A stretch of DNA of 64,000 bases from Mycoplasmatota bacterium (GTDB lineage: Bacteria; Bacillota_I; Bacilli_A; Izemoplasmatales; Hujiaoplasmataceae): the NCBI GenBank assembly GCA_027859085.1, contig JAQIBJ010000102.1, forward strand, positions 37,366-101,365. The letters are read 5' to 3'. The translations under genes were made by a program, and so were the position numbers. Of the stretch, positions 1 through 64,000 are shown piece by piece. Numbering within the stretch: the stretch's first letter is position 1; every line of letters starts with the position of its first letter. The notes beneath the pieces are model-generated. The model had not been told where the DNA came from. It saw nothing but the letters and a program-made list of their open reading frames with translations, and did not search any database.

Positions 1-2
1 GG

Positions 3-215
3 CGTGAAAAGGATTATGCAAGAATCATCAGTTATGCATTTACTGGAAAAGTGATTGGTTCAAAGATGAAAATCAATGACCATGAATCACTCGAATTAAA
101 ATATTTTGATTATACAAATTTACCATTGATTCATTCAATGGATACATTACAAATAATTGAGGCTTATTATCATCAAGAGTTTCAATTAATAGAGGGGAAA
201 AGATATCATGGATAA
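3..215 (+). CDS. C-terminal end of a truncated upstream gene, possibly NUDIX hydrolase-like (5'-partial; not in ORF track)
   Basis: Open frame from base 3 to TAA at 213-215: REKDYARIISYAFTGKVIGSKMKINDHESLELKYFDYTNLPLIHSMDTLQIIEAYYHQEFQLIEGKRYHG*; overlaps valS start by 8 nt. Confidence 0.5.
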   Translation, partial: REKDYARIISYAFTGKVIGSKMKINDHESLELKYFDYTNLPLIHSMDTLQIIEAYYHQEFQLIEGKRYHG

Positions 216-2778
216 ATTATACAATCCACAACTAGTAGAAAAAGGAAAATACGATTTCTGGCTTGAAAATAAATTATTTTCGAGTGGAGATTTATCAAAG
301 AAACCATTTACAATTGTCATACCACCACCAAATGTAACAGGAAAATTGCATTTGGGTCATACGTGGGACAATACGTTACAAGATATGGTCATTCGTAAAA
401 AGAGAATGCAAGGGTACGATGCACTTTATTTACCTGGTATGGATCACGCTGGAATTGCAACTCAAGCCAAGGTTGATCAGAAATTAAGAGATGCAGGAAT
501 TAATCGTTACGAATTAGGCCGAGAAAAGTATTTAGAACATGCATGGAAATGGAAAGAAGAATATTCTGAGTATATTAGAGAACAATGGAAAACCATGGGG
601 CTTTCTCTTGATTATGATCGCGAACGATTTACTTTAGATGAAGGTTTATCAAAAGCAGTTAATAAAGTATTTATTGACTTGTATGATAAAGGCCTTATTT
701 ATCAAGGTGTAAGAATTATACATTGGGATGTTCAAGCGAAAACAGCCCTTTCAAATATTGAAATTGAACATAAAGAGGTACAGGGTGCTTTATATTATAT
801 TAAGTATAAAGTTGTTGGTGAAGATCGATACGTTGAAATCGCAACCACAAGACCTGAAACCATGTATGGTGACACAGCATTAATGGTTCATCCAGAAGAT
901 GAAAGATTTGGTGATTTACATGGTAAAGAGGTGTTTATTCCTACAACAGAAACCAAGATAAAAATCATTACTGATGAATATGTAGATACTGAATTTGGTA
1001 CAGGTATTGTAAAAGTCACACCTGCCCATGACCCAAATGACTTTGAAGTTGGAAAAAGACATGGTTTAGAGATGCCACTTTGTATGAATGATGATGGTAC
1101 GATGAATCATTTGGCATATAAATATGAAGGTATCAACCGTTTTGAATGTCGCAAAGCTTTGGTTAATGAAATGAAAGACAAAAAAATAATTACTAAAGTC
1201 GAACCCATTACGCATAACGTCGGTCATTCAGAAAGAACCGATGTCATTGTTGAACCAAGATTGTCAAAACAATGGTTTGTTAAGATGGATGTTTTGGCGA
1301 ATAACGCTTTGGATAAAAGTACAGTGGAATTTATACCAGAACGTTTTAAAAAGATTTTTGTAAACTGGATGGAAGGTATTGAAGATTGGTGTATATCTCG
1401 ACAATTATGGTGGGGTCATAGAATTCCTGTTTGGTATAAAGAAGACGAAATCTATGTTGGAGAAGATGCACCAAAAGAAGATGGTTGGAAACAAGACGAA
1501 GATGTCTTAGATACATGGTTTTCTTCGGCGCTATGGCCGTTTTCTACATTGGGCTGGCCTGACACTACTGAAGACCTAAAACGTTATTATCCGAACGATT
1601 TAATGGTTACAGGGTATGATATTATATTCTTCTGGGTATCAAGAATGATATTTCAAGGAATAGAGTTTACTGGTGAAACACCTTTCAAACAATGTTTGTT
1701 GCATGGACTCATCCGCGATGAACAAGGTAGAAAGATGTCTAAGTCTTTAGGAAATGGTGTCGATCCAATTGATGTTGTGAATGAATATGGTATTGATGCC
1801 TTAAGATATTTTATTACGACGAATTCAGCACCTGGTCTTGATTTAAGATATGAAGAAGAAAAGGTTGAGTCTAGTTGGAATTACATCAATAAGATATGGA
1901 ATATTAGTCGGTTTGTTATTATGAATACCGAAGATATTATGGATGGCGATTTAACCATTAAACCTGAATCTTTGAATTTCGCGGACAAATGGATTTTAAC
2001 GAAATTAAATTTGTTGATACAAAACAGTGAAAGTTTCTTTGAGAGATATGAGTTTAATGAAGCAGCTCATTTAATATATAATTTTACATGGAATGATTTT
2101 GCATCTTGGTATGTTGAAATGAGTAAACTATCTGATGAATTATCAACAAAAAAAGTATTGATTTATGTGCTTGATAAGATTGTAAAGTTACTTCATCCAT
2201 TTATGCCTTTCGTGACTGAAGAAATATATCAACAATTACCACATGATGAAGTATCGATTATGGTTGCTACTTGGCCAGAATTCAATCCGGATTTAACTTT
2301 TAATGAGACACTAAATAGAGAATGGTTCTTTGAAATCATTAAGAAGATTAGAAGTATCCGTAACGATTATCATGTTTCTTGGTCAAAACCAATAGATTTA
2401 TACATTAGAACCAATGAAGAAAACAAAAAATTCATTGAAGAAAATGAAGTGTATATCAATAAGTTTTTAAATCCGGAAAATTTGTATATTAATAAAAAGC
2501 AAGCGGATTTAAAACAAACCGTATCTGTTATATTATCGGATATTCAAGTCAATATACCATTAGGTTCTCTTGTAAATATTGATGACGAAATCAAGAGAAT
2601 TGAAGAAGAAATAAATAGTTTAAATAAAGAAATTAATCGTTGTGAGGGCATGTTAAATAATAAAAACTTTATCAGTAAAGCGCCTGAGCAAAAAGTCAAT
2701 GAAGAAAAACAAAAATTGGTTGATTATACCAAAAGTTTTCAGGAAGCTCAAAAAAGGTTAACGGAGTTAAAAAAATAA
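208..2778 (+). CDS. valS: Valyl-tRNA synthetase
   Basis: PPPNVTGKLHLGH (HIGH-type) and KMSKSLGN (KMSKS) motifs, C-terminal coiled coil; 856 aa. Confidence 0.97.
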   Translation: MDKLYNPQLVEKGKYDFWLENKLFSSGDLSKKPFTIVIPPPNVTGKLHLGHTWDNTLQDMVIRKKRMQGYDALYLPGMDHAGIATQAKVDQKLRDAGINRYELGREKYLEHAWKWKEEYSEYIREQWKTMGLSLDYDRERFTLDEGLSKAVNKVFIDLYDKGLIYQGVRIIHWDVQAKTALSNIEIEHKEVQGALYYIKYKVVGEDRYVEIATTRPETMYGDTALMVHPEDERFGDLHGKEVFIPTTETKIKIITDEYVDTEFGTGIVKVTPAHDPNDFEVGKRHGLEMPLCMNDDGTMNHLAYKYEGINRFECRKALVNEMKDKKIITKVEPITHNVGHSERTDVIVEPRLSKQWFVKMDVLANNALDKSTVEFIPERFKKIFVNWMEGIEDWCISRQLWWGHRIPVWYKEDEIYVGEDAPKEDGWKQDEDVLDTWFSSALWPFSTLGWPDTTEDLKRYYPNDLMVTGYDIIFFWVSRMIFQGIEFTGETPFKQCLLHGLIRDEQGRKMSKSLGNGVDPIDVVNEYGIDALRYFITTNSAPGLDLRYEEEKVESSWNYINKIWNISRFVIMNTEDIMDGDLTIKPESLNFADKWILTKLNLLIQNSESFFERYEFNEAAHLIYNFTWNDFASWYVEMSKLSDELSTKKVLIYVLDKIVKLLHPFMPFVTEEIYQQLPHDEVSIMVATWPEFNPDLTFNETLNREWFFEIIKKIRSIRNDYHVSWSKPIDLYIRTNEENKKFIEENEVYINKFLNPENLYINKKQADLKQTVSVILSDIQVNIPLGSLVNIDDEIKRIEEEINSLNKEINRCEGMLNNKNFISKAPEQKVNEEKQKLVDYTKSFQEAQKRLTELKK

Positions 2779-2779
2779 A

Positions 2780-4048
2780 ATGTTTAACACAAAAGAAGAC
2801 GCACAAAATTGGATAGAAAATATCAAAAGATTTGGTTCTAGATTGGATCTGTCAAGGATTACAAAAGCATTAGAAATGCTTGGCAATCCTCATTTAGAAT
2901 TTAAATCGATTCATGTTGCTGGAACCAATGGTAAAGGTTCAACATCTAATTTCATTAAGAACATCTTAGTAGAAGCGAACCAAAAAGTTGGGCTTTATAC
3001 ATCACCCTATGTGGTTGAATTTAATGAACGCATTAAGATTAATCACAAAAACATATCGGATGATGAGTTAATAAAATATACCAATATTCTACATGATATC
3101 TCTGAAAAACTGATTGAAGAAGAACCAGAAAATATTATTACCTTCTTCGAAGTTTTAACAGTGATTGCTTTTCTATATTTTAGAGATCAAGCGGTTGATT
3201 ACGCTGTTATTGAAGTTGGGCTTGGTGGCTTATTAGATGCAACAAATGTGATTATGCCAGAGATTTCAGTCATAACAAATGTATCGTATGATCATATGAA
3301 ACAATTGGGGAATAGCTTGGAATCAATTGCTCTTAATAAATTAGGCATAGTTAAAGAGAATGTTCCATTAATCACCGCCATTGAAGATATGCATTTATAT
3401 CCCTTAATTTATGAAGTCTCTGCCAAAAAGCATTCACGAGTAAAAATAGTTAATTTTGATTTAGTAAATAATGTAGAAATCAGTGAATTAACAGCTTTTA
3501 GCTATCAAGGAAATGATTATGTTTTAAATTTAACGGGACATCATCAAATGAAAAATGCTGTGCTATCTATTGAAGTGATACGTTTGCTAAGACTTATAAA
3601 TAATATTGAAATCAATGAAGAGAATATAAAAAACGGTTTGTTAAATACATATTGGCCTGGGCGGTTTGAAATATTTAAACATAAGATTGTGATTGATGGT
3701 GCACATAATATCGGCGGTATTCAAGCATTAAAAGAGTCTGTGAAGACTGTGTTTAAAGGTAAAAATATTAAATGTTTATTTTCGGTAATGAAAGATAAAC
3801 AACATAAACAAATGATTGAAGAACTAGATAATTTCTGTGATGAACTTTATTTTACTGAGTTTGAATATCAAAGAAGAGCAGATGCAGAAGAATTATACTT
3901 TGAATCAACACATTATAAAAAATCATATCATCATGATTATAAAGAAATATTTTATAAATTGGTGAATAACTTAAATCAAGATGATGTATTACTCATGACT
4001 GGTTCATTATATTTTATTTCAGAAGTTAGAAAATTATTAATTAAATAA
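2780..4048 (+). CDS. folC: Folylpolyglutamate synthase / dihydrofolate synthase
   Basis: HVAGTNGKGSTSNF P-loop, GLGGLLDATNV; follows valS as in Firmicutes. Confidence 0.95.
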   Translation: MFNTKEDAQNWIENIKRFGSRLDLSRITKALEMLGNPHLEFKSIHVAGTNGKGSTSNFIKNILVEANQKVGLYTSPYVVEFNERIKINHKNISDDELIKYTNILHDISEKLIEEEPENIITFFEVLTVIAFLYFRDQAVDYAVIEVGLGGLLDATNVIMPEISVITNVSYDHMKQLGNSLESIALNKLGIVKENVPLITAIEDMHLYPLIYEVSAKKHSRVKIVNFDLVNNVEISELTAFSYQGNDYVLNLTGHHQMKNAVLSIEVIRLLRLINNIEINEENIKNGLLNTYWPGRFEIFKHKIVIDGAHNIGGIQALKESVKTVFKGKNIKCLFSVMKDKQHKQMIEELDNFCDELYFTEFEYQRRADAEELYFESTHYKKSYHHDYKEIFYKLVNNLNQDDVLLMTGSLYFISEVRKLLIK

Positions 4049-4057
4049 AGAATTAAC

Positions 4058-4089
4058 AATCACCCGATGTATTATTTCATCGGGTGATT
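4058..4089 (+). promoter_or_regulatory. Perfect 12-bp hairpin overlapping the radC ribosome-binding region
   Basis: AATCACCCGATG(4058-4069)-TATTATTT-CATCGGGTGATT(4078-4089); no downstream T-tract; 3' arm contains GGGTG 6 nt before ATG 4093. Confidence 0.7.
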
Positions 4090-4092
4090 AAA

Positions 4093-4776
4093 ATGTATAT
4101 GATAAAAGATATGCCAAAATATGAACGGCCAAGGGAAAGATTACTATCCTTTGGTCCAGAAAGTTTAAATACTTATGAATTGGTAGCGATATTATTAAGA
4201 GTCGGTACGAAAAATGATTCAGTGATTGATGTTTCAAAACGATTGGTGAATACTTTAAACGAGTTAAATGAGTTAAGAAATCAAACCATTGATGAACTGA
4301 TAAAAATAAGAGGCATTGGTCAGACAAAAGCAATAACAATCCTTGCGGCACTTGAACTTGGAAAACGTGTTTTAGAAAATAAACAAGAAAAAATTCAGTT
4401 AAGTTCTCCTAAGGTTGTCTTTGATTTATTACATTATGAATTAAAAGATTTAAAGCAAGAAGTATTGATTGCTTTGTATTTAGACTTAAAAACCAACTTG
4501 ATTGCAAAGAAGGAAATATTTAGGGGTAGTTTAAATCAAAGTCTAGTTCATCCTAGAGAGATATTCAAATATGCAGTGAAATATTCTGCGTATCAAATCA
4601 TCTTGGTGCACAATCATCCTTCAGGTGATCCTTATCCTTCAAAACAGGATATTGAATTGACAAAAGCGATTGAAAAAGCAGGAAAAATGTTGCAGATATA
4701 TTTATTAGATCACATTGTGATTGGTGAAAAAAATTACTTGTCAATTAAGTCGTTTGAAGAAAATAAAAATCTTTAA
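4093..4776 (+). CDS. radC: RadC family (JAB/MPN) protein; start placed at ATG 4093 rather than track GTG 4084
   Basis: MPKYERPRERLLSFGPESLNTYELVAILLRVGT and VHNHPSGDPYPSKQDIELT metal motif. Confidence 0.95.
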   Translation: MYMIKDMPKYERPRERLLSFGPESLNTYELVAILLRVGTKNDSVIDVSKRLVNTLNELNELRNQTIDELIKIRGIGQTKAITILAALELGKRVLENKQEKIQLSSPKVVFDLLHYELKDLKQEVLIALYLDLKTNLIAKKEIFRGSLNQSLVHPREIFKYAVKYSAYQIILVHNHPSGDPYPSKQDIELTKAIEKAGKMLQIYLLDHIVIGEKNYLSIKSFEENKNL

Positions 4777-4831
4777 GCTTTTGATTGACTTTATCAAATA
4801 GTTTGTCTATAATGAGATTAATTGAATAAGT

Positions 4832-4985
4832 ATTTATAGGTGTAGCAATACATAACAGGGAATTAAGTTAAAAGCTTAAGCTGTCCCAGCAACCGTAATA
4901 CAGACGAAATGCAAAAAACCACTGCTTATAGCGGGAAGGTGCATAGTAGGATGAAGTTAAGCCGGTAGACCTACCTGTAAATCAA
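4832..4985 (+). ncRNA. Cobalamin (AdoCbl-type) riboswitch aptamer
   Basis: Conserved blocks ACAGGGAA...CTGTCCCAGCAACCGTAA...CCACTG...GCGGGAAGGTG...GAAGTTAAGCCGGTAGACCTACCT (B12 box). Confidence 0.93.
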
Positions 4986-5028
4986 ATATTTTCTCCTGGG
5001 TAATGAGAAAGAAGTTTTTACTTTTTTT

Positions 5029-5050
5029 GACCTAGGGATAGGTCTTTTTT
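5029..5050 (+). terminator. Intrinsic terminator = likely expression platform of the cobalamin riboswitch
   Basis: GACCTA-GGGA-TAGGTC followed by TTTTTT. Confidence 0.75.
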
Positions 5051-5099
5051 ATTTTGAGGAGAAAATACATTCAAAAATACACTTTACTGAGGAGGAAGT

Positions 5100-6515
5100 A
5101 TGAAAAAAGTATTTTTAATGTTGTTTTTAATTGTGTTTGGAATGGTGGGTTGTAATGGTCAAGAGACTGAAGCAACAACCACAGAAGTAGTTTATGAGAA
5201 TTATGTATCAATTGTTATTGGTGATGATACACATTCTCTAGGTTTTAATCATCAGGATGATACATTATTTGATTTAATTCAATCATCTAATATCAATCTT
5301 GATTTTGAGGACACTGAATATGGTCCTATGGTCTCTGAAATTGGTGAATACCAACAAGATGAGTTTCATTGGATTAGTTTTACAAAGAACTCAGAATACG
5401 CTGAATCAGGATTAGATTCAATAGAATACCAAGATGGAGATGTTTTTCAATTCTTAGAAAACATGTCAACATGGGATCAAACATTTACAGCTGAACTTAA
5501 TTCTATTGATGGAGATTTATTATCATTCGAAATTGGAAATTATGAGGTTTTAATTAACAAAACCACCTTAAATAGTGAAGAATTTTATGTCGGTGGAAAT
5601 TATACAATGACTGGTCAACCGTCATCGATAACCAATAACGAAGTTATATTTACAGTGAGTGATTTTACCGCTAATTTTGAACACATTAGTATAATTATTG
5701 GTGATAACACATATGATTTGTTATATGAAGTAGGAACAGATAAATCTGCATTTGAACTCATCGATGATTCTGATATTGAATTAGAATATATAACAACTCA
5801 ATATGGTCCAATGATTACTAGAATTGGAGATTTACAACAAGATGATTTCCATTGGTTAAGTTTTATGGTTAATGATGAATTCGCTAGTTCAGGATTAGAT
5901 ACTTTAGAGTATCATGATGGTGATGTTATTACGTTCACTGAAGAAATAGCAACTTGGGAAGTTAACGTAAAAGCTGAAATTATTGAAATCAATCAAGATG
6001 AGATTATATTCCAAAATGAAAACCAAGCCTTTATTGTTGAAGTGATTGATTTACCAGAAACAGTAGTTGTTGGTGATTTAGTTGTTGGTTTTTTATATAA
6101 TTTAACTGGTTTAGTTGATGCAGAAGCATCAAATGAAATAATTAATTTCATTCCTTCATCTCTAGAATTGAATGTTGTTACTGATTTTACTAGCTTATAT
6201 GAATTAGAAGTGGGCGATGTAGTTATATTGCAATTTACAGTCACTTATATAGAAGATAGTTCAGAGTTTGGTATTGAAATATATGCGGAAGATATTAATG
6301 GTTTATCAAGTACAGAAATATCAAGTAGTATGAGTTATTCAAGTGCAACAAATTATATCTTTTACACCATTCCTAGTGATTATGATTTAGTTGTTAATCA
6401 AACATATATAGGTCGGTTTATATATCAAATAAATGAACCGAGTCAAATACCACAAATCACACTTTATGAACAAAGCATCAATGGAGAAGAAATCGATAGT
6501 GTTATTGTAGAATAG
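5100..6515 (+). CDS. Lipoprotein with two DUF4430 (transcobalamin-C-like) domains plus C-terminal domain
   Basis: Lipobox GMVGC; internal repeat VSIVIGDDTHSL..TEYGPMVSEIGEYQQDEFHWISF..SGLDSIEYQDGDV and ISIIIGDNTYDL..TQYGPMITRIGDLQQDDFHWLSF..SGLDTLEYHDGDV; downstream of B12 riboswitch. Confidence 0.8.
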   Translation: MKKVFLMLFLIVFGMVGCNGQETEATTTEVVYENYVSIVIGDDTHSLGFNHQDDTLFDLIQSSNINLDFEDTEYGPMVSEIGEYQQDEFHWISFTKNSEYAESGLDSIEYQDGDVFQFLENMSTWDQTFTAELNSIDGDLLSFEIGNYEVLINKTTLNSEEFYVGGNYTMTGQPSSITNNEVIFTVSDFTANFEHISIIIGDNTYDLLYEVGTDKSAFELIDDSDIELEYITTQYGPMITRIGDLQQDDFHWLSFMVNDEFASSGLDTLEYHDGDVITFTEEIATWEVNVKAEIIEINQDEIIFQNENQAFIVEVIDLPETVVVGDLVVGFLYNLTGLVDAEASNEIINFIPSSLELNVVTDFTSLYELEVGDVVILQFTVTYIEDSSEFGIEIYAEDINGLSSTEISSSMSYSSATNYIFYTIPSDYDLVVNQTYIGRFIYQINEPSQIPQITLYEQSINGEEIDSVIVE

Positions 6516-6525
6516 GGGTATTTTT

Positions 6526-6978
6526 ATGATTATTAAAAATCATATAAAAATAATCATATCATTTGTTTTGATTGCTATTTTAGCGATAACCATATACTTG
6601 ATTTCTGATCGTTCAGATGATGATGTGAATACTGGTGGCGAACCACAAGGTGAAATATACTTTGAATTGTACGATGAATTTCAAACTTTAGTGATTGATG
6701 AAACATTGTCATTTTATGAAGAAGACAATTTATTTACCTTGCTTAATCGTAATTATGATTTGGTTTGTGCTAATGGTGATTATGAGCCCGATGATAGTTG
6801 TTCATATAGATTCTTATATGGACGTATTATATTGGGAATCGAAGAAGTAGACTCTGATTGGTATTCAACGGTTTTGAGTGTTTATATCAATGATAATTTA
6901 TCAACCAAAGGGGTTTCTTTAACTGAGTTATCTAATGGCGACAATATTACAATTAGAAAGTCGCATATCAATGAATAA
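6526..6978 (+). CDS. Membrane-anchored single-domain DUF4430-like protein
   Basis: N-terminal TM helix, then IYFELYDEFQTLVIDETLSFYEEDNLFTLL..FLYGRIILGIEEVDSDWYSTVLSVYINDN; same operon. Confidence 0.65.
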   Translation: MIIKNHIKIIISFVLIAILAITIYLISDRSDDDVNTGGEPQGEIYFELYDEFQTLVIDETLSFYEEDNLFTLLNRNYDLVCANGDYEPDDSCSYRFLYGRIILGIEEVDSDWYSTVLSVYINDNLSTKGVSLTELSNGDNITIRKSHINE

Positions 6979-7480
6979 ACATATTAAAGAAATAACACTT
7001 CTTGCTTTAGCAACCAGTATTTTGTTTGTACAGGAACTGATGTTTTCATTTATTCCAAACATTCAATTAACAACATTTCTAATCTTGGTTTATACCAGTG
7101 TGTTTGGTTTAAAGAAAACATATATGATTATTATTGTTCATGTGTTTATTGATAATTTGTTGTTTGGATCTCTAGGAATGTTAAATATATGGATACCGAT
7201 GGCTCTAGCTTGGTTATTGATTGCTTCTATTTTTTCTTTGATTAGGAAAAAAACAGATTCAATTATTGTGTTTGCATTATCGGGTTATATCTTTGGACAC
7301 ATCTATGGAATGATGTTTGTGCCGTTTCAAGCTTGGTTAATAGAAATTGATATTTTATTATATTTAATTGCTGATATTCCATGGCAAATCATTATGGGAA
7401 TTGCGAACTTTTTAACGATTTTGTGGTTATATAAACCGTTTGAGAAATTTTTAAATGAATTATATTCGAGATATATTTAA
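6971..7480 (+). CDS. ECF transporter S component-like membrane protein, probably cobalamin uptake
   Basis: Multi-TM 170 aa S-component-like protein; ATG at 6971 overlaps upstream stop; operon under the B12 riboswitch. Confidence 0.7.
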   Translation: MNKHIKEITLLALATSILFVQELMFSFIPNIQLTTFLILVYTSVFGLKKTYMIIIVHVFIDNLLFGSLGMLNIWIPMALAWLLIASIFSLIRKKTDSIIVFALSGYIFGHIYGMMFVPFQAWLIEIDILLYLIADIPWQIIMGIANFLTILWLYKPFEKFLNELYSRYI

Positions 7481-7485
7481 AAATA

Positions 7486-7512
7486 AAAGTCGCAAAATTG
7501 CGACTTTATTTT
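7486..7512. terminator. Bidirectional intrinsic terminator between convergent genes
   Basis: AAAGTCGCAA-AA-TTGCGACTTT then ATTTTT. Confidence 0.8.
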
Positions 7513-8426
7513 TCTATAAAATTAAGAATGTCTTTATAAACTGATTTTTTATTTAATTCATTAAGAACTTCATGTCTTGCTTCAGGATAGATTTTCATAT
7601 TGATTTGATCGTAACCGAGGTCCCTCAATTTTTTAACTAATTTATGAATTTCTTTCCCATAATTTGAAAGTGGGTCATGACCACCAGATATAAACAAGAT
7701 GGGTTGATGATGATTTGCTTTTTTGATTCTTTTTATATTATTTGCTTCTTTAATCCAAATGAATAAATCATGATTGGCTTGTACCGTAAATGGTTGTCCA
7801 CACATTGGTGAGTGTTTATAGTAATCTTGGATTTTAGTATCTCTTGTTAACCATTCTTCATTTATACCATTTATAATACCGTCTTTTCTCATTTTTTTCT
7901 GATTCGAATCAATACTCATATCTTGTATAAGTTTTGATACATATTTAGGGCCTTTAAATAGTTTAACGAATGATGTTAAGAAAAGTCCGAAATTTAATAA
8001 AGTTTTAGGTGGGTAAGCGGTCCCTGAGAAAATAGCTTTTTCATATGCTTTTGGGAAATCTAATACCATTTTTCTTGCGAGAAATGATCCCATAGAATGA
8101 CCTAATAAATATATCGGTAAGTTATTATAATTTTGGTCTATCCATTCTTTTACTAAATTAAGTGAATTAAATGCAATTTTATCACCATCATTATCATCGA
8201 AATGAACATAATCTAATGTTTTTGTTGATAACCCATGGCCAAGAATATCGTGGCCAACAACAACATACCCATTCTTAGTCATGAACTCAGCAAACAATCC
8301 ATATCTGGCAAAATGTTCACTTGCTCCATGGATGATTTGTAAAACCCCTATTGGCTTTTGTTTTGGTTCATAAACGTAAGTATGAATATCATTGTTTAAA
8401 GCATCATTTAATATAAATTGTTTCAT
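7506..8426 (-). CDS. Alpha/beta hydrolase, lysophospholipase/monoacylglycerol lipase type
   Basis: QIIHGASEHFARY, GHDILGHGLS, LLGHSMGSFLAR nucleophile elbow, GGHDPLS, ARHEVLNE. Confidence 0.9.
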   Translation of the reverse strand: MKQFILNDALNNDIHTYVYEPKQKPIGVLQIIHGASEHFARYGLFAEFMTKNGYVVVGHDILGHGLSTKTLDYVHFDDNDGDKIAFNSLNLVKEWIDQNYNNLPIYLLGHSMGSFLARKMVLDFPKAYEKAIFSGTAYPPKTLLNFGLFLTSFVKLFKGPKYVSKLIQDMSIDSNQKKMRKDGIINGINEEWLTRDTKIQDYYKHSPMCGQPFTVQANHDLFIWIKEANNIKRIKKANHHQPILFISGGHDPLSNYGKEIHKLVKKLRDLGYDQINMKIYPEARHEVLNELNKKSVYKDILNFIEK

Positions 8427-8507
8427 AAAACCCTCCTAATGTTCTTATTATAACATTCTTTATTTATTTTTATAATAAGTTTTGATATAATTAATCCGGA
8501 GGTTCTT

Positions 8508-10010
8508 ATGGAAAAACAGTATATTGCAGCAATTGATCAAGGAACAACTTCATCTAGAGTTATTGTATTTAATGAGTTGGGATTAGTAGTCTCATCACAG
8601 TCTAAAGAATTCAAACAGTATTTTCCTAAACCTGGTTATGTATTACATGATGCAAATGAAATATGGGAATCAGTATTGTATTGTTTCAATAAAGCGTTAA
8701 AAAAGGCTGGTTTAGAGCCTGAAGACATTTCGGCCATTGGTATTACCAATCAAAGAGAAACCACTGTCATGTGGGATAAAACCACAGGAGAACCTATTTA
8801 TAAAGCAATCGTCTGGCAATCATCACAAACTCAAGAAATATCTGAGAGATTAATTGACAATGGATATCATGATTTATTTAAAGAAAAAACTGGTTTAATC
8901 ATTAATCCTTATTTTTCAGCCACAAAAATAAAGTGGTATTTTGAAAATGTTAAAGAGGCAAATGATTTGGCCAACGATCATAATCTTGCATTTGGTACGA
9001 TTGATAGTTGGTTGATATGGAAACTCACAAATGGAGAAAAACACATCACTGATTATTCAAACGCTTCAAGAACTTTAATTTATAATATTCATGATTTAAA
9101 ATGGGATGAAGAATTATTAAAGATATTGGAAATACCAAATTCAATTCTTCCAGAAGTTGTGCCGTCATCTGGAATTAATGCCTATGCTGCAAAAGAAGTA
9201 ATAGGTGCTAAAATTCCTATATCAGGGATAGCAGGTGATCAACAAGCTGCTTTGTTTGGTCAAACTTGCTTTCATAAAGGTGATGCGAAAAACACGTATG
9301 GCACCGGTTGTTTTTTATTAATGAATACTGGAGAGACTCCTAAACATTCTGAAAATGGTTTATTAACAACCATTGCTTGGGGTATTGATGGTAAAATAGA
9401 ATATGCAATTGAAGGTTCAATTTTTGTTGCAGGTAGTGCGGTTCAATGGTTGAGGGATGGATTAAAGATTATAAATTCCGCAGAAGAAACAGAGGCACTT
9501 GCTAAACAAACAAAATCTAATCTTGGTGTCTATTTTGTTCCAGCATTTGTTGGGTTAGGAACGCCTTATTGGATTGAAGAAGCAAGAGGTAGTTTCTTTG
9601 GTATCACAAGAGGTGTCACAAAGAATCATATTGTTAGAGCGACTTTAGAGGCCATTGCTTATCAAACGAAAGATGTTATTAATTTAATGGAAAAAGAAAC
9701 TGGTATTAATTTAAAGGTTTTAAAAGTTGATGGGGGCGCCAGTAAAAATAATTTTTTGATGCAATTCCAATCTAATATTCTTAATAATGTCATTAGAAGA
9801 CCAAAAATATTTGAAACAACTGCACTTGGTGCTTGTTATTTAGCTGGTATTGGTATAAAATTATGGGCGAAAGAAGATTTGGTTGATATGTGGAAATTAG
9901 ATGAAACATTCAGTCCTTCAATGAAAGATAAAGAAAGAACTGAATTGTATAGGAATTGGCAAAGAGCATTGAGAGCATGTGTTGCTTTTGCAGATAAAGA
10001 GAATTATTAG
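8508..10010 (+). CDS. glpK: Glycerol kinase
   Basis: [55 protein letters not shown]. Confidence 0.97.
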
Positions 10011-10019
10011 GAGGATGTT

Positions 10020-10922
10020 GTGGAAAAAAAACAAAATAAAATAGAATCATTTAATCAAAGGAAAAAAGAAGCTGAAAAGAAAATTATTTATGCAGGATTA
10101 ATCATTTTATTAGCGATGATTATTATGTTCTTTATATATTCAGAAGCATGGAGTCAAGATTTCTTTATCATACCAGGTGTTATACTGGTTATTGGGGTTA
10201 TTTTTATTGCTGTTGGTGCATCTGGTTTTTCAAAAGTTAAAAGAGAATTTAAAGAAACGTTTTTAGCAGATATGTTTAATGAATTAATTCCTGGAATAGA
10301 ATATAGACCAAAAGATGGTTTGGATAAACAAGTTGTTTATTCCGGAGAGTTTTTAAAGAAAGCTGATCGATACCACTGTGAAGATTACTTAGAAGGTAAA
10401 ATCGATGATATTGATTTTGTCTCAAGTGATGTTCGTATGGAAGAACGAAGAGTCAGACACACTAAAAACGGAACGCAGACTTATTATGTGCCATATTTCA
10501 TTGGTAGAGTATTTAAGTTTGATTTTCATAAAGAATTAGCTGGAAGTTTGCAGGTTTTAGAAACTGGTTCTCCTTATTCAAGAAGAAGATTTAAAAAGGT
10601 AGAATTAGAATCTATTGATTTTAATAAAAAATTTAAAGTTTATGCTGAAAATGAACATACAGCGTTTTATATTTTAACACCGGATATAATGGAAGCTATC
10701 TTCTCTTTAGAAAAAAGACATCCAGGAAGTATTAGTTTTTCATTTTTAGATCAACAGTTATATCTTGCTATTAATAATAATAAGAATACATTTGAATTAA
10801 AATTATTTACAAAAGTTTCACAAGAAATGATTGAGACATTTAGAAAAGATTTATTGGTTGTTAAAGATGTCATACATACTTTAAAACTTAATAATAGTTT
10901 ATTTAAGAAAAGGGAGGAATAA
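10020..10922 (+). CDS. DUF3137-like membrane protein upstream of lemA
   Basis: Two N-terminal TMs, then ~220 aa domain; immediately upstream of LemA, a common pairing. Confidence 0.65.
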   Translation: MEKKQNKIESFNQRKKEAEKKIIYAGLIILLAMIIMFFIYSEAWSQDFFIIPGVILVIGVIFIAVGASGFSKVKREFKETFLADMFNELIPGIEYRPKDGLDKQVVYSGEFLKKADRYHCEDYLEGKIDDIDFVSSDVRMEERRVRHTKNGTQTYYVPYFIGRVFKFDFHKELAGSLQVLETGSPYSRRRFKKVELESIDFNKKFKVYAENEHTAFYILTPDIMEAIFSLEKRHPGSISFSFLDQQLYLAINNNKNTFELKLFTKVSQEMIETFRKDLLVVKDVIHTLKLNNSLFKKREE

Positions 10923-10924
10923 TT

Positions 10925-11503
10925 ATGTTATTTAATCAAATTGAAAGTTGGGGCATTGCTTTAATCATCATTGGGGCTGTCTTGTTAATCATTATACTTT
11001 GGTATATTGGTGTAATGAACAAATTAAGACAACTTGAGTTAAAAGTGGATGAAGCAGAATCAGGTATTGATGTAGCATTAACAAAACGTTTTGATATGCT
11101 AACAAAAATGCTTCAAACAACTAAAGGATATGCAAAACATGAAGCAGAAACTTTAGAAAAAGTAGTAAAATGGAGAAATGGAATTCCTAATAATGCTACA
11201 TTAGAGGAAAAAGCACAGTTTCAAGAACAATTGAATCAAGTGGCTTCAGGAATCAATGTGGTTGTGGAAAGGTATCCTGATTTAAAAGCAAATACTGTAT
11301 TCTTAGATCTTCAAGCATCAGTGAGAAATGCAGAAGAACATTTACAAGCAGCAAGACGTTTGTATAATGCAAATGTTACTAAAATCAATCATATTATTGT
11401 TACATTCCCACAAAGCATTGTAGCGAATAAAATTAATATGATTAAAAAACCATATTTCGAAGCTGAAGAGAAAAAAAGAGAAGACGTAGAATTTAAATTT
11501 TAA
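10925..11503 (+). CDS. lemA: LemA family protein
   Basis: N-terminal TM, NKLRQLELKVDEAESGIDVALTKRFDMLTKMLQTTKGYAKHE, RRLYNANVTKIN. Confidence 0.93.
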   Translation: MLFNQIESWGIALIIIGAVLLIIILWYIGVMNKLRQLELKVDEAESGIDVALTKRFDMLTKMLQTTKGYAKHEAETLEKVVKWRNGIPNNATLEEKAQFQEQLNQVASGINVVVERYPDLKANTVFLDLQASVRNAEEHLQAARRLYNANVTKINHIIVTFPQSIVANKINMIKKPYFEAEEKKREDVEFKF

Positions 11504-11530
11504 AACGCATTAATGATATTTATTTTATAA

Positions 11531-11572
11531 AAAAAGACTAGAAAAACTATTTAAGAATAGTTTTTCTTTTAT
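11531..11572 (+). terminator. Intrinsic terminator after lemA
   Basis: AGAAAAACTAT-TTAAGA-ATAGTTTTTCT then TTTATTTT. Confidence 0.75.
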
Positions 11573-11678
11573 TTTGCTCAAATATATATATATTATGAAT
11601 TTAATTTTATATTCTATAGCTGTTTATTGACTTAGGTGAATCTAAATGCGATTGATATACTTTCTTCAGGAGGTTAAT

Positions 11679-12014
11679 ATGAATCAACTAATATTAGTAG
11701 GAAGAATTGTTGAAGATCCTGAATTAACAGTTTTAGAAAGTGGTACAAAAGTATCAACCATCACACTGGCGGTAAAAAGAAGTTTCAAAAGTGGTGACTC
11801 AAATCAATATGAAACTGATTTTTTTAAATGTGTTCTCTGGAGTGGTATTGCGGAAGCCACAGTCAACTATTGTAGAAAAGGACATACTGTGGGTGTTAAA
11901 GCAAGAATACAACAGACACATTTTATTCAAGATAAGAAAAAAATATTTTCTTATCCAGAAATTATTGTTGAAAAAATTACTTTTATTAATAAACCTAAGC
12001 CTAAAGATGAGTAA
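11679..12014 (+). CDS. ssb: Single-stranded DNA-binding protein (short, no acidic tail); start refined from 11646
   Basis: MNQLILVGRIVEDPELTVLESGTKVSTITLAVKRSF, ETDFFKCVLWSGIAEATVNYCRKGHTVGVKARIQ; AGGAGGT before ATG 11679. Confidence 0.88.
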   Translation: MNQLILVGRIVEDPELTVLESGTKVSTITLAVKRSFKSGDSNQYETDFFKCVLWSGIAEATVNYCRKGHTVGVKARIQQTHFIQDKKKIFSYPEIIVEKITFINKPKPKDE

Positions 12015-12020
12015 TTTTTT

Positions 12021-12046
12021 AAAACAGCCTTCGGGCTGTTTTTTTT
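12021..12046 (+). terminator. Intrinsic terminator after ssb
   Basis: AAAACAGCC-TTCG-GGCTGTTTT followed by T-tract. Confidence 0.9.
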
Positions 12047-12136
12047 CGCAAAAAGTTTGAGGAATGATATAAATACATGTTATAATAACTGAAGAGATTA
12101 AATAAGGAGGGAGTTATCTTTGGATAACGAATATTT

Positions 12137-13003
12137 ATGAGAGAATACTTAAACTTAATGGAGCATGTATTAAAAAATGGTGTGAAAAAAGAAGATAGAA
12201 CCAATACAGGCATTATATCAACATTTGGATATCAAATGCGTTTTGACCTTCAAAATGGTTTTCCTTTAATTACGACCAAGAATGTCCATTTTAAATCTGT
12301 ATTGCATGAATTATTATGGTTTATTAAAGGTGATACTAATATTCAATATCTAGCAAAAAATAATGTTCGTATTTGGAATGAATGGCCATATGAAATTTTT
12401 AAAAAGTCTGATGATTATCAAGACGAATCAATGAAAGAATTTATTGAACGCATTAAAAATGATGATGAATTCGCTAAAAAATATGGCGATTTGGGACCTG
12501 TATATGGGAAGCAATGGCGTGATTTTAGTGGTGTAGATCAATTAAAAAATGTCATTGATGGCCTTAAAAATAATCCCAATTCAAGAAGACATTTAGTTGT
12601 CAGCTGGAATCCTAGTGAAATTAAAGATATGGTTTTACCGCCTTGCCATATGATGTATCAATTTTATGTAGCGGATAATAAGTTATCTTTACAACTATAT
12701 CAACGAAGTGCAGATGTATTTTTAGGGGTCCCTTTTAATATTGCTTCATATGCGTTATTATTGCAAATGGTTGCAAAAATCACAGGATATATCCCTCATG
12801 AATTTATCCACACTTTAGGTGATACTCATATTTATCAAAATCATTTTGAACAAGTTAATACTCAATTGAAAAGAGAACCTTATAAATTGCCACAATTAAT
12901 CATTAAAGGCAATCAATCTTCAATTGAAGATTTTAAATATGAAGATTTTGAAGTAGTTAATTATAAACATCATCCCCACATAAAGGCAAAGGTGGCGGTG
13001 TAA
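12137..13003 (+). CDS. thyA: Thymidylate synthase
   Basis: [30 protein letters not shown] active-site Cys, [22 protein letters not shown]. Confidence 0.97.
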
Positions 13004-13473
13004 TGTTTACTTTAATATTAGCTTTGGATGTGCATGGATTAATTGGAAAAGATAATGATTTGCCATGGCATTTTCCTGAAGACTTAAAGTATTTCAAAGA
13101 GAGAACCCTAAATAAAAAAGTCTTAATGGGCAAAAAAACATTTGAATCAATCTTAACAAGATTGAACAAACCCCTACCTAAAAGACAAAGTATCGTTGTA
13201 ACAAGAAGTGATTTTACCTATGATGGTGTTCAAATAGTGAATGATTTAGAGGCGTTTTTACAACAATCTTTTAACGAAGAAGTTTTCATTATAGGCGGAA
13301 AACAAATTTTCGATCAAGCGTTAAAATATGCAGATAGAATGTATGTGACTCATATTAAACATCTTTATCAAGGTGATACATTTATGAATATTGATTATTC
13401 ATTGTTTAATCAAAAAGTCATTCATGAATCAGAAGATTTAATATATGTGTTATATGAGAGGAAATCACAATGA
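13003..13473 (+). CDS. Dihydrofolate reductase
   Basis: LILALDVHGLIGKDNDLPWHFPEDLKYFKERT, VLMGKKTFESI, EVFIIGGKQIFDQAL; stop TGA. Confidence 0.96.
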   Translation: MFTLILALDVHGLIGKDNDLPWHFPEDLKYFKERTLNKKVLMGKKTFESILTRLNKPLPKRQSIVVTRSDFTYDGVQIVNDLEAFLQQSFNEEVFIIGGKQIFDQALKYADRMYVTHIKHLYQGDTFMNIDYSLFNQKVIHESEDLIYVLYERKSQ

Positions 13474-14300
13474 TAGCGATTTTACAGATATTGGTAACTT
13501 TAGTATTAACAATCGTTTATGGTGTCTTTTTAATTGATTTTAATGGTTTAATTGATGTTTTAAAGGTAGTAGCCTTTTATTTAACCATTAATATTATATA
13601 TATATTGTTAATTATCCTTATTTTTGTTTTAATAGTATTGTTGACTGAAAAGTTAAGGAAAGATGCTTTATGGAAACATCAGTTATTAATGGCGTTTTCA
13701 AAATATTTCTTTTGTAGTTTGTTAAGAGTTAAGCTGATTGTCAAAGGCAAAGAAAATTTACCTAAAAATAATCGTTTTGTTCTATATTCAAATCATATTG
13801 AATACAATGACCCGCTTTATATTAAACAGATTTACAACCACACAAATTTAAGTTACGTTTCAAAGATACCATTGTTTAAATATCCAATTGTTAAAAATGT
13901 ATTGCGCGGTATCGGTTGTATACCAATTGGGAAATTAGCAGATAGAAAATCACTAGAAGCAATACTTGAGACTATTAAGGTTGTTAAATCTGGTCAACCT
14001 ATGGGTATATTTCCAGAGGGGAAAAGATCTTATTCTAATAATCTCGGATCTTTTAAACCAGGTGCTTTTAAAGTTGCTCAGAAAGCTAAAGCAGATATAA
14101 GTTTAGTGGTATTGTATGATTTCCATGAAATCAATCGTAAAATTTATAGAATCAAAAAAGTAAAAGTATATTTAACCATTCTACCTTTAATAAAATATGA
14201 AGATATTAAAGATTTAGATACAATTGTGATTAGTAACATGGCTTATCAACTTATTGATGAAGAATTGGATAAATATAAAAATAAATTTGATAGCAAATAG
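13470..14300 (+). CDS. plsC: 1-acyl-sn-glycerol-3-phosphate acyltransferase family
   Basis: YSNHIEYNDPLYI (NHxxxxD) and GIFPEGKRSYS. Confidence 0.85.
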   Translation: MIAILQILVTLVLTIVYGVFLIDFNGLIDVLKVVAFYLTINIIYILLIILIFVLIVLLTEKLRKDALWKHQLLMAFSKYFFCSLLRVKLIVKGKENLPKNNRFVLYSNHIEYNDPLYIKQIYNHTNLSYVSKIPLFKYPIVKNVLRGIGCIPIGKLADRKSLEAILETIKVVKSGQPMGIFPEGKRSYSNNLGSFKPGAFKVAQKAKADISLVVLYDFHEINRKIYRIKKVKVYLTILPLIKYEDIKDLDTIVISNMAYQLIDEELDKYKNKFDSK

Positions 14301-14308
14301 GAGAGCGT

Positions 14309-14857
14309 ATGTATTTTAAATTATTTTGGACCTTCTTTAAAATAGGTTTATTTACATTTGGTGGTGGATATGCAATGATTCCGTTCATACACAAATTCGG
14401 TGTCGACAAGTATCAGTGGATCACTGAACAGGAGTTTATGAACATTATTGCTATTGCTGAATCAACACCAGGTCCCATTGCTATTAATTCAGCAACGTAC
14501 ATCGGACACAAAGTTAAGGGCGTTCGAGGAAGTGCAGCAGCTACTTTAGGTGTTTCTTTACCGTCATTTATCATCATCATTTTAATTGCAGCCTTCTTTA
14601 TGCAATTTAAAGACAATATGCATGTTGAATATGCATTTCAAGGGATTAGAATTGGTGTTGCTATTTTAGTCGTCAATGCAGCCGTTAGAATGTATAGAAA
14701 ACTTGATAAAAATTATATGTCATATATTTTAATTGCTATTGGCTTTGGGTTATTATTATTTGATTTCCTATCAGTTATTTATGTCATTATCGTTGGTGGA
14801 GGCATTGGAATTATCACTCAAATTTTAAAAGCTCGAGGTGAAGAAAATGTTGATTAA
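14309..14857 (+). CDS. Chromate transporter-like half-size CHR protein, subunit 1
   Basis: FKIGLFTFGGGYAMIPFI, ESTPGPIAINSATYIG. Confidence 0.9.
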   Translation: MYFKLFWTFFKIGLFTFGGGYAMIPFIHKFGVDKYQWITEQEFMNIIAIAESTPGPIAINSATYIGHKVKGVRGSAAATLGVSLPSFIIIILIAAFFMQFKDNMHVEYAFQGIRIGVAILVVNAAVRMYRKLDKNYMSYILIAIGFGLLLFDFLSVIYVIIVGGGIGIITQILKARGEENVD

Positions 14858-15419
14858 ATTACTCGAACTGTTTGTCACTTTCTTTAAAATAGGAGTTTTC
14901 ACCTTTGGTGGTGGTTATGCAATGATTCCACTGATAACTGATGAAGTTATTGCTAAAGGTTGGCAAACAAAGGATACATTAATTGATTTCATTGCCATTG
15001 CAGAATCAACGCCAGGGCCTTTTGCAATTAATATCTCAACATTTATCGGGTATGAGCAACAAGGTATTATTGGTGCTATGTTTGCTACATTAGGTGTTAT
15101 CGTTCCATCATTTGTTATCATCATTATTATTGCTAAAGTCTTTAATAAATTCGCTGATAATAAATATGTCATAGGTTTCTTAAATGGTGCAAAACCTATC
15201 ATTGTAGGGGTTATATTCTCTGTTGGTATTGATTTTCTTTTATCTAGTGTCTTTAAGATTAAAGAAATAACATTGATTCGAGAAATGATATTTGATTGGA
15301 AAACAATTGTTATATTTTTAATTGTTTTTGGACTAACGAAAGTGAAAGAAAGAATGCATCCTATATTCATTGTTGTTTTATCTGGTTTATTAGGATACAT
15401 ATTATTTGGAATTATATAA
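14847..15419 (+). CDS. Chromate transporter-like half-size CHR protein, subunit 2
   Basis: FKIGVFTFGGGYAMIPLI, AESTPGPFAINISTFIG; overlaps preceding stop. Confidence 0.9.
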   Translation: MLIKLLELFVTFFKIGVFTFGGGYAMIPLITDEVIAKGWQTKDTLIDFIAIAESTPGPFAINISTFIGYEQQGIIGAMFATLGVIVPSFVIIIIIAKVFNKFADNKYVIGFLNGAKPIIVGVIFSVGIDFLLSSVFKIKEITLIREMIFDWKTIVIFLIVFGLTKVKERMHPIFIVVLSGLLGYILFGII

Positions 15420-15434
15420 TAAGAGGAGATGTTT

Positions 15435-15938
15435 ATGGAAATTAATATTAGAAATACCACAAATTATAATAAGGATTTGATTATAAAGTATAACAAATAC
15501 TATTCTAAAAGTTACATGAAGAAAAACTTTATAATCATTGGATTAGTATCATTAGGTTTTATTATTTATATGTTAATAGAGGAAAACTATGGATATGCAG
15601 CTTTATTGGTTGGATTAATGATTGCATATTATTTATTAACATTAATTTTACAGAAATTCACCATTAAAAGAATGTTATCTAAATCACCATTAGTCGATAA
15701 TCCTATTGAACAAACCTATGTATTTATGAATGACAAATTTAGAGTAACAAATAATGCTAAAACTTATGAAGTAAATTACGATCATATCAAATCAGCAAAA
15801 CAAGGACAAGAGTTCTTCTTATTACAATCATCTCATCGTAAGTCATACATCATCGATTTTAAGGGATTCGAGTCTGAAGAAGATAAGAAGAAGTTAAAAG
15901 ACTTCTTTATCATTCGCTTTAATATGAAATACAAGTAA
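15435..15938 (+). CDS. YcxB-like membrane protein
   Basis: Two TMs then FRVTNNAKTYEVNYDHIKSAKQGQEFFLLQSSHRKSYIIDFKGF; ATG 15435 with AGAGGAG. Confidence 0.5.
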   Translation: MEINIRNTTNYNKDLIIKYNKYYSKSYMKKNFIIIGLVSLGFIIYMLIEENYGYAALLVGLMIAYYLLTLILQKFTIKRMLSKSPLVDNPIEQTYVFMNDKFRVTNNAKTYEVNYDHIKSAKQGQEFFLLQSSHRKSYIIDFKGFESEEDKKKLKDFFIIRFNMKYK

Positions 15939-15948
15939 AATCATAACA

Positions 15949-15977
15949 AAAGCACCTTTTTTTAAGGGTGCTTTATT
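15949..15977 (+). terminator. Intrinsic terminator
   Basis: AAAGCACC...GGTGCTTT followed by T-rich tract. Confidence 0.7.
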
Positions 15978-16071
15978 ATTATATATTATTATTATACTTT
16001 TATACTTTACATTTCATAAGATATTATATATAATAAACTTATAAGTCTAAACTTACTAGTTGGAGGTATGC

Positions 16072-17376
16072 ATGAATAAAGATAAAACGCAATTGCTCAC
16101 AGAAAATAAAAATTTGTTTGAAGAATCCATTAATGAATTTAGCGCCAAACCTTATGATATGGCTTCTGTGAACGAAATTATAAAAAGAAGTCAATACAAC
16201 AAAGGTAGTTTTTACTATCGTTTTAAAGATAAAAATGAGTTGTATATATCTTTATTAGATTATGTCTTTGTTCAACAGGTTGACTTGTTTAAAAAGTCAG
16301 GTTTTTCATTATTAACAAGTAATAATCCTAGAGAAGTACTTGTTTCTCTTTTCCAAAACTTGATAGATTTGTATCACTTTGATAAAAGGTATTATAATAT
16401 AGTAAGACTACTATATAACGAAGAGGATGATTTCATTCTTCAAACATTAGGTGATTCAGTTGGGTCATTATATGAAAGATTTAAGCTTAAACTTAAAAAA
16501 ATGACTGAAGTTAACGATTCTCAAATGATAATTATTGAATCTTTATATAAAAATCTTCCTGTTCTTAGTATAATTAATAGTAAGATCACAATTCAATCTA
16601 TTGTTGACCAAGTCATCAATGGTTCTAAAAACATGGCATCTGAACAAGAAACTGACAATTCTGACTTAATCACATTGATTGAAAAAAGTATTGAAGAACG
16701 TTTTAATTATATTGTTTTAGATGAAAAATATGATGATTTTGATAAGCGATGGTTTGATATCATCAAAGTTTCTCAAAATATTAAATTTTTGAAAAACAGA
16801 CTTAAATTTAAAATTTTTAGACTTAAATTAAATATAAAATCAATTTTAAACCGTTACAAGCATAAGCCTATATTTAATTATTTAGCTATTGAAAATTTGT
16901 TAAAATCAGACCTATACCCTAAAATAGTCAAAGATAAAGTATTATCAAACATAACTTATGGCCTAATTTATGCTATTATAGATTTAAGAGAATATATTCT
17001 TATCAATCAATCTTTAAAGTTTTTAAATGAAGAACAACGTGATATTTTATTTAACTACATATTGCCACTTAATGGAAAATTATCAAAAATAATCTTTATG
17101 GACCAATCAATCATTCTTAACAACAATAATATTGCATATTTCTATTATTATAACGAGTTTAGTGGTATTAAAAAATTACATGTAGATGGATTTAAAGATA
17201 AATACTATTTAAAAATTCATTGTCATTATAAGATTAACGATCAATTCTATCATGTTTATTACAATTCATTTCAATCGTTCTTGAGATTTTATCAGGACAA
17301 TGAAATTAATATAATTAAATTAGAAAGCACCCATGAATTACATTTAGGTGATTTAAGAGAGGTCGTGGAAGATTAA
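16072..17376 (+). CDS. TetR-type regulator fused to a C-terminal degenerate ABC-ATPase-like region
   Basis: Start refined to ATG 16072 (GGAGGT). N-term HTH: MASVNEIIKRSQYNKGSFYYRFKDKNELYISLLDYV. C-term: KVSQN..VLSNITYGLIYAIIDLREYILINQSLKFLNEEQRDILFNYI resembling Q-loop/signature/Walker B/D-loop spacing. Confidence 0.65.
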   Translation: MNKDKTQLLTENKNLFEESINEFSAKPYDMASVNEIIKRSQYNKGSFYYRFKDKNELYISLLDYVFVQQVDLFKKSGFSLLTSNNPREVLVSLFQNLIDLYHFDKRYYNIVRLLYNEEDDFILQTLGDSVGSLYERFKLKLKKMTEVNDSQMIIIESLYKNLPVLSIINSKITIQSIVDQVINGSKNMASEQETDNSDLITLIEKSIEERFNYIVLDEKYDDFDKRWFDIIKVSQNIKFLKNRLKFKIFRLKLNIKSILNRYKHKPIFNYLAIENLLKSDLYPKIVKDKVLSNITYGLIYAIIDLREYILINQSLKFLNEEQRDILFNYILPLNGKLSKIIFMDQSIILNNNNIAYFYYYNEFSGIKKLHVDGFKDKYYLKIHCHYKINDQFYHVYYNSFQSFLRFYQDNEINIIKLESTHELHLGDLREVVED

Positions 17377-18098
17377 TGAAAAAGATTATTGATACAGTGA
17401 AAAATGATTTTGTTAATTATAGAGATTATCATTTCCTTGAAATAATGTTTATTTTAACCTTGTTTTTCGGATTGTTAATGGGGTTAACAAGTTTAATGCC
17501 ACCGATTATCTATATTTACTTGTCGGTATTTGTTTTACCAGTAATCACTTTTTCTGTAAGTTTATTTATTGAAGCTCAACAAAAGACTGTATTACCTAAT
17601 GTTTTAGATGATAATCATCATCCTAGTTTATACGCCATAGGGAAAATTTTATCAGCAACACTAATTCAAATTATTCCTATGATATTTTATTTAATGGTTA
17701 TGATATTTGTTTTAGGTTTAAGTTTTAATATATTATTCTTTATGATTGTCTATATGCTATCAACTGTCATCCATATTATCATTGGTTTGTCTTTGTCAAT
17801 CATTGCAAAAACAGCTTATACATTATCTTTATCATATTTAGTCTACTTAATAGTTTTTTCAGTAATTCCAATATTATATTCATTTGATTTTTTTAGCGCT
17901 GATTTAAGTTATATATTAATTATTTCTCCAGCGTTTTTATCAGGTGTCTTATTTGAATCGCTTGTCAATCAGTATTCAATGATGGACCCATGGTTCAATT
18001 ATATTTCTTTAGGGTTAATTCTCACATACATAGTTGTACTGTTTATGTATGTTATTAAGCCCTTTATTGTTCACTACTTAAAAGAAAATTATGAATAA
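17376..18098 (+). CDS. ABC-2 type permease-like membrane protein
   Basis: Six hydrophobic segments, 240 aa; abuts the TetR/ABC-like gene. Confidence 0.65.
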   Translation: MKKIIDTVKNDFVNYRDYHFLEIMFILTLFFGLLMGLTSLMPPIIYIYLSVFVLPVITFSVSLFIEAQQKTVLPNVLDDNHHPSLYAIGKILSATLIQIIPMIFYLMVMIFVLGLSFNILFFMIVYMLSTVIHIIIGLSLSIIAKTAYTLSLSYLVYLIVFSVIPILYSFDFFSADLSYILIISPAFLSGVLFESLVNQYSMMDPWFNYISLGLILTYIVVLFMYVIKPFIVHYLKENYE

Positions 18099-18101
18099 AG
18101 T

Positions 18102-18132
18102 AAAAGCAACTCTATTTTTGAGAGTTGCTTTT
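18102..18132. terminator. Bidirectional intrinsic terminator
   Basis: AAAAGCAACTCT-ATTTTTG-AGAGTTGCTTTT. Confidence 0.85.
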
Positions 18133-18148
18133 TATTTATACTTTTATA

Positions 18149-18976
18149 TTATTCTATAATATTGTTTGAAACCAAAAAATTATAAACAACAAAGTTTGGG
18201 ATTGCAAAGGATGTCCCCCCGTCATTAATACCCCAGGTATTAACACCAATTAAATTACCATCAACATCAACTAAAGCGCCGCCACTTGATCCGTTGTATA
18301 TTTCAGCACTGTGTCTAATAACAATAAATTCAACATTTTCAATTTGAGTGATACCTTCATATATTCCAAACGATACTGTATTTGATAAGCTTAAAGGATT
18401 TCCTATGGCGAATACCAATTCATCGCTTTTGAATCGATAATCTAGTCTTTGAGTAATGTTAATTATCTCAACTTCAGTTCTGTTGTTTTTTTCGAATTTA
18501 ATGACCGCCAAATCTAACGTCTCACTTGAAAGAATAACAGAAGCACTTTGAGATTCACTATCTTCATAGGTTTTGACCTCATAAGTAGTTGGTCTTCCTT
18601 CACCATCTATGACATGATGATTGGTAATTGCGTAATAATGAGTGTCATCTTCCATAAAAACGAAACCTGAACCACTTTTAGTGTCATAACTAATGTTTTT
18701 AGTTATGGTTGAAGTTATTGCGACATTAGCTTTTATAATGTGTGCTTTTGTTTCCATTAAAACAGTATTATATTCATCAACATCATCTATACTATAAGTA
18801 GGGGATATATATATAGGTAATCTACTAAATTCATCATAATCATAAAAATCACCACTATATGTACCCTGTGAGACTTGGCTATTCGTTACGGGTATAAAGT
18901 AAGAACAATTACTAAGCCCTAATGTAAATATTATTAATAAAAGCAGTAAAATAAATCTTTTTCTTCGTTTTTTCAT
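18149..18976 (-). CDS. Trypsin-like (S1/DegP-type) serine protease lipoprotein
   Basis: Lipobox-like LSNC; triad His AITNHHVID, Asp LDLAVIKF, Ser NGSSGGALVDVDGNLIGVNTW. Confidence 0.85.
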   Translation of the reverse strand: MKKRRKRFILLLLLIIFTLGLSNCSYFIPVTNSQVSQGTYSGDFYDYDEFSRLPIYISPTYSIDDVDEYNTVLMETKAHIIKANVAITSTITKNISYDTKSGSGFVFMEDDTHYYAITNHHVIDGEGRPTTYEVKTYEDSESQSASVILSSETLDLAVIKFEKNNRTEVEIINITQRLDYRFKSDELVFAIGNPLSLSNTVSFGIYEGITQIENVEFIVIRHSAEIYNGSSGGALVDVDGNLIGVNTWGINDGGTSFAIPNFVVYNFLVSNNIIE

Positions 18977-19122
18977 AGATTATCACCTATTTTTCTACAA
19001 ATTACTATTTTTATAACTTCATTATACAATACTATGAATTTATTTTATAGTGATTAAGAAACTTATTTCTTTTTAAATTTTATAAAAATGATATAATAAA
19101 TATATTATTAGGAGGGGAATCC

Positions 19123-22100
19123 ATGGGCATTGAGAATATTGATTTTGCTTTGTATTTAAATATTTCGTTTTTTTCAGTATTGGCGATTGGTTTACTGTTT
19201 GGTTTATTAAAAGGATTTAGGAGATCACTATATACTTTTATTATTACCGTTATATTTATTGGTATATTCTTTTTAACGGTTAATCCTATTGTTACTTATC
19301 TATACAACCTTGAATTAAATTTCATTGGTGGGCTAGCAAGTAATGTATCTGGTGGTTTAAGTCAAGCAACAAGCGTCCAAGAAGCTGCAAGATTGTTTTT
19401 ATTTGAGCAATTTGGGGAAAACTTAGATACCAGTCAAACAAATCCAGAATTTTTAGCATTTGCAGATGCAATGGGTATGTTTGTTTTAAAAATCGTATAT
19501 ACTATCTTGTATTTTTCAATAATACAAGTTATTTATCGTTTAATTTTATTTATTGCTAGTTTATTTATTTTTAGAAAAGGAAGAAGTAAAAATAAAAAAG
19601 GAAAACGTGGCCGAGCTTTAGGCGGTGTTTTTGGTACATTAACAGCTGCAGTGAATGTCTTTGTAATGATTATAATGCTTAGTGGAATCATCAGTATTAG
19701 TGAGAGTTTGGTTTCTTTACAGGGAGAACCATTGGCTTATCAGATAGATCTAGACAGAAATACTAAACCTAACATTACAAGAATTGATCAATCACTCACG
19801 AAAATAGGAAAACTTAACCCTCAGCAAATGGCTGAAACAAATACTGCGTTAGATGATGCGATGGCATCATTAGAGACAATTATTACTGAATATAATAATA
19901 ATATCATTATTCAAGGGGTAAATGCTTTTCAAGTGGAAGACGAAGTAACAGGCGAAAATAAGAACTTAGCAATTATCTTGTTTGATGAGGTATTATCTAT
20001 TAATTATGAAAATGAGAGTATTGCATTAAGACAAGATTTGAGAACATTTACAGAAATTGCTGGAATATATTTAAACTCAGATTTTTATAATTCGAATGAT
20101 TTAGCTGATTTAAAGAGTCAAGAAGTTAATGATATGTTCTTGAAACTATCACAATCAAAATTAATCACAACCATTATACCAATTGGTATTGAAGTCGGTA
20201 TGGATTATATGGATGTTGATTTTGAATTAGAAAAAGAATTACTTTATGAAGATATTAATTGGCAAGAAGAGCTTGCACAACTTGGTGTTGTTGCTTCAAC
20301 AGGATTCATGATATTAGAAAATGCAGATGCATTTGATCCAGACACCGATTATAAAACCATTAGTTTAGATGGACAAGAAGTAGATGATTTGTTTACAGAA
20401 CTGTCTAACTCCAAACTAGTTGAATACGGAGCATATATCGCCATAGAACCTCTTTTAGAGGGCGCAACCCAGACTGTTCAGTCAGTTATCACAGTCCCAG
20501 AGGACATCGATTGGAAAGATGAATTCCAAGCATTCGGTATGATTGCGAATGAAATCTTATCAACTGGTTTAACAGTCGCTGATCTTGAAGGTGAAAATCA
20601 ACAAGATTTGTTGTTGTTATTCACAGAAGTTGATTTAACAGTTTTATTGAATTCTCAATTAACTTCAAACGCTTTGATTAATATATTTTCTGGAGAAGCT
20701 GAGATTGGATTTAATATCGAATTCTTAGTGATACCAAATGCGGATGATATTCAGTGGAATGATACAATTAATGAACTCACTGGAGAAGTGGCTCTCGCTG
20801 GAGAACTAAGAAATATTCTTACCAGTCTAAACATATTGGTCCAACAATTAGATAATATCGATATTGATAATCTTCAAATACAAGATTTATCAGGTATAAC
20901 TGACGATGAAATAGATCAAATGTTTGAATCTGTTATATTGGTTGCTTCGATTAGTCAGCTAATAACTGACTTAGATACTGGAGATTTTAACTTAGTGATT
21001 CCAGATCGTGTTTTAGATGAAAATCAATACATCATAAAAGAAGAAGTGACTAATATTTTTAAAGCATTAACTATGGCCTCAAGAGAAATACCTTGTGATG
21101 AAGGTAATACTGCTTGTGCTGATATAGGGTTCGATATGGATAAAGTGACTCAATTATCAACTGCGAACGTAGATACTCTGTTTTCTTCAGATATATTATA
21201 TGCAACTACTGCTTCAATGTTAACTGAGTTTGAAGAACTTATTATTCCTGAAGATATTAAGGAAGACTTACTAGTTGATTCTCAAATAGTAAGTTTACCA
21301 TCAAAAGAAGAAATTAAAAAAACATTCTCTGCAATTACTGCATTAGGCATTACTGATTTTCAAAATATTTCAATGAGCGGAGATTTATTGTTGAATTTAT
21401 CAGTTGATTCTGAGACTGATCCAACGACACTTGATACAACAAAAACAGATAAAATATTTGCTTCGGCAATATTACATGCAACTATATCATATTTTATACT
21501 TCAAGAAATAGATGTTACTCCTCCGGAAACATCGCCTTTAATCATCCCTTATTTTGCAGCTGAAAATTATGAAGGTACAACCTCTAATATTGTAAGATAT
21601 TATGATACTGCTGGAGAAGTAGATTATATTAGTTCTGAAGAATTAACTAATATAATTGCTGCAATATTAGTTTTAGATATTACGGATTTCAGTACATTTG
21701 ATACCATTGACATTAATACAATTATTTCTAATTCAGAAGTTATTCTTGATTCTGCTATTTTGCATGCAACATTTTCTGATCAAATTATGAATTTAAATGG
21801 ATCTGGTTTAGTCATTCCAAGTAAAGATGAATTAGATAATGATATAGTTATCATTTCCGGAGATATATTAGAAGAACAAACTACATATATTATTAAGTCC
21901 GAGTTAATTGCTACTTTAGATTCATTGGAAGTTCTTGAGATTACAGACTTTAATAACCCAACAATAGATGTTTCTGTATTAAACAAATTGGCTAAAGATT
22001 CTGCACCAACTGAACTAGATGAGGATAAAACAGCGTTACTATTTTCTTCGAAGATATTACATGCAACTATTACTGATTTCATTCTACAAGAAGCAGATGG

Positions 22101-25100
22101 TACTGCAACCGCTAGTTTAGTATTGCCTTATTATGCTTCAGAAAACTATGAATCAACAACCTCAAATGTTGTAAGAATTACCAATAGTTTAGATGAGGAA
22201 TACATTTCGATCAATGAACTTAACGCTTTAATAGCAGCGTTCTTGGTTTTAGATATAACTGATTTTACTGAAGTTGAAGCTTTAGATTTTACTAAAATCA
22301 CATCTAATTCAACTCTCATTTTAAAATCTGCTATATTACATGCAACAATTTCAAAACAAATGTTGGATTTAAATACAAGTGAAAGTTTAGTTATACCTAG
22401 TTTAGATGACCTTAATCAGCCTTTGAGAGTTACAACAGGTATTTTACCTGAAGAACAAACTGAATATATTATTAAAGATGAAATAACAGCGACATTAGAT
22501 GCACTTGATATTTTAGGAATCACTGATTTTAATAATGTGAACATAGATGCAAGTGTATTAACCAATTTAGCTGATGATACCGATTCAACACTCTTAGATA
22601 CTAATAAATCTGATACTTTATTGTCATCAAAGATTGCTCATGCAACTTTATCAAAAGTAATTTTGGATGCAGCTGCGCCTGATGAAATCACTGGTGAAAC
22701 TGATATTATAGTACCTTTTGTTGCAACAGAGAACTATGCAACTGGTAATGGTAATGTAAGGTTTGTGACTACAGATGATGATATTTATATCATAAAAGAA
22801 GAGTTAACCAATTTATTTAGAGCAATATTAATTTTAGATATAACTGATTTTACTCAAGTAAGCGGATTGCAACTATCAACAATCGCTACACATAAGGATA
22901 TTGTTTTAGATTCTGCTATATTACATGCAACAATTTCAGATCAAGTTATTGAATTAGGTAATTCTGAGAATTTAGTATTACCAGAACTTGATTTAAATAA
23001 TGATCCAATTTTAGTGACTAAAGGTGATGTTTTAATAGAAGAAACAGATTATATCATTAAAGATGAATTGAAGAATACTTTAGATGCTTTAGATATTTTA
23101 GATATCACAGACTTTAATAATGTCACCATTAATGCATCTATTTTACAAAAACTAGCCGATGATACCGATTCTACTTTACTTGATCCTACAAAATCAGCTA
23201 CGTTGTTATCATCAAAAATTGCTCATGCAACCATTTCTAAAGTTATTTTAGACGCTGCAGAAGCAGACCCAATTACTGGTGATACTAATCTAGTTGTTCC
23301 ATATTATGCAACAGGGAACTATACAGGAACATCAAGTGATGTCGTAAGATTTACAACAACGGCTTTGGATTACTACATAACTGAGTTAGAACTTACTGAA
23401 TTATTTGAAGCTATTTTAGTATTAGACATAGATGATTTTAATCAAGTTGAGGGATTATTATTATCTGATATTATTGATAATTCTACAACATTATTAGAAT
23501 CTGCAGTATTACATGCAACGATTTCAAAACAAGTTATTGAATTAAATGAAATGAGTTCAGATATATTAATACCTGAAACTAATGAACTTGGTAATTCAAT
23601 AATATTAGAGGATACATTAGGTGAAGGTGCAGAATTTATTACTAAAGTTGAATTAGAAGCAACTTTTTCAGCGATGGATTTATTGGGAATGACAGATATT
23701 GATTCTTTCGATGGAAACATTAGTTTAAGTCTTTTCTTTAAATCAAGTTATCCAATAGAGTATGCTGATAATCAAGATACATTACTTGCTTCATCAATTA
23801 TGCAAGCAACTATTTCGGATAAATTAGCAAATTTAGAAACATCTAATATGTTAATTATTCCTGGAGTTGATGATTTAAATCAACCTATAGAAGCTACTTA
23901 TGGTACTGATTATTTTGTACTTAAAACAGAAATCAAATCATTAATCAATGTTTTAGACATATTAGGTGTTAGTGATATTGAAACATTCGACGGAGCCATT
24001 AATTTAGGGTTATTCTTTGAATCAACTAACCCAACGACTTATCAAGACAATCAAGACACATTACTTGCGTCTTCAAGTATGCAAGCTACTATTTCAGATA
24101 AACTAGCTGACTTAGAATTAGGCGGTCAACTAATTATTCCGGCTGTAAATGTTTTAAGCCAAGCCGTAGAAGTCACTCATAATACTGACTATTTCATTTA
24201 TGATGATGATATTAAAGCTTTGATTAATGTCATGGATTTATTTGGAGTCACTGATATTGATTCATTTGATGGTGGTATTGATTTAGGTTTATTCTTTGAA
24301 TCAACAAATCCAACAACATATCAAAACAACCAAGACTTATTGATGGATTCATCAATTATGCATGTGACTTTGTCATCTAAATTGAGCAATTTAGAAACAT
24401 CTGGAGAATTAATTATCCCATCTGTTGATGTATTAAATCAAGCAGTTGAAGTGACAAATGGTGCTGATTATTATGTTTATGCATCAGAAATTAAATCATT
24501 AATCAATGCTATGGATGTTTTTGGAGTCACTGATATTGACACATTTAATGGAGAGATTTCAATAAGTAATTTCTCTTCAGAAACAAACCAAGATATATTA
24601 CTTGCTTCAGCCATTATGCATATGACTGTTTCAGATCAAATTCTGAGTAATACTACAACGACAGTTCCTGAAAAATCACTTGAAAGTAACTTAACAAACA
24701 TTGATATTCGCATTATTCAAAGTGGTAATGAATTTATATTGGGTGATGAGATTAAAGCATTGATCAATGTGATGAACTTAATTAGTACAGGTAACATCGA
24801 TCAATTTAGTGGAGAGATCACACTCAGCTTATTCGATGGCGATACAAACCCTGCAAATCAAGCAACATTATTGAGTTCAGCAATCATGCATGCAACTGTA
24901 TCTAAGCAAGTACTTGATTTAGATACTGCAAATACATTGGTTGCCCCAGAAGAAGATATTGATTCAGCGATTATAAGAAAAATTGTTATTGGTACTTATA
25001 TCAATACCGAATACTTAGTTAAATCAGAAATTGCTGCATTGATTGATGGTCTAAATGCAATGGGCTTAGGTAGCCAAAGCATTAGTTCATTTGCTGGTAC

Positions 25101-26622
25101 TATCGGTATTAGTGCTTTATCAACTGAAACTGTACAAAATGAAGTTCTTGCATCTGCGACATTACATGCAACCATTTCAAAACAAGTTATTGATTTAGAC
25201 ACTTCAAACACACTGGTTGCACCTAATAAAACTTTAGATGCATTAGACAATGAAATATTTATCAGATTAACAACAGGTAGTACTTTTACAACTGAATTTT
25301 TAATTAAAGATGAAGTAAAAGCTTTAATTGATGGTTTAAATATCTTAGGATTAGGTGGACAAAACATTAGTGACTTCGATGGTAATTTAAGCATTTCAAC
25401 ATTAGACACTAATCAAAAACAAACTGATGTGTTAGCTTCTGCAGTCTTGCATGCGACCTTCTCTGATAATCTAATTGTTATGGATGATCAAATATTATTT
25501 GTACCTAGCTATAGTGAATTAGGAGAAATACAAGCATATCGCATTAAATACATTGTTGACACCACTGATTTTATGATTAAAGACGAAATTAAAGCAATTA
25601 TTAATGCATTTACTGCTATGGGTTATTTAAGTCTTGATGATGTTGATTCAAGTTTTACATTAGATACATTCTTTGATAATCCTAATATTGTATTAGCGTC
25701 TTCATCAATACAAGCAACAGTATCAAATAAATTATTAAATGATACTGGAGGATCGTTAATCATTCCAGACGATGATATTAATGAAAATCCGGATAAAGTC
25801 ATTCGAATTGTACAAACAGATGTGACTTACATTGAATTAGTCGAATTAAAAGCTTTAATTGCTGGATTAGAGTCATTAGGCTTAACTAACTTTACTGGCA
25901 TGACATTTACACCGGCGAATATATTTGCTGCTGACTTTAACATTGTATTAACATCAGCTTCACTACAAGCCACTATTTCAGATACAATTCTAGCTGGTGC
26001 TGTAGATGAAAACAATATTACAAGTAGTAGTGATTTAATTATTCCTACATACTTTAGAGAAACAATTACTGTTGATTCAGTGAGTGCTACTCATATTGAA
26101 AAAACTGAGTTAAATAATCTATTAACTGGTTTAGAAGAATTAGGAGTTACATCATTTAGTGGTGGTGTAGACCCAACAATTGTAACTGGATTATCATCAA
26201 CTCAATTGAATACTATTTTAAATAGTGGTTCACTACATGTAACTATTGATAACATGTTACAAGCAAATGCTACTCTTACAATTCCAACATTTGTCTTAGT
26301 TGATTTATATAACATTGTTGGTTTGATAGAAAAAACTGAAATCGTTAACTTCATCGCATCAATAAATGCACTTGGTGAAACAGATGTTACAAATGCATCA
26401 TTCGATTTCGCAACAATTGCAGGATTAACACCTACTGAACAAAATATTGTATTAGAGTCAGCGATTGTTAGAGCAACCATTACACCTGATGTAGAGACAG
26501 CTAAAACAACTGGTGATATGTTAAATCCTTTAAATCCTTACACTGGTACTTGGGCATACGAAACCGATGGAACAACACTTACAAAACCTAGTATCCAAGG
26601 TTTTATTAATCACGTTTACTAA
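19123..26622 (+). CDS. Giant CvpA-like membrane protein with long tandem-repeat extracytoplasmic region
   Basis: N-term LFGLLKGFRRSLYTFIITVIFIGIFFL and further TMs (CvpA-like); then ~20 repeats around [SA]-x-[IL]-[LM]-[HQ]-AT-[IV]-S ... L-[VI]-[IV]-P ... [YF]-[IV]-[IK]-x-[ED]-[EL]-[IL] ... [IV]-[TS]-D-[FI]. Confidence 0.85.
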   Translation: MGIENIDFALYLNISFFSVLAIGLLFGLLKGFRRSLYTFIITVIFIGIFFLTVNPIVTYLYNLELNFIGGLASNVSGGLSQATSVQEAARLFLFEQFGENLDTSQTNPEFLAFADAMGMFVLKIVYTILYFSIIQVIYRLILFIASLFIFRKGRSKNKKGKRGRALGGVFGTLTAAVNVFVMIIMLSGIISISESLVSLQGEPLAYQIDLDRNTKPNITRIDQSLTKIGKLNPQQMAETNTALDDAMASLETIITEYNNNIIIQGVNAFQVEDEVTGENKNLAIILFDEVLSINYENESIALRQDLRTFTEIAGIYLNSDFYNSNDLADLKSQEVNDMFLKLSQSKLITTIIPIGIEVGMDYMDVDFELEKELLYEDINWQEELAQLGVVASTGFMILENADAFDPDTDYKTISLDGQEVDDLFTELSNSKLVEYGAYIAIEPLLEGATQTVQSVITVPEDIDWKDEFQAFGMIANEILSTGLTVADLEGENQQDLLLLFTEVDLTVLLNSQLTSNALINIFSGEAEIGFNIEFLVIPNADDIQWNDTINELTGEVALAGELRNILTSLNILVQQLDNIDIDNLQIQDLSGITDDEIDQMFESVILVASISQLITDLDTGDFNLVIPDRVLDENQYIIKEEVTNIFKALTMASREIPCDEGNTACADIGFDMDKVTQLSTANVDTLFSSDILYATTASMLTEFEELIIPEDIKEDLLVDSQIVSLPSKEEIKKTFSAITALGITDFQNISMSGDLLLNLSVDSETDPTTLDTTKTDKIFASAILHATISYFILQEIDVTPPETSPLIIPYFAAENYEGTTSNIVRYYDTAGEVDYISSEELTNIIAAILVLDITDFSTFDTIDINTIISNSEVILDSAILHATFSDQIMNLNGSGLVIPSKDELDNDIVIISGDILEEQTTYIIKSELIATLDSLEVLEITDFNNPTIDVSVLNKLAKDSAPTELDEDKTALLFSSKILHATITDFILQEADGTATASLVLPYYASENYESTTSNVVRITNSLDEEYISINELNALIAAFLVLDITDFTEVEALDFTKITSNSTLILKSAILHATISKQMLDLNTSESLVIPSLDDLNQPLRVTTGILPEEQTEYIIKDEITATLDALDILGITDFNNVNIDASVLTNLADDTDSTLLDTNKSDTLLSSKIAHATLSKVILDAAAPDEITGETDIIVPFVATENYATGNGNVRFVTTDDDIYIIKEELTNLFRAILILDITDFTQVSGLQLSTIATHKDIVLDSAILHATISDQVIELGNSENLVLPELDLNNDPILVTKGDVLIEETDYIIKDELKNTLDALDILDITDFNNVTINASILQKLADDTDSTLLDPTKSATLLSSKIAHATISKVILDAAEADPITGDTNLVVPYYATGNYTGTSSDVVRFTTTALDYYITELELTELFEAILVLDIDDFNQVEGLLLSDIIDNSTTLLESAVLHATISKQVIELNEMSSDILIPETNELGNSIILEDTLGEGAEFITKVELEATFSAMDLLGMTDIDSFDGNISLSLFFKSSYPIEYADNQDTLLASSIMQATISDKLANLETSNMLIIPGVDDLNQPIEATYGTDYFVLKTEIKSLINVLDILGVSDIETFDGAINLGLFFESTNPTTYQDNQDTLLASSSMQATISDKLADLELGGQLIIPAVNVLSQAVEVTHNTDYFIYDDDIKALINVMDLFGVTDIDSFDGGIDLGLFFESTNPTTYQNNQDLLMDSSIMHVTLSSKLSNLETSGELIIPSVDVLNQAVEVTNGADYYVYASEIKSLINAMDVFGVTDIDTFNGEISISNFSSETNQDILLASAIMHMTVSDQILSNTTTTVPEKSLESNLTNIDIRIIQSGNEFILGDEIKALINVMNLISTGNIDQFSGEITLSLFDGDTNPANQATLLSSAIMHATVSKQVLDLDTANTLVAPEEDIDSAIIRKIVIGTYINTEYLVKSEIAALIDGLNAMGLGSQSISSFAGTIGISALSTETVQNEVLASATLHATISKQVIDLDTSNTLVAPNKTLDALDNEIFIRLTTGSTFTTEFLIKDEVKALIDGLNILGLGGQNISDFDGNLSISTLDTNQKQTDVLASAVLHATFSDNLIVMDDQILFVPSYSELGEIQAYRIKYIVDTTDFMIKDEIKAIINAFTAMGYLSLDDVDSSFTLDTFFDNPNIVLASSSIQATVSNKLLNDTGGSLIIPDDDINENPDKVIRIVQTDVTYIELVELKALIAGLESLGLTNFTGMTFTPANIFAADFNIVLTSASLQATISDTILAGAVDENNITSSSDLIIPTYFRETITVDSVSATHIEKTELNNLLTGLEELGVTSFSGGVDPTIVTGLSSTQLNTILNSGSLHVTIDNMLQANATLTIPTFVLVDLYNIVGLIEKTEIVNFIASINALGETDVTNASFDFATIAGLTPTEQNIVLESAIVRATITPDVETAKTTGDMLNPLNPYTGTWAYETDGTTLTKPSIQGFINHVY
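21472..26520 (+). repeat. Degenerate in-frame tandem repeats (unit about 234-303 nt; about 580-nt two-unit higher-order repeat in the 5' part)
   Basis: HATIS-box positions 21472, 21760, 22057, 22336, 22636, 22921, 23221, 23509, 23800, 24079, 24358, 24616, 24886, 25162, 25447, 25708, 25963, 26233, 26467. Confidence 0.85.
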
Positions 26623-26638
26623 AATAAGTTAAACTATT

Positions 26639-26666
26639 AGGAGCACTCAATTTGAGTGCTCCTTTA
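26639..26666 (+). terminator. Intrinsic terminator after giant gene 1
   Basis: AGGAGCACTCA-ATT-TGAGTGCTCCT then TTAATAAT. Confidence 0.75.
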
Positions 26667-26743
26667 ATAATATTGTATATATATTCATTGTTTTTTAAAT
26701 TTGTAGTATAATATATATAATATAAGTAGTAGGAGGAAAAAAT

Positions 26744-29700
26744 ATGATTCTAAATATTATGGCTTCAATTGATTTGTTATTTTATTTTATATTAGGTATC
26801 GCCATCTTCTTTGGCTTTTTAAGAGGTTTTAAAAAATCTTTATTTACATTTGTTGTGATGGCTATTTTCTATATTTTATTCTTTGTCACCTTAAACGCGG
26901 CTGTCAATATGATTTGGTCGATGAATTTAAGTTTCTTAGGTGGCATGTTTGGAAACATTGATCCAGGTTTATCTTCATTCCAATCATTTGAAAGTGATTA
27001 CCAATTAATTATTCAAACATTTTTTAATAATAGTTTTGATTTTACTCAACCCGAAATGGATTTATTGGCTGTTGGAATCATGCAATTTGCTGTTAAAATA
27101 ATATGGGCAATTGTCTATTTTACTGTTATATTATTACTATACAAAATAATTACTGGTATCATTCGTATGATATTTATTAAAGCTGGTAAACCTAAAAAAA
27201 GACTTTTCGGGTCTATCGTTGGTGGTTTGAACGGTGCAATGGCAGTGTTTGTTACCTTAATTGTATTGGGGGGAACGGTATCATTTATTGAAAGTGTTAC
27301 AATTTTAATGGATAATGAACCTGAACAACTTGCTAATAACTTAGTATATGAGCCTAGGACGACGATACTAGAGTTAAATCAATCTATCATTCCTGAAGAT
27401 AATGTTATTGAATTGGCTGAAACAGATCCTGTTGTTGATCCAGCTATGGTTGATACCATGAATGAATTGGTTGATAATTATCATAAGAATATCATTGTTA
27501 AACTCGCAAATACCATTAAAGTAGATTCTACTTTTAATGCAACTGAAAAAGTGCCTCTTCATATTGATTTATTTGATAGAGTCTTATCATTTAAATATGG
27601 AGATGATGAAATAGCATTAAGACATGAAATATCAATCTTTATGAACGCATATAATGTTATACAAGCCTCTGAATATGGTAATACTCAGAAAATAACTGAT
27701 ATTAAAGGTGAAGATATACGAGAAGCATTTACATATTTAGAATCATCTATATTATTGCCAACAGCTTTACCAATTGGTATTAAATATTACAGTAATCAAA
27801 ATGATATTAATTTATCAGTAACTGATGATGAGTTATTCAATTACAATTACACAACTGAAATTGAAAGATTGTCGAATATTCTAGCTGGTGTTTTTGATAT
27901 ATTAAATGAACAAGAAACATCAATCGATGAAGACGGTAATGAAGTAGTTATAGATGGTGCTTGGGTAAGAGATGTCTTTACAGATGTATCTGAATCTCGT
28001 GTTGTCTTATTGGCCACTGAATCAATATTGGTCCCAATGATAGAAGAAGGTAATGGTGAATCAGAGATTTTACAAATCATTGCACTTCCTAATCAAATAT
28101 CTTGGGAAGATGAATATGTAGCAATCGGTAATATCTTAGCAGAAATGATTGACGCTGGGATTTCTATACAAGACATTGAATCAACTGATTTAAACACTGT
28201 CTTAGAAACCTTCGCAAGTATTGATGCAAGTGTTATCGTCGGGTCAAAACTGATTTCTGAAGGGTTAATCAATATATTAAGCGGAGAAACATCTTTAGAA
28301 GGTTTAGATGCTTTAACCGTTCCACAAGATATTACATGGAGAAGTACTGATACTGAAACAGGTGAATTAGAATATGTATTGGTTGCTATACAAGCATTAA
28401 TAAATGAAATGGATAACTTAGATTTTGATAATGTTGATATTGATTTATTAACAGGACTTGATGACGAAACAATCGTTGCACTATTGGATTCATATATTAT
28501 TAGAGCGACCATGTCTGATCAAATTAATACGTTTGAACTTGGAACTTATCAGTTAGTAATACCTGATAATACAATTGATTCACAAGGTTATTATATAAAA
28601 GCAGAATTAGACGCTTTGGTTGAAAGTATCCAGTTATTAGCTGATGTAGATGGTTTTAGTATAGATACATTGTATACATTAACTGATAGTGATCTAGATA
28701 TTTTATTTGCATCTAGCATCATTCAAGCAACTGTTTCAGATATTGTTTTGGATCAAGCAGCATTATCAGCTGGAGCAACGGCAACATTAATCGTTCCAGC
28801 GTCTGTTAGAGAAAATATTGTTGTGAATACACAAACAATTGAACAAATTGAGTTGGATGAATTAAAAGCGATGATCAATGCCTTAAATACTTTAAATATC
28901 ACGGATCTTGATGGTGGTATTGATTCATCAATTATTACATCTGTTTCATCTAGTGATATAAATACCATCATTGAAAGTGAATCATTACATGCGACAATTT
29001 CAAATCTAATCGATACATTTGAATTAGGTGTTTATCAGTTAGTGATTCCTGACAATACAAAGGATTCACAAGGTTATTATACAGGAACTGAATTAGTTGC
29101 TATAATTGAAGGTATACAATTGTTGTCAGATGTTGATAACTTTAGTATTGAAATCTTGTATACATTAAGTAATAATAATTTAGATACATTATTTACTTCA
29201 AATATCATTCAAGCAACCATCTCAGATATTATTTTAGATCAAGCTACCTTGACGACAACCACACCACCGACATTAACCGTTCCAGGTACTTTAAGAGAAA
29301 ACATCGTTGTCGATACACTAACCATGGAACAAATTGAATTGGCAGAATTAAAAGCGATTATCACTGCTTTGAACACATTAGGTACAAGTAACTTTGATGG
29401 TGGTATTAATCCATTAGACATCACTTCATTGTCAACAGGTGACTTAACTACTATTTTAAATAGTGGCTCATTACATGCAACCATTGATGGTATGTTACAA
29501 GATAATAGTGCATTAATTAAACCTGATTTCATATTAAGTGATTTATATGGTTTCACTGATGTTGTTCAAAAAGCTGCTATCATAAACTTTATTGAAGCAG
29601 CACAAGAATTGGGTGAAACTGATATTAGTAGTGCTAGTTTAAACTTTGCTACAATTGCTACTTTAACAGCTTCTGAGCAAGCAACAATTCTTGAATCAGC

Positions 29701-29854
29701 AATTGTTAGAGCAACCATTACACCAGATGTTGAAACAGTTGTCACCAATGCTGCACTCATTGATCCTTATACAGGTACTTGGAATTATGAAACAGTTGGA
29801 AACGTTACTTTAACACAAGCAAGTATTCAAGGTGTTATTGATCAATATTATTAA
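26744..29854 (+). CDS. Second CvpA-like tandem-repeat membrane protein (paralogue of the 2499-aa protein)
   Basis: FFGFLRGFKKSLFTFVVMAIFYILFFVTLNAAV; six HATIS-type boxes; C-terminus ESAIVRATITPDVET..DPYTGTWNYETVGNVTLTQASIQGVIDQYY matches the first protein. Confidence 0.85.
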   Translation: MILNIMASIDLLFYFILGIAIFFGFLRGFKKSLFTFVVMAIFYILFFVTLNAAVNMIWSMNLSFLGGMFGNIDPGLSSFQSFESDYQLIIQTFFNNSFDFTQPEMDLLAVGIMQFAVKIIWAIVYFTVILLLYKIITGIIRMIFIKAGKPKKRLFGSIVGGLNGAMAVFVTLIVLGGTVSFIESVTILMDNEPEQLANNLVYEPRTTILELNQSIIPEDNVIELAETDPVVDPAMVDTMNELVDNYHKNIIVKLANTIKVDSTFNATEKVPLHIDLFDRVLSFKYGDDEIALRHEISIFMNAYNVIQASEYGNTQKITDIKGEDIREAFTYLESSILLPTALPIGIKYYSNQNDINLSVTDDELFNYNYTTEIERLSNILAGVFDILNEQETSIDEDGNEVVIDGAWVRDVFTDVSESRVVLLATESILVPMIEEGNGESEILQIIALPNQISWEDEYVAIGNILAEMIDAGISIQDIESTDLNTVLETFASIDASVIVGSKLISEGLINILSGETSLEGLDALTVPQDITWRSTDTETGELEYVLVAIQALINEMDNLDFDNVDIDLLTGLDDETIVALLDSYIIRATMSDQINTFELGTYQLVIPDNTIDSQGYYIKAELDALVESIQLLADVDGFSIDTLYTLTDSDLDILFASSIIQATVSDIVLDQAALSAGATATLIVPASVRENIVVNTQTIEQIELDELKAMINALNTLNITDLDGGIDSSIITSVSSSDINTIIESESLHATISNLIDTFELGVYQLVIPDNTKDSQGYYTGTELVAIIEGIQLLSDVDNFSIEILYTLSNNNLDTLFTSNIIQATISDIILDQATLTTTTPPTLTVPGTLRENIVVDTLTMEQIELAELKAIITALNTLGTSNFDGGINPLDITSLSTGDLTTILNSGSLHATIDGMLQDNSALIKPDFILSDLYGFTDVVQKAAIINFIEAAQELGETDISSASLNFATIATLTASEQATILESAIVRATITPDVETVVTNAALIDPYTGTWNYETVGNVTLTQASIQGVIDQYY

Positions 29855-29873
29855 TGATTCAATATATAGTTAC

Positions 29874-29903
29874 GGGAATATCTTCTGATATTCCCTTTTT
29901 TTT
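29874..29903 (+). terminator. Intrinsic terminator
   Basis: GGGAATATC-TTCT-GATATTCCC-TTTTTTTT. Confidence 0.92.
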
Positions 29904-29978
29904 CTTTAAAATTTGATATATAAGTTGTATAATTAAAAGATATAAATAAAATTCAAAACAAGGAGTCTACATAACTAT

Positions 29979-31625
29979 ATGAAAAAATTACTAAGTATAT
30001 TAGTCGTACTATCTTTATCTTTAGGGTTTTTTGGATGTAATAATTTTGTTGAAATTACAACTGAGCCACAAACAACTGTTGAGATAACCACAGAGATATC
30101 ATCAACAAATGTTCCAACCACTGAAGTAACAACTGTTGAACCTACAACAAGTCTTTCAACTACTGAAGAAACAACTGTTGAACCTACTACAGAAGTAACA
30201 ACCACCGAAGTAAACACAACTATTGAACCTACTACAGAAGATGAGTTTGTGACTATAAATTTATTTTCAATTAATGATTTCCATGGTGGTGCATATACAG
30301 ATATCAGTTTGATTTCTGGTATAGGTGCTTATATAAACTCTGTTCAGGGTCATAAAATTGCTGTTTCAAATGGAGACATATTCCAAGGCACTGCTATTTC
30401 TAATTATTATCACGGAGAAATTCTTGTTGATATATTAAATGAAGCTGGCTTTAAGGGGTTTGTGATTGGTAATCATGAATTTGATTGGGGATTAGACGCT
30501 ATTGAGAACTATAATGATGGTGATGAAACTAATGGAGAATTTAATCAACCAATTCTAGCTGCTAATATTGTTTATGAAGATACATTAGAACCATTAGATT
30601 TTACACAGCCTTATTTTATTGAAGAATTTGAAGGTGTTAGAATTGGTGTTATCGGTATGATGGGACAATTGTCAAATTCTATTGCTGCATCAAGAACTGA
30701 AAATATTATATTTTTAGATCCTGTTCTAACAGCGGCTAAGTATGCTAAAGAATTAAGAGAAGAACAAGATGTAGATGTTGTTGTATTGTACATTCATGAT
30801 AGTTCATGGAATAACGATGAATTTGCAGCCTTAAGTGGTTCTGAAAGAATAGACGCGATGTTTAATGGTCATTCTCATCAAGACGAAGGAACAGAGATTT
30901 ATCGAGGTGGTTTACCAATGCCATATGCACAAATGAATAACTTTGACACATCACTTGTTAGAATTCAATTAACTTATGATTTAAATCTTGATATGCTTAC
31001 AGACTATTCAATTAGTGAAATATCAACAATATTATTAGAAAGTATTAATGATAATCAAATCGATTTAGTGATTGAAGAGTATGCGACTAACCTTGACTAT
31101 GTTAATTTCATTGGTGAAGTCTTAACCACTTCAGAAGGTGATTTTTATAGAGGTGATTTATCTGAATGGGGCGCATCAGTGATAAGAGATTATGCAGGTG
31201 TTGATATTGGCGCAACCAATTCAGGTGGTTTCAGAGTATCAATGGAAGCAGGAGAACTTACTATGGGTGAATTAATCACTATTTATCCATTTGATAACAT
31301 TATTAAAACATCAGAAATGACTGGCCAACAAATCCAGAACTTCTACATAGAAATCATGAATGGTGGCGGAGATATCGTATTTGATGATGGATTGTTTTAT
31401 AATTACAGTACAAATCGACTTGAAATCAATGGCAATCCTATTGTATTAAATCAAACCTATACTGTAGGCGCTGTTGATTACATCTTTGATAAAACTGATT
31501 ATGATTTTATTGAGGGTCAAAACATTACACAAACCATTTATTTTATGAGAGATTTATTAGCAGATGATTTAAGAAATGAAACTGATTTGTTTAATCCTTA
31601 TGATGGATCAAACTATCCTGAATAA
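29979..31625 (+). CDS. Secreted 5'-nucleotidase / UshA-family metallophosphatase lipoprotein
   Basis: Lipobox LGFFGC; Thr/Glu-rich linker; LFSINDFHGG, SNGDIFQGT, GNHEFDWG, FNGHSHQ motifs. Confidence 0.92.
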   Translation: MKKLLSILVVLSLSLGFFGCNNFVEITTEPQTTVEITTEISSTNVPTTEVTTVEPTTSLSTTEETTVEPTTEVTTTEVNTTIEPTTEDEFVTINLFSINDFHGGAYTDISLISGIGAYINSVQGHKIAVSNGDIFQGTAISNYYHGEILVDILNEAGFKGFVIGNHEFDWGLDAIENYNDGDETNGEFNQPILAANIVYEDTLEPLDFTQPYFIEEFEGVRIGVIGMMGQLSNSIAASRTENIIFLDPVLTAAKYAKELREEQDVDVVVLYIHDSSWNNDEFAALSGSERIDAMFNGHSHQDEGTEIYRGGLPMPYAQMNNFDTSLVRIQLTYDLNLDMLTDYSISEISTILLESINDNQIDLVIEEYATNLDYVNFIGEVLTTSEGDFYRGDLSEWGASVIRDYAGVDIGATNSGGFRVSMEAGELTMGELITIYPFDNIIKTSEMTGQQIQNFYIEIMNGGGDIVFDDGLFYNYSTNRLEINGNPIVLNQTYTVGAVDYIFDKTDYDFIEGQNITQTIYFMRDLLADDLRNETDLFNPYDGSNYPE

Positions 31626-31627
31626 AA

Positions 31628-31660
31628 AAACAAGGACAATTAAATGTCCTTGTTATTTTT
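31628..31660. terminator. Bidirectional intrinsic terminator
   Basis: AACAAGGACA-ATTAA-ATGTCCTTGTT. Confidence 0.85.
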
Positions 31661-32728
31661 ATCATCATACATGCGTTGATCAGCAATATTTAATAAAGCA
31701 TCTAAGTTGTTACCTTCTGTAGGGAATTCAGCATAACCAATACTAACACCAAAGAATGGTTGATTATAATGAAAATGATGATTGATATCCTTTTTAGTGG
31801 TCTCTATTGAAACTTCTTCACGAAGTGTAATCACAATAAATTCGTCACCAGATATTCTATAAACACCAACTCGAGTCTTGAAGGTTTTTCTTAATGCTTC
31901 AGAGAACTGAACCAAATAATAATCACCATTCATGTGACCAAATTGGTCATTAATATCTTTAAAACGATTTAAGTCCATATAATATAAAATATAGGGAGAT
32001 TCTTGTTGAGAAATTTCCTTAAAATCTTTATAAAGCGCCATTCTATTTTTTAATTTAGTTAGATGATCAGTATAAACTAAATTTGTTAATACCTTATTAT
32101 AACTAGAGGTACTGATGATTCTGTAGATAAAATAATAAGAAGCCATAATCATCATAATCATGGAAATATAAAAGATTAATAATGTATAGATAGAATCAAA
32201 ATCAATTAAGAATCTTAAAATATAGATGACGATAAAGTTAAGAATGGGAACAAAAACTGCCGTTTTAAATAACAAATAATCAATTGACGCGAGTACTTTT
32301 TTCAAAGTCTGTTTAATGAAAAAGATGATGATTGGTGTTGATATTAAAAATATCACCACTTGCGTCCACAAAAATGCATATTGATCATTATGACCACTTG
32401 TAATCATAAAGTAGTGGTAAACAAGGCCATTCACTAATAATGTGTGTGAGAATGAAAATGCCATAATGATAATTAACGTATGCAACTTATTTTCATACAA
32501 ATATATAAAAATAAGTAAGTATGTCCAAGAAAAAAGAATGATTAATATACTTGGAACTGAATCTATAAATATTAGAGGTAAGATATTTCTCAAGAATACA
32601 ATTATAATTAAAGAATACAAAATGATTATAAAATATGTCTTATATCGATTAAATTTTCTTTTTGCGACGTATTCAGTTGTTACAATATTAATAAGTAATA
32701 TCAAAATAAAAGAAAAAAGTTGTACCAT
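31640..32728 (-). CDS. Membrane diguanylate cyclase (GGDEF domain, SGDEF signature)
   Basis: Several N-term TMs; DHLTKLKNRMALYKDF, YYMDLNRFKDINDQFGHMNGDYYL, VYRISGDEFIVI, SIGYAEFPTEG. Confidence 0.92.
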   Translation of the reverse strand: MVQLFSFILILLINIVTTEYVAKRKFNRYKTYFIIILYSLIIIVFLRNILPLIFIDSVPSILIILFSWTYLLIFIYLYENKLHTLIIIMAFSFSHTLLVNGLVYHYFMITSGHNDQYAFLWTQVVIFLISTPIIIFFIKQTLKKVLASIDYLLFKTAVFVPILNFIVIYILRFLIDFDSIYTLLIFYISMIMMIMASYYFIYRIISTSSYNKVLTNLVYTDHLTKLKNRMALYKDFKEISQQESPYILYYMDLNRFKDINDQFGHMNGDYYLVQFSEALRKTFKTRVGVYRISGDEFIVITLREEVSIETTKKDINHHFHYNQPFFGVSIGYAEFPTEGNNLDALLNIADQRMYDDKNNKDI

Positions 32729-32806
32729 ATGTCCACCTCATAATTAAATTATACTACTAAATGTAATTTGGTAGTTATAAAATTAAAAAAATACAAAAAT
32801 TTGTGC

Positions 32807-33388
32807 TTATGCTTGATCTAAAGGGTTTATATTATAATCAATAACTTTGATTTCTTGATCAAAACTTAATATATTAATTGAACAATTGGTTAATACTGTA
32901 TCATAATCAAAATTAGGAAGATTTTGAACCAAAATGGCTTTAATGACATGTGAATGAGCAATCATTAATACTTGTTTATGTTTATGGCTATTGTCATTAA
33001 AAAATAATTTAAAAAATATTTTTACTCTTTTTTCAATTTGTTCATCTGTTTCCATCCCTGGAATTAAACCTTCATGCACTGCCTCAAAATAACCTTCTTC
33101 TATACGATTACCATCAAAATCGCCAAAATCTCTTTCGATTAGTTCATCTTCAATATGGGTTTTAATCTTTAAACCCATTGAGTCTTTAATGATCTTAGCT
33201 GTCTCAATCGCTCTATCTAAAGGGGAAGACACACAATAATCAAAGTCTAAATTTAGAGATTTTAAATATTTTGCAGTTTGTTTGGCTTGTAATCTACCTG
33301 TTTCATTTAAAGGATTATCCGTTCTACCTTGGATAATCGCATTTTTATTTGCATCAGTTTGTCCGTGTCTTATTATATATATTCTCAT
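32807..33388 (-). CDS. Histidine phosphatase (phosphoglycerate mutase-like)
   Basis: MRIYIIRHGQTDANKNAIIQGRTDNPLNETG; MIAHSHVIKA. Confidence 0.88.
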   Translation of the reverse strand: MRIYIIRHGQTDANKNAIIQGRTDNPLNETGRLQAKQTAKYLKSLNLDFDYCVSSPLDRAIETAKIIKDSMGLKIKTHIEDELIERDFGDFDGNRIEEGYFEAVHEGLIPGMETDEQIEKRVKIFFKLFFNDNSHKHKQVLMIAHSHVIKAILVQNLPNFDYDTVLTNCSINILSFDQEIKVIDYNINPLDQA

Positions 33389-33519
33389 TTTATCACCGAT
33401 ATTATTATACCCGTTATAAAATATAAATCAAATGATAATGACTATTATCAATTTACTATTAGCAATAAATATTGTATAATATTATGTATTATCGAGACAA
33501 AGTAGAAGAGGTGTTTATT

Positions 33520-34815
33520 ATGAGAATGGTCGATATAATTGAAAAAAAACGCGAAGGACTATCATTATCTGAAAAAGAAATTGAATTTGTGATTACTGGT
33601 TATACCAATAATGACATTCCTGATTATCAGGTATCAGCTTTATTAATGGCTATTTATTTCAAAGGTATGAATAATGAAGAAGCTGCTTTTTTAACAAAAG
33701 CGATGTTATATAGTGGGGATATAATTGATTTATCTAAAATCGATGGTGTGAAGGTCGATAAACATTCAACAGGTGGTGTTGGAGATAAAACAACCTTGGT
33801 ATTGGGTCCATTAGTCGCATCAATGGGTGCGAAATTAGCGAAGTTATCAGGTAGAGGTTTAGGTCATACTGGTGGTACTTTAGATAAGTTAGAATCAATT
33901 GATGGCTTCAATATTTCATTGTCTGAAGAAGACTTTATCAACCAAGTCAATAAAATTAGTATTGCTGTGGCGGGTCAAACAAAAAAACTTGTCCCTGCCG
34001 ATAAATTACTTTATGCATTAAGAGATGTGACAGCGACTGTTCCATCAATTCCTTTAATCGCATCAAGTATTATGTCTAAGAAATTAGCCAGTGGTGCTGA
34101 TGTGATTAGTTTAGATGTTAAAATTGGTGACGGTGCGTTTATGAAAACCATAGAAGATGCTAGAGCGTTGTCTAAGATCATGGTTTCTATTGGTGAATCA
34201 TTGGGTAAAAAGGTGAATGCTTTTATCACTAGTATGGATCAACCATTAGGTTTTGCGGTCGGTAATCGATTAGAAGTTAAAGAAGTTATTGATACCTTAG
34301 AAGGTCATGGACCAAGTGATTTAGAAGAGTTATGTGTTGTAATCGCTGGATATATGGCAAAAGATGCTTTGATAGTTGAAACTGTTGAAGAAGGTAAGAA
34401 ATTAGCACTTGAACATCTAAACAATGGTAAGGCACTTGCTAAATTCTATGAGTTTATTGAAGCGCAAGGCGGACACATTGGTGATTTAGATAACTTTATA
34501 CAAGTTGAAGAAGTCTATGAATATAAAGCAAAATCATCTGGTTACATTAAAAGCATTAAAGCTTTAAACATCGGTTTAGCTTCAATGAAAATTGGTGGTG
34601 GAAGAGAAACCAAAGACGATGATATTGATCCATCAGTTGGGATAGTCTTAACTAAAAAAATTGGTGATAAAGTCAAAAAAGGCGATGTCTTAGCTAAAGT
34701 TTATTTAAATTCTAAATTAACCGATATTGTCTTAGAAGATTTAAATGAAGCTTTTTCCATCACAGATGAAGTGCAAGAGAAAAAACCGATCATAAAGGAA
34801 ATTATTCATTTATAA
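33520..34815 (+). CDS. pdp: Pyrimidine-nucleoside (thymidine) phosphorylase; start refined from 33472
   Basis: MRMVDIIEKKREGLSLSEKEI, VDKHSTGGVGDKTTLVLGP, KLSGRGLGHTGGTLDKLES. Confidence 0.95.
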   Translation: MRMVDIIEKKREGLSLSEKEIEFVITGYTNNDIPDYQVSALLMAIYFKGMNNEEAAFLTKAMLYSGDIIDLSKIDGVKVDKHSTGGVGDKTTLVLGPLVASMGAKLAKLSGRGLGHTGGTLDKLESIDGFNISLSEEDFINQVNKISIAVAGQTKKLVPADKLLYALRDVTATVPSIPLIASSIMSKKLASGADVISLDVKIGDGAFMKTIEDARALSKIMVSIGESLGKKVNAFITSMDQPLGFAVGNRLEVKEVIDTLEGHGPSDLEELCVVIAGYMAKDALIVETVEEGKKLALEHLNNGKALAKFYEFIEAQGGHIGDLDNFIQVEEVYEYKAKSSGYIKSIKALNIGLASMKIGGGRETKDDDIDPSVGIVLTKKIGDKVKKGDVLAKVYLNSKLTDIVLEDLNEAFSITDEVQEKKPIIKEIIHL

Positions 34816-34872
34816 CAATTATTAAAATATAAATCATCGATTAATATAAGATTTATGATATAATATATTTAC

Positions 34873-34966
34873 ATGGGGAGCTTAGTAAACTAGGCTGAGA
34901 GTATAACTATTAGTTATAGACCTTACCTGATCTGGGTAATGCCAGCGTAGGATAATATCCGAACGA
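34873..34966 (+). ncRNA. TPP riboswitch (THI element)
   Basis: GGGGAGCTTAG..AGGCTGAGAGTA..GACCTTACCTGATCTGGGTAATGCCAGCGTAGG. Confidence 0.95.
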
Positions 34967-34996
34967 TAGGTCCCTTTTTTATGGGGCCTTTTTATA
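34967..34996 (+). terminator. Riboswitch-associated intrinsic terminator
   Basis: AGGTCCC-TTTTTTAT-GGGGCCT-TTTTA upstream of thiT. Confidence 0.75.
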
Positions 34997-35024
34997 TTGG
35001 CCTCAAAAAAAGAAGGAGGAAGCA

Positions 35025-35654
35025 ATGAAAAAAGATGTAAGAGTATTTTCAGAAGTAGCGATTTTAGTAGGAGTAGCAGTGGTATTCGACATTGTCTTTG
35101 GGATTTTATCACAAGGCATATTTCCATGGGGTGGTTCAATATCACCAGCCATGTTACCGATATTTTTAATTGCCTATAGACGGGGAGTTAAAACTGGACT
35201 ATTTGCTGGTTTTATATTCGCTGTGATTCAATTGATGATTACTGGTATGATATCAAGTGGTGTAATAGCCGCAATTCCTGAATCAAATTATATTGGCCCT
35301 GGTTGGCTAAAATTAATATTGGTTTATCTATTAGACTATATCATTCCCTTCACTTTACTTGGTCTAGCGGGTATATTTAAGAATTCTTTAACCAAACTAA
35401 AACCATTTATCATGGGTATGGTCTTGGCCTCATTCATCCGTTATATCTTTCATGGTATTTCTGGAGTATTAATTTGGGGTAGCTACACAGAATGGTTTAA
35501 TGAGGAATTCGGAACAAATCTTAGCCCATTCCTCTATTCATTTGTCGCTTATAATCTACCATACATGGCTGCTTCATTAGTATTTTGTATTGTTGTGGGA
35601 TATATCTTGTTTAAGCGGGATATAGTGACTATAAATTTAGAAGTTAAAAACTAA
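35025..35654 (+). CDS. thiT: Thiamine ECF transporter S component
   Basis: Multi-TM with ..FPWGGSISPAMLPIFLIAYRRGVKTGLFAG, FIRYIFHGISGVLIWG; TPP riboswitch upstream. Confidence 0.92.
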   Translation: MKKDVRVFSEVAILVGVAVVFDIVFGILSQGIFPWGGSISPAMLPIFLIAYRRGVKTGLFAGFIFAVIQLMITGMISSGVIAAIPESNYIGPGWLKLILVYLLDYIIPFTLLGLAGIFKNSLTKLKPFIMGMVLASFIRYIFHGISGVLIWGSYTEWFNEEFGTNLSPFLYSFVAYNLPYMAASLVFCIVVGYILFKRDIVTINLEVKN

Positions 35655-35678
35655 GAGAGTTTTCTCTCTTTTTTTTAT
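35653..35678 (+). terminator. Intrinsic terminator after thiT
   Basis: AGAGAG-TTT-TCTCTCT followed by T-tract. Confidence 0.75.
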
Positions 35679-35685
35679 TTATTTT

Positions 35686-35712
35686 TTAGCACTCAAAACT
35701 TGACTGTGCTAA
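35686..35712 (+). promoter_or_regulatory. CIRCE-like HrcA operator upstream of htpG
   Basis: TTAGCACTC-N9-CTGTGCTAA; consensus TTAGCACTC-N9-GAGTGCTAA, two mismatches in right arm. Confidence 0.8.
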
Positions 35713-35759
35713 TATAAATGATATAATGTTATTGATAAAAACAATTATAGGAGGCATAT

Positions 35760-37691
35760 ATGAGTAAAAAAACAATCGAATTTAAAACAGAATCCAAAAA
35801 ATTATTGGACTTAATGGTAAACTCTATTTATACCAACAAAGAGATTTTCTTAAGAGAAATAATATCAAATGCATCTGATGCAATTGATAAATATCATTTT
35901 AGAAGTTTAACAGAAGATGATTTAGAACATCGCAATGACTATGAAATACACATAGACATTGATAATAAACATCGTAAACTAAGAATTAGCGACAATGGTA
36001 TTGGTATGACATATGACGAATTAATCGAAAATATTGGAACCATTGCTAAAAGTGGTACACTTGATTTCTTGAGAAACATGAAGGGTAAAGATTTAAAAAG
36101 CACTGATTTAATTGGTCAGTTTGGTGTTGGTTTTTATTCATCATTCATGGTGAGTGATCAAGTAGACGTTATTACTAAATCACCTTATAGTGATAAAGCT
36201 TATCATTGGATTTCAAAGGGAGAAGAAGGTTTTACCATTGAAGAAACTGAAAAAGATGGTATTGGTACTGAAATTACATTAAAAATTAGAAAGAATCATG
36301 ATGATGAGAATTATGATGAATTCTTAGAAGAACATAAAATTACTGAACTTGTTAAAAAGTATTCTAATTATGTTCGTTATCCTATCACGATGGAAAAAGA
36401 AAAAGAAGTTCCAAAACTTGATGATGAAGGTAAAGAAATTGAAGATGAATTTGATTCTGTTGTTGAAAAAGAAACACTCAACCAAATGACCCCTTTATGG
36501 GAGAAAAACAAATCTGAAGTATCAGAAGAAGAATTGAATGAATTTTATAAAACTCAATATTACGATTATACAGATCCATTATTAAATATCTGGACCAATG
36601 TTGAAGGTAAACTAACTTATAAATCAATTATCTTTATACCAAAAAAAGCACCACAAAACCTATATTCAGAAAAATATGAAAAAGGTTTAGAATTATACGC
36701 AAAAGGTGTCTTTGTCATGGATAAATGTAAAGAATTAGTTCCTGATTATCTAAGATTCATTAAAGGGTTGGTCGTTTCACCTGATTTAGATTTAAATATT
36801 TCTCGTGAAGTACTACAAAAAAACACTCAATTAACTAAAATCCAAAAAAATCTAGAAAAGAAAATTATAAAAAGGTTAGAAAAACTATTGGATAAAGAAA
36901 GAGATGAGTATGTCACGTTCTGGAAAGAATTTGGTGTGAATATTAAATATGGTGTTTATGATAACTTTGGTATCAATAAAGACTTACTTAAAGATTTAAT
37001 TTTATTTGAATCTGTGAACGAAAATGATTACATTACTTTAAAAGAATATGTAGAAAAAATGCCTAAGGATCAAAAAGATATCTATTATGGTTCAACAGCC
37101 TCTAAAACAGCGATTAAAGGGTCACCACAAATGGATAAATTAAAATCTAAAGGGTATGACGTTCTAGTACTTACCGATGAAATTGATGAGTTTATGATAA
37201 GCATTTTAAATGAATATGATAAACATAAATTTAAATCAATTAATCAAGGAGACTTAGATTTAGTCGATGAAAAAGAAAAAGAAACGATTAAAAACTTAGA
37301 AACTAAAAATAAAGATTTGTTAGATAAAATTAAAGAAGCACTTAAAGGAGAAGTGGATGATGTTAAATTATCAACACGTCTAACCGATTCTCCAGTATGT
37401 TTAGTCAGTGGTGAAGGTGTATCATTTGAGATGGAAAAAGTGATGGATCAATTACCAGGTGATAAGGCAGGTCATCAAAAAGCTAAAAAAATTCTAGAAA
37501 TTAATCCTCAACATGAATTGTTTAAAGCCATTGATGACATGTATCAAAGTCATTCAGAAGATTTAGACGATTACGCAAGTGTATTATACAATCAAGCATT
37601 ATTAATAGAGGGATTAAAAATTAATGATCCTGTTGAATTTTCTAATAAAATGGTTAAAATATTAGTTAAAGCAGCAAAAAAAGGAGAATAA
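35760..37691 (+). CDS. htpG: HSP90 chaperone HtpG
   Basis: FLREIISNASDAIDK, LRISDNGIGMT, LIGQFGVGFYSSFMV, LDLNISREVLQ. Confidence 0.98.
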   Translation: MSKKTIEFKTESKKLLDLMVNSIYTNKEIFLREIISNASDAIDKYHFRSLTEDDLEHRNDYEIHIDIDNKHRKLRISDNGIGMTYDELIENIGTIAKSGTLDFLRNMKGKDLKSTDLIGQFGVGFYSSFMVSDQVDVITKSPYSDKAYHWISKGEEGFTIEETEKDGIGTEITLKIRKNHDDENYDEFLEEHKITELVKKYSNYVRYPITMEKEKEVPKLDDEGKEIEDEFDSVVEKETLNQMTPLWEKNKSEVSEEELNEFYKTQYYDYTDPLLNIWTNVEGKLTYKSIIFIPKKAPQNLYSEKYEKGLELYAKGVFVMDKCKELVPDYLRFIKGLVVSPDLDLNISREVLQKNTQLTKIQKNLEKKIIKRLEKLLDKERDEYVTFWKEFGVNIKYGVYDNFGINKDLLKDLILFESVNENDYITLKEYVEKMPKDQKDIYYGSTASKTAIKGSPQMDKLKSKGYDVLVLTDEIDEFMISILNEYDKHKFKSINQGDLDLVDEKEKETIKNLETKNKDLLDKIKEALKGEVDDVKLSTRLTDSPVCLVSGEGVSFEMEKVMDQLPGDKAGHQKAKKILEINPQHELFKAIDDMYQSHSEDLDDYASVLYNQALLIEGLKINDPVEFSNKMVKILVKAAKKGE

Positions 37692-37692
37692 A

Positions 37693-38157
37693 GTGGATAA
37701 AACCCTTAAAACTGTTGAAGAAGAACTCAATTGGTTGATTAAAGACTATAAAGCAACAACGGATTATAAACCAAACAAGCATGTTGAAACACTAAACTAT
37801 AATGTTGTTTATGATCGCAAAAATATTAAATTGACATTCCAATTTTTAATGTTGCCTAAAGAAGATAGTTTGGTCTTAAAAATCATCTATTTAATCAGAG
37901 ATAATCAAAAGGACTATCATCAAGTTGAATATCCTTTATCAAAGATTCGTACTGAATTAAACTTGCCAATGATCAATGAATATGACTATCAACGTATTCA
38001 TGACGTCATGGACTATGAAGTTTTAGGTGATAAAATCAAATCAACTGTTTCTCAATTGACGCAAGGGCTAACTTTCACTGAAGTCATTAGAAGAAATATT
38101 AAAGAAATTATTAAACACGGAAGAACATTAAGAAAAATACAACTTGAAAAAAACTAA
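37693..38157 (+). CDS. Conserved-looking hypothetical protein, probably cotranscribed with htpG
   Basis: 154-aa ORF 1 nt after htpG stop; no recognised family. Confidence 0.6.
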   Translation: MDKTLKTVEEELNWLIKDYKATTDYKPNKHVETLNYNVVYDRKNIKLTFQFLMLPKEDSLVLKIIYLIRDNQKDYHQVEYPLSKIRTELNLPMINEYDYQRIHDVMDYEVLGDKIKSTVSQLTQGLTFTEVIRRNIKEIIKHGRTLRKIQLEKN

Positions 38158-38188
38158 GCGATGAAAATTCATCGCTTAGTTTTTTCAT
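38157..38188 (+). terminator. Intrinsic terminator
   Basis: CTAAGCGATGAA..TTCATCGCTTAG then TTTTTTC. Confidence 0.9.
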
Positions 38189-38252
38189 TTAAATTATATA
38201 ATGGTATACTATAGATAAATGAATTTTAATATTATACGAGTGAGTTGATTAT

Positions 38253-40394
38253 ATGAAAAAAATAATTGTGATAACTGGTTTTTCTTTAGGGTTTATAATT
38301 TTATCATTTTTATTGATTAATGTTTTCAAAAAAAATGATGATGTTTATACAGAAAATGACATATCAATGGTTGCAATAACTAAAGATAAGTCTTTCCAAA
38401 TATACAAAAATGGTAATTTTAAATCTACATTTTTAACTGGGGTTAACATGGGTAGTGCAATTCCCGGAACGTTTCCAGGTGAACTAGCCATATCAAAAGA
38501 GATGTATTTGGAATGGTTTAGATATATTCATGACATGAACGCAGATGTGATTAGGGTCTATACAACGATGATGCCTCATTTTTATGAAGCGCTATATGAA
38601 TTTAACCAAACGGAGAATGATCCACTATATTTAATGCAGGGCGTTTGGTTAAATGAAGAGGATATTTTTGACATTAATGATGCTTTTGCAGAAGAAGAGA
38701 AGTTAAAAAACGATTTGATAATTGATGGTATTGATTTAGTCAATATTATTCACGGAAACGCTGTGTTGGAACCAAAACCTGGTTTTGCAAGTGGAGAATA
38801 TACTTATGATGTATCCAAATATGTTATTGGTTGGATTATTGGTGTTGAATGGAGTCCGAATTTTGTTCTTAATACCAATGAGAATAACCCAGATAAAACA
38901 AGTTTTTTAGGAAGTTATTTACAGACAACAGAAGACGCATCACCTTTTGAGGCGTTTTTAACTGAAGTTGGTAATGATATTATTCAATATGAAGTTGATA
39001 ATTATAAATTTATGAGACCTTTAAGTTTTGTGAATTGGCCAACCACTGATCATTTAACTCATCCCAATGAACCCGATCAAATAGAAGACTTGGTTGAAGT
39101 GAATATGAATCATATTAGCAAGACATTAGCCTACACTGCTGGATTTTTTGCGTCTTTTCATATATATCCTTATTATCCTGAATTTTTGAATTATAGTTTA
39201 GAATATAAAGAATTTATTGATCATAGAGGCAATGTAAATGCTTATCAGGGTTATCTTAAAGCATTAATTGATAAACTTGATATGCCTGTAATAGTCGCTG
39301 AATTTGGTGTCCCTGCCTCAAGAGGTAAAACTCATGAAGACATCAACCAAGGATTTAATCAAGGCAATCTTAGTGAAACTGAACAAGGTGAAGTTCTTAG
39401 TTATCTTTTAGAAGATATATACGAAAGTGGTTATGCAGGAGGATTGGTGTTTTCTTGGCAAGATGAATGGTTTAAAAGAACTTGGAATACGATGGATTTT
39501 GATTTGCCTTCTAGACGTCCTTTTTGGTCAAACATCCAAACGAATGAACAATACTTTGGGCTTTTAGCTTTTGATCCAGGCGAAGAAGAAAGGGTACGAT
39601 ATGTTGATGGTGCTTTAGAAGATTGGAAAGATGAGGCCCCTATATATAGTGATGATGAATTAGATTTATACACTTCTTATGATGAAAGATATTTATATAT
39701 ACGTGTCGATACTAATAGCATCGATTTATTAACAAATCAATTAATTATTCCAATTAGTACCATTGAAAATCAAGGAAACACATCAATTAATAATACTGAA
39801 GTGGAATTTTCTCATGCAGCTGATTTTTACATTAGTATTCAAGGAAAAGATTATGCTGAGATATTTGTTGATGCTTATTATGATAAGTTTTATTATCTAT
39901 TTCATGAAAAACTTGAAATGCTTGAAAAAAACCCGTTTTATAGAATGGAAAACTCCGGTATATTTAATTCAATTTATCAAGCACTATCTGCAGAACTATA
40001 TTTGCCTGAAGAAAATATTACTATTCCATTTATGAAACATAATACTGGACTGTTAGCTCATGGTAATGGGAATCCAATGGATGATACTTATTATTCTTTG
40101 TCAGATTACTATATAACAAGTAACTCAGTAGAAATTCAGATTCCTTGGTTATTATTAAATATTAGTGATCCATCAACAAAAATGCGATTGGCGAATTTAT
40201 ATGATGATGAGTGGTTTAGTTTTGAAGCAGTAGAAGATATATATATTGGCGCTTCAATCATAGAGAATAATGTGGCAAATACTATATTTATGGTATCTAA
40301 TACATGGGACAGTTGGCAAACGCCATCGTATCATATGCGTTTAAAGCAGTCATATTACATATTAAAAGATGCTTTTGCATCATATAATGATTAA
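38253..40394 (+). CDS. Membrane-anchored glycoside-hydrolase-like (TIM-barrel, GH2/GH5-like) protein
   Basis: N-term TM; FLTGVNMGSAIPGTFPGE, DMNADVIRVYTTMMPHFYEALYEFN, VIGWIIGVEWSP, MPVIVAEFGVPASRG, GYAGGLVFSWQDEWFKRTWN. Confidence 0.65.
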   Translation: MKKIIVITGFSLGFIILSFLLINVFKKNDDVYTENDISMVAITKDKSFQIYKNGNFKSTFLTGVNMGSAIPGTFPGELAISKEMYLEWFRYIHDMNADVIRVYTTMMPHFYEALYEFNQTENDPLYLMQGVWLNEEDIFDINDAFAEEEKLKNDLIIDGIDLVNIIHGNAVLEPKPGFASGEYTYDVSKYVIGWIIGVEWSPNFVLNTNENNPDKTSFLGSYLQTTEDASPFEAFLTEVGNDIIQYEVDNYKFMRPLSFVNWPTTDHLTHPNEPDQIEDLVEVNMNHISKTLAYTAGFFASFHIYPYYPEFLNYSLEYKEFIDHRGNVNAYQGYLKALIDKLDMPVIVAEFGVPASRGKTHEDINQGFNQGNLSETEQGEVLSYLLEDIYESGYAGGLVFSWQDEWFKRTWNTMDFDLPSRRPFWSNIQTNEQYFGLLAFDPGEEERVRYVDGALEDWKDEAPIYSDDELDLYTSYDERYLYIRVDTNSIDLLTNQLIIPISTIENQGNTSINNTEVEFSHAADFYISIQGKDYAEIFVDAYYDKFYYLFHEKLEMLEKNPFYRMENSGIFNSIYQALSAELYLPEENITIPFMKHNTGLLAHGNGNPMDDTYYSLSDYYITSNSVEIQIPWLLLNISDPSTKMRLANLYDDEWFSFEAVEDIYIGASIIENNVANTIFMVSNTWDSWQTPSYHMRLKQSYYILKDAFASYND

Positions 40395-40481
40395 TGTAAG
40401 CGATATTATATATACAACTTATTGAAAAATAAAAACAATTAATATATAATGAAGCAAATTAATCTTTGGAAGGGATGAATT

Positions 40482-41819
40482 ATGGTTTATACAAAGGAAG
40501 CTATTTTAAAAAACGCAGAAGAAGAAAATGTAAGGTATATACGTTTGATGTTTAGCGATATTATTGGAACAATAAAATCAGTTGAAATTCCGTTAGGACA
40601 ATTAGAAACAGCCTTAAACGGTGAAATTATGTTTGATGGTTCATCAATAGAAGGTTTTGTTAGAATTATGGAAGCTGATATGTTTTTAGTTCCTGATTTA
40701 AAAACTTGGTTGATATTAAGCTGGGAAGAAACAAAATACGGAAAAGTTGCAAGGCTTATTTGTGATGTTTACACACCAGATGGAACACCATCTAAAGCTG
40801 ATCCAAGATCAAACTTAAAGAAAACCATTAAAAAAATGGAAAAATTAGGTTTTTCTACTTTGAACATTGGATTTGAACCAGAATTTTTCTTGTTCAAATT
40901 GGATGAAAATAAAAATATACTTATGGATGTTGCAGATCATGGTGGATATTTTGATTTATCACCAATTGATGGTGCTGAATATTGTAGAAGAGACATTGTT
41001 CTTGAATTAGAAAGAATTGGTTTTAAAATAGAAGCCTCACATCATGAAGTGGCACCTGGTCAAAATGAGATTAATTTTGAATTTGCAGACGTTGTTGAAG
41101 CATGTGATAATTTACAAACCTTTAAATTGGTTGTAAAAAATGTTGCTAGAAGACATAATTTACACGCCACATTTATGCCTAAACCTATTGCTACAGTCAA
41201 TGGTTCTGGTATGCACACTAATTGTTCGTTAGCGAATAAAGATGGTAAAAATGCTTTTTATGACCCAAAAGATGAAATGGGATTATCAACTGTTGCAAGA
41301 CAATGGATTACTGGTATTCTTCGTCATTCAAAATCATTTTGTGCAATCACAAATCCAACAGTGAATTCATACAAACGACTTGTTCCTGGATATGAAGCAC
41401 CATGTTATGTATCATGGTCTGAACAAAACCGTTCAGTGATGATTAGGATTCCCGCAGCGAGAGGTAGAGCAACACGTGCTGAAATTCGCTCAGTTGATAC
41501 ATCAGCCAATCCATATTTAGCGATGTCAGTGATTCTAGCATCTGGATTGGAATCGATTGAAAAGAATTATCCAGTCGTAAATCCAATAAACGAAAATTTA
41601 TTTGAATTAACCCCACAACAAAGAAAAGACCTAGATGTTGATAGTTTGCCAGATAATTTAAAAGAAGCTGTTGATAACTTTAAAAAAGACCCGTTAATGA
41701 AAGAAGTTCTCGGTAATCATATTTTCCAAAAATTCATCGATTTAAAAACCAAAGAATGGGATGAATTTAGAATGACTGTTACTGAATGGGAAATTAAAAA
41801 ATATATTAATATTGTATAA
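40482..41819 (+). CDS. glnA: Glutamine synthetase type I
   Basis: MFDGSSIEGFVRI, FEPEFFLF, HHEVAPGQNEINFEF, NPTVNSYKRLVPGYEAPCYVSWS. Confidence 0.97.
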   Translation: MVYTKEAILKNAEEENVRYIRLMFSDIIGTIKSVEIPLGQLETALNGEIMFDGSSIEGFVRIMEADMFLVPDLKTWLILSWEETKYGKVARLICDVYTPDGTPSKADPRSNLKKTIKKMEKLGFSTLNIGFEPEFFLFKLDENKNILMDVADHGGYFDLSPIDGAEYCRRDIVLELERIGFKIEASHHEVAPGQNEINFEFADVVEACDNLQTFKLVVKNVARRHNLHATFMPKPIATVNGSGMHTNCSLANKDGKNAFYDPKDEMGLSTVARQWITGILRHSKSFCAITNPTVNSYKRLVPGYEAPCYVSWSEQNRSVMIRIPAARGRATRAEIRSVDTSANPYLAMSVILASGLESIEKNYPVVNPINENLFELTPQQRKDLDVDSLPDNLKEAVDNFKKDPLMKEVLGNHIFQKFIDLKTKEWDEFRMTVTEWEIKKYINIV

Positions 41820-41820
41820 A

Positions 41821-41844
41821 AAAAAGACGCTACGGCGTCTTTTT
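41821..41844. terminator. Bidirectional intrinsic terminator glnA/recU
   Basis: AAAAAGACGC-TACG-GCGTCTTTTT. Confidence 0.93.
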
Positions 41845-42424
41845 ACTTAATATAATGTTCATCTATCACTTTTAAATAATCAACTGGCTTACGATACCCT
41901 TCTGTGATTTCATGACCATTGGTTTCAATTTCTTTTAAAGTAATTGACTTTCTCGAATCTTTACTTCGATGGTAAAACTTTGATACATGTATTGCATCCA
42001 AGAAAAAGATACGATCTAATAATGAGAAATAGATAATGGTAAAGGCAATACCGCCATGATTTAAACATTGTTCTAAATGTAAGACTTGATGTTCGTGAAT
42101 GTTTTTGATTGGGAAGGATGTCTTATTTTTTGTTTCTTTAGCTTCAAAATCGATGTAACGACCTTTATATAGTCCGTTGTAATCGGTTGTTGAAGGTAAT
42201 TTATAATAAGCCTCAACAATTTTAGCGGCTGACCTTTGTTTGTAATCAACCTTAACAATTTGAATAGGAATCGGTTTTTTATGAATAACAGCAATATCAT
42301 TATTCAAGTAAAATTCATTGGTTTGGTTGATCATATTTTCAAAATTCATACCACGATTGGCTGTTGAAACTACTTTTCGATCTCGATGTTTCTTTTTATT
42401 TGGATAGTTAATCATTGTCATCAC
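41843..42424 (-). CDS. recU: Holliday junction resolvase RecU
   Basis: ANRGMNFENMINQTNEFY, GRYIDFEAKETKNKTSFPIKNIHEHQVLHLEQCLNHGGIAF. Confidence 0.93.
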   Translation of the reverse strand: MMTMINYPNKKKHRDRKVVSTANRGMNFENMINQTNEFYLNNDIAVIHKKPIPIQIVKVDYKQRSAAKIVEAYYKLPSTTDYNGLYKGRYIDFEAKETKNKTSFPIKNIHEHQVLHLEQCLNHGGIAFTIIYFSLLDRIFFLDAIHVSKFYHRSKDSRKSITLKEIETNGHEITEGYRKPVDYLKVIDEHYIK

Positions 42425-42523
42425 CTAATATATTTTATCATAGACATTGATGAATGATAAGTGTTACTTTAATATTATCAATCATAACCTTTTAAAAAAT
42501 GTGAAATATGTTGTATAATAAAT

Positions 42524-44248
42524 ATGATATTTTTTATAGAAAGAGCGGTAAATATGAGTAAAATAAGATTTTTTGCCTTAGGTGGCTTAGGAGATATAGG
42601 TAAAAACCTATATGTATTAGAAATTAACAGTAAATTAATCATTTTAGATAGTGGATTACAACATCCGTCAGGAGATTTGTTAGGTGTCGATGCCTTGGTA
42701 CCTGATATATCTTATCTTGAATCAAGAAAGAATGATATTGTGGGTATTTTTCTATCACATGCACACGATAAAAGTATTGGTGCACTACCTTTATTACTAC
42801 AAACATTTAAAAAACCAGTTTTTGCGACGGATTATACAATAGAAATGGCGAAGGATTTATTGAAAGAATATGATATGGATCCTGAAAAATTTGATTTTAG
42901 AACAGTTCAATATAAAAATCCTATTAAGTTTAAAGACTTTAAGATTGAATATGTTCAAACAACACATTCAGTACCTTTAAGTGCAGCGATTGTTGTTTAT
43001 ACCAAAGATGGCGCTGTTGTTTATGCAACAGATTATACTTTTGACCAAAATGTTGATGAGAATTTTAAAACAGATTTCCAAAAATTAGCCAGAGTTTCTG
43101 ATTATGGTGTACTTGCATTCTTAGGTGAATCTGGTGGTGCTTTAAACATTGGACATTCAAGTACCGATGGTAATTTAAAGAGAACCATTAAAAAAACATT
43201 TAAAAGAGCGAAACATAGAATCCTTGTCAATATGTATTCAACGGAATTATCAACCATTCAAATGGTTGTTAATGAAGCGATTAAATCAAACAAAAAACTT
43301 GCGATTATCGGTCGTAAAGCCCAAAGATTAGTCTTTATTGGCGAACAAATGGGTTATATTAAAATACCAAGTGAGAGTCTAGTGAATTTAAAATTCATTG
43401 ATAATAACAATAAGAACGAGATGGATGATGTGGTCTTTTTAGTGACTGGTGAACGTCATGAACCATTCTTTATGTTACAAAGAATGGCCAAAGGTTATGA
43501 CAGATTGGTTCATTTAATTGAAACAGATACCATTCTAGCTATGGCACCTCCAGTTATCGGAACAGAAAAAATAGCAGCTAAAACATTTAACATCATCTCT
43601 GAAATCGGATGTGACGTGGTTAAGGTTGATAAAAACTATTTATCGCAGTTCCATGCAGCCAGTGAAGATATTAAGTTAATGTATTCTTTATTGAACCCTA
43701 AATACGTAATTCCAATCAATGGTGATTATCGTATGTTACAAGCACAAGCATCTATCGCAAAAGATTACGGTTTTAAAGAAGAGAATGTCTTGGTATTAGA
43801 CAATGGCGAAGTTATTGCATTTAATCAAGGAAACATCGAAAAACATCATGACATGGTAGAAAATGGTACAGTGATGATTGATGGTAACTTTGAATCTGAT
43901 TTAAATTCAATTGTTTTAAAGGAAAGAGAATTACTGTCTCAAGATGGGTTCTTAATCATTACAGCCAACATTGATGCAAAAGAAAAAGTCATGTTAAACA
44001 AACCAGAAGTTGTGTCAAGAGGATATTTATTTATGAAAAACAATGAAGAGATTATCAAACAAATTGAAATCATTTATGAATTAGAAACTCAAAAACAGTT
44101 TGCTAAACGTAGAATTGATTGGAAGAATTACAAAGATAATCTAAGACATCAAATCCAACGATATTTAGTTCAAGCGACAAAAAGAAAACCGATTATCATT
44201 CCTGTGATAATTGATACATCTAAAGATCACGAATGTAGAATGATATAA
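42524..44248 (+). CDS. RNase J family protein, J2-like with degenerate metal site; likely start ATG 42554
   Basis: FFALGGLGDIGKNLYVLE, ATDYTFDQ, VTGERHEPFFMLQRMA, IPINGDYRMLQAQA; HxHxDH replaced by SHAHDKSIGAL. Confidence 0.88.
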   Translation: MIFFIERAVNMSKIRFFALGGLGDIGKNLYVLEINSKLIILDSGLQHPSGDLLGVDALVPDISYLESRKNDIVGIFLSHAHDKSIGALPLLLQTFKKPVFATDYTIEMAKDLLKEYDMDPEKFDFRTVQYKNPIKFKDFKIEYVQTTHSVPLSAAIVVYTKDGAVVYATDYTFDQNVDENFKTDFQKLARVSDYGVLAFLGESGGALNIGHSSTDGNLKRTIKKTFKRAKHRILVNMYSTELSTIQMVVNEAIKSNKKLAIIGRKAQRLVFIGEQMGYIKIPSESLVNLKFIDNNNKNEMDDVVFLVTGERHEPFFMLQRMAKGYDRLVHLIETDTILAMAPPVIGTEKIAAKTFNIISEIGCDVVKVDKNYLSQFHAASEDIKLMYSLLNPKYVIPINGDYRMLQAQASIAKDYGFKEENVLVLDNGEVIAFNQGNIEKHHDMVENGTVMIDGNFESDLNSIVLKERELLSQDGFLIITANIDAKEKVMLNKPEVVSRGYLFMKNNEEIIKQIEIIYELETQKQFAKRRIDWKNYKDNLRHQIQRYLVQATKRKPIIIPVIIDTSKDHECRMI

Positions 44249-44253
44249 TTGTT

Positions 44254-44280
44254 AAAAGATGATTTCGGTCATCTTTTTTT
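44254..44280 (+). terminator. Intrinsic terminator
   Basis: AAAAGATGA-TTTCGG-TCATCTTTT-TTT. Confidence 0.88.
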
Positions 44281-44338
44281 ATTTGAAATTGCTAATTTTC
44301 TTCAATAAACATGATATAATTAAAAAAAGAGGTGGATT

Positions 44339-46318
44339 ATGTATCGTAAAATAAGCGATAACATCTATTTGATATCAAAAGAAAATAATAACATCATTCA
44401 TTGTAATACTTATTTAATTGTAGACAAAGAAGAAGCAATACTTATCGAACCAGGTAATATTGCTGATTTTGAAGCTGTTTTTAGTGATATTAAATCTATT
44501 ATTAATCTATGCTTAATAAAATACATAATTATCAGTCATCCAGATCCTGATTTAACAGCTTCTTTACCTTTATTTGAAGAAGCATTAAATGACGTTCAAA
44601 TCATTACTGAGTGGCGCACTGCGGAAATTATTACTTTTTATAATTTAAAATCAAAATATTATTTAATCAAAGAAAACAATCATGAATTAAGACTAAAATC
44701 CGGAAGGGTATTAAGATTTATTCCCACACCATTCGCCCATTATTCAGGTTCATTTATTACTTATGATATGACTACTGAAATGTTATTTTCAGGAGATTTA
44801 TTTGGTGCGATATCAAAAAAATGGACGTTATATGCTGATGAATCATATGTTGAATCAATGGCTATATTCCATGAAAATTATATGCCTAGTAGTGATTTTA
44901 TTAGACCGATAATGAAAGATCTATTGGATTATAATATTAAGTATATTTTGCCTCAGCATGGTTCAGTTATTAAGAGTAACCTTGTCTCTAAAAGTATATT
45001 ATTCTTATATCATTTAGATTTTTATAACACACCTAGACGTATTGTTAATAAAAACAACACATCAACTGAAATTGATTTCTTATCTAGACTTGTCCAAATT
45101 GTGATCCGTCTAAATCAAGTTTTTTCAAGTGACGATATAAAAGAAACATTTATAGGGTCTCCTATTACAATGAATTTTGAACCTGTAAATATTACAAGTG
45201 CAATAAATGGTTATAAGTTATGGCATATGTTTTTTGATATCGTCTACGCTAAACGTGGTGATTACTGGTTAAACGCAGTCGAGACTTTGGTCAATCGTAT
45301 ATCTGAAACATATAATATTGATAAACCAAATATCTATGATTTAAGGTTAAGGAAATTAAAAGAACAAAATATAGAAATAACAACAAAATATTCTAATTTA
45401 GAAGAATCATTAAAACAAACCGCTGAAGCATTTAGTAAAACTAAAGATTTACTCACAAGATGCCCGATTACTGGTTTATACAACAAAGACATGGCCATCA
45501 GGTATTTAGAAGATCATTATGATGATTTAACCAATCATGGATATCTAATTAATATCGATATCGATCAAATTGTCCTTATTAATCATGAATATTCTAATAA
45601 AGTTGGCGATGATATGATTAATGTTTTAAAATATGTCATTAACAATAATTTAGAAGATGATGAATTATTGTTTAAAGGTAAAGGATCGAGTTTAATCTTA
45701 TTAAAACAAAAATCAAGTAATCCTCAAATTAAAAAAAGAGCTGAAGATATTCGAAATATAATTAGTAAGAGTGACCAGTTTATAGAAAAGGTATCTGTTA
45801 GTATGGGAATTGTTCGTTTAAAACCTGAAGAAATGGTGGCGCCTACGCAACAGATTAATGAATGGATGCATTTATTAGAATCTAGATTAGAATATGCTAA
45901 ATCACAAGGTGATGGTCAAATAATATTTGAAGGGCAAAAAGAGCTCATTTACTATAGAAATACAATTTTATTGGTTGATGAGGAACAAATTAACATTAAT
46001 TTAATTACAAAGTACTTCCAAGAACAAAGTTTTAAGGTCATCCACGCAATTAATCCAATGACGGCTTTAGAGGTATTAGAAAAACAAAAAGTTGATTTAA
46101 TTATATCTGAAATCAATTTATCTAAATTAGATGGTTTTTCTTTAAAGAAATCATTAAACGAGAAACCGTATTTTGCTAAACTACCGTTTATATTTCTTTC
46201 TCATATAAAAAATGAAACATTAATTGATCGAGCTAATCGATTAAATGTAAATTATTTTCTAAAGAAACCATTCTACATGAATGAGCTCATTGGGCTTGTG
46301 AAGCGGGCGATAAAATGA
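44339..46318 (+). CDS. ODP-like diiron (MBL-fold) sensor fused to degenerate GGDEF and pseudo-receiver domain
   Basis: Diiron ligands SHPDPD, FAHYSGSF, FSGDLFGA, LPQHGS; GGDEF core TGLYNKDMAIRYLEDH..FKGKGSSLILL..VSMGIVRL; REC TILLVDEEQ..DLIISEINLSKLDGF..FLS..FLKKPF. Confidence 0.8.
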   Translation: MYRKISDNIYLISKENNNIIHCNTYLIVDKEEAILIEPGNIADFEAVFSDIKSIINLCLIKYIIISHPDPDLTASLPLFEEALNDVQIITEWRTAEIITFYNLKSKYYLIKENNHELRLKSGRVLRFIPTPFAHYSGSFITYDMTTEMLFSGDLFGAISKKWTLYADESYVESMAIFHENYMPSSDFIRPIMKDLLDYNIKYILPQHGSVIKSNLVSKSILFLYHLDFYNTPRRIVNKNNTSTEIDFLSRLVQIVIRLNQVFSSDDIKETFIGSPITMNFEPVNITSAINGYKLWHMFFDIVYAKRGDYWLNAVETLVNRISETYNIDKPNIYDLRLRKLKEQNIEITTKYSNLEESLKQTAEAFSKTKDLLTRCPITGLYNKDMAIRYLEDHYDDLTNHGYLINIDIDQIVLINHEYSNKVGDDMINVLKYVINNNLEDDELLFKGKGSSLILLKQKSSNPQIKKRAEDIRNIISKSDQFIEKVSVSMGIVRLKPEEMVAPTQQINEWMHLLESRLEYAKSQGDGQIIFEGQKELIYYRNTILLVDEEQININLITKYFQEQSFKVIHAINPMTALEVLEKQKVDLIISEINLSKLDGFSLKKSLNEKPYFAKLPFIFLSHIKNETLIDRANRLNVNYFLKKPFYMNELIGLVKRAIK

Positions 46319-49152
46319 TTGATTTGATTGTAACCCTTTTTATTATTAGTGGAATTATAATTACACTATTAATTATCGCTATTTTATTACAAAAACTATA
46401 TTTATTAAGATTAAAAAACACTGAACCTATTATAAGAAATCATGTGTTTAATAAATTAAATCATCTTCAAACAAAACCAATTCATTTCTCTGAAAAGCGT
46501 TTATTCCGTAGTCTTCAATTAATTGAAGATCAAATTCAGTTATCTGGAAAAGACAGAGAAATGTTATTAGAAGAAGTGTTCACAGATAAGTTTTTAAAGA
46601 AACTAAAAAAAAGCACTAGAAGTCCTTTTTCTTTTAAAAGGCTAATTAGTGCTTATCAATTAAGTTATTGTATTGACTCTACGAATACTTTGCAACATTT
46701 AATTAGAATTGAAAAAAATGATGTGGTTTTGTATTATTTATTCTATTTTTCGATTAAACACATGAATCAAGCAATATACAATGAGTTGATTGATAAATTA
46801 GATGATATCAATGATACTGTATTAAACAGATTTTCAGTTCTTTTTGTAAATCATTATGATATTTTTAAACGTTATCTTTCTCAGAGTTTAGAAGCAATCA
46901 GTTATCCAATGTTATTGATTCATTTAAAGGTTTCAATAAATCATTCGGATTTTCAATTACCAAAATCAGTTTATAATTATATCAAAACCTTAATTTTTAA
47001 AGATGAATTAACAGAAGAAGAACTGACTCTTAGAGATTTAGGTTTGTCATTAATGGTGAGAAGAGAAGATGATTTTCTTTTAACCACAGATGTATTGCGA
47101 CATCATTTATTATCGGTAAGAAAGCATGGATATCATTTATTAGCAAAGCTAAAAACCATGCGCAGTATTGATCAATTATTTGATGCTTTAAACAATGATG
47201 AAGAAAATAATCAAATCGTCATTCAATCGATTATTGATATATTGAGTGATGGTGCTATGTTTAATAAATTGTTTTTTTACTACAATAAGTTTCCTTCAGG
47301 GATTAAAAGAAGAATCCTTGCTAAAATTGTTTCTGAGCGCATTAATTATTTAATCTTAAGATTGAATTCTAAAGATGATGAAATGGCAAGAAAAAATATT
47401 GAATTAATCATTGAACAACGCTATCTTGCGGGTATTATTGCTTTTATCAATAATAATAATGATTTAAATCTAGAAAAAACCATCTTTGAATTATTAGAAC
47501 CCGTTCTAAAACGAGATCCAAAAGCAAGAGATGAATTTCGCATGTATGTAAATCCTAGAATTCTATCTAGCTATGGTTATGAACCATTAGTTGTGGTTCC
47601 AGAACCTAAAGAAAAACAACCAAAAGAGCTTTCCAAAGTGATTTGGCTTACGATCATGTTTGTTTTTGCAATCATTCTATATCCATTGCTGTCCGTCATC
47701 AACCAATGGTCTAATATTGGAAGTATATCTTTATTTGAATTTCTAAAGAATATGGTATTAGATACCAATAAAAACTTGATTTATTATTTCTTAATTGCTA
47801 ATTTTATCTATTTAATGTTATTGATTATCTCTTTAAGAGGAAGTTATAAACAAAATCAATTATGGCAGATTAAATCACAGACCATGCTTTATGAAACGAA
47901 ACTTTTACCAGCCATTTCTATTATTGCGCCAGCTTATAATGAAGAAGTAAACATTATCACTAGCGTTAAATCGTTATTAAACTTGAAATATCCTGAATAT
48001 GAAGTCGTTGTGGTGAACGATGGTTCTAAAGACCAAACCTTAAGAGCACTTATTGAATACTTTAAATTAAAAAGACATAATTTAAATATCTTACCATACC
48101 TTAAAACAAAAGAAATTAGGGGGGTATACATTAATCCTGAATATCCTAATTTAGTGGTTGTTAATAAAGCCAATGGTGGTAAAGCTGATGCTTTAAATGT
48201 TGGAATAAATGTAGCAAAATACCCATATATATGTGGGATAGATGCAGATAGTGTCTTAGAACAAGATGCATTATTAAGACTCATGTCTACAATTTTAGAC
48301 CATAAACATCAACCTGTTGCAATGGGTGGCAATATTGTTCCAGCTAATGGCTGTGTGATTGATCATGGTTATGTTGAAGAAAAACATTTTCCTAAAGAAT
48401 CTTTAACACGTTTTCAAGCATTAGAATACTTAAGAGCCTTTACAACCGGTCGAATTGGTTGGAGCGAAATGAAGAGTTTGTTAATTATATCAGGTGCTTT
48501 TGGCTTGTTCTATAAAAAAGACATCGTGAATATAGGTGGTTATATCACAAGTTCTGGAAAATTAAAAAAAGACAGTGTTGGTGAAGATATGGAATTAGTG
48601 GTTCGTTTAACCATTAATCGCATGAAACGGAATAAGAAACAATATATTGGCTACGTCTATCATGCGAATTGCTATACTGAATTGCCAAGTGATTTATCCA
48701 CACTCTTAAGTCAAAGAAATAGATGGCATCGTGGACTGATTGATATCTTAAGTTATCATCGAAAAGTATTATTAAATCCAAAATATAAACAAATTGGCTT
48801 AATTGCTACACCATATTTTTATATTTTTGAAGTATTGGGTCCATTCTTTGAATGGATTGGTTATTCAATGTTGGTGATTAGCCTAATATTAGGCTTTGCA
48901 GCACCAATGATTGTGATTGGCATCTTTGGATTATCGATTGCCCTCGGAATGGTCATATCATTATTTTCATTGTTAATTGAAGAATCTCAATCTACATTTT
49001 CCACAAGAAAAGAGTCTTTTTATCTCCTCTTGTATGCAATACTAGAGAATTTTGGTTACAGACAAATACTTTCTTTACATAGAATCTATTCATTCTTCAC
49101 CGCGTTATTTGAAAAAGGTAAATGGGGTGAACAAAAACGTAAAGGCATTTAA
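46315..49152 (+). CDS. Membrane GT2 processive glycosyltransferase with N-terminal HEAT-like region
   Basis: AISIIAPAYNEEVNIITSVKSLL, VVNDGSKD, GIDADSVLEQD, GEDMELVVRL, LSQRNRWHRG (QxxRW); TMs before and after the GT core; ATGA overlap with upstream gene. Confidence 0.85.
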   Translation: MIDLIVTLFIISGIIITLLIIAILLQKLYLLRLKNTEPIIRNHVFNKLNHLQTKPIHFSEKRLFRSLQLIEDQIQLSGKDREMLLEEVFTDKFLKKLKKSTRSPFSFKRLISAYQLSYCIDSTNTLQHLIRIEKNDVVLYYLFYFSIKHMNQAIYNELIDKLDDINDTVLNRFSVLFVNHYDIFKRYLSQSLEAISYPMLLIHLKVSINHSDFQLPKSVYNYIKTLIFKDELTEEELTLRDLGLSLMVRREDDFLLTTDVLRHHLLSVRKHGYHLLAKLKTMRSIDQLFDALNNDEENNQIVIQSIIDILSDGAMFNKLFFYYNKFPSGIKRRILAKIVSERINYLILRLNSKDDEMARKNIELIIEQRYLAGIIAFINNNNDLNLEKTIFELLEPVLKRDPKARDEFRMYVNPRILSSYGYEPLVVVPEPKEKQPKELSKVIWLTIMFVFAIILYPLLSVINQWSNIGSISLFEFLKNMVLDTNKNLIYYFLIANFIYLMLLIISLRGSYKQNQLWQIKSQTMLYETKLLPAISIIAPAYNEEVNIITSVKSLLNLKYPEYEVVVVNDGSKDQTLRALIEYFKLKRHNLNILPYLKTKEIRGVYINPEYPNLVVVNKANGGKADALNVGINVAKYPYICGIDADSVLEQDALLRLMSTILDHKHQPVAMGGNIVPANGCVIDHGYVEEKHFPKESLTRFQALEYLRAFTTGRIGWSEMKSLLIISGAFGLFYKKDIVNIGGYITSSGKLKKDSVGEDMELVVRLTINRMKRNKKQYIGYVYHANCYTELPSDLSTLLSQRNRWHRGLIDILSYHRKVLLNPKYKQIGLIATPYFYIFEVLGPFFEWIGYSMLVISLILGFAAPMIVIGIFGLSIALGMVISLFSLLIEESQSTFSTRKESFYLLLYAILENFGYRQILSLHRIYSFFTALFEKGKWGEQKRKGI

Positions 49153-49162
49153 AAAGACGAAA

Positions 49163-50404
49163 CTACTTAGTTTCACCTTTTTTTGCTTTAATAATCTTTT
49201 CATTCTTTTTATATTCTTCAGCATAAGCACTTTCGATTTTTGTGTGTGTTTGTGGCTGATAATAGACTTTACCTTGTAATTCTTTGGGTAAGTAATCCTG
49301 ATTGACAATATGATTTGGATAATCATGCGCGTATTTATAGTCTTTGGCATTGTCATAAGTCGGATTATTGATTAAATGTGATGGTACTTGATAGGTTTTG
49401 CCTTCTTCGACATCTTTAGCCGCTTGTCCAATGGCTAAATGAGCTGCATTAGATTTTGGCGAAATACACATGTCTATTGTTATCGCACTTAAGGCGTTAT
49501 AAGCTTCAGGTAATCCGATTTCTTCAGCAATACTACAAGCTGCATGAACTTTCACACCCATCATTGGACTTGCAAGTCCAATGTCTTCATAAACAATCGC
49601 TTTAATACGTCTTACAAGAGATTTTAAATCCCCTGCCGCTAATAATCTAGCTAAATAATATAAAGCAGCGTTTACATCGCTACCTCTGACTGATTTATGA
49701 AATGCACTTAAGACATCATAATAGTCATCACCTGTTTTAAAGGCAGAAATTTGGGCTTGTGGTAAATACTTTTTTGCTTCATCAATCGTTAAGTGTGTTT
49801 GATCACTAGCATTAATGATGAGTTCAAGCATATTAATCGCTGAACGCACTTCATTATTCGACGCCACTGCGATCAAATGGTAGACAAAATCATCAATAGA
49901 TATTTTTGGTAATAAAGATGATAAATCTAGTGATTTCAAATAACTTTCAATTTGTTCAGTACTTGGTTTGGTTAATTTATAGATTGACACACGACTTCTT
50001 ACAGCAGGATTCACTGCAATGTAAGGGTTCTCTGTGGTTAAACCAATCATGATGATAATGCCTTTTTCGACATATGGCAACAAATAATCTTGAATATCAC
50101 GATTCATTCGATGAATCTCATCGATGATTAAAAGTGTCTTATCATACATCTTCGCTGCTTCAATAATCTCTCTTAAAGACTTTTTGTTGTCAGTAGAAGC
50201 ATTGAAGTTAAAATGGTTTAATGGATAGTAACTGGCGATGATTTTAGCCAAGGTTGTTTTTCCAACGCCTGTAGCGCCATAAAGAATTAAAGATGTTAAA
50301 CGATCTTTTTTGATTAAATTTTCTAAAACACCAATTAAACGATCATTACCAATGACTTCTTTAAATGATGTTGGTCTTAATTTATCCGCTAATGGTTGAT
50401 ACAT
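49163..50404 (-). CDS. rarA: Replication-associated recombination AAA+ ATPase (RarA/MgsA)
   Basis: MYQPLADKLRPTSFKEVIGNDRLIG, LYGATGVGKTTLA, LLIIDEIHRMNRDIQDYLLP, DDYYDVLSAFHKSVRGSDVNAALYYLARLLAAGD. Confidence 0.95.
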   Translation of the reverse strand: MYQPLADKLRPTSFKEVIGNDRLIGVLENLIKKDRLTSLILYGATGVGKTTLAKIIASYYPLNHFNFNASTDNKKSLREIIEAAKMYDKTLLIIDEIHRMNRDIQDYLLPYVEKGIIIMIGLTTENPYIAVNPAVRSRVSIYKLTKPSTEQIESYLKSLDLSSLLPKISIDDFVYHLIAVASNNEVRSAINMLELIINASDQTHLTIDEAKKYLPQAQISAFKTGDDYYDVLSAFHKSVRGSDVNAALYYLARLLAAGDLKSLVRRIKAIVYEDIGLASPMMGVKVHAACSIAEEIGLPEAYNALSAITIDMCISPKSNAAHLAIGQAAKDVEEGKTYQVPSHLINNPTYDNAKDYKYAHDYPNHIVNQDYLPKELQGKVYYQPQTHTKIESAYAEEYKKNEKIIKAKKGETK

Positions 50405-50501
50405 TTTGACCTCCTGAATACTATATTATTATATCATAACTTGGCAAATAGATGAAAAAATCATATAATGGTTGTATGACTAAATTATAAAGGGTGATCA
50501 T

Positions 50502-51398
50502 ATGTTTAAAAAAGAGATTGAACGATTAAAAAAAGAAAAAAATGCCGTCATTCTAGCCCATTTTTATCAAAATGATGAGGTTCAAGATATTGCGGATTAT
50601 GTAGGGGATTCATTGGCGTTAAGTAAAATAGCCGCATCCACAAAAGCGGACATTATTGTTTTTTGTGGGGTGTATTTTATGGCAGAAACCGCTAAAATAC
50701 TTTCTCCAGATAAAAAAGTATTATTGCCAAAGTTAAATTCATTATGTCGCATGGCATCTATGATTGATTATAATGAGTTAAAATCATATAAAGAAGCCAA
50801 CCCTGACACAATGATAGTCACTTATGTCAATACCAGAGCGAATATTAAAGCGTTATCCGACATCATTGTGACCAGTTCAAATGCTGAAAAGATTGTGAAA
50901 AACTTCCCAAAAAAGAAAATCATGTATGTACCTGATAAGAATTTAGGGACTTATTTAAGACATATCACGAATCAAGACATCTCTGTTTGGCCAGGTTTTT
51001 GTTATATCCATGATTTATTAACTGCTAAGGAAGTCAAAAAAATGCGTGAAGAACATCCCGAAGCTAAAGTATTGGTTCATCCTGAAGCACCGTTAAAAGT
51101 GCTATTAGAAGCAGATTTTGTTGGGTCTACAAAGAATATATTAGATTATACAAACAATTCTGATGTTAAAGCATTTATCATTGGGACCGATAAAGGCTTA
51201 ATTCATGCTTTAAAGAAGCAAAATCCTGATAAATCATATTACTTATTATCAAAGGGATTAAATTGCTTAAACATGAAAACCATAACCTTAGAAGATGTAT
51301 ATCATTCACTTAATGAAGAAAAATTTGACATAGAAGTCGAAAAAGAAATTCAAGAGAAAGCAGTCATTGCCTTAAATCGCATGATGGAACTCAGTTAA
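50502..51398 (+). CDS. nadA: Quinolinate synthase
   Basis: NAVILAHFYQNDEVQDIADYVGDSLALSK, VFCGVYFMAETAKIL, WPGFCYIHD. Confidence 0.96.
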   Translation: MFKKEIERLKKEKNAVILAHFYQNDEVQDIADYVGDSLALSKIAASTKADIIVFCGVYFMAETAKILSPDKKVLLPKLNSLCRMASMIDYNELKSYKEANPDTMIVTYVNTRANIKALSDIIVTSSNAEKIVKNFPKKKIMYVPDKNLGTYLRHITNQDISVWPGFCYIHDLLTAKEVKKMREEHPEAKVLVHPEAPLKVLLEADFVGSTKNILDYTNNSDVKAFIIGTDKGLIHALKKQNPDKSYYLLSKGLNCLNMKTITLEDVYHSLNEEKFDIEVEKEIQEKAVIALNRMMELS

Positions 51399-52897
51399 TG
51401 AAAAAGACAGATGTATTGATTGTTGGCACTGGATTGGCCGGCTTATTCACTGCTTTAAACCTAGATGAATCAATCAATGTGGTGATTATATCTAAAACAA
51501 AGATTCAATTGTCCAATTCTGTACTTGCACAGGGTGGTATCGCTTGTGAGTACAACGATGATCAACAATTACATCAAGCGCATATCAATGATACATTAAA
51601 AGCTGGATCAATGTTAAATGATCCAGAATCCGTTGAATTTTTAGTTGAAAAAGCTCATGAATCAGTCAAAAAACTGATATCTTTTGGTGTTCAATTCGAT
51701 ATTGGGGATGATAATTTGTTCTTAGTGACTAAAGAAGGCGGTCATTCATCAAGAAGAATCTTTCATAGTGGTGGTGATGCGACAGGTAAAAATGTCACAG
51801 GTTCACTGATTATTCAATTAATGCAAAAGAAAAACATTGAATTTATGGAAGAAACCATGGCGTTAAACTTGTTGGTGGATGATAAAGAAGTTATTGGCAT
51901 GTCATGTTTGGATAGGCATGAGCAAATATTCCCTATATACGCTAAAAAAGTTGTTTTGGCGACTGGAGGTATTGGTTCTGTATATAATTCAACCACAAAC
52001 GATTTATTGGCCACTGGTGATGGTATTGGCATCGCTTATCGACAAGATGTCCATATAAGTCATATGGAATTTGTTCAATTCCATCCCACTGCATTTTATA
52101 ATGAAAACAATCATTCAAGACAACGGTTTTTAATCACTGAAGCATTACGTGGAGAAGGCGCATACCTTGTAAACGTTGAAAATGAACGATTTATGAAGAA
52201 ATATAGCCCGGAATTGATGGAATTAGCACCTAGAGACATTGTTTCTCAAGCAATTTTTAAAGAAATGTATGATACTTGGACAGATCATGTCTTTTTAGAT
52301 ACAAGACATTTAGATCCTAAATATTTACAATCACGTTTTCCAACAGTATTTAACCATTTAAAGGAAAATGGTGTAATTTTAGGGGTGGATTTAATCCCTG
52401 TTGCGCCTTGTGAACACTTTTTATGTGGTGGTATAGACACTGATTTACGTGGAAGAACCAGCTTAAAAAGCCTATACGCAGTGGGTGAAACAGCAAATAC
52501 TGGTGTTCATGGCGCCAATAGATTGGCATCTAATTCATTATTAGAGTGTTTGGTCTTTGCGATGGCTGCTTCAGGAGATATTTATAAAAACTTAAAAGAT
52601 TCAAAACCAATGAAAGAAATGTCAATAGCATCAAATGATGTCTATAATTACAACTATAAACCCATTCGTAAGAAGATTGGTGATTATATGGATGAGCATG
52701 TCAGTATCGTTAGAGAACAATCTGGGTTACAATTAACCATAGAGGTTATTGAAAAAATCCTTATAAACTTAGAAAAGTATCCAAACCAAACTAAAAACTA
52801 TTATGAAACGTTAAATTTGGCATCTACAGCTTATTTAATCACAAAACAAGCATTAGAACGTGTTAAAAGCATCGGATGTCATTACAGAATAAATTAG
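51398..52897 (+). CDS. nadB: L-aspartate oxidase
   Basis: DVLIVGTGLAGLFTALNL, LAQGGIACEYNDDQ, GGIDTDLRGRTSLKSLYAVGETANTGVHGANRLASNSLLECLVF. Confidence 0.96.
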   Translation: MKKTDVLIVGTGLAGLFTALNLDESINVVIISKTKIQLSNSVLAQGGIACEYNDDQQLHQAHINDTLKAGSMLNDPESVEFLVEKAHESVKKLISFGVQFDIGDDNLFLVTKEGGHSSRRIFHSGGDATGKNVTGSLIIQLMQKKNIEFMEETMALNLLVDDKEVIGMSCLDRHEQIFPIYAKKVVLATGGIGSVYNSTTNDLLATGDGIGIAYRQDVHISHMEFVQFHPTAFYNENNHSRQRFLITEALRGEGAYLVNVENERFMKKYSPELMELAPRDIVSQAIFKEMYDTWTDHVFLDTRHLDPKYLQSRFPTVFNHLKENGVILGVDLIPVAPCEHFLCGGIDTDLRGRTSLKSLYAVGETANTGVHGANRLASNSLLECLVFAMAASGDIYKNLKDSKPMKEMSIASNDVYNYNYKPIRKKIGDYMDEHVSIVREQSGLQLTIEVIEKILINLEKYPNQTKNYYETLNLASTAYLITKQALERVKSIGCHYRIN

Positions 52898-52905
52898 GAG
52901 GCATT

Positions 52906-53697
52906 ATGAGAATACAAAACTATAAAGCAAACTACCATACCCACTGTCACCTATGCAATCACGCAATAGGCACAGTCGAAGATTATGTTGTAAAAGCCAT
53001 CCATAATGGTTTTCAAGCCATTGGCATAAGTGATCATGCACCTTTAGATTTCCTTGAAGAACGCTCTTTACGTATGTCTGTAGATGATTATCCTAAATAT
53101 ATTAAGGAATTGAAACACGCTATTGTGCATTATTTAGAGTATATATTGATCTATCGCTCTTTAGAAATAGAGTATTTTCCATTCCTACATGAACATTATC
53201 AAGACTTATTAACCCAATTAGACTACTTAATACTTGGTCAACACTACATTCAAGATGGAGATGACTTAAAAAGTGTCTTTAAAATAAGATCGTTAAATGA
53301 ATTAAAAATATATAAAGACACAGTAATTGAAGCCATGAACACAGGTTATTTCAAAATATTAGCCCATCCAGACATCTTTTTAATCAATCAAGGGGCGTTA
53401 AGCCAAGAGATTTTAGATATGTGTGAAGAGATTATTGATGTGGCAATAGAGAATAATGTCTTATTGGAATTGAATGCAAATGGACTAAGAAAGAAAAAAC
53501 ACAAAGAAGATGGCATCTGGTATCCTAAATATCCGAGGAATGAATTTTGGGAAATCGTAAGCCAAAAGAAAGCCAAAACAATTATCAGTGCAGATGCTCA
53601 TGATCCGAATCACTTAGTTGATGAAGCAATGGATGAAGCATATGAATTAGCAAGGCATCTCTCATTAGAAGTAGAAGAAGAATTGGTCTTAGACTGA
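52906..53697 (+). CDS. PHP-domain histidinol-phosphatase-like protein; start refined from 52876
   Basis: NYHTHCHLCNHAIGTVEDYVVKAIHNGFQAIGISDHAPL, ILAHPDIFL, ISADAHDPNHL; AGGAGG before ATG. Confidence 0.85.
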   Translation: MRIQNYKANYHTHCHLCNHAIGTVEDYVVKAIHNGFQAIGISDHAPLDFLEERSLRMSVDDYPKYIKELKHAIVHYLEYILIYRSLEIEYFPFLHEHYQDLLTQLDYLILGQHYIQDGDDLKSVFKIRSLNELKIYKDTVIEAMNTGYFKILAHPDIFLINQGALSQEILDMCEEIIDVAIENNVLLELNANGLRKKKHKEDGIWYPKYPRNEFWEIVSQKKAKTIISADAHDPNHLVDEAMDEAYELARHLSLEVEEELVLD

Positions 53698-53973
53698 TTC
53701 TTTTTTTAATGTTAAAATTTGGACGCTAAGCAATTTGAATATACATACCCATATATGAACCTATAACATTAGGTAAAAATTAAAAATCAGGCAAATTTTC
53801 AAAAAAATAGTACGTTGAATCATTAAACGTTTATATGCATTAATTAATATATTCATCGAATGAATTTGACCCTGATTAATACCGGTCAATAGAAGCTACA
53901 ACCATAGATTAATACATCATTAAATTCAAATGAATATGTTTCGTGGATAATTCCACTATTTTATTTATCTATG

Positions 53974-54005
<32 letters not shown>

Positions 54006-54217
54006 TGATATCGTTATCTATATGGCGCGCTTATGTGAACTTTTGTTAACACTGTTAGTAAACGGGTTCTTGTTTTACTTGTAAATATAGACCTTTAGAT
54101 TTCAGTCTATGAAAATACGTTTGAAAATAGTTGGTCGTTTTATATTAAACTTCATTTTAAGGATTTCATTTTGAATATCTTGTGTTATAATATTCTTGTA
54201 TAGAAAGGTGGATGCTA

Positions 54218-55195
54218 ATGAAAAAAATCTACATGATATTCACTGGAGGTACAATATCGATGAAACTCGATAATACATCTCACAGTGTTAAACCTGCTCT
54301 TTCTGCTGAAGAAATTATGCAAAACTTTTTAGGACCAGATTTCACACATGATACTGAGGTCATTGAATTCTCAGAAATTCCTTCACCATCAATGTCACCT
54401 GATATGATGCTTGAAATATCTCATATTATAAAAAGGATCATTCGCGACGAAGATCCATTAGGGTTTATTGTTGTTCATGGGACAGATACTTTAGAGGAAA
54501 CAGCTTTCTTTTTAGATACATCCATTGAAACTGAGTTACCAATTGTATTAACCGGTTCAATGAAAAGCTCATCTGATTTAGGATTTGATGGTGTTAATAA
54601 CCTTGTGTCATCTATTTTAGTGGTTCGTTCACCTCGTTCTAGAGGTCGTGGTGTTTTGGTTGTAATGAATGATCAGATTAATGCAGCTAGTGAGGTAACA
54701 AAAAGTAACACATTAACCTTAGATACTTTTAAGTCACTTGATTATGGTCCTGTCGGTATAGTTGATAATAAAGAGGTTATATACCATCGTTTAGTCACAA
54801 TTTTCCGAAATAAGGTTCAAATAGATAATCTTGTCCATGATGTTCATCTAATCAAGGCCTGTGCCGGTCAAGATTCACTGATGATGAACTATCTCATCGA
54901 CCAAGGCGCAAATGGCTTTGTTATTGAGGCTTTAGGTAGAGGAAATGTCCCACCATTGATGATTAAAGGCATACAAAAGGCAATTGATCATGATATTCCT
55001 GTTGTTATTGCTTCAAGATGTCCTTCAGGAAGAACTTTAGACAGTTATGGTTATGTTGGTGGCGGTAAGTATTTAACTAATATGGGCTGTATTATGTCTA
55101 CTTCTTTAAATGGTCAAAAAGCGAGAATCCTATTAATGCTTGCGTTATCGAAGTCTAAAGAATATGATTTTTTAAAAGGATTATTTACAATATAA
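54218..55195 (+). CDS. ansA: L-asparaginase (type I-like)
   Basis: IYMIFTGGTISMK, GFIVVHGTDTLEETAFFLD, IVLTGSMKSSSDLGFDG, GANGFVIEALGRGNVPP. Confidence 0.93.
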   Translation: MKKIYMIFTGGTISMKLDNTSHSVKPALSAEEIMQNFLGPDFTHDTEVIEFSEIPSPSMSPDMMLEISHIIKRIIRDEDPLGFIVVHGTDTLEETAFFLDTSIETELPIVLTGSMKSSSDLGFDGVNNLVSSILVVRSPRSRGRGVLVVMNDQINAASEVTKSNTLTLDTFKSLDYGPVGIVDNKEVIYHRLVTIFRNKVQIDNLVHDVHLIKACAGQDSLMMNYLIDQGANGFVIEALGRGNVPPLMIKGIQKAIDHDIPVVIASRCPSGRTLDSYGYVGGGKYLTNMGCIMSTSLNGQKARILLMLALSKSKEYDFLKGLFTI

Positions 55196-55235
55196 AAAAA
55201 ACTCCTGATTTATTCTTCATCAGGAGTTTTTTGTT
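55196..55235. terminator. Bidirectional intrinsic terminator ansA/ruvA
   Basis: AAAACTCCTGAT..ATCAGGAGTTTT followed by TTTG. Confidence 0.88.
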
Positions 55236-55311
55236 TGCCTTCTTTTGTTTTCAATAATTCATTTATTTGTTTAACTTCTTTTTTATATTTCTTTTGTGGA
55301 ACAATAAGATG

Positions 55312-55863
55312 TTATTTTAGCATTAAAGACAATGCATCTTTGATTAAAGCATTGGTATCTTTTGATTCATCTAACTTAGACATTACTTTAGAAATCTCTC
55401 TAGGACTATAGCCTAAAGCTTTTAAGGCTTCTTCAACTTCCATAAAGGTTTCTGAGACCACTTTTGTCTCTAAATCAATCTTTCCTTGTAAATCAAGGAT
55501 GATTTGCTTAGATGATTTCGGTCCAATACCAGGAAATTTCTGTAAATACTTGGCATCGCCTGATTCAATAGCATCAGCAATTGAGTTCACTGGACCACTG
55601 GCCAATATAGCCACTGCACTTTTTGGGCCAATTCCTGATACAGAAATCAACTTCATGAATAATTCCCTTGCCTCTTTTGTTTTAAAACCATACAAACTGA
55701 TATCATCATCACTGACCTTTTGATAGGTATAGATAATGATGTCTTCATCTAATTTAAAATTATAAGGATTTGGTGTCACAATTAAATAACCAATACCATG
55801 ATTCTCAATGGTTAAGTATTTAGGGGTAATTTCTTTAACTGTCCCTTTAATATAACTATACAT
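55312..55863 (-). CDS. ruvA: Holliday junction branch migration protein RuvA; start refined from 55908
   Basis: MYSYIKGTVKEITPKYLTIENHGIGYLI, FMKLISVSGIGPKSAVAIL, LQKFPGIGPKSSKQIILDL; AGGAGGAT upstream of ATG. Confidence 0.93.
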   Translation of the reverse strand: MYSYIKGTVKEITPKYLTIENHGIGYLIVTPNPYNFKLDEDIIIYTYQKVSDDDISLYGFKTKEARELFMKLISVSGIGPKSAVAILASGPVNSIADAIESGDAKYLQKFPGIGPKSSKQIILDLQGKIDLETKVVSETFMEVEEALKALGYSPREISKVMSKLDESKDTNALIKDALSLMLK

Positions 55864-55982
55864 AGATCCTCCTGTCAAAATTCCATCACATTTATAACAT
55901 ATAAGCAACTTATAAACATTACTTTATAATCAATTAAATAATATATTCTTATAACATTTCCAACACTTTGTTTTTTGAAAAT

Positions 55983-57260
55983 TTATGCAATAAACTCAAA
56001 CTCTAAATCATAGATAACGATGGTGTCACCATTTTTAGCACCGGCTTCACGTAATAGCTTATCTAATCCAGCTTTTCTTAGTTTTTGTAGGAATGCTTGA
56101 ACATTCTCGTCTGTTGCTAAAGTACGTTGTCTATAGTATTTTTCTATCAGTTTTCCTGTTACATTGTAAACATCTGCTTTTGTACGTCTAATTTCTATTT
56201 CTTTATCTTCTTCAAAGTTATATTCTACGTATTCTTCAACAATTTCAGGTTTTTCATAGAAGAATGGTGTTTGATCAAGTAGTTGTTTTGTCTCATAAAC
56301 TAATTCTTTAAGATTTTGATTGGTCATCGCAGAAACCGGGAATACGATAATATCTTCAGGTAATTTTTCTTTAAATTCTGCGTATCTATCATCTGCGCCT
56401 TCTTCATCCATTTTACTTGCGACCACGATTTGTGGGCGATCTAGTAAATTGTATTCGTAGTTTTCTAATTCATTATTAATGGTTAAATAATCTTCATAAG
56501 GATCTCTTAATGACGTTGGTGACATATCAACAACGTGAATTAATATCCTTGTTCTTTCTATGTGCTTAAGAAATTGAATACCAAGTCCAGCACCTTTTGA
56601 TGCGCCTTCGATAATACCTGGCATATCTGCTAAAACGAATGGTTCAACGCCTGCATATTCCACTACACCTAAATTTGGGGTGATGGTTGTAAATGGGTAT
56701 TCTGCAATTTTAGGCGTTGCTTTAGAAAGAATTGTGATTAAAGTTGATTTTCCAACTGAAGGAAATCCAATTAATCCAACATCAGCCAATAGTTTTAATT
56801 CAATTCTTAATTCTAGTTCTTTTCCTAATTCACCGTTTTCTTGGAATTTCGGTGCTTTATTTCTAGAATTAGCAAATTGTGCATTTCCGCGTCCACCGCG
56901 TCCACCTTTAGCGACCAAGAGCCTTTGATCTTGTTTTGTTAAGTCTGCAATAATTTCATTGGTTTCTAAATCATAAATGATTGTTCCAATTGGAACTTTT
57001 ACGGTGATGTCTTGTGCATCTTTACCAGCCATATTTTTTGTTTTTCCTGCTTCACCATCGTCAGCAAAAACATGCTTTTGAAATTTTAAATCTGTTAAAG
57101 TCGATTTTCCTTGATCAGCTTCAAAGTATACTGATCCACCTTTTCCACCGTTTCCACCAGATGGTCCACCTTTAGGAATATATTTTTCACGTCTAAAAGA
57201 GACCATTCCGTCTCCACCTTTACCAGACTTTACTACTATTTTTACTTCATCTATAAACAT
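55983..57260 (-). CDS. obgE: GTPase ObgE/CgtA
   Basis: Glycine-rich Obg fold VSFRREKYIPKGGPSGGNGGKGG, GFPSVGKSTLI, DMPGIIEGASKGAGLG. Confidence 0.97.
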   Translation of the reverse strand: MFIDEVKIVVKSGKGGDGMVSFRREKYIPKGGPSGGNGGKGGSVYFEADQGKSTLTDLKFQKHVFADDGEAGKTKNMAGKDAQDITVKVPIGTIIYDLETNEIIADLTKQDQRLLVAKGGRGGRGNAQFANSRNKAPKFQENGELGKELELRIELKLLADVGLIGFPSVGKSTLITILSKATPKIAEYPFTTITPNLGVVEYAGVEPFVLADMPGIIEGASKGAGLGIQFLKHIERTRILIHVVDMSPTSLRDPYEDYLTINNELENYEYNLLDRPQIVVASKMDEEGADDRYAEFKEKLPEDIIVFPVSAMTNQNLKELVYETKQLLDQTPFFYEKPEIVEEYVEYNFEEDKEIEIRRTKADVYNVTGKLIEKYYRQRTLATDENVQAFLQKLRKAGLDKLLREAGAKNGDTIVIYDLEFEFIA

Positions 57261-57290
57261 TCTTGCACCTCATATTCATTATAACATAAA

Positions 57291-57767
57291 TCAAACAATT
57301 AACTCGTATGCAAGACGGTTAATTGATTCAATGTATCCTTTGTACTGAAAACCCATTTTTAAGATTAAACCTTGCATTTTATGATTGTCAGGATGTGTAT
57401 CAACTTTTAAACTAAGATAGTCATGTTTTGTTAATTCAATAGCTTTTTCAAACATGGCTTGACCAATCCTATGTTTTTGATAATCGGGATCGACAAGTAA
57501 TCTGTGAATCACAAGACTATCATTCATTTCCCATTTGATTTCTTGATAAGGAGGATCATTTTCTTCTAGAATTGTTATAGAAGCTATGATTTGATCATCC
57601 ATTAAATAGATGTATAACCCAGATTTTAAGTAATCTTTGTAAAAACTATCGTATTTAGGGTAATCACCAACCCATTGATTTAATCCGCTTTCAAGCATAT
57701 TTGTTTTTGTTTTTTTAGATAATTCATAGATGATTCGAATTTCTGACTTATTTGCTTTTCTAATCAT
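57291..57767 (-). CDS. GNAT family N-acetyltransferase
   Basis: MIRKANKSEIRIIYELSK..VIHRLLVDPDYQKHRIGQAMFEKAIE..LKVDTHPDNHKMQGLILKMGFQYKG. Confidence 0.87.
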   Translation of the reverse strand: MIRKANKSEIRIIYELSKKTKTNMLESGLNQWVGDYPKYDSFYKDYLKSGLYIYLMDDQIIASITILEENDPPYQEIKWEMNDSLVIHRLLVDPDYQKHRIGQAMFEKAIELTKHDYLSLKVDTHPDNHKMQGLILKMGFQYKGYIESINRLAYELIV

Positions 57768-58353
57768 GATTGACCTCGGATATTAATGGTTGTCCATAAG
57801 TATTTTTAAATGATTCTTTCATTTTTTTAATAAAGGTTTGTTTTTTATTGTCTTTAACCAAACAAACTAAATGATTATCAGAGATATTAGCGCCTAATGC
57901 ATGATGTTGTTCTGTTAATATCATTAAATAATCTTGTTTTTGTGTGGTAGTTTGATAATAATATTTAAATGAATTGTAAGAATCTTTCATTAATCTCGCT
58001 ATTTTATTGTATTGATTTGTTTGAATCAATTCATCAATTTGATTCATCCGGTAATATTCATGTAAACAATGGAAAAAAACATCTTTATCCTCTTGGTCAA
58101 CCAATAAAGACTCATATTGATAGAAATCTTCAACATTGAGTTCATATAATGATAGTTTGTGCTCGTTTAATATGTTGATAATTCTTGTTTCCTTATCATT
58201 ATAAGTACGAATCTCTTTGTTAAAAGATAAAACAATGATGGCATAATCATTATGAATGGTTAATACATCATTAAATTTAATTGTTTTATCTGTCAGCACT
58301 TGAATATTCTTTTGCAATCCAAGTCCAAATAGATAAATTGAATTATTTTTCAT
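57760..58353 (-). CDS. Uncharacterised protein resembling the middle/C-terminal part of galactokinase (GHMP fold), degenerate
   Basis: IHNDYAIIVLSFNKEIRTYNDKETRIINIL..YELNVEDFYQYESLL..FFHCLHEYYRMNQIDELIQTNQYNKIARLMKDSYNSFKYYYQTTTQKQDYLMILTEQHHALGANISDNHLVCLVKDNKKQTFIKKMKESFKNTYG. Confidence 0.65.
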   Translation of the reverse strand: MKNNSIYLFGLGLQKNIQVLTDKTIKFNDVLTIHNDYAIIVLSFNKEIRTYNDKETRIINILNEHKLSLYELNVEDFYQYESLLVDQEDKDVFFHCLHEYYRMNQIDELIQTNQYNKIARLMKDSYNSFKYYYQTTTQKQDYLMILTEQHHALGANISDNHLVCLVKDNKKQTFIKKMKESFKNTYGQPLISEVNHD

Positions 58354-58396
58354 ATAATCACCATAAATATTATATACTATATTATAATTTTTTCAT

Positions 58397-58428
58397 AAAA
58401 AAAACAGGAATTATCCTGTTTTTAATGA
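58397..58428. terminator. Intrinsic terminator-like hairpin downstream of rpmA
   Basis: AAAACAGGA-ATTA-TCCTGTTTT flanked by A/T tracts. Confidence 0.8.
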
Positions 58429-58716
58429 TTAAGCTTGTGGATAAACACTTGCGCGTTTTTTATTTCTACCGATTTTCTCGTATTTAACTATACCATTTAT
58501 TTTAGCAAATAATGTATCATCTTTTCCGATTCCTACGTTTTCACCAGGATGGATTTTTGTTCCTCTTTGACGAAAGATAATAGAACCAGCTTTACAACTT
58601 TGTCCATCTGCTAATTTAGCTCCAAGGCGACGACCTGCTGAGTCACGACCATTTTTAGTTGATCCAACACCTTTTTTCGAAGCCATAAGTTCAAGTATAT
58701 TTAGATTAAGTAACAC
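58429..58716 (-). CDS. rpmA: 50S ribosomal protein L27 with N-terminal extension (GTG start)
   Basis: [46 protein letters not shown] 6 nt before GTG 58716, 36 nt from internal ATG 58686. Confidence 0.96.
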
Positions 58717-58747
58717 TTAAAACACCTCCAAATTTGATATTTCTTTA

Positions 58748-59059
58748 TTATTTTAGATTAATTTTTTCAATAGTAAGCTTTGTATAAGGTTGTCTATGAC
58801 CTTTTTTTCTATGATAGTCTTTTTTCGCTTCGTATTTATAAACGATGACTTTCTTAGCTTTACCATTTTTAACAACTTTAGCTGTAACAGTTACACCTTT
58901 AAGATAAGGTGATCCAATTTTTGTTTTGTCGCCACCGACCATTAATACTTTATCGAAAGTATAATCTTGATCTGCTTCAACTTCTAGTCTTTCAACAAAA
59001 ATATCTTGTCCTTCTTCGACTCTTACTTGCTTTCCGCCTGTTTCAATGATTGCATACAT
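58748..59059 (-). CDS. rplU: 50S ribosomal protein L21
   Basis: [47 protein letters not shown]. Confidence 0.97.
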
Positions 59060-59074
59060 TTTACTGCACCCCCT

Positions 59075-59150
59075 CTATTTTTTAAGACTCGCCATCGTTG
59101 GTAGTTCAAAGAACATTTTCGGAACCAATTCTGTGCGGTATGCGTACGTT
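59075..59150 (-). ncRNA. Candidate structured 5' leader of rplU (possible L21 leader)
   Basis: Nested dyads 59098-59102/59124-59128 (TTGGT/ACCAA) and 59104-59107/59111-59114 (GTTC/GAAC) just upstream of rplU. Confidence 0.4.
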
Positions 59151-59331
59151 AAGTATTATACACAATTTGACATTATAAGTCAATAAAAAACATTTAAATG
59201 AAAGTTATTAATTTTTAAGCCTTAGAATATATGTTTTAAAACAATTATTCTAGTGGATAACCATAAATCATTTATGATGTTTAATGTTTATTTTGTCTAT
59301 CTTATGATAAAATATATATGGAGGTTTGTCA

Positions 59332-60279
59332 ATGCCAGATATTATATATTTTTTACTTGGAGTCTTAGGTTTACTCCTTATATATTTTATAATTAGTTAT
59401 CGTTTATATATAACGTTATTTTTTAAGTTTAAATATAAACCAGTGAAACTTGTTGATGAAGAAGATCCATTTTATGTTGATACTTACAAATGGTATGAAG
59501 ATATTCCAAAAGATGATGTGTATATTACATCATACGATAAGTTAAGTTTACATGGTGTCTTTATTCCATCACATGATAAAAAATCAACTAAATTAGCCAT
59601 CGTAATTCATGGTTATCAATCAAAAGCTCAAGATATGGCAATCATCGCTAAAATGTATTCTGATTTAGGTTTTAAAGTATTGGTAATTGATCAAAGAGGA
59701 CATGGTTTATCACATGGTAAATTTACCTCTATGGGTTATTATGAAGCTTATGATTTAAAGAAATGGTTGCATTATGCGACCAGAAACTATGGGGCCAAAA
59801 TCAATATCTTATTACACGGTGTATCAATGGGGGCAGCGACTGCCATCATGGTTACAAAATTTCGTGAAAGTAAACAAGTAAAAACACTGATTCTAGATTC
59901 ATGCTTTACAAATTTCAGGGATTCACTTAAGTTATCAGTTAAAAACCCTATATTGCGTATCTTCTTGCCAGGCTTATCATTGATGAGTTATCTCTTTTTA
60001 AAGTTTTTCTTGAAAGATGTTAACCCGCAAAAGATGATTAAGAATATTTGTATACCAACTTTATTTATTTACGGGGCCAAAGATAAGGTCATTACAAAAG
60101 AAATGACTGATCAATTATATGAAGACATTAAAACTAAAGATAAAGAGTTATTAGTCATTGATGATGCAAGACATGCCAAAGGTTTTGAAGTGAATAAAAA
60201 TGCTTATATAAAACAAGTCATTAAAATAACCAATGAAGTGTTTAATATAAGAAAGGGCGATATTAAATATTGTAAATAA
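59332..60279 (+). CDS. Membrane-anchored alpha/beta hydrolase (serine peptidase/lipase type)
   Basis: IVIHGYQSKAQDMA, VIDQRGHGLSHG, LLHGVSMGAATAIM, IYGAKDKVI, DDARHAKG. Confidence 0.9.
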   Translation: MPDIIYFLLGVLGLLLIYFIISYRLYITLFFKFKYKPVKLVDEEDPFYVDTYKWYEDIPKDDVYITSYDKLSLHGVFIPSHDKKSTKLAIVIHGYQSKAQDMAIIAKMYSDLGFKVLVIDQRGHGLSHGKFTSMGYYEAYDLKKWLHYATRNYGAKINILLHGVSMGAATAIMVTKFRESKQVKTLILDSCFTNFRDSLKLSVKNPILRIFLPGLSLMSYLFLKFFLKDVNPQKMIKNICIPTLFIYGAKDKVITKEMTDQLYEDIKTKDKELLVIDDARHAKGFEVNKNAYIKQVIKITNEVFNIRKGDIKYCK

Positions 60280-60303
60280 CCACTGAGGTGGTTATTTTTT
60301 TTT
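60274..60303 (+). terminator. Intrinsic terminator
   Basis: AAATAACCAC-TGAG-GTGGTTATTT-TTTTTT. Confidence 0.92.
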
Positions 60304-60434
60304 ACAGAAATATATAGATAATGAATCTGTATGTGTTGATATGCAAATCAATATATAAAGATATTCATCTTAGGCGATATAAACATAAAAATTTTGGTAT
60401 AATAGAATAGAATAATAAAACCAAGGAGGAAATT

Positions 60435-63164
60435 ATGTTAAAAAAACTATTATTAGCTAATTTAATATTTGTTATGGGATTTATTTTTTTATCTTGTACA
60501 GATGAAATCGTTACTACAGAAACTTTAACAACTGAACAAGATAACTATGAAGGGGCATTGCTATATGTCCATTACTTTAGATTTGATGAAAATTATGAAC
60601 CATGGTCATTATGGCTATGGCAAAGTGAACCAGATGATTCAGAAGGTGCTCAATACTTTTTTGAAGGTGAAGATGACTTCGGTGTACATTCAGCTGTACC
60701 TATTGAAGGAAATTTTTTAGAAGGTGCAACTTCAATTGGTATCATTGTTCGAGATGATGACTGGGGAAAAGATGTTAATATGGACCGTTTTATAGATATG
60801 TCAACTCCAGATGAAAACGGAGATGTGCATGTATACTTAGTTGAAAACACAGTAGAGATTGCTTATAGTGAGGATGATGTAAATATGGGCGATCGTATTA
60901 ATTCAAGTCAGTTTACTGATGAAACCATTATTGAGTTTAAAGTAACAACTGCTGTCACTCAAGATCAAGTAACGGTTTTAAAAAATGATGTACCTGTATC
61001 TATTTCAAGCTTTTCAATGACTGAAAATGAAGGAATGATAGAAATAAGTGACCCTGTGAATTTAAATAATGTATATCATTTACAAATCGAATTTGATGAG
61101 GAAAATATTTTTAAAACATTAATTAGATTTGATGGCTTCTATGACAGTGAAACTTTTAATGATGCTTTTTATTATGAAGGAGAACTTGGTGCTATCTACA
61201 CAAATCAACAAACGACATTTAGATTATGGGCACCTATATCTCAATCAGTTGTCTTGAATTTGTATGAAAAAGGACACGGCGCAGATGAAGTCGATTATGA
61301 TGGAATCGCTGGTGTTGATAATCCATATGACACCATCACTATGACTAAACAAGATAAGGGCGTTTTTGAAGTTGTTGTCACAGGTGATTTAGACGGGAAA
61401 TATTATACTTACACAATCACTAATGATGACCAAGAATTTGAAGTTATCGATCCATATGCATTTTCTTCAGGTGTTAATGGAGAAAGAGGTATGGTAATTG
61501 ATTTTAGCCAAACAAATCCTAGTAATTGGGAATACGGTGCTAGACCTGATACAATTACAAATTATACAGACGCAATTATATATGAGATTCATGTAAGAGA
61601 TTTAACCAGTCATGAATCGTGGAATGGGACAGAAGCGAATCGTGGTAAATTCCTTGGATTAACTGAACGTGGCACTACTTATCAAAATGTATCGACTGGT
61701 TTAGATCATATCATTGACTTAGGTGTCACACATGTTCAATTTGTACCCATCTTTGATCATGGTATCATCGATGAAACTAGATTAAATGATGAAAGTTATT
61801 TCGGTATCCATGATGGTATTTTTAATTGGGGATATATGCCTGAAAACTTTAATGTTATTGAAGGAAGTTATTCTACTGATCCATACAATGGTCATACAAG
61901 AGTTGAAGAATTAAAAACAATGATTCAAACTTTCCATGATAATAATTTAAGAATCATTATGGATGTTGTATACAATCATACTGGTAAATCCGCCGATTCT
62001 AACTTTGATAGAATTTTACCAGGATATTATTTTAGAATGACTGAAGATGGTGGATTTTCAAATGGTAGTGGCACAGGAAATGAGACCGCTTCTGAACGAG
62101 CCATGGTTCGTAAATATATTGTTGATTCTGTATTATTTTGGGCAGAAGAGTATAATATAGATGGCTTTAGATTTGATTTGATGAAGTTACATGATATTGA
62201 AACAATGAATGCAGTTGTTGAAGCGCTACATGCAATTGATCCGACCATTATGGTGTATGGAGAACCTTGGGATGCCGGTGGATCAATGTTGCCAGAATAC
62301 ATGGCGGCTTATAAAGCCACATTAAATCAAATGCCTGGTGTTGGAATCTTTAATGACAATACAAGAGATGGCGTTAAAGGATCAGTATTTAATGCGGGTG
62401 AAACCGGATTTGTTCAAGGCAATAACTCAATGGATAATCGATTAATTGATGGTATTATTGGTGCTAATAGTCCATCGCAAACCATCAATTATGTGACTGC
62501 ACATGATAACAATACACTTTTTGATAAATTAAGATTGAGTACAGATATCCTTACGATTGATGATTATATAAAAATGCAAAGACAAGCTAATGCTATTATT
62601 CTATTTGCAGAGGGAATTCCTTTCTTACATGGTGGCGTAGAAATCATGAGAACGAAACCTTGTGTAGTGGCAGAAGGTGGAGAAAACACATGTGATCCGG
62701 ATAATTTATATGATCATAACTCATATCGTTCACCAGATGAAACCAATCAATTTGATTGGCAATGGAAAGTTGATTACTATGATACATTTGAATATTATCA
62801 ATCTTTGATTAGATTAAGAAAAGAAAAAGATATTTTCCGTTTACCTACTTCATCTGAAGTGAATTCTGCATTAACCATTTTAGTTGATGATCAAACTGGT
62901 TTGGTTGCTTATCTATTAGAAGATGCAACAGATTACTGGAAAACAACTTATGTAATTCATAATAATGGTTCTAAATCAAGAGAATACACACTTGTTGAAG
63001 GAACATCTTGGAATGTAGTTGTTAATAGTGATGAATTTGGTGATTGGTTAGATAATACTGATGGAAATATTCTCTCAACTATCACAACATATAATGGTGG
63101 AACAACTATCACCCTTGAACCAAATGATACGTTAGTTCTATACAGTACAGAAATTATAGAATAA
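60435..63164 (+). CDS. pulA: Type I pullulanase (GH13) lipoprotein with N-terminal CBM41-like domain
   Basis: Lipobox IFLSC; LYVHYFRFDENYEPWSLWLW; AIIYEIHVRDLTS, MDVVYNHTG, DGFRFDLMKLHD, VYGEPWDAGG, YVTAHDNNTLFDKL. Confidence 0.93.
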   Translation: MLKKLLLANLIFVMGFIFLSCTDEIVTTETLTTEQDNYEGALLYVHYFRFDENYEPWSLWLWQSEPDDSEGAQYFFEGEDDFGVHSAVPIEGNFLEGATSIGIIVRDDDWGKDVNMDRFIDMSTPDENGDVHVYLVENTVEIAYSEDDVNMGDRINSSQFTDETIIEFKVTTAVTQDQVTVLKNDVPVSISSFSMTENEGMIEISDPVNLNNVYHLQIEFDEENIFKTLIRFDGFYDSETFNDAFYYEGELGAIYTNQQTTFRLWAPISQSVVLNLYEKGHGADEVDYDGIAGVDNPYDTITMTKQDKGVFEVVVTGDLDGKYYTYTITNDDQEFEVIDPYAFSSGVNGERGMVIDFSQTNPSNWEYGARPDTITNYTDAIIYEIHVRDLTSHESWNGTEANRGKFLGLTERGTTYQNVSTGLDHIIDLGVTHVQFVPIFDHGIIDETRLNDESYFGIHDGIFNWGYMPENFNVIEGSYSTDPYNGHTRVEELKTMIQTFHDNNLRIIMDVVYNHTGKSADSNFDRILPGYYFRMTEDGGFSNGSGTGNETASERAMVRKYIVDSVLFWAEEYNIDGFRFDLMKLHDIETMNAVVEALHAIDPTIMVYGEPWDAGGSMLPEYMAAYKATLNQMPGVGIFNDNTRDGVKGSVFNAGETGFVQGNNSMDNRLIDGIIGANSPSQTINYVTAHDNNTLFDKLRLSTDILTIDDYIKMQRQANAIILFAEGIPFLHGGVEIMRTKPCVVAEGGENTCDPDNLYDHNSYRSPDETNQFDWQWKVDYYDTFEYYQSLIRLRKEKDIFRLPTSSEVNSALTILVDDQTGLVAYLLEDATDYWKTTYVIHNNGSKSREYTLVEGTSWNVVVNSDEFGDWLDNTDGNILSTITTYNGGTTITLEPNDTLVLYSTEIIE

Positions 63165-63172
63165 AATGTTTA

Positions 63173-63200
63173 GACTATATCGAAATGATATAGTCTTTTC
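63173..63200 (+). terminator. Intrinsic terminator after pulA
   Basis: GACTATATC-GAAAT-GATATAGTC-TTTTCTTT. Confidence 0.85.
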
Positions 63201-63218
63201 TTTGTAATCAAAATATTA

Positions 63219-63251
63219 AAAAAGATATTCAACTAAGAATATCTTTTTTAA
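63219..63251. terminator. Second bidirectional terminator
   Basis: AAAAAAGATATTC-AACTAA-GAATATCTTTTTT. Confidence 0.8.
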
Positions 63252-63273
63252 TTATCTAAAAATTATTTAATAA

Positions 63274-63867
63274 TTATTCAGTTACTTCAATAGCGCCTAA
63301 CCAACGTACACCATCTATATATGCAAATACCATAGTATATGTTCCAGCATCAAGCATAATAGGGTTGTCATTCCAACTACCTAATCCATCAACAAAATCG
63401 TCGCCATCAGGATCAACATAATTAGGAATATATAGTGTGTCTGGAGTTAAATTATTAATTTCGCCACTTTCAGGAGATGGAGCCCACCATGTAGGAATTG
63501 CTTCTCCGTCAATCATTTCAATACGAGCAAATTTAACTGTTTGATTACCAGTAACTTCAATTTCTACACCATCAATTGTGTAAGATACAGTCCAACCAGC
63601 ATCTTCAGCTGAGAATGTAGCTTCGATAACATAAAGTAATTCAGCACCGTCTAAATCGTCTTTAATACTTGAAATTCTTTCATCATTTAAAGCGATTGCT
63701 TCCATTTTGTAATCTTCATTTGCGAAAGCATTTCCCCAGTCAGCAAATTGACCAGTAATGTAATAATCATATGTTTCATCTACTAAGATAACATCGTCAT
63801 TATTACATGCAGCAATTGTAAATAGTCCTACGACTAATAATGCAAATAAACTTAACTTCTTAATCAT
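63274..63867 (-). CDS. Putative secreted lipoprotein of unknown function, convergent with pulA
   Basis: Signal peptide with lipobox IAAC; YYITGQFADWGNAF suggests a carbohydrate-binding-like beta domain (weak). Confidence 0.6.
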   Translation of the reverse strand: MIKKLSLFALLVVGLFTIAACNNDDVILVDETYDYYITGQFADWGNAFANEDYKMEAIALNDERISSIKDDLDGAELLYVIEATFSAEDAGWTVSYTIDGVEIEVTGNQTVKFARIEMIDGEAIPTWWAPSPESGEINNLTPDTLYIPNYVDPDGDDFVDGLGSWNDNPIMLDAGTYTMVFAYIDGVRWLGAIEVTE

Positions 63868-64000
63868 TTTTCTCTCCTTCTAAAATCAGATTAAATTCTA
63901 TATATAATTTTATCACTAAAACAAAGCAGTGTCAATCTGTTGTCTTGATTTAGAATAAATATTATATCTATTTTAATACCACGGATGTCATTGGTCCAAT

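Follow-up and report, generated by a model that had tools for sequence, protein, structure and literature searches.

A gene at positions 16072-17376 (forward strand) of the window, by which we mean the whole 64,000-nucleotide stretch of Mycoplasmatota DNA that was analyzed, encodes a protein of 434 amino acids in which a TetR-type regulator continues, in one reading frame, into a domain with the marks of a disabled ABC-type ATPase. The explanation that we favor, at slightly better than even odds, is that the repressor of an exporter operon was fused here in frame to the exporter ATPase, and that the ATPase then lost its activity and now belongs to a repressor that regulates its own gene. For a TetR-ABC fusion no described case was found in the open-access literature. 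Among the best 60 PDB matches to the family profile there was no chain covering both parts; the C-terminal part was matched by ATPases, and the N-terminal part by TetR proteins. The fusion occurs in a family of bacteria that have no cell wall.

A TetR regulator and an ABC-type domain in one frame

The TetR part (residues 1-187, positions 16072-16632, forward strand) consists of a helix-turn-helix segment (residues 1-65) and a TetR-type C-terminal domain (residues 66-187). Pfam TetR_N (PF00440) matched residues 19-59 of the window protein with an E-value of 1.2e-9 (38.2 bits, cut-off 24), which bears out the original prediction of a TetR-like N-terminal region of about 190 residues; the peptides quoted in that prediction were all found in the 434-residue ORF. 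Proteins of the TetR family usually have about 190-230 residues with one ligand domain, a length that is typical rather than strictly defining and that the window protein exceeds, and the nine other TetR_N genes of the window's genome have frames of 187-228 residues. Genome searches recovered full-length fusions from the four other genomes of the window's genus and from across the family f1. When the genome contigs were searched with the single protein, only L001 was found. Twenty-five family members were aligned, 22 of them full length, and in these 22 fusions the residues N43, G45, S46, F47, Y48, Y49 and R50 are invariant. Profile searches of the order and phylum gave no fusion outside f1 at the thresholds used.

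The window protein by itself matched no ABC model in Pfam or NCBIfam. Pfam ABC_tran (PF00005) was matched by 6 of the 22 full-length fusions, in the same ORF as TetR_N and with a best E-value of 3.9e-24. Comparison of the P-loop-bearing fusions with intact ATPases by hhalign gave a probability of 100 (E 1.2e-44). A pooled set of 13 P-loop-less sequences, from the window's genus and two other genera, in turn matched the P-loop-bearing fusions over a stretch comprising the signature, Walker B, the H-loop and the C-terminal extension, with a probability of 93 (E 2.4e-7). The score of this pooled set was 55.1, as against at most 17.0 for 16 unrelated protein families taken from the same loci and at most 20.5 for 100 column shuffles. 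With the five domains of the window's genus alone the match to the P-loop-bearing fusions was weak but in register (probability 16, E 0.0016), and the score of 30.4 compares with at most 18.0 for the unrelated families and 23.4 for the shuffles. Direct comparison of the P-loop-less domains with four intact nucleotide-binding domains (NBDs) was not significant (hhalign probability 0.12 for the genus and 0.16 for the pooled set), so that homology is shown via the P-loop-bearing intermediates. Descent of the window's C-terminal region from an ABC nucleotide-binding domain is supported by these profiles. The predicted combination of a TetR regulator with an ABC ATPase is likewise upheld, both by this profile link and by same-locus homologues, beside the same permease, that carry ABC_tran in the TetR_N ORF. 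The operator, the permease partner and the series of family members described below go beyond that prediction. AlphaFold2 models of the whole protein and of residues 198-434, made with a two-sequence alignment, had pLDDT values of 39 and 45, too poor to use; a Foldseek search with the poor model of residues 198-434 gave no match at E ≤ 0.001.

Loss of the catalytic motifs

The order of ABC motifs in the C-terminal region goes beyond chance. In alignment with intact NBDs, LSNIT coincides with the signature, YILINQS with Walker B, FLN with the D-loop and IIFMDQ with the strand of the H-loop, each as claimed from the sequence at the outset. Two other assignments called for correction: the stretch thought to follow Walker A ends in NYIVLDEKYDDFDKRW, which coincides with Walker A, and the alignment lends no support to IIKVSQNIKFL as a Q-loop. 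At the eroded Walker A position (16705-16752), aligned to IVAIIGPVGSGKSTLFKL of the family member L023 and to the P-loops of intact NBDs, the P-loop is absent. The degenerate signature, the helix after it, Walker B (YILINQ, with D replaced by N and E by Q) and the D-loop occupy positions 16942-17028 according to hhalign and the multiple alignment. They are followed by the clade-specific motif ILPLNGKLSKII with the H-loop strand, which lacks the His (17059-17118), and by a C-terminal extension that aligns with the NBD type of the intact operons (17206-17373); all these features lie on the forward strand. In the window's clade the NBD has lost about 50 residues of its N-terminal half.

The term dead ATPase thus fits the window protein as far as its motifs go, with Walker A, signature, catalytic Glu and H-loop His all absent or replaced. 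In the alignment the catalytic Glu is missing from 21 of the 22 full-length fusions, and its sole holder, L020, is without a P-loop. Neither the signature glycine nor the H-loop His occurs at its aligned column in any of the 22; L017 and L025 have an adjacent His. The P-loop is kept by some family members, for instance as GPVGSGKST. From these motifs the ATPase half is predicted to hydrolyze ATP no longer, and that of the window's clade probably does not bind ATP.

If the C-terminal region were a functionless relic in decay, the stepwise loss of motifs across the family and the missing residues in the window's clade would be expected. We regard this as most improbable. In a comparison of the window with zrk2 (a cultured Mycoplasmatota bacterium strain, CP076020, 74% identical to the window), in which synonymous sites are near saturation and pN/pS serves only for comparison between genes, the dead domain had a pN/pS of 0.25, the helix-turn-helix 0.12, the rest of TetR 0.25 and the permease 0.24, with 0.15 for thyA and 0.34 for dfrA as reference genes. 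Within the genus the segment from Walker B to the H-loop is better conserved than the TetR C-terminal domain (0.53 versus 0.41), and the full-length members stay open frames with no internal stops. The dead domain is, on these measures, under purifying selection.

Operon, operator and origin of the fusion

The ORF of the fusion starts with the ATG at 16072, which is preceded by GGAGG. It overlaps by one base with a gene for an ABC-2-type permease-like membrane protein of 240 amino acids (17376-18098, forward strand), and the fusion gene is the first of a two-gene operon. Upstream, a terminator scan located an intrinsic terminator at 15949-15974 (forward strand), between a YcxB-like gene and the operon; it is a match to the consensus alone, with 11 pairs and then a T-rich tail. 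A bidirectional terminator-like hairpin, also by consensus match alone, lies at the end of the operon (18102-18132). The putative promoter is of the sigma-70 type, TTTACA-17-TATAAT (16006-16034, forward strand), with 11 of 12 positions matching, and most relatives have a -10-like TATAAT at the equivalent place ahead of the operator.

The putative TetR operator, the tandem palindrome ACTTATAAGT-CTAA-ACTTACTAGT, begins two bases past the -10 box (16037-16060, forward strand). Each of the 25 family promoters examined has its consensus, ACYnnnnRGT-nTAn-ACYnnnnRGT, ahead of the fusion gene, exactly in 23 and with one mismatch in two. The window's genome has one exact match to the full tandem pattern; weaker or single-palindrome sites may occur elsewhere in it, and the match is therefore not put forward as the sole target. 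Across 61 genomes searched the full pattern was confined to genomes with the fusion and occurred in no relative without it. As to additional operator matches, the coordinates place the site in G001 within an ORF; a second exact one in G010 (L098, about 5467-5490) lies upstream of an ORF of 952 amino acids and is either a target or a chance match. Autorepression is suggested by the presence of a TetR protein together with a conserved site over its own promoter start, and binding to DNA and repression by the fusion protein are, on this sequence evidence, likely.

Among 395 genomes of the class, 16 had the pattern in a longer form; 12 of these belong to f1 and four to the family f20. In f20 the operator precedes a TetR-ATPase-permease operon whose ATPase is intact (G227, L135), and it also precedes ATPase-permease operons with intact ATPases (G450, G475 and G476; L138-L140). 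At L140 two overlapping operator matches suggest three consecutive palindromes. The other TetR-ATPase operons examined (L003, L136) have a different site, TGACAAGGTTGTCA. The occurrence of the same operator before unfused operons of f20, with another site in L003 and L136, is in our view a sign that it descends from an exporter operon whose genes were still unfused.

Outside f1, three matches spanning both domains (G227, G035 and G045) proved to be separate TetR and ATPase genes, in which the ATPase follows in frame directly after the TetR stop; loss of the stop would therefore yield a fusion. The three P-loop-less genera cluster on a tree of TetR and permease with an ultrafast bootstrap of 99, the deeper nodes being poorly supported. 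Judged from the sequences, the P-loop was lost at a later step than the catalytic Glu, in the clade that contains the window. The stages can be read as a series, from an unfused operon with an intact ATPase, via a fusion with a P-loop and no catalytic Glu, to the P-loop-less fusion, with loss of the fusion and retention of the permease at the end. Along it an enzyme subunit would have turned into part of a transcription factor. Since the operator is recognizable at every stage that has the regulator, these evolutionary steps are testable. The series suggests a simple way in which a regulator can become coupled to the very target it controls, by loss of one stop codon between the regulator and the next gene.

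The permease and the proposed function

In the mechanism that we propose, a TetR-type repressor would have been joined in one frame to an ATPase subunit, encoded in an ABC-2 exporter operon of the kind that the repressor regulated. The fusion would bind at 16037-16060, just past the -10 box of the promoter from which it is itself transcribed, and repress the two-gene operon, that is, itself and the permease-like protein. The dead ATPase half would be retained for its structural role in the repressor; it may pair two subunits and dock on the permease, and the membrane protein, through its amount or its state, might then pull the repressor off the DNA, following the MalK/MalT logic in a single chain. 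Docking and release, which are proposed by analogy, we consider the likeliest role of the dead domain, though at somewhat less than an even chance. More tentative still is the wider idea that an ABC exporter was turned into a membrane-linked switch, whose surviving permease would be the sensor and would control the repressor via the dead ATPase domain.

The permease shares ancestry with the first of the permeases encoded in the intact operons, and its match to Pfam ABC2_membrane (E 2.8e-4, 20.9 bits) falls under the cut-off of 26.9. Its coupling-helix motif ExxExTL is found in none of the five sequences of the window's genus, where the coupling-helix region is its least conserved part, and this argues against a classical NBD-permease contact there. 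The motif is kept in the genus g8, of which three genomes (L088, L089, L090) have YcxB and the permease adjacent and the fusion gene missing. The permease of g8 thus points to a role independent of the fusion; a permease that does not need the fusion counts against docking.

Both the loss of the coupling-helix motif in the window's genus and the retention of the permease in g8 would fit another explanation, in which the dead ATPase serves the repressor as a soluble domain for sensing or pairing, with the permease no more than regulated cargo. The motif ILPxxxKxSKI, present in 12 of the 13 full-length P-loop-less members and in no P-loop-bearing member, is consistent with a new binding surface of such a domain. 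Permease orthologues adjoin the fusion throughout the family, which speaks for a connection between the two proteins, although shared operon ancestry explains the adjacency too. We judge this explanation somewhat unlikely, and it is the main rival of docking. Quite unlikely, in our estimate, is that the system is still a transporter, with the fusion binding ATP without hydrolysis or another ATPase of the cell driving the permease. The P-loop of some family members and an intact ATPase of this type elsewhere in the window's genome (G000:C22) would allow for it; against it stand the lost P-loop of the window's clade, the decayed coupling-helix motif of the genus and the lack, beside the fusion, of the second permease that the ancestral-type operon has.

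The conserved gene order around the fusion is thyA, dfrA, an acyltransferase-like gene, PAP2, YcxB, fusion and permease, with PAP2 absent from the neighborhood in the window's genus. In most other genera GH36 and GH2 glycosidase genes, which the window's genus is without, come next after the permease, and then a trypsin-like gene on the opposite strand. The glycosidase genes often follow the permease with little or no gap (L091-L093, L099-L102, L104-L106) and may belong to the regulated operon. Two very long ORFs of the window (19123-26622, 2499 amino acids, with many similar repeated stretches, and 26744-29854, 1036 amino acids) fall into a single similarity cluster, to which long ORFs at the corresponding place in relatives also belong.

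With respect to known systems, the C-terminal domain of the fusions is homologous to ABC_tran, which six family fusions still match. It departs from ABC_tran in the missing catalytic Glu (21 of 22), the lost signature and H-loop and, in the window's clade, the lost P-loop. The ybiH-ybhGFSR operon of E. coli is a TetR-regulated ABC-2 exporter operon with genes for TetR, ATPase and two permeases (PMC7190983). The unfused operons L135, L136 and L137 have this same layout, with a TetR-family regulator beside the ATPase and permeases of an ABC exporter. The window differs in having repressor and dead ATPase in one chain with one permease, and in that the sole exact full operator of its genome is at the fusion's own promoter. 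In the maltose transporter of E. coli the ABC ATPase MalK holds the transcription factor MalT at the membrane (PMC10427625). Unlike the fusion, MalK is an active, separate ATPase and MalT is a STAND activator, and for the fusion docking on the permease is suggested by analogy. What the two systems share is an ABC ATPase subunit physically tied to a transcription factor, an arrangement by which a membrane transporter can control transcription.

Follow-up and report, generated by a model that had tools for sequence, protein, structure and literature searches.

Organization of the locus

We have analysed a 64,000-nt stretch of DNA, referred to here as the window, and observed within it two adjacent genes, A and B, that encode a long and a short membrane-anchored repeat protein, respectively. 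Their features and neighbours are listed in Table 1. The reading frame of gene A is uninterrupted, begins with ATG and carries an AGGAGG-type ribosome-binding site immediately to its 5' side; with its 22-unit array, the 2499-aa repeat protein reported in a preliminary description of this DNA is therefore real. Hydropathy analysis placed 4 hydrophobic segments within aa 6-200 of A, followed by a long ectodomain. The membrane-proximal part of this ectodomain (aa 200-526) is the best-conserved extracellular part in comparisons of A with B, with invariant columns at N260, LFD286-288, S345, P353, E383, P459, E467, S511, N520 and G524. Gene B, which lies directly 3' of A, has an identical layout of anchor, repeats and homologous C-terminus. 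The preliminary description had mentioned neither B, nor the divergent HtrA-like lipoprotein protease, nor the class-wide protein family to which A and B belong.

Table 1. Positions in the window of genes A and B, their component parts and adjoining features
Feature	Position	Strand	Basis
HtrA/trypsin-like serine protease lipoprotein, divergent neighbour	18149..18976	-	Pfam/NCBIfam, motifs, synteny
Gene A, membrane-anchored giant repeat protein, 2499 aa	19123..26622	+	Frame, hydropathy, repeat profile
A, four-TM anchor, remotely CvpA-like, aa 6-200	19138..19722	+	Hydropathy, Pfam, profile comparison, positive-inside rule (N-out/C-out)
A, conserved membrane-proximal ectodomain, aa 200-526	19720..20700	+	A/B comparison
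A, repeat array, 22 units, aa 535-2497	20725..26613	+	Repeat profile
A, mid-array, units 4-17, lineage-specific expansion	21439..25386	+	Unit-by-unit comparison
A, conserved distal units 18-22 and C-terminal tail (tip)	25417..26619	+	Unit-by-unit comparison
11-bp inverted repeat, perfect, in the A-B interval	26640..26662	+	Direct reading
Gene B, 1036-aa paralogue with four-TM anchor as in A, 7-8 repeats and homologous tip	26744..29854	+	Frame, repeat profile, model, tree
B, duplication of two units within the gene: 486 bp, 1.9 copies at 74% matches	28546..29485	+	DNA repeat scan; units 2-3 vs 4-5
Terminator-like hairpin with T8 tail, 3' of B	29874..29895	+	Terminator scan
UshA-like 5'-nucleotidase, downstream neighbour	29979..31625	+	Pfam/NCBIfam; kept downstream of B in the bacterial family

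The inverted repeat between the 2 genes (GGAGCACTCAATTTGAGTGCTCC) is followed by three T alone. It appears terminator-like with a weak tail, and was absent from the output of the terminator scan. An operon comprising A, B and the nucleotidase gene was considered and rejected on account of this hairpin and of the T8 terminator that follows B. No RNA elements were found in the segment from 17000 to 33000.

Repeat units and their predicted fold

An iterated repeat profile of 77 positions matched 22 units in A, within aa 520-2497, of which 21 are essentially full length and the last is partial. The units scored 17.9-87.4 bits, compared with a best chance score of 6.7 bits when the ectodomain was shuffled 200 times, and they recur with a period of 78-98 aa. 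Both the number of repeats and the length given in the preliminary description, about 20 over about 2200 aa, were right, and all of the repeat motifs that it quoted are present in A. The proline of L-V-I-P and the glutamate of YIxKxEL are invariant in the unit, and the serine of LLxS is conserved at 98%. Searches of A and B against Pfam, NCBIfam and PHROGs matched no adhesin repeat or other known domain. Of 107 repeat windows, 14 gave matches to EF-hand_6 (best 3.5e-5), and we read these as the helix start I-x-x-x-E-L, a helix that is preceded in the model by a beta hairpin. An EF-hand or calcium-binding repeat was rejected because the matches are partial and weak.

Four consecutive units of A, modelled with a 107-row repeat alignment, gave a confident prediction (pLDDT 95.8, pTM 0.92) in which each unit consists of helix-helix-beta hairpin-helix; this was the fold prediction for 3-4 repeats that the preliminary description had proposed. 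In a Foldseek search with this model, the best E-values were 1.3 against PDB and 0.99 against viral models, neither of which is a match; the predicted shape of the unit thus appears to match nothing in these 2 libraries, as judged by a method that may overlook repeat folds. The full-length model of B, built from 16 sequences, had a mean pLDDT of 75.6, with 4 long TM helices at 5-28, 32-59, 103-144 and 153-189 and with regular repeat units of pLDDT about 85-92, and it retrieved generic alpha-solenoids alone (E >= 0.02). Its pTM was just 0.49, so that a rod shape across the whole chain is one that we infer.

Relation of the anchor to CvpA, and membrane topology

CvpA family proteins are normally short and membrane-bound. 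The preliminary description had called the N-terminus of A CvpA-like; this stood as a remote homology and failed as a Pfam match. Protein A did not match Pfam Colicin_V (PF02674), and B did so at E 0.0016 with 18.9 bits, short of the curated cut-off of 29.3 bits. Sub-threshold matches were obtained for 10 of 20 N-termini of the protein family (best 1.9e-6), and 2 relatives exceeded 30 bits solely when neighbouring pieces were summed. A profile-profile comparison (hhalign) of the family N-terminus with true CvpA proteins that these genomes also encode gave E 1.2e-5 and a probability of 81% over 100 columns, an alignment restricted to TM3-TM4. The 2 groups have 4 TM helices in the same order, with TM3-TM4 homologous by profile comparison, and they differ in that CvpA is short and stands alone, whereas the anchors of A and B and of their relatives lead into repeat regions, predicted to be extracellular, that span about 800 to several thousand aa. 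As an ordinary CvpA is encoded separately in the same genome (a 264-aa frame), A is not "the" CvpA. On these comparisons, we regard the link between the A/B anchor and CvpA as real but remote.

Two side observations concern other CvpA-related frames. A third, weak match to the N-terminal profile occurs in the same genome, within a 301-aa frame (G000:C78:2184-2579; E 0.0043), and the matched 132 aa had no match in a Pfam search. Also, in family f3, which comprises relatives from the same order (L113-L115, L122 and L129), proteins headed by CvpA have about 780-820 aa, and in family f2 (L130-L132) they have 400 aa, as compared with the 245-aa CvpA of the window's own bacterial family; here again, a CvpA-type domain carries a long extension.

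Among 20 homologues, the median number of lysine plus arginine residues was 3 in the loop between TM1 and TM2, 6 in that between TM3 and TM4, and 0 in the TM2-3 loop and N-terminus. By the positive-inside rule, this distribution would make the TM1-2 and TM3-4 loops cytoplasmic and place the repeats of A and B outside the cell. In the same homologues, the ectodomain segment 200-520 contains 9.5 lysine plus arginine against 60 aspartate plus glutamate residues; the ectodomain of A as a whole has a net charge of -283 and 2 cysteines, and that of B a net charge of -111.

Conserved ends and variable middle of the array

We compared the units of A with each other and with those of its nearest orthologue, from strain zrk2. 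In register, units 2-3 of the 2 proteins are 85% and 66% identical and units 18-21 are 53-71% identical, whereas the middle units of A resemble other units of A rather than their zrk2 counterparts. For 11 A proteins, the best match lay within the same protein in 1277 of 1460 cases for middle units (87%), but in only 111 of 326 for the first 3 units (34%) and 126 of 440 for the last 4 (29%). Strict in-register matches were 52% for the first 3 units, 14% for the middle and 28% for the last 4, this last value being counted strictly from the C-terminus across all genera. Conservation of the tip thus appears less rigid than that of the base. The middle of A is made of a two-unit module in units 4-10 and a one-unit module in units 12-14. 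Self-likeness in the middle, together with conserved ends, indicates that middle units have been gained and lost while the base and, less strictly, the tip were kept; the mid-array would then be a length-variable spacer between the two. The base is also common to A and B, as are the last 2 units (55-65% identical). The 486-bp duplication within B is younger than the A repeats.

Neighbouring genes

The divergent gene to the 5' side of A encodes a lipoprotein with the lipobox LSNC and intact H/D/S protease motifs (NHHVI, DLAV and GSSGG), which scored 80 bits against Trypsin_2 (cut-off 27.6). Such a gene adjoins the giant gene at all 21 loci of the bacterial family that have adequate upstream flank. 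In the mycobacterial protein MarP, a serine protease is joined to a TM domain of CvpA type, and we therefore considered an envelope quality-control system in which the rod serves as a substrate platform for the protease, as a MarP-like pair split over 2 genes. The constant adjacency, the intact catalytic motifs and the MarP precedent are consistent with such a pair. However, the protease here is encoded by a separate divergent gene in one bacterial family only, and the part fused to the CvpA-type domain is a repeat rod; at the loci compared from other families of the order or class, and from Haloplasma, the HtrA-like gene is not beside the giant gene, and the giant protein accordingly does not need it. 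Gene order in the bacterial family is, moreover, broadly conserved in any case. We consider this explanation unlikely.

To the 3' side of B, several genera share genes for the 5'-nucleotidase, a histidine phosphatase and a pyrimidine nucleoside phosphorylase, and relatives are reported to degrade DNA (PMC8397711). A and B might accordingly capture nutrients for the nucleotidase and the nucleoside salvage genes, but we find this very improbable: the strongly acidic ectodomain is ill-suited to direct nucleic acid binding, the T8 terminator stands between B and the nucleotidase gene, and these neighbours were not retained at the loci compared in other families. A GGDEF (diguanylate cyclase) gene lies between the nucleotidase and histidine phosphatase genes (window 31640-32728, minus strand); it occupies the same place in one other genome (G004, L154) and was not seen there in other genera. 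Since the wider gene order is conserved too, functional links of A and B to any of their neighbours are suggestive only.

Distribution of the protein family and cell-wall status

The preliminary description had proposed a search for homologues of like architecture, and such proteins occur across one class of bacteria. Within the window's own bacterial family, they were found in 24 of 25 genomes, with a tandem long/short pair throughout. A and B form separate, well supported clades in the tree, and the single-copy Haloplasma-type genes fall on the A side; these positions show that the A/B duplication is old, and the 2 genes are nonetheless still adjacent in the bacterial family. Named carriers include Izemoplasmatales MAGs, strain zrk2 and one Haloplasma contractile MAG. 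Of 199 genomes sampled across the class, 64 matched the N-terminal profile (E <= 1e-3), 56 matched the repeat profile (E <= 1e-5), and at least 74 matched one or the other (a union counted by hand). Complete members have open frames of between roughly 850 and 6056 aa. All matches in a sample of the whole phylum were confined to this one class (Bacilli/Mollicutes-type). A mobile or phage origin was rejected, as there was no PHROG or plasmid match and chromosomal synteny is conserved.

Two further groups of loci may be mentioned. Three f7 genomes (G149, G211 and G167; loci L095, L096 and L097) encode related four-TM frames of 4250-6056 aa; at L095 and L097, in genomes with PBP transpeptidases, a four-TM neighbour of 1000-1100 aa makes another long/short pair. 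Two Acholeplasma-type genomes of 1.5 Mb that lack a transpeptidase (G106, L144; G127, L143) encode shorter members of 1477-1643 aa. Small genes come after these members in a similar long series, and this locus may be syntenic as well.

Taking presence or absence of a PBP transpeptidase (PF00905) to denote walled or wall-less cells, we observed the protein family in at least 53 of 106 class genomes without the enzyme and at least 21 of 93 with it (hand counts). These figures bear on whether the rods form a surface coat or scaffold, standing side by side to stiffen or shield the cell and partly replacing a wall or S-layer. That most carriers are wall-less is consistent with a coat, as are the near-universality of the protein family among wall-less Izemoplasmataceae relatives, a low-cysteine, very acidic ectodomain, and the wall-less relative X. 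coldseepsis zrk13, which shows no wall in TEM (PMC8397711). The walled carriers led us to reject any strict rule of wall replacement and also argue against a coat, while the association with wall status is confounded by phylogeny; further, neither a conserved tip nor the wide length range (1,600-3,200 aa) is necessary for a coat. We regard a coat as possible but rather doubtful.

Proposed role and comparison with known systems

The reading that we favour, as on balance somewhat probable, is that A and B are membrane-anchored extracellular rods, one long and one short, each with a conserved base and tip and an adjustable shaft, and that they act as tethers. The four-TM, remotely CvpA-like domain would hold each rod in the plasma membrane; the conserved membrane-proximal domain would form the base, stacked rigid alpha-alpha-beta-hairpin-alpha repeats the shaft, and the last 4 or 5 units with the C-terminal tail the conserved tip. 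Changes in copy number in the mid-array would set the reach, with specific work done by base and tip, and the rod most likely keeps the tip off the membrane, where it would meet a surface, an adjacent cell or some other component of the cell surface. The surface stalk or scaffold suggested in the preliminary description agrees with the topology, the repeat structure, and the conserved ends and variable middle. The adhesin that it also suggested is conceivable; no adhesin repeat family among those searched matched. Presence in nearly all genomes of the bacterial family points to a core function and not to an accessory adhesin, and near-universality among free-living relatives favours a general surface role over a host-specific adhesin. 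It is, however, equally compatible with a structural coat, which counts against the tether reading.

In anatomy, the nearest analogue appears to be Gli349, the leg protein of Mycoplasma mobile, which has 3183 aa, an N-terminal TM segment, 18 repeats of about 100 aa and a foot (PMC7052211, PMC4937208). The likeness is one of design: giant size, an N-terminal anchor, repeat number and size (about 18-22 of about 100 aa), a distal C-terminal foot and a wall-less cell. Yet Gli349 has a single TM segment where A and B have a four-TM CvpA-like anchor, and no motor is known for A and B. The A/B profiles gave no match in the mycoplasma-type, small-genome families that were listed, f6 and f17. That A and B are legs of a Gli349-style gliding or surface-motility machine is, with no motor genes seen adjoining them and the cultured relative zrk13 reported non-motile (PMC8397711), a very improbable explanation.

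Repeat adhesins of walled Gram-positive bacteria (Ebh-type) are giant, repetitive surface rods, as A and B are predicted to be. Unlike these, A and B have no match to a Pfam/NCBIfam adhesin repeat and no C-terminal sortase motif, and are anchored N-terminally through 4 TM segments.

In literature accessible without subscription, we found no paper on this protein family or on CvpA in these bacteria, and A and B apparently belong to a large, conserved surface protein family that is undescribed. Its predicted repeat unit is confident and has no match among solved structures (PDB), and the family ties CvpA, a domain that is poorly understood, to a function outside the cell. As the family is present in genomes that look cultivable, these predictions are directly testable. 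Tentatively, and with less confidence than we attach to the rods themselves, we propose that it may be an ancient, near-core envelope component, class-wide and probably including cultured Acholeplasma, in which rods as large as about 6000 aa, with a new repeat fold, a CvpA-derived anchor and adjustable length, would organise the wall-less surface. The family would thereby address a poorly known field, the surface organisation of free-living wall-less bacteria.
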